Virus record (IMG/VR): IMGVR_UViG_3300030117_004863 | Coordinates: 1 to 22,575 of that record | Source of the DNA: a virus | Length of the DNA stretch: 22,575 bases | Direction: 5' to 3' (one strand) | Part shown: one piece after another, positions 1 through 22,575 of the stretch | How the letters are laid out: each line of letters opens with the position of its first letter | How positions within the stretch are numbered: the first letter of the stretch is position 1 | Notes under the pieces: generated by a model | Databases searched by the model: none | What the model was told of the DNA's origin: nothing | Seen by the model: only the letters and a program-made list of their open reading frames with translations | Position numbers and translations under genes: made by a program

Positions 1-405
1 TCAAGCAATATAGATATTAAAAAGTTTAATTATACTAATGTTTCAGCAGTTCCCGCAGATGAAGCATATTTTACTACTAAAGACTTTGACTTTGGATTCC
101 CAAGTTTAGAAAAAAAGATATACGCTATAACCGTTACATATAAAAGTGATACGGCCCGATCAAATCCAATATCTTTTGCGTTGGATGGCTCTACTTCTTT
201 TACAGATGCTACTGGAAACTTTTCAAACACCTCTAGCTGGAAAAGGCTACGGGCAACTATATCCTCTCCTCAATCCTGTCAATCTGTTAGGGTTAGAGTT
301 AAAAACAGTACATTCGCTACCGTTTCTGGCGATGACGGGATACAGATCAATGATATTAGTGTAGAGTACAGACTCATTAATAAGAGTCGGGTAGCTACAG
401 ATTAA
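1..405 (+). CDS. Virion structural protein, C-terminal part (5' end outside window)
   Basis: The frame is open from the first base and stops with TAA at 403-405, so about 134 residues of the C-terminal end are present. The segment is rich in beta-forming residues. It contains a run FGFPSLEKKIYAITVTYK, a Gly/Thr/Ser-rich middle, and an ending IQINDISVEYRLINK. From memory, this combination of KxIYxVxVTYK followed by a closing INDISVxYR strand occurs in structural or fibre-like proteins of uncultured marine phages. The next gene starts 4 bases after the stop. The position near the end of a late operon fits a tail, fibre or decoration role. The exact role cannot be read from the sequence. Confidence 0.6.
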   Translation, partial: SSNIDIKKFNYTNVSAVPADEAYFTTKDFDFGFPSLEKKIYAITVTYKSDTARSNPISFALDGSTSFTDATGNFSNTSSWKRLRATISSPQSCQSVRVRVKNSTFATVSGDDGIQINDISVEYRLINKSRVATD

Positions 406-409
406 TAAT

Positions 410-1117
410 ATGTCTTTATTAGATAGAAAAATTAGAAGAGTTCAAAACAGCAAAGGGAATGCTATATCGGAAGGTAGTAGTAAAGCCGCTATGTCTCATC
501 ACCCTGCTAAAAATAATATGTCTGATGGTGAGCAGGTATTTGCATTGTTAAGCAATAGAACTCTTGCTTTGTTTAAAAAATTAAATGGAATGCTTTATAA
601 GGTAAATTTATCGCACGATGGAAATCAAATAGTCGATGATAAATTAACTGCTAGGAGAATAGAATATATTAACGAGTTTACTGATTATAGAGTCTTTATA
701 CATAATTTTCAAGACGATCTTCCCGGCTCTGAGGTTTTTTTACCCTTTTCATCTCCCAATGAAACTACAACGTTATTAGAAGAGCAGTCAGCGTATTTAA
801 CACCATTTAAAATGACATGTTCTAAAATAATATTTAGGCCAGAAGCATTGAATACCAATGCTACTGATATAGTATTTAAGATTAAAAAGGTTGACAATGG
901 GGACACAACAGTAGATACAGTAGCTACCTTTGATTTTCAAACAACTTTTACAAACAATACAAATCATATAATCACAGAATCAGATTGGGACAACATTCCC
1001 ACTGTAGATGCTGGAGTTGTGGTAGGGATAAGTATTACTCCTGATGACACAAACATTACTACATCAGAAACAGAATTTGCTATAAGTTCTGTTTGGAGGA
1101 CAGAGATTAAAGTATAA
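410..1117 (+). CDS. Putative tail fibre / virion structural protein (235 aa)
   Basis: The start is ATG at 410, four bases after the previous stop. There is no convincing Shine-Dalgarno, so translation may be coupled. The N-terminal 80 residues hold a module GEQVFALLSNRTLALFKKLNGMLYKVNLS. This resembles a short structural module of marine phage appendage proteins that reads as Gly-x-Leu-Tyr-Lys after a beta strand. The C-terminal half (about residues 120-235) is Thr/Asn/Asp-rich with predicted beta strands and no catalytic motif. A fibre or receptor-contact role is inferred from composition and neighbours only. Confidence 0.55.
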   Translation: MSLLDRKIRRVQNSKGNAISEGSSKAAMSHHPAKNNMSDGEQVFALLSNRTLALFKKLNGMLYKVNLSHDGNQIVDDKLTARRIEYINEFTDYRVFIHNFQDDLPGSEVFLPFSSPNETTTLLEEQSAYLTPFKMTCSKIIFRPEALNTNATDIVFKIKKVDNGDTTVDTVATFDFQTTFTNNTNHIITESDWDNIPTVDAGVVVGISITPDDTNITTSETEFAISSVWRTEIKV

Positions 1118-1174
1118 TGCAGTTTGTCTATAGAAAAGTCACAAAATATTTATTAAATTCAAAGGAATTATATC

Positions 1175-2866
1175 ATGCTTAACCATTCTAACAAATCTAA
1201 AGGTTTTCTCCCTGTTAAGTCCGGCCCTAACCTATCTGGGTTTGATATGGGTAATTCTAACAGTTTGATGGGGATGATGCAGACTGGAGGACAGGCCACT
1301 GCTGGTGGAGCGGCTCTTGCAAGGGCTGTTCAACGTCAAGGAGATATAAAAAGACTGGAGGAAGCTCAAAGAGCAGAGGCTAAAAGACAAAAGAAAGGTG
1401 GTTTATTTGGTAGTATCGGTGGAATAGCTGGGGGCCTTTTAGGTGCGGCATTGTCTCCATTTACAGCAGGTGCAAGTTTAGCATTAGCATCCGGTCTTGG
1501 AACTGCTTTAGGTCGAGGAGTCGGAGAAAGGCTAGGTGCAGGTAAGTCAAGAAGCGTTGACAGGACTGGTACTGTATTTGGACAGCAATCATTTCGAGAT
1601 GTTGAAGAAGCAAGTCGTGACTTTACAAGGGGTATAGGTGAAAGAGCACTGGTTTCTGGATTAAACGCGGCCGCAACTGCTGGATTGGCTCCGGGTGGTG
1701 GTATATATGGTAAGACTGCTCAAGCCGCAGAGGCTGGTAAGTTGGGGGCTTTTGGAACAAGATTAAGAGAGGGTGCCTCCGCCATAGGGAAGGCTGGTGC
1801 CAGATTAGGTTTAGGTTCCGGCAGGGCTTTGACAGGTGTGCCAGCAAATATAGATGGTTCGGCTTTGGCCGATACAGTGCTTGGTGGATTGGATAGTCCG
1901 GGTGGTGGTAGGTTTGGTATCTCACAAGCACCATCAATAGGAGAGTCGGAACTCCTTGGAGACGTTGCTGTTCCAGAATTTGATACTTCATTGCCAGATT
2001 TTTCAGGATTGCCACAAGCACCTAGCGTTAGCGAAATGGCCTATCAAAGAAGTTTACCAGATGCGATATCCCTAGGCGAGGAGAATGCATTGTTAGATGC
2101 GGCTCGAACAGCACAGCAAGCAGAGGCAACTGCGAGGGAGGCAAGTAGGTCAGCAGGTTCGCTAATAGGATACTTAAGAAGGCAAGACCTAGGCCCACTT
2201 GCAGACTTCTCAATCAGAAGGGACTCAGGCTCATTTACTAATCCTTTACTCACTGATGCTGTAAGTCCATATTTTAATTTACCAATGTCACCTAGAAGGT
2301 CTCCTTCTGTGAACGTTGGCCCACTTTCAGTTTACGGTTCACCTACATTTGGCATGCAAGATGGTGGCCTTCTTGGTATGCAGACTGGTGGGTTTACAGC
2401 AGAGTCTATATTAGAGTCTGAGGGTCTCGACCCTACAAGTGCTCAGTTAAAGCTATTCCAAGCGTTTGACCCCACTGGGTTGCAAAGCACTGCTGATACA
2501 TTAAGGCAACAACAAGTCTCTGCTGGGCAACAAGCTATGCAACAACAAGCCGGGTCTGGATTTGCGGGTGCTGGTGGCGTAGAGCAAACTCAGTCAGCTA
2601 TATCGAAAGCTGGTCAAAGGGCATTTGATACGGCAGTTTCGCAAGAGCAGGCAAGATTTGCTTCTCAAACATTAGGGACTGCGGCTGACCTTGTAGCTGG
2701 TGGTGCGGAATTTTCCAATATAATTAATCCTACAACTTTTGATAATATAGAAGATGTTGATTTAAGCACGTATCAGGGAGACACGATAATCGTAGATGGC
2801 ATTACACTGGTATGGACTCCGTTCACGGGAGGCATTCCCGGTGGAATCTATCAACAACAAGGTTAG
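1175..2866 (+). CDS. Gly/Ala-rich internal virion-type protein (563 aa)
   Basis: The start ATG at 1175 has AGGA eight bases upstream. Residues about 74-122 form a Gly/Ala-rich hydrophobic stretch (FGSIGGIAGGLLGAALSPF and onward) with small-residue periodicity like a glycine zipper. It could insert into or cross a membrane. A short charged helix rich in Arg/Glu/Lys precedes it (about 50-73). The middle is low-complexity Gly/Ser/Pro/Leu. GMQxGG-like motifs recur near residues 33-39 and 392-402, and the last 150 residues are Gln/Ala-rich helical. Together with the next two genes this is the pattern of internal virion or DNA-ejection proteins in podoviruses. The assignment is inference; no enzyme motif is visible. 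Confidence 0.5.
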   Translation: MLNHSNKSKGFLPVKSGPNLSGFDMGNSNSLMGMMQTGGQATAGGAALARAVQRQGDIKRLEEAQRAEAKRQKKGGLFGSIGGIAGGLLGAALSPFTAGASLALASGLGTALGRGVGERLGAGKSRSVDRTGTVFGQQSFRDVEEASRDFTRGIGERALVSGLNAAATAGLAPGGGIYGKTAQAAEAGKLGAFGTRLREGASAIGKAGARLGLGSGRALTGVPANIDGSALADTVLGGLDSPGGGRFGISQAPSIGESELLGDVAVPEFDTSLPDFSGLPQAPSVSEMAYQRSLPDAISLGEENALLDAARTAQQAEATAREASRSAGSLIGYLRRQDLGPLADFSIRRDSGSFTNPLLTDAVSPYFNLPMSPRRSPSVNVGPLSVYGSPTFGMQDGGLLGMQTGGFTAESILESEGLDPTSAQLKLFQAFDPTGLQSTADTLRQQQVSAGQQAMQQQAGSGFAGAGGVEQTQSAISKAGQRAFDTAVSQEQARFASQTLGTAADLVAGGAEFSNIINPTTFDNIEDVDLSTYQGDTIIVDGITLVWTPFTGGIPGGIYQQQG

Positions 2867-2875
2867 GAGTTGTAG

Positions 2876-3769
2876 ATGCCCGGACATACTAGAAGTATAT
2901 ACAGTAGAAGACAGAGGTTAGGCCCTGCTAGGTTTGATAACCCGCTTGCAGACTTTTTAGACAGGTTGCCTGATTATGTAAATCAGTTTCAGCAAAATCA
3001 ATTAGCACTTGGTAGGCAACAGCTTGCAGATAAAAGATATGAAGATCAGCAAAAACGTCAAGCAACTTTGGATCAACAAAGAGATGAAGATAGAAAATAT
3101 AAAATGGAAGTAGATTTTATAAACATGCTCCCAGAAGATCAGAGGGGGTTAGCTATGTCTAAATCTAGTATAGAGTCTATTAGTAAGGCCGGAGACTCTA
3201 TAGTGGAAAGGCAAAATAAATTTAATGAGCTTCTTTACCCTCTTAATACGGACAATAATGAATATGAAGATAAACTGAAAGGAGCCTTGGAAAGTCCTAA
3301 CCTTACACCCAATCAAAAGAAGATGGTTAGTCAGCAACTAAGCAAGATAACGAACAAAAGAAATTTTTCAAATGCAAAATCTCTTCTTGATAGATTAAAG
3401 GATGGCCCTGATAAAAGTGCTTTAGGTATTAGGCTTGATTCTGGTGATATTGAGGGAGTGTTAAAAGAGATAAACAAAAGAGAATTAAAAAAACAGGAAG
3501 AGATGTCTCCTGCGGAGCAATTCACTAAGCAATTAATTAGCCAGCCTAATCAAATTGAAAATATAATAGAAAGCATAGATCAGGATTTAAATTCTGGATT
3601 AAGGATGAGAAAGAACCTTCCACCATTAACTCCTGATCAAATTAAACAACGAGTTGAACTAAGGAGGAGTCTTGTGAATAGTAGGTTTGATTTAATTCAG
3701 CCTTTAATACAGGGATTTGCCCCTCCTGAAAGCACTATTGTTGAAGATAAATTTTTACCAAATTTTTAA
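2876..3769 (+). CDS. Helical, charged virion-associated protein (297 aa)
   Basis: ATG at 2876 has AGGAG six bases upstream, and the ribosome binding site overlaps the end of the preceding gene. The protein begins with a very basic segment (RSIYSRRQRLGPARF). It continues with a Gln/Arg/Asp-rich predicted coiled coil (about residues 35-80) and then several charged helices separated by Pro/Asn linkers. No enzyme motif was found. It lies between the Gly/Ala-rich protein and the 1708-residue giant, so a role in the internal core or as a chaperone/scaffold for it is reasonable but inferred. Confidence 0.45.
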   Translation: MPGHTRSIYSRRQRLGPARFDNPLADFLDRLPDYVNQFQQNQLALGRQQLADKRYEDQQKRQATLDQQRDEDRKYKMEVDFINMLPEDQRGLAMSKSSIESISKAGDSIVERQNKFNELLYPLNTDNNEYEDKLKGALESPNLTPNQKKMVSQQLSKITNKRNFSNAKSLLDRLKDGPDKSALGIRLDSGDIEGVLKEINKRELKKQEEMSPAEQFTKQLISQPNQIENIIESIDQDLNSGLRMRKNLPPLTPDQIKQRVELRRSLVNSRFDLIQPLIQGFAPPESTIVEDKFLPNF

Positions 3770-3774
3770 TAAAA

Positions 3775-6700
3775 ATGTCACAAAGACATATAAAATCACT
3801 ATATGATACTGCAATTAAGGAATACCCAGAGAATACAAACTTTGGAACTTTAGATGAATTTTATGAAAAGATACAAGACCCCGCAAAGAGTAAAATATTA
3901 TACGATGGCTTAACTCGAAAAGGCTATAAAAACTTAGGTGATTATGAATCTTTTCAAGTAAAGATATCTAGTAAAGCCCCAGATATTACAGCAGATTCTG
4001 TTTTGGTTGTCCCTGAAGAAGTTGAAGCCCCGACAGAAACAAACCTTCAAAAAATAACAAGAGCACTAGAGGAAGGTCGTGACAATCCTCAATTTATTAT
4101 GAGTGCAATGAGCTCTAACGACCCGATAAAGAAGCTTAATGATTCTATATCAAAGATGCCTAAGTTTGCAGGACTAATCCAAACAGATCAAATAACTGGT
4201 CTTCCTAGGGTACAGCCAACGCCTACAGATTTTAAAAAGAAATATGATGCATTAGATGATGATGATAAATATACCCTATTTAAGTCTGAAGTAGTTAAAA
4301 GAAAGAGGGAAAAAGATATAAGTGAAAGAGATGCATGGAAAGAAGTCTATAAAGAGACAGGTAAAACACCTCCGGGCCTTTTGGATTTAGCTGTAGAAAA
4401 ATCTACAACTGGAGGAGTTTTAAGAACTTTTGGCAGGGATATAGGTTTTAATATTAGAGATTACCCGGAAAGAGAAGAAATACTTTCTTTGGATGCTTTA
4501 GAGGATTTTGCCACCAGTGCTTTGTCTTTGGTGATGCCATTAGATGCATTATTGTTTGCTTTTGGAGGTGGAGTTGGTTCTAAGTTGGGATTGAAGGGTG
4601 TTAACGCTGTTAGAAGTCAAGTAAAACAAATAGGTAAATTTGCTGATGAAGTTGCTTTAAAAATATCTAAGTCAAAAAAAATACCCTTGCCACAAGCTAG
4701 GGTTATTACAAAAAATGCAGTCAGTAGAATTACAGGTGGTGCTGGAGGTTTTGGTGCTTTTGATGCTGGTAGAAATATAGTAGATCAGGTTGAGCTTACA
4801 GGAGAAGTAGATGTTGTAGAGGCTCTTAAAGCGTTTGGAAAAGGATATGTTACTGGAGGGACGGTAGGGTTTGCTGGTGCGGCTGGGTCTTATGCTGGTG
4901 GTAAATCCGGTGAGTTTGTTTCTGAGGTTTTAGGTCTTGGAACTGTAGGGCCTTTATTGGAGGGTGAGCTAAAGATTACTGGAGAAGAAGGTGTTATTGA
5001 AAGTAAAGAAGCAAGAGATAGATATTTTCGTGGTTTGGTAGATGCCTCTGGAACTATCGTTGGGTTGCGACTATTAAAACAATTAAAGCCAAGGCAACAA
5101 AAAGTTATTCAAGAAAGAATAGCAGAAGAAATAAAAGTCCGTGCTGAAGAAACAGGTCAATCTGAAATAAAGATTGCTAATGAAATACAAGGAGAATTAA
5201 AAACTGCTGTTCAGTTAGCAATGGAAGGAAAGTCTCCAGAGAAAACAAGTAATATAGAAAAGAGAGAGTCTTTTGGTAAAGCACAAGAAAGAAATAGAAA
5301 AGTAGTAGAAGAAACCTTTGACAGAGTAAATAAAGAAGTAAAAGAACTGGCAAAAGACATGGATGCTTTAGAAAAAGCAGGCACTGAGCAATCTATAATG
5401 GATCAATATCAGAATAGAATAGACCGTAAAATAGAGTTTCAAAACATGTTAGCCGAAGATTTGAATATAATTACGCCTAGGCAAGTAAGAGAGGATGGGG
5501 TAGCCAACCCTCAGAGCGTACAGACTGGGCCACTCCTTTTACCACCAAAACGTGAATCTCCTATAAATATACAAACGGTTTACAGAACTAAGGAGGATGC
5601 TAAAACAATACTGTCAGAGTTAGATAGAAAATCTAAAAAAGAACAAGAGAGGTTAGATAAAGCACTTGAAACGGGGTATGAGCCACTGTTTCCATCAACT
5701 AATATTCCTAAACTTTTTGGGGCAGATAGATTGTTAGTAAATCCATCTAAATTTAAAGCAACTGAAAATCTATCAGTGGCTCTTCATCCACCCAAGTTAG
5801 GAAGAATACAAAACGCAGAATTAGTCCAAAGAAATATTATAGAGCAAAATAAGGCTAACAGAAGAACTGTTCAACAATTACCACCTGAAAGGAAAATAGA
5901 AGGATATCAGTTACAAAAAGAATTTAGTGATTTAACAGAAACGCTTAGGGTAAATCAAAATAGATTGTCTTCTGAGAACCTAACACCTATAGAAAGATCA
6001 AGAATTGAAAAATCAAATGAGATAGTTAGGGATTTAATATCTGAGGCTCAAGAAAATGCAAACTCTAAAGGGATTGAATTGCAAATGTTTATGGGCATAC
6101 CAACCCCTAAAATGCTAAAAGATTTATTTGGTTCATCTAAGAACAAACCAAAGAGTTTATTGGCTCCTGATATAAATAAAAAATATGAAAATGCTATAAA
6201 AAGATTAAACGAAAAGTTGCCTGAAGAAACTCCTCAAGTTGATCCCAAGCAAAAATCAGAGCCTGTACCGGAAGCCAAATATAGAAATAACATTATAGAC
6301 CCGACATTTTTTGCCACTGACATGATTAATAGGGTAAGGTCTAGTGGTGGTCAGGCATCAGTAGAAATTTCTGACTTAGCTAGAAGAGCAATAGATATTA
6401 AAAAAAGAATAAGCGGTGAATTGTCAGAGGTTGTTTTTCCTGCACAGAAAATTATGGGATCATCTCCTTTGTCAAAGGATGGCAGAGCAGTCTTTAATTT
6501 ATCTCAATTTAAAAAAGTAAAGATTGACGGTCAGGAAGTATACCAAAATAAATTACTTTCTGGTATAGAGGGTATGGACGTCTTTAAATACAACAAAAAC
6601 GAAATAAAGATAATAGAGCTTGCTAGAGATGTAATTGAAGCTAGGGGCAAGCAAATGGAAAGAGCTGGGGTTGTACAGCAAAAACCAGATGGGTCAATAG

Positions 6701-8901
6701 AACCTTTTAAAGTTTTAGGAAGAAACATCGCACCAAGAATTATGAGCCCTGAGTTTTACAGCATACTTGAATTACCAGTAAGTCATCCCCATTTTAAAAT
6801 ATTAATTAAGGAATGGGCAAAGGCAAATCCCGGCAACTCATATGAAGATGTAAAAACATATTTTGAATCTCAGGCAAAAAACTTTAAAGGGGAAAGGGGT
6901 CAGGGTGAAGCGGGTTACCCAACCAGAACAACCCAAGCAGAACATAGCAGGATATGGAGTAATGTCCCTCATGCAATAAAAATTGAAGGTGAAGTTGTTC
7001 CAATGGTTGAATACAGACCTTTTCAATACATTAGTAGGTTAGCTGAAACAGGATCTGCTAGAATTGGAGTTGTTAAAACATTTGGTCAAGAGCTCAATAA
7101 TACTAGTGTCGTTGAGGATTTAAAACTTCAATTTGAAAGAGAGGGTGGTAATCCTCAATTGGTACATGACTTAGTAAAATCTATTAGCGGTGTTCCTGTT
7201 GAGCCTCCTTTAATTGTTGGCAGAAATTATGCTTATTCTACTATGGCAAGAGCTCAAAGAGGACTTGGTATTGGTGTTGATTTTATGAAAAACTCCGCAC
7301 TCTCACTTTCTTTTTTCACAAATACATTTGAACCTCTTGGGAATGTAAGAAAACATGCTGGTATGCCCGGAATGTTAAGATCGATATTTAATATAACCAC
7401 CAACCCAAATGCTGTTACAGAATTTTTAAGGTTGCAAGGGTCTATAACATCAGAAGTAAGAAACTTTTCTATAAATAGGAGTAGACCTTTTGAGTCTTTA
7501 GGTAATGCGGTATCAGATTTTCAAAGAAGGTTGTTTGGCTTTCAATATGCGAATGAGTTTCAAGAGGTATTAGCGTCTCAAGTTTACAAGGACAAAATAA
7601 ATAATAAATTTAAACAAGGAAAAGGAACTTCAAAAGATGCTCTACTGCTTAGAGAATTAGATTTTACAAGAGATCAAGCTGAGGCAATAATAAAAGGAAC
7701 AGCCCCTCAAGAGCTATATGATGCCGTAATTAGAACAGCCGCCTCTAAACTTACAGGTGGTGCTCAAGCTAGAGGGGAGCAGTCTAGATTAGAGCAAAAT
7801 AAATATTATAAAGCAGGTATTAAGTTTGATCAATACGCACAGACAAAACTTAGGTCTCTTGTTAGAAGTATGCTTACTTACAAAGAAGCTATTAAAGAGG
7901 GTGCTAAGGAAGGAGATTATAAGAAATGGGTTGATGCAAACAGATTAATGGCTAGTGAAATATTAGGAACTGCAATATCTGGTATGACCACTCAAATTTT
8001 GCTATCATTAATTTATGGAGGTACAGATAATTTAAGAATAAAATTTAATGAAATAACAGGTGAAGAGCCTGTAGATGTAGACCTACCCGTTATTGGTAAA
8101 GTTCCAATACCTCAACTAGAAACTCAACAGGTAGAGGTTCCTGTTATAGGTGAAACTACATTGCCAACTGGCAGGTCTTTAAAAACATTAGCTGATTTTG
8201 CTGTAGAATCTTATGTTTATTCTGCTTTTGCCGGTGTTTATGGCAGTCTTTTGCAATCAACATCAGAAGGTAAATTAATGCAAAACCCTTTAGAGTTGTC
8301 TTTTCCTGTTCAGGTTTTAGAGGAAGGGATAAAAGCTTATAAAGGAGAAAAAGGAAGATATGCTTATAAAGAAGCAGATGAAAGATTTTATGAGGCAATT
8401 AAAAGGTTTTTCCCTGTTAATAGATTTGCAAGAACAGTAGCAGTTGCTACAGGATTTGGAAATCCACAAGCACAAAAAAACGACAACGCTATTAGAGCTT
8501 ATTACAGATGGAAGTTTAAAAATAAATACGGTGGCAGGTATAGCGGTAACTTAGATGAGGATATTAAAAATTTTAGAAAAAATATGTCTAGTGCTTATGA
8601 AGTAATAAAAAACAGTAAAGAACCTCTAGGAAATGATGCTGATTTAGCTAATGATTTTGTAGAAAAAGCTTTAGATATAAAAGGAAAAAGTCAAAGCAGT
8701 GCAATTTCATCTATAAGAGCTAGAATGTTTTTAACAAAATCAAAAATAGCACCGGGAAAAGATTTTGAAACTGAAGAGGAAAGAAGGGAAGATTTAAAAA
8801 GAACTATAGGAATACAGGCTTACGAAGTATTAGAAGCTCACGATAAAAGACTAGAAGATTATATAGAATACGATATAAAAAGAGTTTTTAAAGGCTATTA
8901 A
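3775..8901 (+). CDS. Giant internal-virion-type protein (1708 aa)
   Basis: ATG at 3775 lies five bases after the previous stop and lacks a visible Shine-Dalgarno. Residues 1-65 form a small module (NFGTLDEFYEKIQDPAKSKI) of a type I associate with large phage internal proteins. Hydrophobic Gly-rich segments lie near residues 245-275, 318-335 and 355-395. A long charged coiled-coil region follows (about 430-570). The C-terminal third (about 1160-1500) has mixed hydrophobic helices, including SEILGTAISGMTTQILLSLI near 1395-1415, and resembles LPD38-type large polyvalent protein regions. I see no lytic transglycosylase or peptidase motif. It is the last late gene. It probably enters the cell with, or forms a conduit for, the DNA; this is inference. 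Confidence 0.55.
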   Translation: MSQRHIKSLYDTAIKEYPENTNFGTLDEFYEKIQDPAKSKILYDGLTRKGYKNLGDYESFQVKISSKAPDITADSVLVVPEEVEAPTETNLQKITRALEEGRDNPQFIMSAMSSNDPIKKLNDSISKMPKFAGLIQTDQITGLPRVQPTPTDFKKKYDALDDDDKYTLFKSEVVKRKREKDISERDAWKEVYKETGKTPPGLLDLAVEKSTTGGVLRTFGRDIGFNIRDYPEREEILSLDALEDFATSALSLVMPLDALLFAFGGGVGSKLGLKGVNAVRSQVKQIGKFADEVALKISKSKKIPLPQARVITKNAVSRITGGAGGFGAFDAGRNIVDQVELTGEVDVVEALKAFGKGYVTGGTVGFAGAAGSYAGGKSGEFVSEVLGLGTVGPLLEGELKITGEEGVIESKEARDRYFRGLVDASGTIVGLRLLKQLKPRQQKVIQERIAEEIKVRAEETGQSEIKIANEIQGELKTAVQLAMEGKSPEKTSNIEKRESFGKAQERNRKVVEETFDRVNKEVKELAKDMDALEKAGTEQSIMDQYQNRIDRKIEFQNMLAEDLNIITPRQVREDGVANPQSVQTGPLLLPPKRESPINIQTVYRTKEDAKTILSELDRKSKKEQERLDKALETGYEPLFPSTNIPKLFGADRLLVNPSKFKATENLSVALHPPKLGRIQNAELVQRNIIEQNKANRRTVQQLPPERKIEGYQLQKEFSDLTETLRVNQNRLSSENLTPIERSRIEKSNEIVRDLISEAQENANSKGIELQMFMGIPTPKMLKDLFGSSKNKPKSLLAPDINKKYENAIKRLNEKLPEETPQVDPKQKSEPVPEAKYRNNIIDPTFFATDMINRVRSSGGQASVEISDLARRAIDIKKRISGELSEVVFPAQKIMGSSPLSKDGRAVFNLSQFKKVKIDGQEVYQNKLLSGIEGMDVFKYNKNEIKIIELARDVIEARGKQMERAGVVQQKPDGSIEPFKVLGRNIAPRIMSPEFYSILELPVSHPHFKILIKEWAKANPGNSYEDVKTYFESQAKNFKGERGQGEAGYPTRTTQAEHSRIWSNVPHAIKIEGEVVPMVEYRPFQYISRLAETGSARIGVVKTFGQELNNTSVVEDLKLQFEREGGNPQLVHDLVKSISGVPVEPPLIVGRNYAYSTMARAQRGLGIGVDFMKNSALSLSFFTNTFEPLGNVRKHAGMPGMLRSIFNITTNPNAVTEFLRLQGSITSEVRNFSINRSRPFESLGNAVSDFQRRLFGFQYANEFQEVLASQVYKDKINNKFKQGKGTSKDALLLRELDFTRDQAEAIIKGTAPQELYDAVIRTAASKLTGGAQARGEQSRLEQNKYYKAGIKFDQYAQTKLRSLVRSMLTYKEAIKEGAKEGDYKKWVDANRLMASEILGTAISGMTTQILLSLIYGGTDNLRIKFNEITGEEPVDVDLPVIGKVPIPQLETQQVEVPVIGETTLPTGRSLKTLADFAVESYVYSAFAGVYGSLLQSTSEGKLMQNPLELSFPVQVLEEGIKAYKGEKGRYAYKEADERFYEAIKRFFPVNRFARTVAVATGFGNPQAQKNDNAIRAYYRWKFKNKYGGRYSGNLDEDIKNFRKNMSSAYEVIKNSKEPLGNDADLANDFVEKALDIKGKSQSSAISSIRARMFLTKSKIAPGKDFETEEERREDLKRTIGIQAYEVLEAHDKRLEDYIEYDIKRVFKGY

Positions 8902-8914
8902 TTATTAGCCCTTT
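8890..8914. terminator. Hairpin spanning overlapping convergent stop codons
   Basis: AAAGGCTA (8890-8897) can pair with TAGCCCTTT (8906-8914) with one bulged base. The eight-base loop holds both stop codons: plus-strand TAA at 8899-8901 and minus-strand TAA at 8898-8900. This is a plausible bidirectional stop for the convergent late and early transcripts. No clean T-run follows on either strand, so intrinsic termination is not certain. Confidence 0.4.
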
Positions 8915-9095
8915 CGTAAAACTCTTCAGCCCAATTTGGGAAACCCCTATCCTCCCAGAACTGACCAGCCCTCCTGTAGTATTCTTCTAAACTAATTCTT
9001 CTTCTCCATAACTTTTTCATAATAGTAGCAAGTTCTGTAACGTGCTCTTTTTCCATAATCTTATCTTCTTCTTTAAAGTCATCTAGTATATCCAT
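8898..9095 (-). CDS. Small acidic/basic helical protein (65 aa), unknown
   Basis: This is the last gene of the leftward block; its stop overlaps the stop of the 1708-residue gene by four bases. ATG at 9095 has AAGGA nine bases upstream. The protein is helical, with a Lys/Arg patch (MKKLWRRRISLEEYYRRAG) followed by a Trp-rich acidic end (FWEDRGFPNWAEEFYERA). No family was recognised. The next gene upstream ends one base away, so the two are co-transcribed. Confidence 0.55.
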   Translation of the reverse strand: MDILDDFKEEDKIMEKEHVTELATIMKKLWRRRISLEEYYRRAGQFWEDRGFPNWAEEFYERANN

Positions 9096-9096
9096 A

Positions 9097-9396
9097 TTAT
9101 TTTATCCTTGTTCTTAAAATTTTATATTCTTCTTTCTTTTTCTTTATATATAACGACCGCTGTGATTTACTCATGCTAATCCAACAGTTTGGAATAGACG
9201 AAACTCTTGTATCAAAGCTACTTGCTAAGCCACAAAATTCTCTTTCTTCACTATCTTTTTTGCCCAACATAGGGTTATAAGTGTCAATTGTACAGAAACC
9301 GCACGTTTTTTCTATTTTACTACAAAATTCAAACATTGGTCTTAAAAAACCCCCTCTATATTCCCGTTTACGGCTATAAAAAAACTTTTGCAACAT
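9097..9396 (-). CDS. Cys-containing basic protein (99 aa), unknown
   Basis: ATG at 9396 is preceded only by a weak AGG. The protein is basic at both ends and has five cysteines in its middle: FCSKIEKTCGFC, then EFCGL and PNCW. This could be a metal-binding cluster or, less likely, a thiol redox site (CGFC). The last third is Lys/Arg-rich (IKKKKEEYK). It is separated from the upstream gene by a GC-rich hairpin. No family was recognised. Confidence 0.5.
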   Translation of the reverse strand: MLQKFFYSRKREYRGGFLRPMFEFCSKIEKTCGFCTIDTYNPMLGKKDSEEREFCGLASSFDTRVSSIPNCWISMSKSQRSLYIKKKKEEYKILRTRIK

Positions 9397-9420
9397 AACT
9401 ATCGCCTAAAAATATTAGTA

Positions 9421-9450
9421 GGAACAAAGGGGCGTTAGCCCCCTTATTCC
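9421..9450 (-). terminator. GC-rich hairpin, 11 bases after a stop codon
   Basis: Read on the minus strand the arms AAGGGGGC and GCCCCTT enclose a TAAC loop, with one bulged base and an outer GGAA/TTCC pairing. It begins 11 bases after the stop of the 69-residue gene. A UAAC loop belongs to the UMAC class that folds much like GNRA loops. The following TTTGTT is only partly T-rich, so this is a weak terminator or an mRNA end-protecting or processing element. Confidence 0.5.
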
Positions 9451-9451
9451 T

Positions 9452-9479
9452 AAACACCTATTTAAAATGGTGTTTTTTT
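9452..9479 (+). terminator. Possible plus-strand terminator
   Basis: AAACACC (452-458 in the 9 kb block) pairs with GGTGTTT (469-475) around a ten-base AT loop, and the right arm runs into seven T residues on the plus strand. It could stop late transcripts that read past 8901. The T-run also encodes consecutive lysines of the minus-strand gene, so it may be coincidental. Confidence 0.25.
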
Positions 9480-9671
9480 CTTGTACTCCTCTTTGAACTG
9501 CCCAGACAAGTACCTGTCGCCCTTATCGTCTTGGTTTATCCACAGAGAAAAGTCTTTCTTCTCTCCGTTGACCATACCATTCCCGGTGTAGTCTGGTTTT
9601 TTATCACCATCTTTTTTGAACTTGTTCTTCCACATCGTGAAAGTACCTTCCTTTGGTTTGTAATCGGCCAT
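9462..9671 (-). CDS. Conserved phage-type small protein (69 aa)
   Basis: ATG at 9671 has a perfect AGGAGG five bases upstream, the strongest ribosome binding site in this part of the operon, which suggests high expression. The sequence reads GTFTMWKNKF, then KPDYTGNGMVNGEK, then FSLWINQDDKGDRYLSGQ. This is the layout of a small beta-rich phage protein in which a short lead strand is followed by PDYTGxxxVNGxxxxxSxW and then GxxYLSG, somewhat like DUF736. Function is unknown. It lies downstream of the nuclease/recombination genes. Confidence 0.7.
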   Translation of the reverse strand: MADYKPKEGTFTMWKNKFKKDGDKKPDYTGNGMVNGEKKDFSLWINQDDKGDRYLSGQFKEEYKKKTPF

Positions 9672-9696
9672 GTATGCCTCCTATTTTTGAGATGAC

Positions 9697-9903
9697 TTAG
9701 TTAAGGTCTTTTGGTGCCAACCAAAAAGATGCTTTATCCTTTTTATACCTCACACCAAGCCATCTCGTTCTTTGTTCGTATTTTCTTTCTAACTGCTTTA
9801 GTCTTCTGGAAGCTGATCCGTTTTTCTGAATCTGATTGCTTTTCAAAAGTCTCTTGTAGAAAGATATCAAGCCTAATAGCTTCATTTTTTTATGACTACT
9901 CAT
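9697..9903 (-). CDS. Small very basic protein (68 aa), unknown
   Basis: I place the start at ATG 9903, which has AAGGA eight bases upstream, rather than at the in-frame TTG at 9909. The start overlaps the end of the upstream nuclease-like gene by eight bases. The protein is rich in Lys/Arg (SRRLKQLERKYEQRTRWLG) and probably helical, compatible with nucleic-acid binding. No family was recognised. Confidence 0.5.
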   Translation of the reverse strand: MSSHKKMKLLGLISFYKRLLKSNQIQKNGSASRRLKQLERKYEQRTRWLGVRYKKDKASFWLAPKDLN

Positions 9904-10225
9904 TTGCAAATTCCTTCATTATAGATAATAGATTTAAAAAATATTCATAGTCTAAGACAATATAGGGTTTACCTCTATCTTCTCTTACTACTACACCTTC
10001 CTCGCTCTTTTCTGGCTTTAGCCACTTAGCTATTCTAGTTCTTCTTTTACAGCCATAGTAATGTCCTTCTATCTCTATGTCTCCCTGCTCATGTTGAGCA
10101 CCCCCCCTGTCTCTGTTAAAAGATTCTAGTCCAAAGTCCTTAGCCATATTTACAGCCTGTCGTTGCAGTTCTGCACCACGCTGTCTCGCACGCTTACCAC
10201 GCTTAATATTATTTGGATTCTTCAT
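9896..10225 (-). CDS. PD-(D/E)XK / Holliday-junction-resolvase-like protein with altered active site (109 aa)
   Basis: The N-terminus is a basic KRGKRARQRGAELQRQAV helix carrying E19. GDIEIEG follows (D49), then YYGCKRR (K60), then a C-terminal EDRGKPYIVLDYEYFLNLL. The order Glu, Asp, then X-X-Lys on a beta strand followed by a basic stretch matches small phage resolvase-like PD-(D/E)XK nucleases. In these the acidic residue two before the Lys is usually Glu. Here that position is Gly58 (GGC codon), so the catalytic triad looks incomplete. It may be inactive, use a migrated acid such as E51 or E53, or act only in binding. It overlaps genes on both sides. Confidence 0.6.
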   Translation of the reverse strand: MKNPNNIKRGKRARQRGAELQRQAVNMAKDFGLESFNRDRGGAQHEQGDIEIEGHYYGCKRRTRIAKWLKPEKSEEGVVVREDRGKPYIVLDYEYFLNLLSIMKEFANE

Positions 10226-10469
10226 TTGACCTACTATTGATTACAGAATCCTCTACTACAATATCCTCTGAATTATTCTCAGACATTGCATCGTTCTCTT
10301 TATCTAGCATTTGTTCATTGATTCTTTTCATATCCTTTAACAACATAGAATATGGGCCCCTGTAATTTCTTATACCTTCTGAGTTTAGAGCTATCTCCAA
10401 AGCGTTGATATGTACCTGTACCTCTTGCCTTGAATATTTTATAAGTGCTGTGCATGTGTATTTACTCAT
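10209..10469 (-). CDS. Small protein with acidic tail (86 aa), unknown
   Basis: I chose ATG 10469 because AGGAAG lies seven to eight bases upstream and the start overlaps the previous gene by eight bases; a longer in-frame ORF begins at 10529 without such a site. The N-terminal half (MSKYTCTALIKYSRQEVQVH) could form a strand-helix unit. The C-terminal 30 residues are acidic, Ser/Asn/Glu-rich and probably disordered. No family was recognised. It lies between two nuclease-like genes, so a DNA-metabolism role is possible. Confidence 0.5.
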   Translation of the reverse strand: MSKYTCTALIKYSRQEVQVHINALEIALNSEGIRNYRGPYSMLLKDMKRINEQMLDKENDAMSENNSEDIVVEDSVINSRSNEESK

Positions 10470-10929
10470 ATAATTCACTTCCTTTTTCGATTGGCAGGTA
10501 TGCATTGGTTCTAATAATGCTACCGCCATTTATTGTTTTTTGTGTTCTTGTATTTTTAACTTCAAAGTCAAACAAAAAGTTCCCATATTTATCTGTAATC
10601 TCCCAATACATTGCAATATCATCTTTAATAAGGTAAAGGAAACCAATATAAGGGACTCGTAGCATTTCTGAAAGTCGCTTGCCGTCCATGATCTTATCAA
10701 ATGTTATAAGCCAAGAGCCATACCTGTTTAATTCTTGTAAGCTCATGTCTCTACACTTAGACTCGAATACATTAGTTATCTTTCCAGACTTAGATATTAC
10801 ACCATCTACTTTAGCATCCATATTTTTGTCGGTCTCTATTATAGTACCACTACAAACTTTCATTATTTTTTTTAACATAATACGTTCATAACGTAATGAT
10901 TGTTGGCCCTTTTCTGTGAGTATATCCAT
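10462..10929 (-). CDS. PD-(D/E)XK nuclease-like protein (155 aa)
   Basis: The sequence shows the order Glu15 in the first helix, Asp42 in DAKVDGVI, and E56-S-K58 in TNVFESKCRD, followed by a helix (MSLQELNRYGSWLI). This is the arrangement of the PD-(D/E)XK nuclease core, with D42 and the E-x-K pair on neighbouring strands. The C-terminal 60 residues are strand-rich and not recognised. The first ATG overlaps the stop of the upstream gene (TAATG), so it is tightly coupled to the DUF669-like protein. It could be a phage recombination or resolvase nuclease. Substrate cannot be read from the sequence. Confidence 0.55.
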   Translation of the reverse strand: MDILTEKGQQSLRYERIMLKKIMKVCSGTIIETDKNMDAKVDGVISKSGKITNVFESKCRDMSLQELNRYGSWLITFDKIMDGKRLSEMLRVPYIGFLYLIKDDIAMYWEITDKYGNFLFDFEVKNTRTQKTINGGSIIRTNAYLPIEKGSELYE

Positions 10930-11405
10930 TAGAATGGTACCTTTGCATCTTGTATGCGTTGGATTGTCTTAGCTATCGGATAAATCACCTCTAACTGCTC
11001 ATCGTTTATAAACCTTTTCATCGACACATCGATAAGAACTACAGCACTATCTATATCGACAAAGTGGAGGTAAGGTAATTGACTACCATTACCCCCACCT
11101 TTTCGGAGTTGCATAATAGAAAGAAATTTAGCGAAACCCCAGTTCTTTCTGTGCTCATATAGAGAGCCGTCCACTTTTTTGTATCGGAATATCCCATTGT
11201 CTTTAACCACACATGCCTCGTACTCTGGATGTTCCTTTACATCTATCTCGTATTCTGGCTTGAACACATCAGCTACATACCTACCAAATTTAACGTTCTC
11301 TGATATGTCCATGCTTACGATACGTGCTGTATACCTTCCGGCAGGCACGTTTCTTGTGAACTGACTTTCATCAGCAGGGTAATATGCATCTCCTATGTCA
11401 ATCAT
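10929..11405 (-). CDS. Possible ssDNA-binding / DUF669-like recombination protein (158 aa)
   Basis: The N-terminal segment VPAGRYTARIVSMDISENVKFGRYVADVFKPEYEI has the PxGxYxxxI start and the alternating beta-strand look of DUF669/OB-like phage proteins that accompany recombination nucleases. The rest contains aromatic and basic residues (YKKVDGSLYEHRKNW) and a Gly-rich loop (RKGGGNGSQLP). It lies in a chain with a Cas4-like nuclease upstream and a PD-(D/E)XK protein downstream, with zero to one base between genes, which supports a role in DNA repair or replication. The family assignment is tentative. Confidence 0.4.
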   Translation of the reverse strand: MIDIGDAYYPADESQFTRNVPAGRYTARIVSMDISENVKFGRYVADVFKPEYEIDVKEHPEYEACVVKDNGIFRYKKVDGSLYEHRKNWGFAKFLSIMQLRKGGGNGSQLPYLHFVDIDSAVVLIDVSMKRFINDEQLEVIYPIAKTIQRIQDAKVPF

Positions 11406-11406
11406 A

Positions 11407-11814
11407 TTAGAGGTGCTTCATATCTCCTATCTTGTCTAAACAAGCTTGAAGATTGTCAAGAGTAATATTTCCATTCTTTAATTGGTATAATACTTTATTC
11501 TTGTCCTTCTGGCCTAGAGTAGATACCGCTTTTTCAATAGCTTTCTTTACATACTCTTCATCACTCTCTTCTACTACCTCTCCATTGAATTTATCCTTTA
11601 CTTCCTTAACTAACTCCTTATCGGATAACCTCTTGTTCTCATCGAGTATATCCTTTATTCCATGATACCCGTGTATGATGAACTGTACCCACTTCTCCAT
11701 TGTTTTCATATTATCGGAGTTTAGCTCTTGCCCTTTCTCAATGAAGGCCACTGCGACACCATGTCGTATCTTACCTTCTGTTATTTTATCCCAATCGGGT
11801 TGTTGATCGCTCAT
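11407..11814 (-). CDS. Helical phage protein of the recombination cluster (135 aa)
   Basis: The start ATG at 11814 overlaps the stop of the Cas4-like gene (ATGA). The protein starts PDWDKITEGKIRHGVAVAFIEKG, a pattern I associate with small phage proteins placed beside ssDNA-binding or annealing genes. Charged helices and an acidic Glu-rich loop (GEVVEESDEEYVKKAIEKA) follow. No catalytic motif is present. The conserved placement suggests an accessory factor of the nuclease or ssDNA-binding protein; this is inference. Confidence 0.5.
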   Translation of the reverse strand: MSDQQPDWDKITEGKIRHGVAVAFIEKGQELNSDNMKTMEKWVQFIIHGYHGIKDILDENKRLSDKELVKEVKDKFNGEVVEESDEEYVKKAIEKAVSTLGQKDKNKVLYQLKNGNITLDNLQACLDKIGDMKHL

Positions 11815-12536
11815 AGATCATCTCCTTTCTCTTTTAGTCCTCCACCACAAACCTCATAATAGTTACAGTATTTAGGGTTACATTCCCATTTATATGCCGG
11901 AGCTATTCCAAGCTCGATAGGAGGATTTCCTTTTTTAAATATATCCTGCACATTATGCCAATACTCTTTGGCTTTTTGTATGTAGGATGTTCGTATTACT
12001 TTTTCTTTCATTCTTGAATTATCTTTGTTATAGTATAATAACGCAAGTTTCTTCAATTTGTTCCCAGTTTCTTCTTCATACCACCAACCATACGTTCCTA
12101 ATTGTATATTATAATTAACCGGTTGGTTAGGATCAGGACTTCTGCCAAATAGATTCTTCCACTTCCAAGCATTACAAGTTTTGATATCGTAAAGTGCATT
12201 GTCCTCTACGACAATAACATCTAGGAAACCTCGGACATTTACATCGGGTAGTCTTATCTCACGTTCTATCATTATTTGAGAACCATTAAGACTTGCATAC
12301 TCTATCAGTGCCTCTTGAATATCATTGTGAACAAGGTCTCCAAGTCTAAATAACCTCATTGTATTTTCGTCAATTTCTTTAGGTTCAATGTCGGCAACGT
12401 GTTGAAAGTAATGCTTTCGCATACACATACCAGAGGAGGAGGCGTGAAACCATTCCTCTTTCCCCTCGTATCTTTTCTTTTGATGAAGGTCATTATTTTT
12501 CCGCAACCAATCATCATATATCTTTTGAATGTTCAT
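11811..12536 (-). CDS. Cas4/RecB-like Fe-S exonuclease (241 aa)
   Basis: The sequence shows a RecB-family PD-(D/E)XK nuclease with an iron-sulfur cluster: C38 in SSSGMCMRKHYF, H70 in LGDLVHNDIQ, D106 in GFLDVI, D117-I-K119 in YDIKT, Q145xxxY149 in NIQLGTYGWW, and C219, C224, C230 near the C-terminus. One Cys before the core and three after it are the Cas4/AddB cluster layout. Such phage enzymes resect DNA ends for recombination or replication. The start is ATG 12536, with AGGA six bases upstream; the ATG at 12542 abuts that site and is unlikely. There is no Cas1, Cas2 or array nearby, so a CRISPR role is not supported. Confidence 0.88.
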   Translation of the reverse strand: MNIQKIYDDWLRKNNDLHQKKRYEGKEEWFHASSSGMCMRKHYFQHVADIEPKEIDENTMRLFRLGDLVHNDIQEALIEYASLNGSQIMIEREIRLPDVNVRGFLDVIVVEDNALYDIKTCNAWKWKNLFGRSPDPNQPVNYNIQLGTYGWWYEEETGNKLKKLALLYYNKDNSRMKEKVIRTSYIQKAKEYWHNVQDIFKKGNPPIELGIAPAYKWECNPKYCNYYEVCGGGLKEKGDDL

Positions 12537-12562
12537 TTGCATTCCTTTGGTATGTATGGAGG

Positions 12563-12643
12563 ACGGGGCAGGTTGCTGAGATGTGTTGTAGTGGGTAGGT
12601 CGGAAACTTGTGGAGCAAAAAACCGACCTGATACCTGCCCCGT
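12563..12643 (-). other. Nested structured RNA element upstream of the Cas4-like gene
   Basis: A perfect 11-bp outer stem pairs ACGGGGCAGGT at 12563-12573 with ACCTGCCCCGT at 12633-12643. Inside it a 7-bp stem pairs AGGTCGG at 12597-12603 with CCGACCT at 12623-12629. The element starts 11 bases after the stop of the 65-residue gene and ends about 26 bases before the Cas4-like start. It could be a terminator lacking a T-run, an RNase processing site, or a regulatory leader. Confidence 0.55.
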
Positions 12644-12654
12644 TTTAATCATTA

Positions 12655-12852
12655 TTATCTTTGCTCTAGAACTTCTTTGTTATCAGAGAATAGATTTATC
12701 TCTATGACCTCTCCAGACTCTGTCTTAACATGTATGGTTCTAAAGTATCTGTCTTTGGCAGAGATCGATTGCATTGTTATTGTCTTGTCCATCTCAATAG
12801 ACTCTACGTTATGTATGCTAACCTCTTGCCCTATTCCTAGTTGTAAGTTCAT
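12655..12852 (-). CDS. Small beta-rich protein (65 aa), unknown
   Basis: ATG at 12852 has AGGAA nearby upstream and overlaps the previous gene by 35 bases. The sequence alternates hydrophobic and polar residues (IGQEVSIHNVESIEM, RYFRTIHVKTESGEVIEINLF), which suggests a small beta-barrel or sandwich. No cysteines or catalytic motif are present. It is the last gene before the structured hairpin that separates it from the Cas4-like gene. Confidence 0.55.
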   Translation of the reverse strand: MNLQLGIGQEVSIHNVESIEMDKTITMQSISAKDRYFRTIHVKTESGEVIEINLFSDNKEVLEQR

Positions 12853-13063
12853 CTTGTTCCTTTCCTTTTTGATATTCTTCAGCCCACTTATCTAGTTCGG
12901 TATACTCTTCTGCTTCCGCTCTGAGTACGTGGTCAAGGGCCAAATTTAATCCATATATTTCAGCGTTGTAAAGTTCATTAGATGGGTTAGCATCGTAAAG
13001 CTCTTCTATACGCTGAACTTCTTTCTTTATTCTGTATTTTAGTTTGTTTAATACAGTAAACAT
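12818..13063 (-). CDS. Small helical protein (81 aa), unknown
   Basis: ATG at 13063 has AAGGA seven bases upstream and begins directly after the stop of the HNH gene. The protein looks all-helical with heptad-like charge patterns (LKYRIKKEVQRIEELY, then ALDHVLRAEAEEYTELDKW), so a short coiled coil or helical hairpin is likely. It ends with a basic RNRARG tail. Function is unknown. Confidence 0.55.
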   Translation of the reverse strand: MFTVLNKLKYRIKKEVQRIEELYDANPSNELYNAEIYGLNLALDHVLRAEAEEYTELDKWAEEYQKGKEQDELTTRNRARG

Positions 13064-13600
13064 TTAATTATCCTTTTCTTTGTTGTAGTTATAACGAACC
13101 TCACTATAAGAAAGTTCCATATTTTTTTCATATTCTTTTATCATTGTCTGTATGTCCTTATAGTAATCATAGTCCTTGTATGTTTTTATTTTGTGGCAGT
13201 TACGACATCGCACTTCACATTTATCTATCTCTGCTTTAATTGTACTCCATTTATACCCAGCCCTTACCATGTAAGATACACCCTCTGTCCTATAAAACTT
13301 TTTCTTAATTCCTCTAACATGGTCGAACTCCAAAACTCGATGGTCTTTTGTACCGCAATCAACACAACCTTTGACAAAGTAAAGATAAAGAACTTTCTCG
13401 TAATTCTCTGCTTGCAAGCGAGCCTTTCTTTTCGCCATGTGCTTTATTCTTTTTTCTCTGTTCTTTACATACCATTCTTTATTATGATAATTCCTCTGAC
13501 ATATCTTACACATATACTGCCTGCCATCGGGCTTTTGTCTATTGCGGTAGAAATCTGTTTTAGGTTTTTCTTCTTTGCACTTACAACATTTCTTTAACAT
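13064..13600 (-). CDS. HNH endonuclease with N-terminal zinc-binding module (178 aa)
   Basis: The N-terminal 35 residues hold CCKCKEEK and MCKICQ, a CxxC pair set of a small zinc finger. After a basic helix, the HNH core reads GCVDCG, then LEFDHVRG, then IKAEIDKCEVRCRNCH. It contains the first His (FDH), a structural zinc CxxC pair on each side, and the final NCH. Proteins of this build are typically free-standing phage HNH nucleases, some mobile and some acting near DNA packaging. Here it sits inside the early operon behind the methyltransferase. The ribosome binding site is weak (GAGG ten bases upstream). Confidence 0.85.
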   Translation of the reverse strand: MLKKCCKCKEEKPKTDFYRNRQKPDGRQYMCKICQRNYHNKEWYVKNREKRIKHMAKRKARLQAENYEKVLYLYFVKGCVDCGTKDHRVLEFDHVRGIKKKFYRTEGVSYMVRAGYKWSTIKAEIDKCEVRCRNCHKIKTYKDYDYYKDIQTMIKEYEKNMELSYSEVRYNYNKEKDN

Positions 13601-13624
13601 ATCAGCTATACCTCAATATATGAA

Positions 13625-14269
13625 TTATCCATAAGACAAACCACTAAAATCTTTGATGATATCCTCACACAACTGCACAGGAAGAATGCCTCTCTCGTAT
13701 GCATTCTTCAACCCTTGAGTTCCCGTCTTACTACCACGAGGTGCACGTTCATGGTGACAATCCGGGTTTCCATTCTTACACATTGGCCTCGGTCTCCAAG
13801 ACTCGCAGTTCGTCCAGATGTCGGTAGGTTTCATACGAATATCCCCATATTTACAAAAGGATATAGTTCTCCTGATCGGCAGATATTCTACAACTCGCAA
13901 TTTTCTCAGAAGTCCTCTTGGGTTCTCAATGTACCAATACTTAGGTTCGAGATATTTGACTATCTCTATGGCTTTTTTTACAAGAGCTAGACCTATGTAT
14001 GCCTTTGATGTTTTAGGGATGTAGGCCTTGTTTCCGCCTTGCCAATGATGACCTATAGAAGCCACACTAAAAGCGGTGCAGGGCGGAGAGGCCCACACTA
14101 TATCTGGCTTGAAGGGAATCTTGTGCGGAGATACATATAGCAGGTCTGCTACCATGTCTATCCCTTCGTGTTCAGCCATATCAATAGTGTAGGTCTCATG
14201 CCCATATTTCCTAGCTACCTTAGAGAAGGTACAGGATCCAGCGTATAACTCCAAGACCTTAATCTTCAA
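13625..14269 (-). CDS. DNA (cytosine-5-)-methyltransferase-like protein (about 212-214 aa)
   Basis: Motif I is LELYAGSCTFS. The catalytic loop is ASPPCTAFS with Cys64, counting from TTG 14269. The motif VI equivalent is IENPRG (E115, N116), followed by GDIRMKPTDIWTN and a closing ILPVQLCEDIIK like motif X. The protein is short for this family and lacks an obvious separate target-recognition domain, as in compact phage enzymes. It probably methylates cytosine in phage DNA to evade host restriction. The start is unusual. No ATG or GTG is placed suitably, TTG 14269 lies one base from AGGAG, and the ATT at 14263 is seven bases away and aligns with the usual MKVLELYAG start. Confidence 0.85.
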   Translation of the reverse strand: MKIKVLELYAGSCTFSKVARKYGHETYTIDMAEHEGIDMVADLLYVSPHKIPFKPDIVWASPPCTAFSVASIGHHWQGGNKAYIPKTSKAYIGLALVKKAIEIVKYLEPKYWYIENPRGLLRKLRVVEYLPIRRTISFCKYGDIRMKPTDIWTNCESWRPRPMCKNGNPDCHHERAPRGSKTGTQGLKNAYERGILPVQLCEDIIKDFSGLSYG

Positions 14270-14423
14270 GCTCCTTTGACTCTATCAAGTAAACAATCAT
14301 CTCATCCCACATATCCACATCCCATTTCTGTTTCAAATCTAGGATAACATTCTTTAAACCAACTGCATAACTTCTAACATTTTGCATGTCATCTTCCATT
14401 TCAGCTTTGTCTCTGCTTTTCAT
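14259..14423 (-). CDS. Small protein with N-terminus MKSRDKAE (54 aa), unknown
   Basis: ATG at 14423 has AGGAG six bases upstream and overlaps the stop of the previous gene as ATGA. The stop TAA at 14259-14261 overlaps the methyltransferase start region by 11 bases. The first eight residues are identical to those of the upstream 129-residue protein, through a 30-bp DNA repeat. The remainder is an acidic helix with a Trp-rich section (KWDVDMWDEMIVYLIESKELED). Function is unknown. Confidence 0.65.
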   Translation of the reverse strand: MKSRDKAEMEDDMQNVRSYAVGLKNVILDLKQKWDVDMWDEMIVYLIESKELED

Positions 14424-14428
14424 TGCTT
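14399..14428. repeat. 30-bp direct repeat, copy 1
   Basis: This 30-bp stretch is identical to 14785-14814. It covers a ribosome-binding-site-proximal region, a stop/start ATGA junction and the codons for MKSRDKAE of the 54-residue gene. The two copies are 386 bases apart. Confidence 0.95.
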
Positions 14429-14809
14429 GCTCCTTTTCAAAAGATTATCTAGTTCTGCTTGATACTTTTTAGGTACTTTCCAACCATTGTTATCAGAAGG
14501 TAATATCCTTCCCGTTCCATCTTCAATATGGGCATAATCATTGTCCCATTCTCCTAAGCCCGAGTCCCATCTCCAAAGTTTCATTTCTAAGTCCCCAAAT
14601 ATTTGCTTTCCATTTTCAGTATCTATACATTGCTTAACACTTGTAAACTTTCTTTCTTTTAAGAATGGATGATTGAATCCTCCACCTAATAATCTTCTTA
14701 GACTATCCTCAAAGATTGGGTCTGCATCATCATATCCTTCATAATAATATAGTATGCTCCATTCATAAGCTCTTCTTTGTTCTTTTTCAGCTTTGTCTCT
14801 GCTTTTCAT
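14420..14809 (-). CDS. Unknown protein with N-terminus MKSRDKAE (129 aa)
   Basis: ATG at 14809 overlaps the previous stop (ATGA) inside a 30-bp repeat. The protein starts with a charged helix (KAEKEQRRAYEWSILYYYEGYDDADPI). A Gly-rich turn (LRRLLGGGFNHPFLKERKF) follows, and the C-terminal half is Trp/Asp-rich (LWRWDSGLGEWDNDYAHIEDG). No family or active site was recognised. It ends KRSKQ and its stop falls in the next start codon, so it is translationally coupled to the 54-residue gene. Confidence 0.6.
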   Translation of the reverse strand: MKSRDKAEKEQRRAYEWSILYYYEGYDDADPIFEDSLRRLLGGGFNHPFLKERKFTSVKQCIDTENGKQIFGDLEMKLWRWDSGLGEWDNDYAHIEDGTGRILPSDNNGWKVPKKYQAELDNLLKRSKQ

Positions 14810-14814
14810 TGCTT
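14785..14814. repeat. 30-bp direct repeat, copy 2
   Basis: Identical to 14399-14428. It covers the stop of the 64-residue gene, the overlapping ATG of the 129-residue gene, and its first eight codons (MKSRDKAE). Confidence 0.95.
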
Positions 14815-15000
14815 ACCCCCTTGTACAGTTTCCGCCCTAACAAAAGCATTAAGAATGCTTACTCTTAAATCCTTTTCTTTTTTATCATTTTCATTATCCC
14901 TTACCTTTAAAAGGTTGTTAAATATAGATACATGTTTTTCCATAAAGTGCTCAAGACATTTTTTTTGTTTTTCATTTAAAGTAATATTATATGTTTTCAT
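14806..15000 (-). CDS. Small helical protein (64 aa), unknown
   Basis: ATG at 15000 has AGGAG seven bases upstream. The sequence is a charged helical protein (NEKQKKCLEHFMEKHVSIFNN) with a Lys/Glu/Asp-rich middle, ending GGKQ. The short repeat-helix style and a single Cys give no family. It is the first gene after a strong GC-rich hairpin and starts a chain of ATGA-coupled genes leading to the methyltransferase. Confidence 0.6.
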   Translation of the reverse strand: MKTYNITLNEKQKKCLEHFMEKHVSIFNNLLKVRDNENDKKEKDLRVSILNAFVRAETVQGGKQ

Positions 15001-15020
15001 TACACATCTCCTTTTTGTTA

Positions 15021-15042
15021 TGGGGCGGGTTGCCCCGCCCCA
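15021..15042 (-). terminator. Very stable GC-rich hairpin with GCAA loop
   Basis: Read on the minus strand, TGGGGCGGG pairs perfectly with CCCGCCCCA around GCAA, a GNRA tetraloop. That orientation therefore looks like the functional one. It begins 11 bases after the stop of the 61-residue gene and is followed by AACAAAAAGGAG of the next gene, not by a T-run. In an AT-rich background its GC content stands out. Confidence 0.6.
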
Positions 15043-15053
15043 GTTTAGTTGTT

Positions 15054-15239
15054 TTATTTATAATTGATGCACGACTTATCTTTAGAGCTTGAAGTCCATT
15101 CATGCCCCTTACTACATTTGTAGTCTGTCCATGTTACTTGGCCACTATGTCTCCCTCTACTCCAAATAGTCTGCATGGCTGAATAACCTTTTTCTTTTTT
15201 CACGATAGTTACTTTACCATCACATCTCTGTTTTTTCAT
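15054..15239 (-). CDS. Small Cys/His-containing protein (61 aa), unknown
   Basis: ATG at 15239 follows AAGGAG and an A-rich leader. Promoter-like element 1 lies upstream at 15286-15317. The protein has C6, then YKCSKGHEW, then SCINYK near the end, so Cys/His residues could bind zinc. A Trp-rich central part (IWSRGRHSGQVTWTDYKC) looks beta-stranded. No family was recognised. Confidence 0.6.
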   Translation of the reverse strand: MKKQRCDGKVTIVKKEKGYSAMQTIWSRGRHSGQVTWTDYKCSKGHEWTSSSKDKSCINYK

Positions 15240-15285
15240 AATAACTCCTTTTTTTTTATTATTGTTTTAAGCTTCGTGCTTACCT

Positions 15286-15317
15286 ATTAAACGCACCAAG
15301 TTTCAAAAAGTTCCAAA
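15286..15317 (-). promoter_or_regulatory. Promoter-like element 1
   Basis: On the minus strand TTGGAA (15311-15316) is followed by 19 bases and TTTAAT (15286-15291). The TTGGAAC end overlaps the last codons of the 153-residue gene; the next gene starts at 15239. A 21-bp part is identical to element 2. Confidence 0.7.
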
Positions 15318-15318
15318 T
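15298..15318. repeat. 21-bp repeat in promoter element 1
   Basis: Identical to 15821-15841 over 21 bases, covering the TTGGAACT box and half of the spacer. It suggests a recent duplication of the promoter module. Confidence 0.9.
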
Positions 15319-15764
15319 GTATTTTTTACTCTTCTAGCAAAATCTTTCTTTGCTAGTCTTTCAGAATCTAACTTTCTTCTAGCAACGTCTTCTTCTTCTA
15401 TTTGTTCAAAAAATTCACAAAGTGTTTTCTCATTAACATTATTAGCATCAAAAAGTTTTTCTATATGCCTAACATATCTATTAAAAGTACCTTTTAGATT
15501 TTGAAAATTTCTAGTAGCATATACTTGATATTCTTCATCCCACCAAATTTCTATATAATATGTTGGATTAACATATTTAGGATTGCTATGAACACCTACT
15601 TCTGGTTCATAGTCAATATGTTTAAAATCAATGCTAATATCATTTACATCTGGAAGATTTAAATCAAATGCTATGTATTCACAATCAAATACACTACAAT
15701 ATTCATCCCACTTTGATCTAGATAAATCTGGATTCCACTTGTATTTACCATGTTTAACTTTCAT
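15303..15764 (-). CDS. Unknown protein (153 aa), single-gene unit
   Basis: ATG at 15764 has AGGAG five bases upstream in an A-rich leader. Element 2 lies about 45 bases further up. The protein has an acidic, aromatic first half (DEYCSVFDCEYIAFDLNLPD; YYIEIWWDEEYQVYATRNF) and a helical basic C-terminal half (ARRKLDSERLAKKDFARRVK). Its stop lies within element 1. No family was recognised, and no catalytic motif is evident. Confidence 0.65.
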   Translation of the reverse strand: MKVKHGKYKWNPDLSRSKWDEYCSVFDCEYIAFDLNLPDVNDISIDFKHIDYEPEVGVHSNPKYVNPTYYIEIWWDEEYQVYATRNFQNLKGTFNRYVRHIEKLFDANNVNEKTLCEFFEQIEEEDVARRKLDSERLAKKDFARRVKNTFGTF

Positions 15765-15808
15765 TATTTCTCCTTTTTTTGTGGCACTTTTTTTGTGTGC
15801 CGTTTACT

Positions 15809-15840
15809 CTTATACGCTCTAAGTTTCAAAAAGTTCCAAA
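15809..15840 (-). promoter_or_regulatory. Promoter-like element 2
   Basis: On the minus strand TTGGAA (15834-15839) is followed by 19 bases and TATAAG (15809-15814). The spacer has AACT repeated ten bases after the AACT of the box, as in elements 1, 3 and 7. It lies upstream of the 153-residue gene. Confidence 0.7.
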
Positions 15841-15841
15841 T
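15821..15841. repeat. 21-bp repeat in promoter element 2
   Basis: Second copy of the 21-bp repeat found at 15298-15318. Confidence 0.9.
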
Positions 15842-15854
15842 TAATTTTTCTCTC

Positions 15855-16151
15855 CTATTTATTTTTCTGATTAAAAACGTGATATACCTCAACATGAGTA
15901 TTGCAATTATTATTGGAGCAAGAAAAGTTTGATACGATCCCTTCGTCTAACTCATCCTCATACAATTCTTGTATATCGTGGTCTCCTCCCCATATAAGCT
16001 CTGACCTGCATTGCCAACATCGAAAGGTGAACATGTCATTCTGGTCATAGGAATCAATCACGTTCTTCAATTCTCTTATCTTCTCTTCCCTTCTTTCCAC
16101 CATCTGCTCGTATCGAATGACCTCTAATTGCAATTCTATGTGATCTTTCAC
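15855..16151 (-). CDS. Coiled-coil plus zinc-finger phage protein (98 aa)
   Basis: The start is taken as GTG 16151 because it overlaps the previous stop as GTGA and has GGAG six bases upstream; a TTG at 16163 lacks a ribosome binding site. Residues about 1-40 form a charged helix likely to coil (MVERREEKIRELKNVIDSY). A zinc-binding unit follows: FRCWQCRSELIWGGDHD, then FSCSNNNCNTHVEVY, with four Cys and a GGDHD loop. I know this CxxC-SELIWGGDHD style from many phage small proteins. Function is unknown, probably nucleic-acid or protein binding. Confidence 0.75.
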   Translation of the reverse strand: MKDHIELQLEVIRYEQMVERREEKIRELKNVIDSYDQNDMFTFRCWQCRSELIWGGDHDIQELYEDELDEGIVSNFSCSNNNCNTHVEVYHVFNQKNK

Positions 16152-16279
16152 TTTCCTCTCCAATCATTAATTGCATAGATCACCATACTTATGATAAGCA
16201 TTGCTATTGAGAAAGCCACAAGGCTCATAGAAAGTATTAAGATGTTCACAAGTATCTCTGATATATCAAGGAGTATCAT
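16148..16279 (-). CDS. Single-pass membrane microprotein (43 aa)
   Basis: This gene is below usual length cut-offs. ATG at 16279 overlaps the previous stop (ATGA), and its own stop overlaps the next start (GTGA). The product is almost entirely one hydrophobic helix (ILVNILILSMSLVAFSIAML and on to MVIYAI) with a short charged end (NDWRGK). A holin-like, superinfection-exclusion or host-membrane-modulating role is possible but unproven. Confidence 0.6.
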   Translation of the reverse strand: MILLDISEILVNILILSMSLVAFSIAMLIISMVIYAINDWRGK

Positions 16280-16455
16280 TTTTCCCTCTTCTTTTTTCCC
16301 ATTACATACGTCATTTTTCCTATAGTTATATCTACCCTATCTGAGAGCGTATTGTCTACAAAATCAATCGAACGAATGCTATCGTCCAGAAAAGCGAAGA
16401 TTTGTAGTTCTGGATCGCATTTCTGAAGAGTTTTTATTAATTCATGGACTTTCAT
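16276..16455 (-). CDS. Small protein (59 aa), unknown
   Basis: ATG at 16455 overlaps the previous stop (ATGA) with AGGAG upstream in the end of that gene. The sequence MKVHELIKTLQKCDPELQIF looks like the start of a short phage protein in which a helix ends with a DPE turn before a beta strand. It continues with FLDDSIRSIDFVDN and a basic tail KKKREK. DPxxxVxxxxD-type small phage proteins are common, but function is unknown. Confidence 0.65.
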   Translation of the reverse strand: MKVHELIKTLQKCDPELQIFAFLDDSIRSIDFVDNTLSDRVDITIGKMTYVMGKKKREK

Positions 16456-16595
16456 TTTTCCTCCTTGAGTTTCTTAATTTCGGTTTTAATAAACCATCTC
16501 ATTAAATAATGGTAAGCAAGATGTAGTATTGCGAGATACACCACAATAAAAACATCGAATCCATTTTCTGACAAAGATTGCAACCAATGTATCAT
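16452..16595 (-). CDS. Single-pass membrane microprotein (47 aa)
   Basis: ATG at 16595 overlaps the previous stop (ATGA), and its stop overlaps the next start. A hydrophobic stretch FDVFIVVYLAILHLAYHYLM spans one membrane pass. It is followed by a basic tail (RWFIKTEIKKLKEEK) that would face the cytoplasm by the positive-inside rule. It is a second membrane microgene within 450 bases of the first. Function is unknown. Confidence 0.65.
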   Translation of the reverse strand: MIHWLQSLSENGFDVFIVVYLAILHLAYHYLMRWFIKTEIKKLKEEK

Positions 16596-16693
16596 TCTTC
16601 CTCCTCATTCCAAGTATCACAATGCTCTAAACATTCTGTACAAATATTGTAATCTGTGTGGACTTCTGCACCACAACATTCTGATCTATTCAT
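16592..16693 (-). CDS. Zinc-ribbon-like microprotein (33 aa)
   Basis: ATG at 16693 follows directly after the previous stop, with AAGGA seven bases upstream. The 33 residues include ECCGAEV, then NICTECLEHCDTW, then an acidic EEEE end. Two cysteine pairs separated by 11 residues look like a minimal zinc ribbon of the type common among small phage proteins. Its stop overlaps the next start (ATGA). Confidence 0.65.
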   Translation of the reverse strand: MNRSECCGAEVHTDYNICTECLEHCDTWNEEEE

Positions 16694-16864
16694 TTATTTA
16701 TCCTTTGCATTTGCGATGTGCCAAGCATCTATTATTCTAGCCATCATGTCCACGTTTATCTTATACTCCTCCATCAAGTGACCACATAACTCGTTCAACT
16801 CATCATCCAAATCGTTAAACAAAGCATCTGCTAGTTCGTCAAATATCATTTCGTTTGTGTCCAT
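16694..16864 (-). CDS. Small acidic helical protein (56 aa)
   Basis: ATG at 16864 has AGGAG six bases upstream and lies 26 bases inside the end of the upstream gene. The protein is acidic and helical (MDTNEMIFDELADALFNDLD; LMEEYKINVDMMARIIDAW). No motif or family was recognised. The next gene begins with the base after its stop. Confidence 0.65.
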   Translation of the reverse strand: MDTNEMIFDELADALFNDLDDELNELCGHLMEEYKINVDMMARIIDAWHIANAKDK

Positions 16865-17189
16865 TATCCTCTCCTTTTTGTTTGTATGTTCTTATCATTG
16901 CAAGTAGTAGCAACAAATAATTTATGATGTCGCTTATCCTGCCCTCAATACTTTCTGAGTACGTTTTTCCTTCTTTCAAATAGTTAAATACACTACTTGT
17001 ATGCTTTAGCAAATATACAGAAAGTACCTTCATTGGTGATAGTCCTAATGTTTTTCCTATATTCTCGAAGTTCCACAAAACATTTAATTCGTGGTGTCCT
17101 TCTGTATACTCAATGCGTTTGTCATCTGAAAGTTTGAGAGTTTTCTTGAGAAAATCCTCTCTCATAAATTGATATTCTTTAGCTGTCAT
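16839..17189 (-). CDS. All-helical MazG/DUF1599-like phage protein (116 aa)
   Basis: The sequence contains FLKKTLKLSDDKRIEYTEG, a His/Trp-rich link (HHELNVLWNFENIGKTLGL), then MKVLSVYLLKHTSSV and EGRISDIINYLLLLLAMI. The order K..DYxxG, NF, a helix starting at the KH, and EGRxxDxxNYxLL resembles phage helical proteins related to MazG-type NTP pyrophosphohydrolases or nucleotide-modification associated domains. The Glu/Asp pair in the last helix could bind a metal. Activity is not established. It overlaps the upstream gene by 11 bases. Confidence 0.6.
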   Translation of the reverse strand: MTAKEYQFMREDFLKKTLKLSDDKRIEYTEGHHELNVLWNFENIGKTLGLSPMKVLSVYLLKHTSSVFNYLKEGKTYSESIEGRISDIINYLLLLLAMIRTYKQKGEDNGHKRNDI

Positions 17190-17448
17190 ATTTCCTCCTT
17201 TCTAGGTAAATATCATCTGCATCTAGCTTTGCTACATTGAATAGTTTTAACGCTTCTTTTTTAGTGTAGATATGTTCATATATATCTGAGAAAGAATCTT
17301 GTTCGTCATTAAAAGAAATGCGAATATCATAATAATGATTTCTGTTATCAAAAAACTCCTTATCATTTTTGTCAATTGAATAAAGTAAGATTGATACATA
17401 ATAACCACTATTAGGCATTGTCTCTGAGTGTATTACATCTTGTAGCAT
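17179..17448 (-). CDS. Unknown acidic protein (89 aa)
   Basis: ATG at 17448 has AGGAG eight bases upstream. The first half is beta-rich (NSGYYVSILLYSIDKND) and the middle is acidic (ISFNDEQDSFSDIYEHIYTK), followed by helices. The C-terminal YLERRKYDS overlaps the next gene. No family was recognised. Confidence 0.6.
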   Translation of the reverse strand: MLQDVIHSETMPNSGYYVSILLYSIDKNDKEFFDNRNHYYDIRISFNDEQDSFSDIYEHIYTKKEALKLFNVAKLDADDIYLERRKYDS

Positions 17449-17467
17449 TTTCTATACTCCTTTTTCA

Positions 17468-17659
17468 TTAATCTAAGTTCCTTTCTTCAAAGTATAGATT
17501 CATTTCTTGTCTATACCAATCACTTGTAGAGTTTGGGTCATTTATGAAACTTGCTATTATCTCACAAAAGTCTTTCCTCTTTAGTTTGCAGTTTTCAATG
17601 TCAAGTTCAAAGAACATCATCACATCGTTCTTATCTACTTTCTTTAGTGGTAGCTTCAT
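17468..17659 (-). CDS. Small protein (63 aa), unknown
   Basis: ATG at 17659 follows GGGGAAGAG and lies inside the end of the 44-residue gene (29-base overlap). The sequence MKLPLKKVDKNDVMMFFELD leads into a helix with two cysteines (NCKLKRKDFCEIIASF) and ends in a Trp/Tyr-rich segment. Nothing points to a function. Confidence 0.6.
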   Translation of the reverse strand: MKLPLKKVDKNDVMMFFELDIENCKLKRKDFCEIIASFINDPNSTSDWYRQEMNLYFEERNLD

Positions 17660-17765
17660 TACTCTTCCCCTTTTTATTTCGTTTTAAATTCTCCCTAATT
17701 CGTGCTAAAAACTCCTCAGCACCCTTGTAACCCATCTCGGTCACTAACGCTTTTATCTTTCCCAT
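17631..17765 (-). CDS. Small basic protein (44 aa), first gene of a ten-gene unit
   Basis: ATG at 17765 has AGGAG six bases upstream. Element 3 lies 22 bases further up. The product (MGKIKALVTEMGYKGAEEFL, then a Lys/Arg-rich helix) is short and basic; a helical nucleic-acid or protein binder is possible. Its coding frame overlaps the next gene by 29 bases. No family was recognised. Confidence 0.6.
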   Translation of the reverse strand: MGKIKALVTEMGYKGAEEFLARIRENLKRNKKGKSNEATTKESR

Positions 17766-17786
17766 TTATTACTCCTTTGTTTATTA

Positions 17787-17818
17787 GTTATACGAGGTTA
17801 GTTCGTATTAGTTCCAAT
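17787..17818 (-). promoter_or_regulatory. Promoter-like element 3
   Basis: On the minus strand TTGGAA (17812-17817), 19 bases, TATAAC (17787-17792). AACT recurs ten bases after the box AACT. It precedes the ten-gene unit that runs from 17765 to 15855. Confidence 0.75.
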
Positions 17819-17824
17819 TTATTT

Positions 17825-18244
17825 TTAATAATTTTGATGTCCATGTAATTCCATGTGGCAGTTAGCACATAGGCTTATACATTTCTTTATCTCAGCAAAT
17901 ATCTTTTTTAGTCCAAATCCATCACGTATCATGTTGCCTACGTTTGCTTCTTTTGTGGAATCGTGATGATGAAATTGCAATGCCCACGTTGAGAACTTTT
18001 TACCTCTTGTCTTTTTAGAATAGCCACAACTTTTACAACTCAGCTTTTCCTTGTACTCTCTAACTATTCTAGCTTTCTCCATCCTTCCGTTAGGTGTTCT
18101 CTTTTTGTGAGACCAATAGCATCCGTGCTTGGTGCAGTAGTACCTTCTGTATGGATTACCCGATTTGTCAAACATACCTGTTTTAGCAAACTCTGATAGA
18201 TCCATACTAGAATTACATCCTTTACAAGTTCTTGTCTTTGTCAT
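17825..18244 (-). CDS. HNH endonuclease with N-terminal zinc-binding module (139 aa)
   Basis: The N-terminus has TCKGCNSSMD and YYCTKHGCYW, a Cys-based finger. A basic linker (HKKRTPNGRMEKARIVREYK) follows, and the HNH core reads SCKSCG, ALQFHHHD, then IKKCISLCANCHMELHGH. The paired Cys of the core and the final NCH agree with the enzyme at 13064-13600, so the two are distant paralogues. It is the third gene of the unit behind element 4, and its start overlaps the previous stop by one base (TAATG). It is probably a mobile or DNA-processing nuclease. Confidence 0.85.
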   Translation of the reverse strand: MTKTRTCKGCNSSMDLSEFAKTGMFDKSGNPYRRYYCTKHGCYWSHKKRTPNGRMEKARIVREYKEKLSCKSCGYSKKTRGKKFSTWALQFHHHDSTKEANVGNMIRDGFGLKKIFAEIKKCISLCANCHMELHGHQNY

Positions 18245-18534
18245 TACTCTTGCTCCTCTTCAAATTTCTGATGAGCCATAATGCTTTGAGCCACCTCATA
18301 GAAATTGACCTCTTTTATAGAACTATTTATCATATCAGAAATAAATCCGTATACACAACTACAATCATCAGCCATTTCAATCGCCCACTCTTCCAACTTT
18401 TTACTGAGGTCGTACCTATTTTCACAATCCTCTGCAAGTTTTAAAGCGTAATTGTAATCCTCCTCATCGTTTGTAATCCACAAATTAAAATTCCAAGTCT
18501 CATAATTTGTCCATCCGTTGTATTTGTTACTCAT
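18244..18534 (-). CDS. DUF7249-like protein (96 aa)
   Basis: The sequence KYNGWTNYETWNFNLWITND is the recognisable opening of a small family found in phages and plasmids (NGWTNYxTWxxxLWxxND). The rest is helical and acidic (EEWAIEMADDCSCVYGF; INSSIKEVNFYEVAQSIM). Family function is unknown to me. Genes of this family are usually carried with other accessory genes, which fits here. The start overlaps the upstream gene by eight bases. Confidence 0.75.
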   Translation of the reverse strand: MSNKYNGWTNYETWNFNLWITNDEEDYNYALKLAEDCENRYDLSKKLEEWAIEMADDCSCVYGFISDMINSSIKEVNFYEVAQSIMAHQKFEEEQE

Positions 18535-18778
18535 TTGTTACTGCTCCTTTTTTATTTAGTTTATAATTGTATGTGTATGTGTTATTATTTAATTCCACGA
18601 TTTCAATATCATCAAATATCGTATATGTATTATCTGCAATTTCAAATATGAAATCTTTTAAATCATCCTGTTTAAGTTTTGTACGATAACAGTAATAATT
18701 GTTGTCATGGTCTATAATTACAGTTTTAGAATTACTAATTAAATGACTATTTATATCTCTTGTCTTTTGCATACTCAT
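18527..18778 (-). CDS. Small strand-rich protein (83 aa), unknown
   Basis: The frame extends up to a GTG at 18802. I take ATG 18778 as the start because AAAAAAGGA lies five bases upstream and belongs to the recurring leader. The protein has Asn/Tyr/Asp-rich strands (TVIIDHDNNYYCYRTKLKQD; DDIEIVELNNNTYTYNY) and ends basic. No motif was recognised. It is the first gene of the element 4 unit. Confidence 0.6.
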   Translation of the reverse strand: MSMQKTRDINSHLISNSKTVIIDHDNNYYCYRTKLKQDDLKDFIFEIADNTYTIFDDIEIVELNNNTYTYNYKLNKKGAVTNE

Positions 18779-18804
18779 GTCTATCCTTTTTTGTTTACTC
18801 ACTT

Positions 18805-18836
18805 ATATAACTACACTCTTAAAATAAAGTTCCAAA
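18805..18836 (-). promoter_or_regulatory. Promoter-like element 4
   Basis: On the minus strand TTGGAA (18830-18835), 19 bases, TTATAT (18805-18810). The TAA stop of the winged-helix gene directly abuts the TTTGGAAC box. The -10-like hexamer is the weakest of the set. Confidence 0.65.
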
Positions 18837-19031
18837 TTATTTTTTATTTAACTTTAAAAACCTTTTACCTAAAAATCTACACACCAGAACATCCCCATCT
18901 AAAACAAGCTGTTTGGTAGCTGTTACAATATCCTCTCTTGACTCTCCCAAATCTCTTGCTACTTGCAACATGCTTATGCTACCATTGTTGTCTGTCTGTT
19001 TTTTATACATCCCTAATAATATTTTTTTCAC
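18837..19031 (-). CDS. Small winged-helix DNA-binding-type protein (64 aa)
   Basis: The frame extends further to a TTG at 19073, but GTG 19031 has GGGAG seven bases upstream in the recurring leader, so I use it. The sequence GSISMLQVARDLGESREDIV, followed by KQLVLDGDVLVCRFLGKRFLKL, is typical of a winged helix-turn-helix: helix 2, recognition helix, then a two-strand wing. It is a stand-alone single domain with no sensor. Its own promoter element and location within the promoter array make it a candidate regulator of that array. That role is inferred. Confidence 0.6.
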   Translation of the reverse strand: MKKILLGMYKKQTDNNGSISMLQVARDLGESREDIVTATKQLVLDGDVLVCRFLGKRFLKLNKK

Positions 19032-19061
19032 TCTTTTACTCCCTTTTTTTGTTTTATATAT

Positions 19062-19093
19062 ACTATACACCAAAGATTTAAATAAGTTCCAAA
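19062..19093 (-). promoter_or_regulatory. Promoter-like element 5
   Basis: On the minus strand TTGGAA (19087-19092), 19 bases, TATAGT (19062-19067). The TAA stop of the 114-residue gene directly abuts the box. It precedes the winged-helix gene. Confidence 0.7.
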
Positions 19094-19438
19094 TTAATTA
19101 TTTTTTTTTCTGTACTCCCAATTTGCTTTTAACTTCACAGATTTTATATACTTATTCTTACTCCAATTTTCTGCTTCTTCAAATGTTTTGAAATATTCCA
19201 TCTTATCACAATTATAATAATAGTATTTCTCTTTCCCACAAATAATAGGCTTAATTATCTTATACCCGTAATCTTCAAAATCATAATCTATCGTGCCAAT
19301 GTGTTGTCTGTATTGATCATAGCAAGATTTAGCATAGAGTTTATATTCTCCCATTGTTCCGAAATTTTTATTACTTCTTCCTTCCTCACTCCACTTGATA
19401 CTATCAATCTTGCTCTGTATAAACTTATCTCTTGTCAC
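19094..19438 (-). CDS. Unknown basic/aromatic protein (114 aa), GTG start
   Basis: The start is GTG at 19438, with GGGAG seven bases upstream, overlapping the previous stop (GTGA). The protein is rich in Lys/Tyr (MGEYKLYAKSCYDQYRQH; KEKYYYYNCDKMEYFKTF). It ends with a short helix FKTFEEAENWSKNKY that looks like a small phage beta-beta-alpha motif around a CDKxEYFKTFEEA turn. No established family. Confidence 0.6.
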   Translation of the reverse strand: MTRDKFIQSKIDSIKWSEEGRSNKNFGTMGEYKLYAKSCYDQYRQHIGTIDYDFEDYGYKIIKPIICGKEKYYYYNCDKMEYFKTFEEAENWSKNKYIKSVKLKANWEYRKKNN

Positions 19439-19602
19439 TTTTTTACTCCCTTTTTTGTCTTGTCGTAAACCTTTTGAAATTTGTTAGCTAAAATTCTTGA
19501 GTCTATATCGCTAACTTTTTGACCCTTACGATTAAATTTTATTATACAAATCTTTAAAGCTTTTTTAATTAATTGTAAATCTTTTTTACTAATATTATTC
19601 AC
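19435..19602 (-). CDS. Small basic protein with GTG start (55 aa)
   Basis: This gene is short and starts with GTG 19602; GGGAG lies ten bases upstream and element 6 is just above. The sequence is helical and Lys-rich (NNISKKDLQLIKKALKICII; DIDSRILANKFQKVYDK). Its last codons (TKKGVKK) are encoded by the same A-rich leader motif that serves as ribosome binding site for the next gene, so coding and leader functions overlap. Confidence 0.55.
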   Translation of the reverse strand: MNNISKKDLQLIKKALKICIIKFNRKGQKVSDIDSRILANKFQKVYDKTKKGVKK

Positions 19603-19635
19603 TTATTTTTTACTCCCTTTTTTGTTTTGTTACTA

Positions 19636-19667
19636 GTTATATGTTTATTTATTTAATTAGTTCCAAA
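19636..19667 (-). promoter_or_regulatory. Promoter-like element 6
   Basis: On the minus strand TTGGAA (19661-19666), 19 bases, TATAAC (19636-19641). It drives the 55- and 114-residue genes. Confidence 0.75.
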
Positions 19668-19676
19668 TTATTTTAT

Positions 19677-19709
19677 TCCCCTAAAGGGGATGTATTAAAC
19701 ACCCCCTTT
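19677..19709 (-). terminator. Alternative hairpins downstream of the 62-aa gene
   Basis: AAAGGGG (19683-19689) pairs with CCCCTTT (19703-19709). The same G-run can instead pair in TCCCC/GGGGA (19677-19681 with 19686-19690). The two stems exclude each other. The first begins about 12 bases after the stop of the 62-residue gene. No T-run follows, so a terminator or processing site is only likely. Confidence 0.4.
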
Positions 19710-19727
19710 AATTTCTGTAAGTTAGTT
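19707..19727. repeat. 21-bp repeat at a gene end, copy 1
   Basis: Identical over 21 bases to 19928-19948. It holds the last Asn codon, the stop TAA and the start of the 3' region of the 62-residue gene (minus strand ACTTACAG core). Confidence 0.9.
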
Positions 19728-19910
19728 TGTTTCTGTGTATCTTACCCATTCTCCATCTATGGGCAAATTATTTATTCTTTTTTCTGTGCTTGAGTAGATT
19801 TCTGCATAATCTTTTAATTTGTCTGAATTAATTTGATTTGTAGTCATCCACCCTTCGTTATTATTCCAATATAAATTTTTATCAGATACACACCTTATAA
19901 TCCATTTCAT
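19722..19910 (-). CDS. Small Trp-rich protein (62 aa), unknown
   Basis: ATG at 19910 has a distant GAGGG. A six-codon reading frame just upstream ends inside the start codon region and could help coupling. The protein contains YWNNNEGWMTTNQINSDK and PIDGEWVRYTETN, a small beta-stranded protein. Its end and 3' flank are duplicated at the neighbouring gene. No family was recognised. Confidence 0.55.
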   Translation of the reverse strand: MKWIIRCVSDKNLYWNNNEGWMTTNQINSDKLKDYAEIYSSTEKRINNLPIDGEWVRYTETN

Positions 19911-19927
19911 TTTATTTTTTCCCTCAT

Positions 19928-19948
19928 TTTAATTTCTGTAAGTTAGTT
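19928..19948. repeat. 21-bp repeat at a gene end, copy 2
   Basis: Same 21 bases as 19707-19727, here covering the end and stop of the 95-residue gene. A similar ACTTACAG-containing stretch lies on the opposite strand at about 20834-20850. Confidence 0.9.
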
Positions 19949-20230
19949 ACGACTCAAGATTAGATTGTTTCCTGTAAATTCGTATGTTTTTCCGTTGTAA
20001 TCTGCAAACCATTCATAATTCTTTTGGTACACTTGAAACCCTAAGCCAAAAGCATTTGAAGTTTGATTCATTCTCGTTTTGGTTGTTGGTGTAAACCAAC
20101 CCCCCGTATATAGCATAATTACATTTTCTGAAAACGCTACAACTCTAGTGTTGTGATACTTTACATAAGTTATTTCGTTTTCTGTAAACACTTTTGTTTT
20201 GTGTGTTCCAATTTTATTTTGTTGTGCCAT
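19943..20230 (-). CDS. Conserved phage protein with GGWxTPTTKxRMNQ motif (95 aa)
   Basis: The sequence FTENEITYVKYHNTRVVAF, then IMLYTGGWFTPTTKTRMNQT, then FGLGFQVYQKNYEWFADYN is a recognisable phage family layout. It reads KYHNTxVVxF, GGWxTxTTKxRMNQ, VYQKxxxW and is all beta except for a short helix. Function is unknown to me. ATG at 20230 follows CGGAG and an A-rich leader. Two promoter-like elements (7 and 8) lie upstream, so it may be strongly expressed. Confidence 0.75.
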   Translation of the reverse strand: MAQQNKIGTHKTKVFTENEITYVKYHNTRVVAFSENVIMLYTGGWFTPTTKTRMNQTSNAFGLGFQVYQKNYEWFADYNGKTYEFTGNNLILSRN

Positions 20231-20260
20231 GTTTTACTCCGTTTTTTTGTTTTGTTACTT

Positions 20261-20292
20261 GTTATACTCTCCGAGTTGCGGAAAGTTCCAAA
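20261..20292 (-). promoter_or_regulatory. Promoter-like element 7
   Basis: On the minus strand TTGGAA (20286-20291), 19 bases, TATAAC (20261-20266). AACT recurs ten bases on. It is closest to the 95-residue gene. Confidence 0.75.
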
Positions 20293-20315
20293 GTTTTTTT
20301 TAATGATTATATTAT

Positions 20316-20347
20316 TATATACTATTATTATTTGGTTTTGTTCCAAT
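20316..20347 (-). promoter_or_regulatory. Promoter-like element 8
   Basis: On the minus strand TTGGAA (20341-20346), 19 bases, TATATA (20316-20321). It abuts the TAA of the 67-residue gene and lies 55 bases above element 7, forming a tandem pair. Its box ends in ACA instead of ACT. Confidence 0.65.
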
Positions 20348-20550
20348 TAATTATCTTTAGGGTTTAATTTATCTTCATACAGCCATAAATGAAGTAATTC
20401 ATTATCGTTTTTAGTCAACAGTCTTTGAATATCCGAGTATAGTTTATGTCCTTCAGACCTCGGATATATATCAAAATCAACGAAATCGTTTTCAACTAAA
20501 AAGTGAGTAGTTTTAGATAATAGCTGAATCATTTTTATAATATCTTTCAT
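20347..20550 (-). CDS. First leftward gene: small protein (67 aa), unknown
   Basis: ATG at 20550 follows AAGGA in an A-rich leader, with element 9 upstream. The protein is helical (MKDIIKMIQLLSKTTHFLVE; EGHKLYSDIQRLLTKNDNEL) with a charged C-terminus. As the first gene beside the control region it would be transcribed earliest if transcription starts there. No family was recognised. Confidence 0.6.
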   Translation of the reverse strand: MKDIIKMIQLLSKTTHFLVENDFVDFDIYPRSEGHKLYSDIQRLLTKNDNELLHLWLYEDKLNPKDN

Positions 20551-20576
20551 TTTATTTCCTTTTTGGTTGCTTACTT

Positions 20577-20608
20577 ATTAAATGCATTTATCGAACAATA
20601 GTTCCAAT
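20577..20608 (-). promoter_or_regulatory. Promoter-like element 9
   Basis: On the minus strand TTGGAA (20602-20607), 19 bases, TTTAAT (20577-20582). It precedes the first leftward gene and lies at the edge of the control region. Confidence 0.7.
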
Positions 20609-20812
20609 AAAAATTATATACGTGTGTAATACTAGTGTGTTATATCCTAGCTCATTATATAAACTAGGTAAATCATTAAAGGTATTACTAATATATATAT
20701 ATTTATTTATCATCTCGCATTTTGTTATTTATTGGTTAATTGCTCCGGCTAATATTAAACAAAGGACTGAACGGTATCCTATACATTTGTTTATATATTT
20801 AATACATATTCC

Positions 20813-20842
20813 CTGTAAGTACTTATATTGTTGAACTTACAG
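20813..20842. repeat. Inverted repeat, 8-bp arms
   Basis: CTGTAAGT (20813-20820) and ACTTACAG (20835-20842) flank a 14-base loop. The same ACTTACAG core occurs in the 21-bp gene-end repeats at 19707 and 19928. This may be a protein-binding site. Confidence 0.6.
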
Positions 20843-20856
20843 ATATTTAAAATATA

Positions 20857-20877
20857 ATTGTAAATTGTAAATTGTAA
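20857..20877. repeat. Three tandem 7-mers (iteron-like)
   Basis: ATTGTAA occurs three times with no gap (20857-20863, 20864-20870, 20871-20877), then CGG. Short tandem sites in a control region can be binding sites for a replication initiator or regulator, but 7 bases is short and the AT background is high. Confidence 0.6.
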
Positions 20878-21035
20878 CGGCTTATAGTGGATTTGCTTTT
20901 TTCAATACAACTTTTCTAACCTAGAAACGGATAGGGGGGTGGTATGTGTGTAAAAAAAGAGACACGCACATGCTAATATAATTTTTTAAAATTTTTGGAA
21001 GTTTTACCAAAAGCGGGTACTGCGGATACTACCAC

Positions 21036-21160
21036 TACTATATATACTATAATACTATAATTACTATATACTACTATATACTATATATACTATTATACTA
21101 TATATATTATATATATATAATATATACTATATATACTATATATACTATAGTACTATTATA
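21036..21160. repeat. Low-complexity TATACTA array
   Basis: About 125 bases consist almost only of A, T and regularly spaced C/G in TACTATA-like units, with many self-complementary stretches. It would melt easily and could act as a DNA unwinding region. Confidence 0.8.
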
Positions 21161-21195
21161 AAAAAACTTCAACAAACAAAAACAAGATAATTAAA

Positions 21196-21223
21196 TATAT
21201 ATAACGCTAAACATTATTGTCAA
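21196..21223 (-). promoter_or_regulatory. Leftward sigma70-like promoter
   Basis: On the minus strand a perfect TTGACA (21218-21223) is followed after 16 bases by TATATA (21196-21201); TATATT at spacing 18 is an alternative. It differs from the nine TTGGAAC elements and would transcribe leftward through the TA-rich array. Confidence 0.55.
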
Positions 21224-21242
21224 GTTTTTATTAAATTAAAAC

Positions 21243-21479
21243 ATGAGCGAACATAAAAGTTTATATCAAAGAGCAGTATTTGGCGATTATGCGATAGGCT
21301 CTGTCTACGAGAACTTGGAACGTTGCAGGGAGATATCCAAAGAATTAAAACTTATGGACATTATAGAACCAACATCCAAACAAATGGGGCTGTTTGCAGA
21401 ATTACTGTATAGAATGAAGAATATGCCTGAGTTGGAAATACTGGATATCAATTTATTTGACAATCAGGAGAAGAACTGA
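21243..21479 (+). CDS. Small protein upstream of terminase (78 aa), unknown
   Basis: ATG at 21243 lacks a visible ribosome binding site and is the first rightward gene. The sequence is helical (ERCREISKELKLMDIIEPTS) with a Met-rich part (MGLFAELLYRMKNMPELEIL). It ends with the AGGAG used by the next gene. A helper of packaging is suggested only by position. Confidence 0.6.
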   Translation: MSEHKSLYQRAVFGDYAIGSVYENLERCREISKELKLMDIIEPTSKQMGLFAELLYRMKNMPELEILDINLFDNQEKN

Positions 21480-21480
21480 T

Positions 21481-22233
21481 TTGGCACTGAGCCGCACTGT
21501 AAAAGGAAAGAAGCACTATGCTTATGAATCAGAGCAGGAGTTTCTTGATGCACATCCCGATAAGCCCCTGATAACGGATTGGACTAAGGCAGAGGAAGGC
21601 GATTGGTGTCTTGCGGATGATGGTAAAATAGTGCAGATACTTAAAAAAGGACAAGTGAAAGGATTTAAAAAAGAAAACAATTATGTAAGAACTATTATAG
21701 GAATGTTTCATCTTAGAAGAAGTGGCATGAAGTCTGGTACTGTAAAAGATGAGATGTATAGGTTTACAAAACGATCTGGATATGCTGTAGTAACTGAGGG
21801 TTTTTTAACTTTATCAAAGAAAAACTTTGCAAAGTATGTTGCATACGGGATGGAGCCTATAAAAGCCTATCAGAAAGCATTTCCCAATACGAACAGCTTA
21901 GACCATGCGGAAAGAAGGTCAACACTACTACTTAAAAACAAAACAGTGAGGCAAGCAGTGGATAAAGAAATAGAAAGTTTAATGTCAGAAGTAGGTATTA
22001 CAAAACGTTACCTCCTTGAAAGCACGAAAGATGTAATAGACAAAAGAGATGTCAGGGACAACGATAAACTTAGAGCTCTAGAGACATTGATGAAGATAAC
22101 AGGTTTGCTGTCTACAGAAAAGAAAGTGGATTCTGTGGCACTGATACAGGAGTTCTCTGGGTTTAGCAGAGAGAAGCTAAAAGCATTTGAGCAGGGTATA
22201 CTTCCAGAAAAGCAAAAAGAATTATCTGAATGA
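21481..22233 (+). CDS. terS: Terminase small subunit (250 aa)
   Basis: The C-terminal half has the small-terminase DNA-binding pattern: FAKYVAYGMEPIKAYQKAFP is followed by a helix (HAERRSTLLLKNKTVRQAV). This corresponds to the motif KAYxxAFP...RRxxxLLKNxxVxxAV seen in Terminase_2-type proteins. Residues 80-100 are basic and the end is helical for oligomerisation. The N-terminal 60 residues (KHYAYESEQEFLDAHPDKP) are an extra domain. I use TTG 21481, ten bases after AGGAG and just after the previous stop; a TTG at 21457 would put that site inside the gene. The next gene overlaps as ATGA. The subunit binds phage DNA and starts packaging. Confidence 0.8.
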   Translation: MALSRTVKGKKHYAYESEQEFLDAHPDKPLITDWTKAEEGDWCLADDGKIVQILKKGQVKGFKKENNYVRTIIGMFHLRRSGMKSGTVKDEMYRFTKRSGYAVVTEGFLTLSKKNFAKYVAYGMEPIKAYQKAFPNTNSLDHAERRSTLLLKNKTVRQAVDKEIESLMSEVGITKRYLLESTKDVIDKRDVRDNDKLRALETLMKITGLLSTEKKVDSVALIQEFSGFSREKLKAFEQGILPEKQKELSE

Positions 22234-22575
22234 GTTTTAATATTACCCCTCCACCATCAGAGATGGACAAACGAGATGAGGTATTAGCAAAAGCATACAG
22301 CAACCTTATCTACTTTGGTAGAGCGTTTCTACCTAATGACTTCCTCAAGAAGTCTGAATCAGCACCCTTTCACTATGAAATGGCAAAAAAGATGATAGAT
22401 ACCGCACCGGGTGCAAGGATATGTAATATTATTCCACGTGGTCATGGTAAGTCTGTTATAGCAAAAGCGGCTATCATGCACAAACTGTGCTTTGCACAAG
22501 AGGGAGATCAGCATTTTATAGCGTGGGTATCGGAAGAGCAGTCACAGGCCATAGACCATTTAAAGTATATTCGCT
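22230..22575 (+). CDS. terL: Terminase large subunit, N-terminal part (3' end outside window)
   Basis: ATG 22230 overlaps the stop of the small subunit (ATGA). About 115 residues are present. The key motif is NIIPRGHGKSVIAKA at residues 66-80. This is a terminase-type Walker A (RGHGKS) in the place and spacing expected for a large terminase ATPase. HFIAWVSEEQSQAIDHL follows at the expected next strand and helix. The nuclease domain would lie beyond the window. The enzyme drives DNA into the procapsid. Confidence 0.85.
   Translation, partial: MSFNITPPPSEMDKRDEVLAKAYSNLIYFGRAFLPNDFLKKSESAPFHYEMAKKMIDTAPGARICNIIPRGHGKSVIAKAAIMHKLCFAQEGDQHFIAWVSEEQSQAIDHLKYIR

Follow-up and report, generated by a model that had tools for sequence, protein, structure and literature searches.

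Putative ECF-type early promoters as candidate exchange points for promoter-gene units in an uncultured tailed-phage family

A promoter-like module is repeated along the minus strand of a 22,575-base IMG/VR virus fragment (the whole stretch that was analysed, hereafter the window), whose plus strand carries the structural genes and whose minus strand carries the early and replication genes. This arrangement raises the question of which transcription machinery would read these sites and how they relate to the small genes that they precede. The best explanation, which we regard as rather probable from the sequence comparisons, is that they are the early promoters of the phage family, that they are of ECF type and would be read by a host ECF sigma factor, and that they serve as exchange points for promoter-gene units.

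Searches with the large virion protein, the Cas4-like exonuclease and the portal of a close relative of the window found no resembling cultured phage. The 69 relatives collected via the Cas4-like gene belong to a family of uncultured tailed phages with genomes of about 40–45 kb, with a portal assigned to PHROG 156 and a small terminase assigned to PHROG 51. Terminal repeats of 51–141 bases are found in three family records, and several of the 30 records are near complete. These relatives share kinship, so that the site counts below are not independent; the 63 non-redundant sites are those that remain once sites 80% or more alike are dropped. Gene calls for the very small genes are mechanical.

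The nine copies of TTGGAAC-N18-TATAxx that the earlier note had reported on the minus strand are all present, at the places given except that each interval was one base too long at its upstream end; the first T of TTGGAAC is the higher coordinate of each of the nine intervals in Table 1. The hexamer starts 25 bases past this T in all nine copies. Such a TATA-like hexamer follows at this offset in 9 of the 17 TTGGAAC of the window, and all nine lie on the minus strand; in 1000 block-wise dinucleotide shuffles, such pairs numbered 0.2 on average and never more than 3. With a weight matrix trained on the relatives alone, the window and its near-identical contigs being left out, eight of the nine copies score 30–58 bits and the best non-site 8.3. 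The ninth, at 20316–20346, is at background level under this strict matrix and is therefore the least certain of the nine; it resembles a TTGGAACAA...TATAATAATATAA variant found in two relatives (L052 and L055). That the window holds no other full copy is true of the TTGGAAC form, but there is a probable tenth promoter (GGAAC at 13118–13114, CGTTATAA at 13096–13089), which had been overlooked because it has ATGGAAC instead of TTGGAAC and a 17-base spacer. Similar N17 sites are found at the same position in relatives. A further site at 12035–12066, which had entered the iterated matrix, falls within the Cas4-like gene and was rejected as a coding coincidence, the clean set demanding a downstream start codon; the PD-(D/E)XK gene likewise holds many N17 GGAAC-CGTTA matches that were rejected as coding.

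Table 1. Putative promoters and associated genes of the window. Scores are from the relatives-only matrix.
Feature	Coordinates	Strand	Details
ECF-type promoter 1	20577..20607	-	TTGGAAC-N16-CATTTAAT; 30.1 bits; upstream of 67-aa gene 20347-20550
Weak copy 2	20316..20346	-	TTGGAAC-N16-AGTATATAATAATATAA; 7.9 bits; in tandem with promoter 3, no gene between
ECF-type promoter 3	20261..20291	-	TTGGAAC-N16-AGTATAAC; 54.1 bits; upstream of 95-aa gene 19943-20230
95-aa Kyano_Gp96-like gene	19943-20230	-	Pfam PF23790
ECF-type promoter 4	19636..19666	-	TTGGAAC-N16-CATATAAC; 47.8 bits; upstream of genes 19435-19602 and 19094-19438
ECF-type promoter 5	19062..19092	-	TTGGAAC-N16-TGTATAGT; 43.2 bits; upstream of gene 18837-19031
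ECF-type promoter 6	18805..18835	-	TTGGAAC-N16-AGTTATAT; 30.3 bits; upstream of 18527-18778, 18244-18534 (DUF7249) and 17825-18244 (HNH)
ECF-type promoter 7	17787..17817	-	TTGGAAC-N16-CGTATAAC; 44.6 bits; upstream of gene 17631-17765 and the operon after it
ECF-type promoter 8, copy A of duplicated pair	15809..15839	-	TTGGAAC-N16-CGTATAAG; 58.3 bits; upstream of 153-aa gene
ECF-type promoter 9, copy B of pair	15286..15316	-	TTGGAAC-N16-CGTTTAAT; 46.9 bits; 26/30 identical to copy A; upstream of 61-aa gene 15054-15239
153-aa cargo gene of extra promoter-gene unit	15303..15764	-	Unit missing from L028 and L078
Zinc-finger-like gene	15855..16163	-	In L028 and L078 directly before promoter and 61-aa gene
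61-aa gene	15054..15239	-	Its side matches L028 at 97% from promoter onward
Probable tenth promoter	13089..13120	-	ATGGAAC-N17-CGTTATAA; 31 nt before conserved 81-aa gene 12818-13063
Best sigma70-type promoter of region	21194..21223	-	TTGACA-N18-TATATT; divergent junction with late genes

The motif is conserved in about 69 relatives. The clean set, restricted to sites 20–80 bases ahead of a start codon that has a ribosome site, numbers 195 over 68 sequences, all of them on the early strand and not one on the late strand. When sites are conditioned on an early-strand TTGGAAC alone, the −10 box lies at offset 25 in 86 sites, at 24 in one and at 26 in 14, which bears out the invariant spacing first noticed in the window. 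GGAAC is found in 63 of the 63 non-redundant sites (relaxed matrix), whereas the leading TT, included in the TTGGAA that had been taken as the constant element, is kept in only 73–75% of sites. GGAAC is usually followed by a T tract, and an A-rich stretch lies just upstream of the downstream box, [C/A]GTATAA, which comes 16 (rarely 17) bases after GGAAC and has G in 94%, T in 98% and C or A before GT in 89% of sites. AGT is nearly as frequent there as CGT, and CGTA is preferred over CGTT. GGAAC and CGT[AT] are 16 bases apart in 119 cases and 17 apart in 37, many of the latter being coding coincidences, and other spacings occur 0–7 times; the late strand is flat. As the matrix was seeded with GGAAC, columns were removed from the search, which answers the circularity in part: 54 of 58 sites still have GGAAC when its columns are withheld, and 55 of 63 still have GT when those of the −10 box are.

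These sites would most likely be promoters of the ECF (group 4) sigma architecture, GGAAC-N16-[C/A]GTATAA, as both boxes and their spacing match those of published ECF promoters; the likeness of GGAACT to ECF promoters had already been hinted at. EcfG promoters read GGAAC-N16-CGTT with an almost invariant AAC triplet (PMC7083833), those of Corynebacterium SigE have GGAAC with CGTT or AGTT (PMC10012870), and the −35 boxes are GGAACTT for RpoE and ATTGAAACCTTT for SigW (PMC8103513). The phage sites thus share GGAAC with the promoters of EcfG (alphaproteobacteria), SigE (Corynebacterium) and RpoE (E. coli), whereas SigW (B. subtilis) has GAAAC, and a T tract follows the −35 box in RpoE and SigW targets as it does in the phage. 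EcfG and SigE promoters also have the 16–17 bases to CGT of the phage sites; the near-invariant AAC and a stringent promoter set are further features that the phage sites share with ECF promoters. Unlike known ECF promoters, the phage sites make up the principal class of early promoters in a phage, their −10 box continues as ATAA, CGTA is favoured over CGTT and AGT nearly equals CGT. The preference for CGTA over the CGTT of EcfG and SigE means that no particular known ECF group is matched. No published description of ECF-type phage early promoters was found in the openly accessible literature.

An unlikely alternative is that the sites are ordinary early promoters for the host primary sigma70, in which the −35 is extended in a phage-specific manner (TTGGAAC) and an A tract acts as UP element, as is often seen in virulent phages. 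Early phage genes are normally read by the host primary sigma factor or by a phage enzyme, many copies have TATAA in the −10 box and an A-rich element upstream, and the phage has a canonical site too, the TTGACA-N18-TATATT promoter, which the majority of relatives in the nearer groups retain at the same place. However, it is GGAAC and not the TT before it that is invariant, and the spacing counted from TTGGAA would be 19. A sigma70 promoter has a TTGACA-like −35, 16–18 bases to TATAAT and a conserved T at −7, and sigma70 melts DNA via the key bases A−11 and T−7 (PMC8103513); the motif sites depart from this layout, as T at the −7 position is only at background (35%), with A at −11 in 71% of sites. 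The G that is so well conserved falls at −13. Thus, the −10 box, which had been thought to look like that of sigma70, is conserved as [CA]GT, and an ordinary host promoter with an upstream activator site, as also proposed, is disfavoured because of the ECF spacing of both boxes and the missing T−7. A generic sigma70 scan of the region found no excess (34 sites against 36 ± 6 expected).

The placement of the sites agrees with promoters. The T of the −10 box lies a median of 36 nt (10–90% range 27–52) before the start codon, always in sense direction and between genes. A repeated, conserved two-part motif on one strand of a small-gene region could also be expected of binding sites for a phage repressor or origin protein, but the fixed distance to start codons, the constant orientation and the −35 and −10 architecture make this very improbable.

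The description of the region as an array of promoter-leader-gene cassettes finds support: near-identical promoters precede unrelated genes at a constant distance, and the window has an extra unit. The genes assigned to 198 promoters fall into 95 protein clusters, 13 of which are found behind a single core type (at least 26 of 30 bases identical). Five relatives (L023, L025, L028, L076 and L078) have in common a zinc-finger gene whose end lies 6 bases upstream of a shared promoter core, but they differ in the gene that comes next, four different genes being found there at the same distance. The window has the order zinc-finger gene, promoter at 15839, rare 153-aa gene, promoter at 15316 and 61-aa gene, whereas in L028 the 61-aa gene comes directly after the zinc-finger gene and promoter. 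Identity between the window and L028 is 97% from the promoter onward on the 61-aa side and 78% in the zinc-finger gene. Judging from these comparisons, the 153-aa gene belongs to a promoter-gene unit of 523 bases that has been inserted or exchanged, whose edges coincide with promoters and which is absent from L028 and L078. The leaders are short and gave no sign of structure and no Rfam match, and the three terminator-like sites in the region (1.6 expected) include none beside the promoters.

Comparable arrangements are known from other phages. In the T4-type PeSL (promoter-early-stem-loop) cassettes, repeated early promoters between small genes are junctions at which unknown genes are shuffled as modules, as the present sites appear to be; PeSLs have stem-loops, whereas the cassettes of this family have an ECF-type promoter and neither stem-loop nor terminator (PMC4503421, citing Arbiol 2010 and Comeau 2014). 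The start-associated sequences of cluster K mycobacteriophages are likewise repeats, conserved within one phage group, that stand immediately before small genes in a single region of the genome; their function was left open, promoter or operator being considered (PMC3203893), whereas the present sites have a clear ECF-type −35/−10 layout. The cassettes with this layout could be used as follows. The early promoters of this family of tailed phages with a PHROG 156 portal would be read by host polymerase in association with an ECF sigma factor of the host, through recognition of GGAAC with its T tract and, beyond the A-rich stretch, the −10 box. Transcription would start about 12 bases past the −10 T and yield a short A-rich leader with a ribosome site, followed by the small gene. 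Homologous recombination between nearly identical promoters may then insert, replace or remove single promoter-gene units, and the promoter would put any new gene under unchanged control. We infer that such recombination between promoter copies is the cause of the unit exchange.

The likeliest reader of the sites would be host RNA polymerase with a host ECF sigma factor, because the phage has no recognizable sigma gene and because other assignments account for all the widely shared early proteins of a fitting size. Neither sigma region 2 (PF04542) nor the ECF model (TIGR02937) has a match in the 30 family records, while the same ECF-model search gave 107.6 bits for a phage sigma factor in an unrelated record used as positive control. 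The widely shared early proteins of ECF size are the Cas4-like exonuclease, the HNH endonuclease, a probable single-strand binding protein and the PD-(D/E)XK protein. T7-type RNA polymerase (PF00940) had no match in the 30 records, in a search for which the control set was equally silent; the two-box layout argues against promoters of a single-subunit phage RNA polymerase. A phage with all its early genes dependent on a stress sigma factor would be unusual, which counts against the main reading.

It is quite unlikely that the promoters serve a phage-encoded specificity factor, either a diverged sigma factor or a MotA-like protein that would steer host sigma70 towards GGAAC. The motif is confined to the early strand of one phage family, and many small early genes have no assignment, as such a factor would allow; against it stand the silent sigma models and the other assignments of the proteins of ECF size. 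Three relatives have weak sigma region-4-like matches in their giant virion protein, but these span only 25–30 model positions in a helical stretch and were rejected as looking spurious. Moreover, the most upstream early gene (DUF932) itself has a GGAAC promoter in several members, and the factor would therefore need earlier synthesis or injection. In T4 MotA middle promoters, the −35 is replaced by a non-canonical box, the sigma70 TATAAT −10 is kept and the phage proteins MotA and AsiA are required; the early promoters of T4-type phages are transcribed with host sigma70. The phage sites share a non-canonical box at −35 with MotA promoters, but T−7, which appropriation should leave in place, is lost, and no MotA- or AsiA-like protein was found.

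With a host ECF sigma factor as reader, a wider reading becomes plausible, although it is held more tentatively: the early programme of the whole phage family may be under a host stress (ECF) sigma factor, infection being coupled to, or triggering, the host envelope or general stress response, and the promoters may be standard exchange sites for accessory genes. Infection would then be tied to the stress state of the host, and the host would have to possess an ECF sigma factor of GGAAC-N16-[C/A]GTA specificity, which gives a clue to its identity. The promoter-gene unit would be portable, allowing accessory, possibly anti-defence, genes to be swapped among phages. The sole cellular genome with a relative is a Marinimicrobia MAG (one contig, 1 of 245 genomes), and this phylum, a doubtful host lead, was set aside on account of this single contig and of a promoter pattern that is not enriched: Marinimicrobia genomes have 26 matches against 68 for a reversed control, and 0 against about 12 with a stricter pattern. 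The phylum thus gives the host-sigma step no support.

Similar promoters are found in an unrelated 101-kb phage record (G276), in which CGTATAAT follows a GGAAC, AGAAC or GAAAC box with the same spacing, and the promoter type is therefore not unique to the family with the PHROG 156 portal. This record also encodes an RpoD-like sigma factor, a point in favour of a phage-encoded specificity factor. Contigs outside the family mostly have just one pattern match, close to what chance would give, the exception being the large-phage group that this record represents.

The junction of the late and early regions carries an AT-rich tandem array, and most relatives have stretches rich in TAGTATA at the equivalent position; this array is possibly an origin or a regulator array. 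A non-coding block of the window is still discernible in distant relatives. In four relatives (L022, L025, L013 and L039), the early promoter lying furthest upstream, found 5' of the DUF932 gene or at its position, is the 17-base-spacer version of the predicted GGAAC promoter.

Non-coding features and HNH endonuclease genes of the window
Feature	Position	Sequence or family	Location
AT-rich tandem array	21036-21160	TACTATATA-type units	between late genes and early promoters
Non-coding block	about 20890-21010	TTTTAAAAAATTATATTAGCATGTG...TAGGTTAGAAAAGTTGTATTGAAAAA	
HNH endonuclease gene	17825-18244	PHROG 2255	early region
HNH endonuclease gene	13064-13600	PHROG 2255	early region

The two HNH genes are related to each other, and their products are candidate homing-type endonucleases that may drive gene exchange.

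Contig L091 (DKQR01000126.1), assigned by binning to a Candidatus Marinimicrobia MAG, is itself a fragment from a distant member of the phage family; its place in that bin either hints at the host or reflects misbinning. Outside the family, the unrelated large phage G276 (L184-L189; 101,743 bases) carries at least six predicted [GA]AAC-N16-CGTATAAT promoters, all on the same strand, and its genes include those for an RpoD-like sigma factor, an intein-bearing UvrD helicase and a ribonucleotide reductase.
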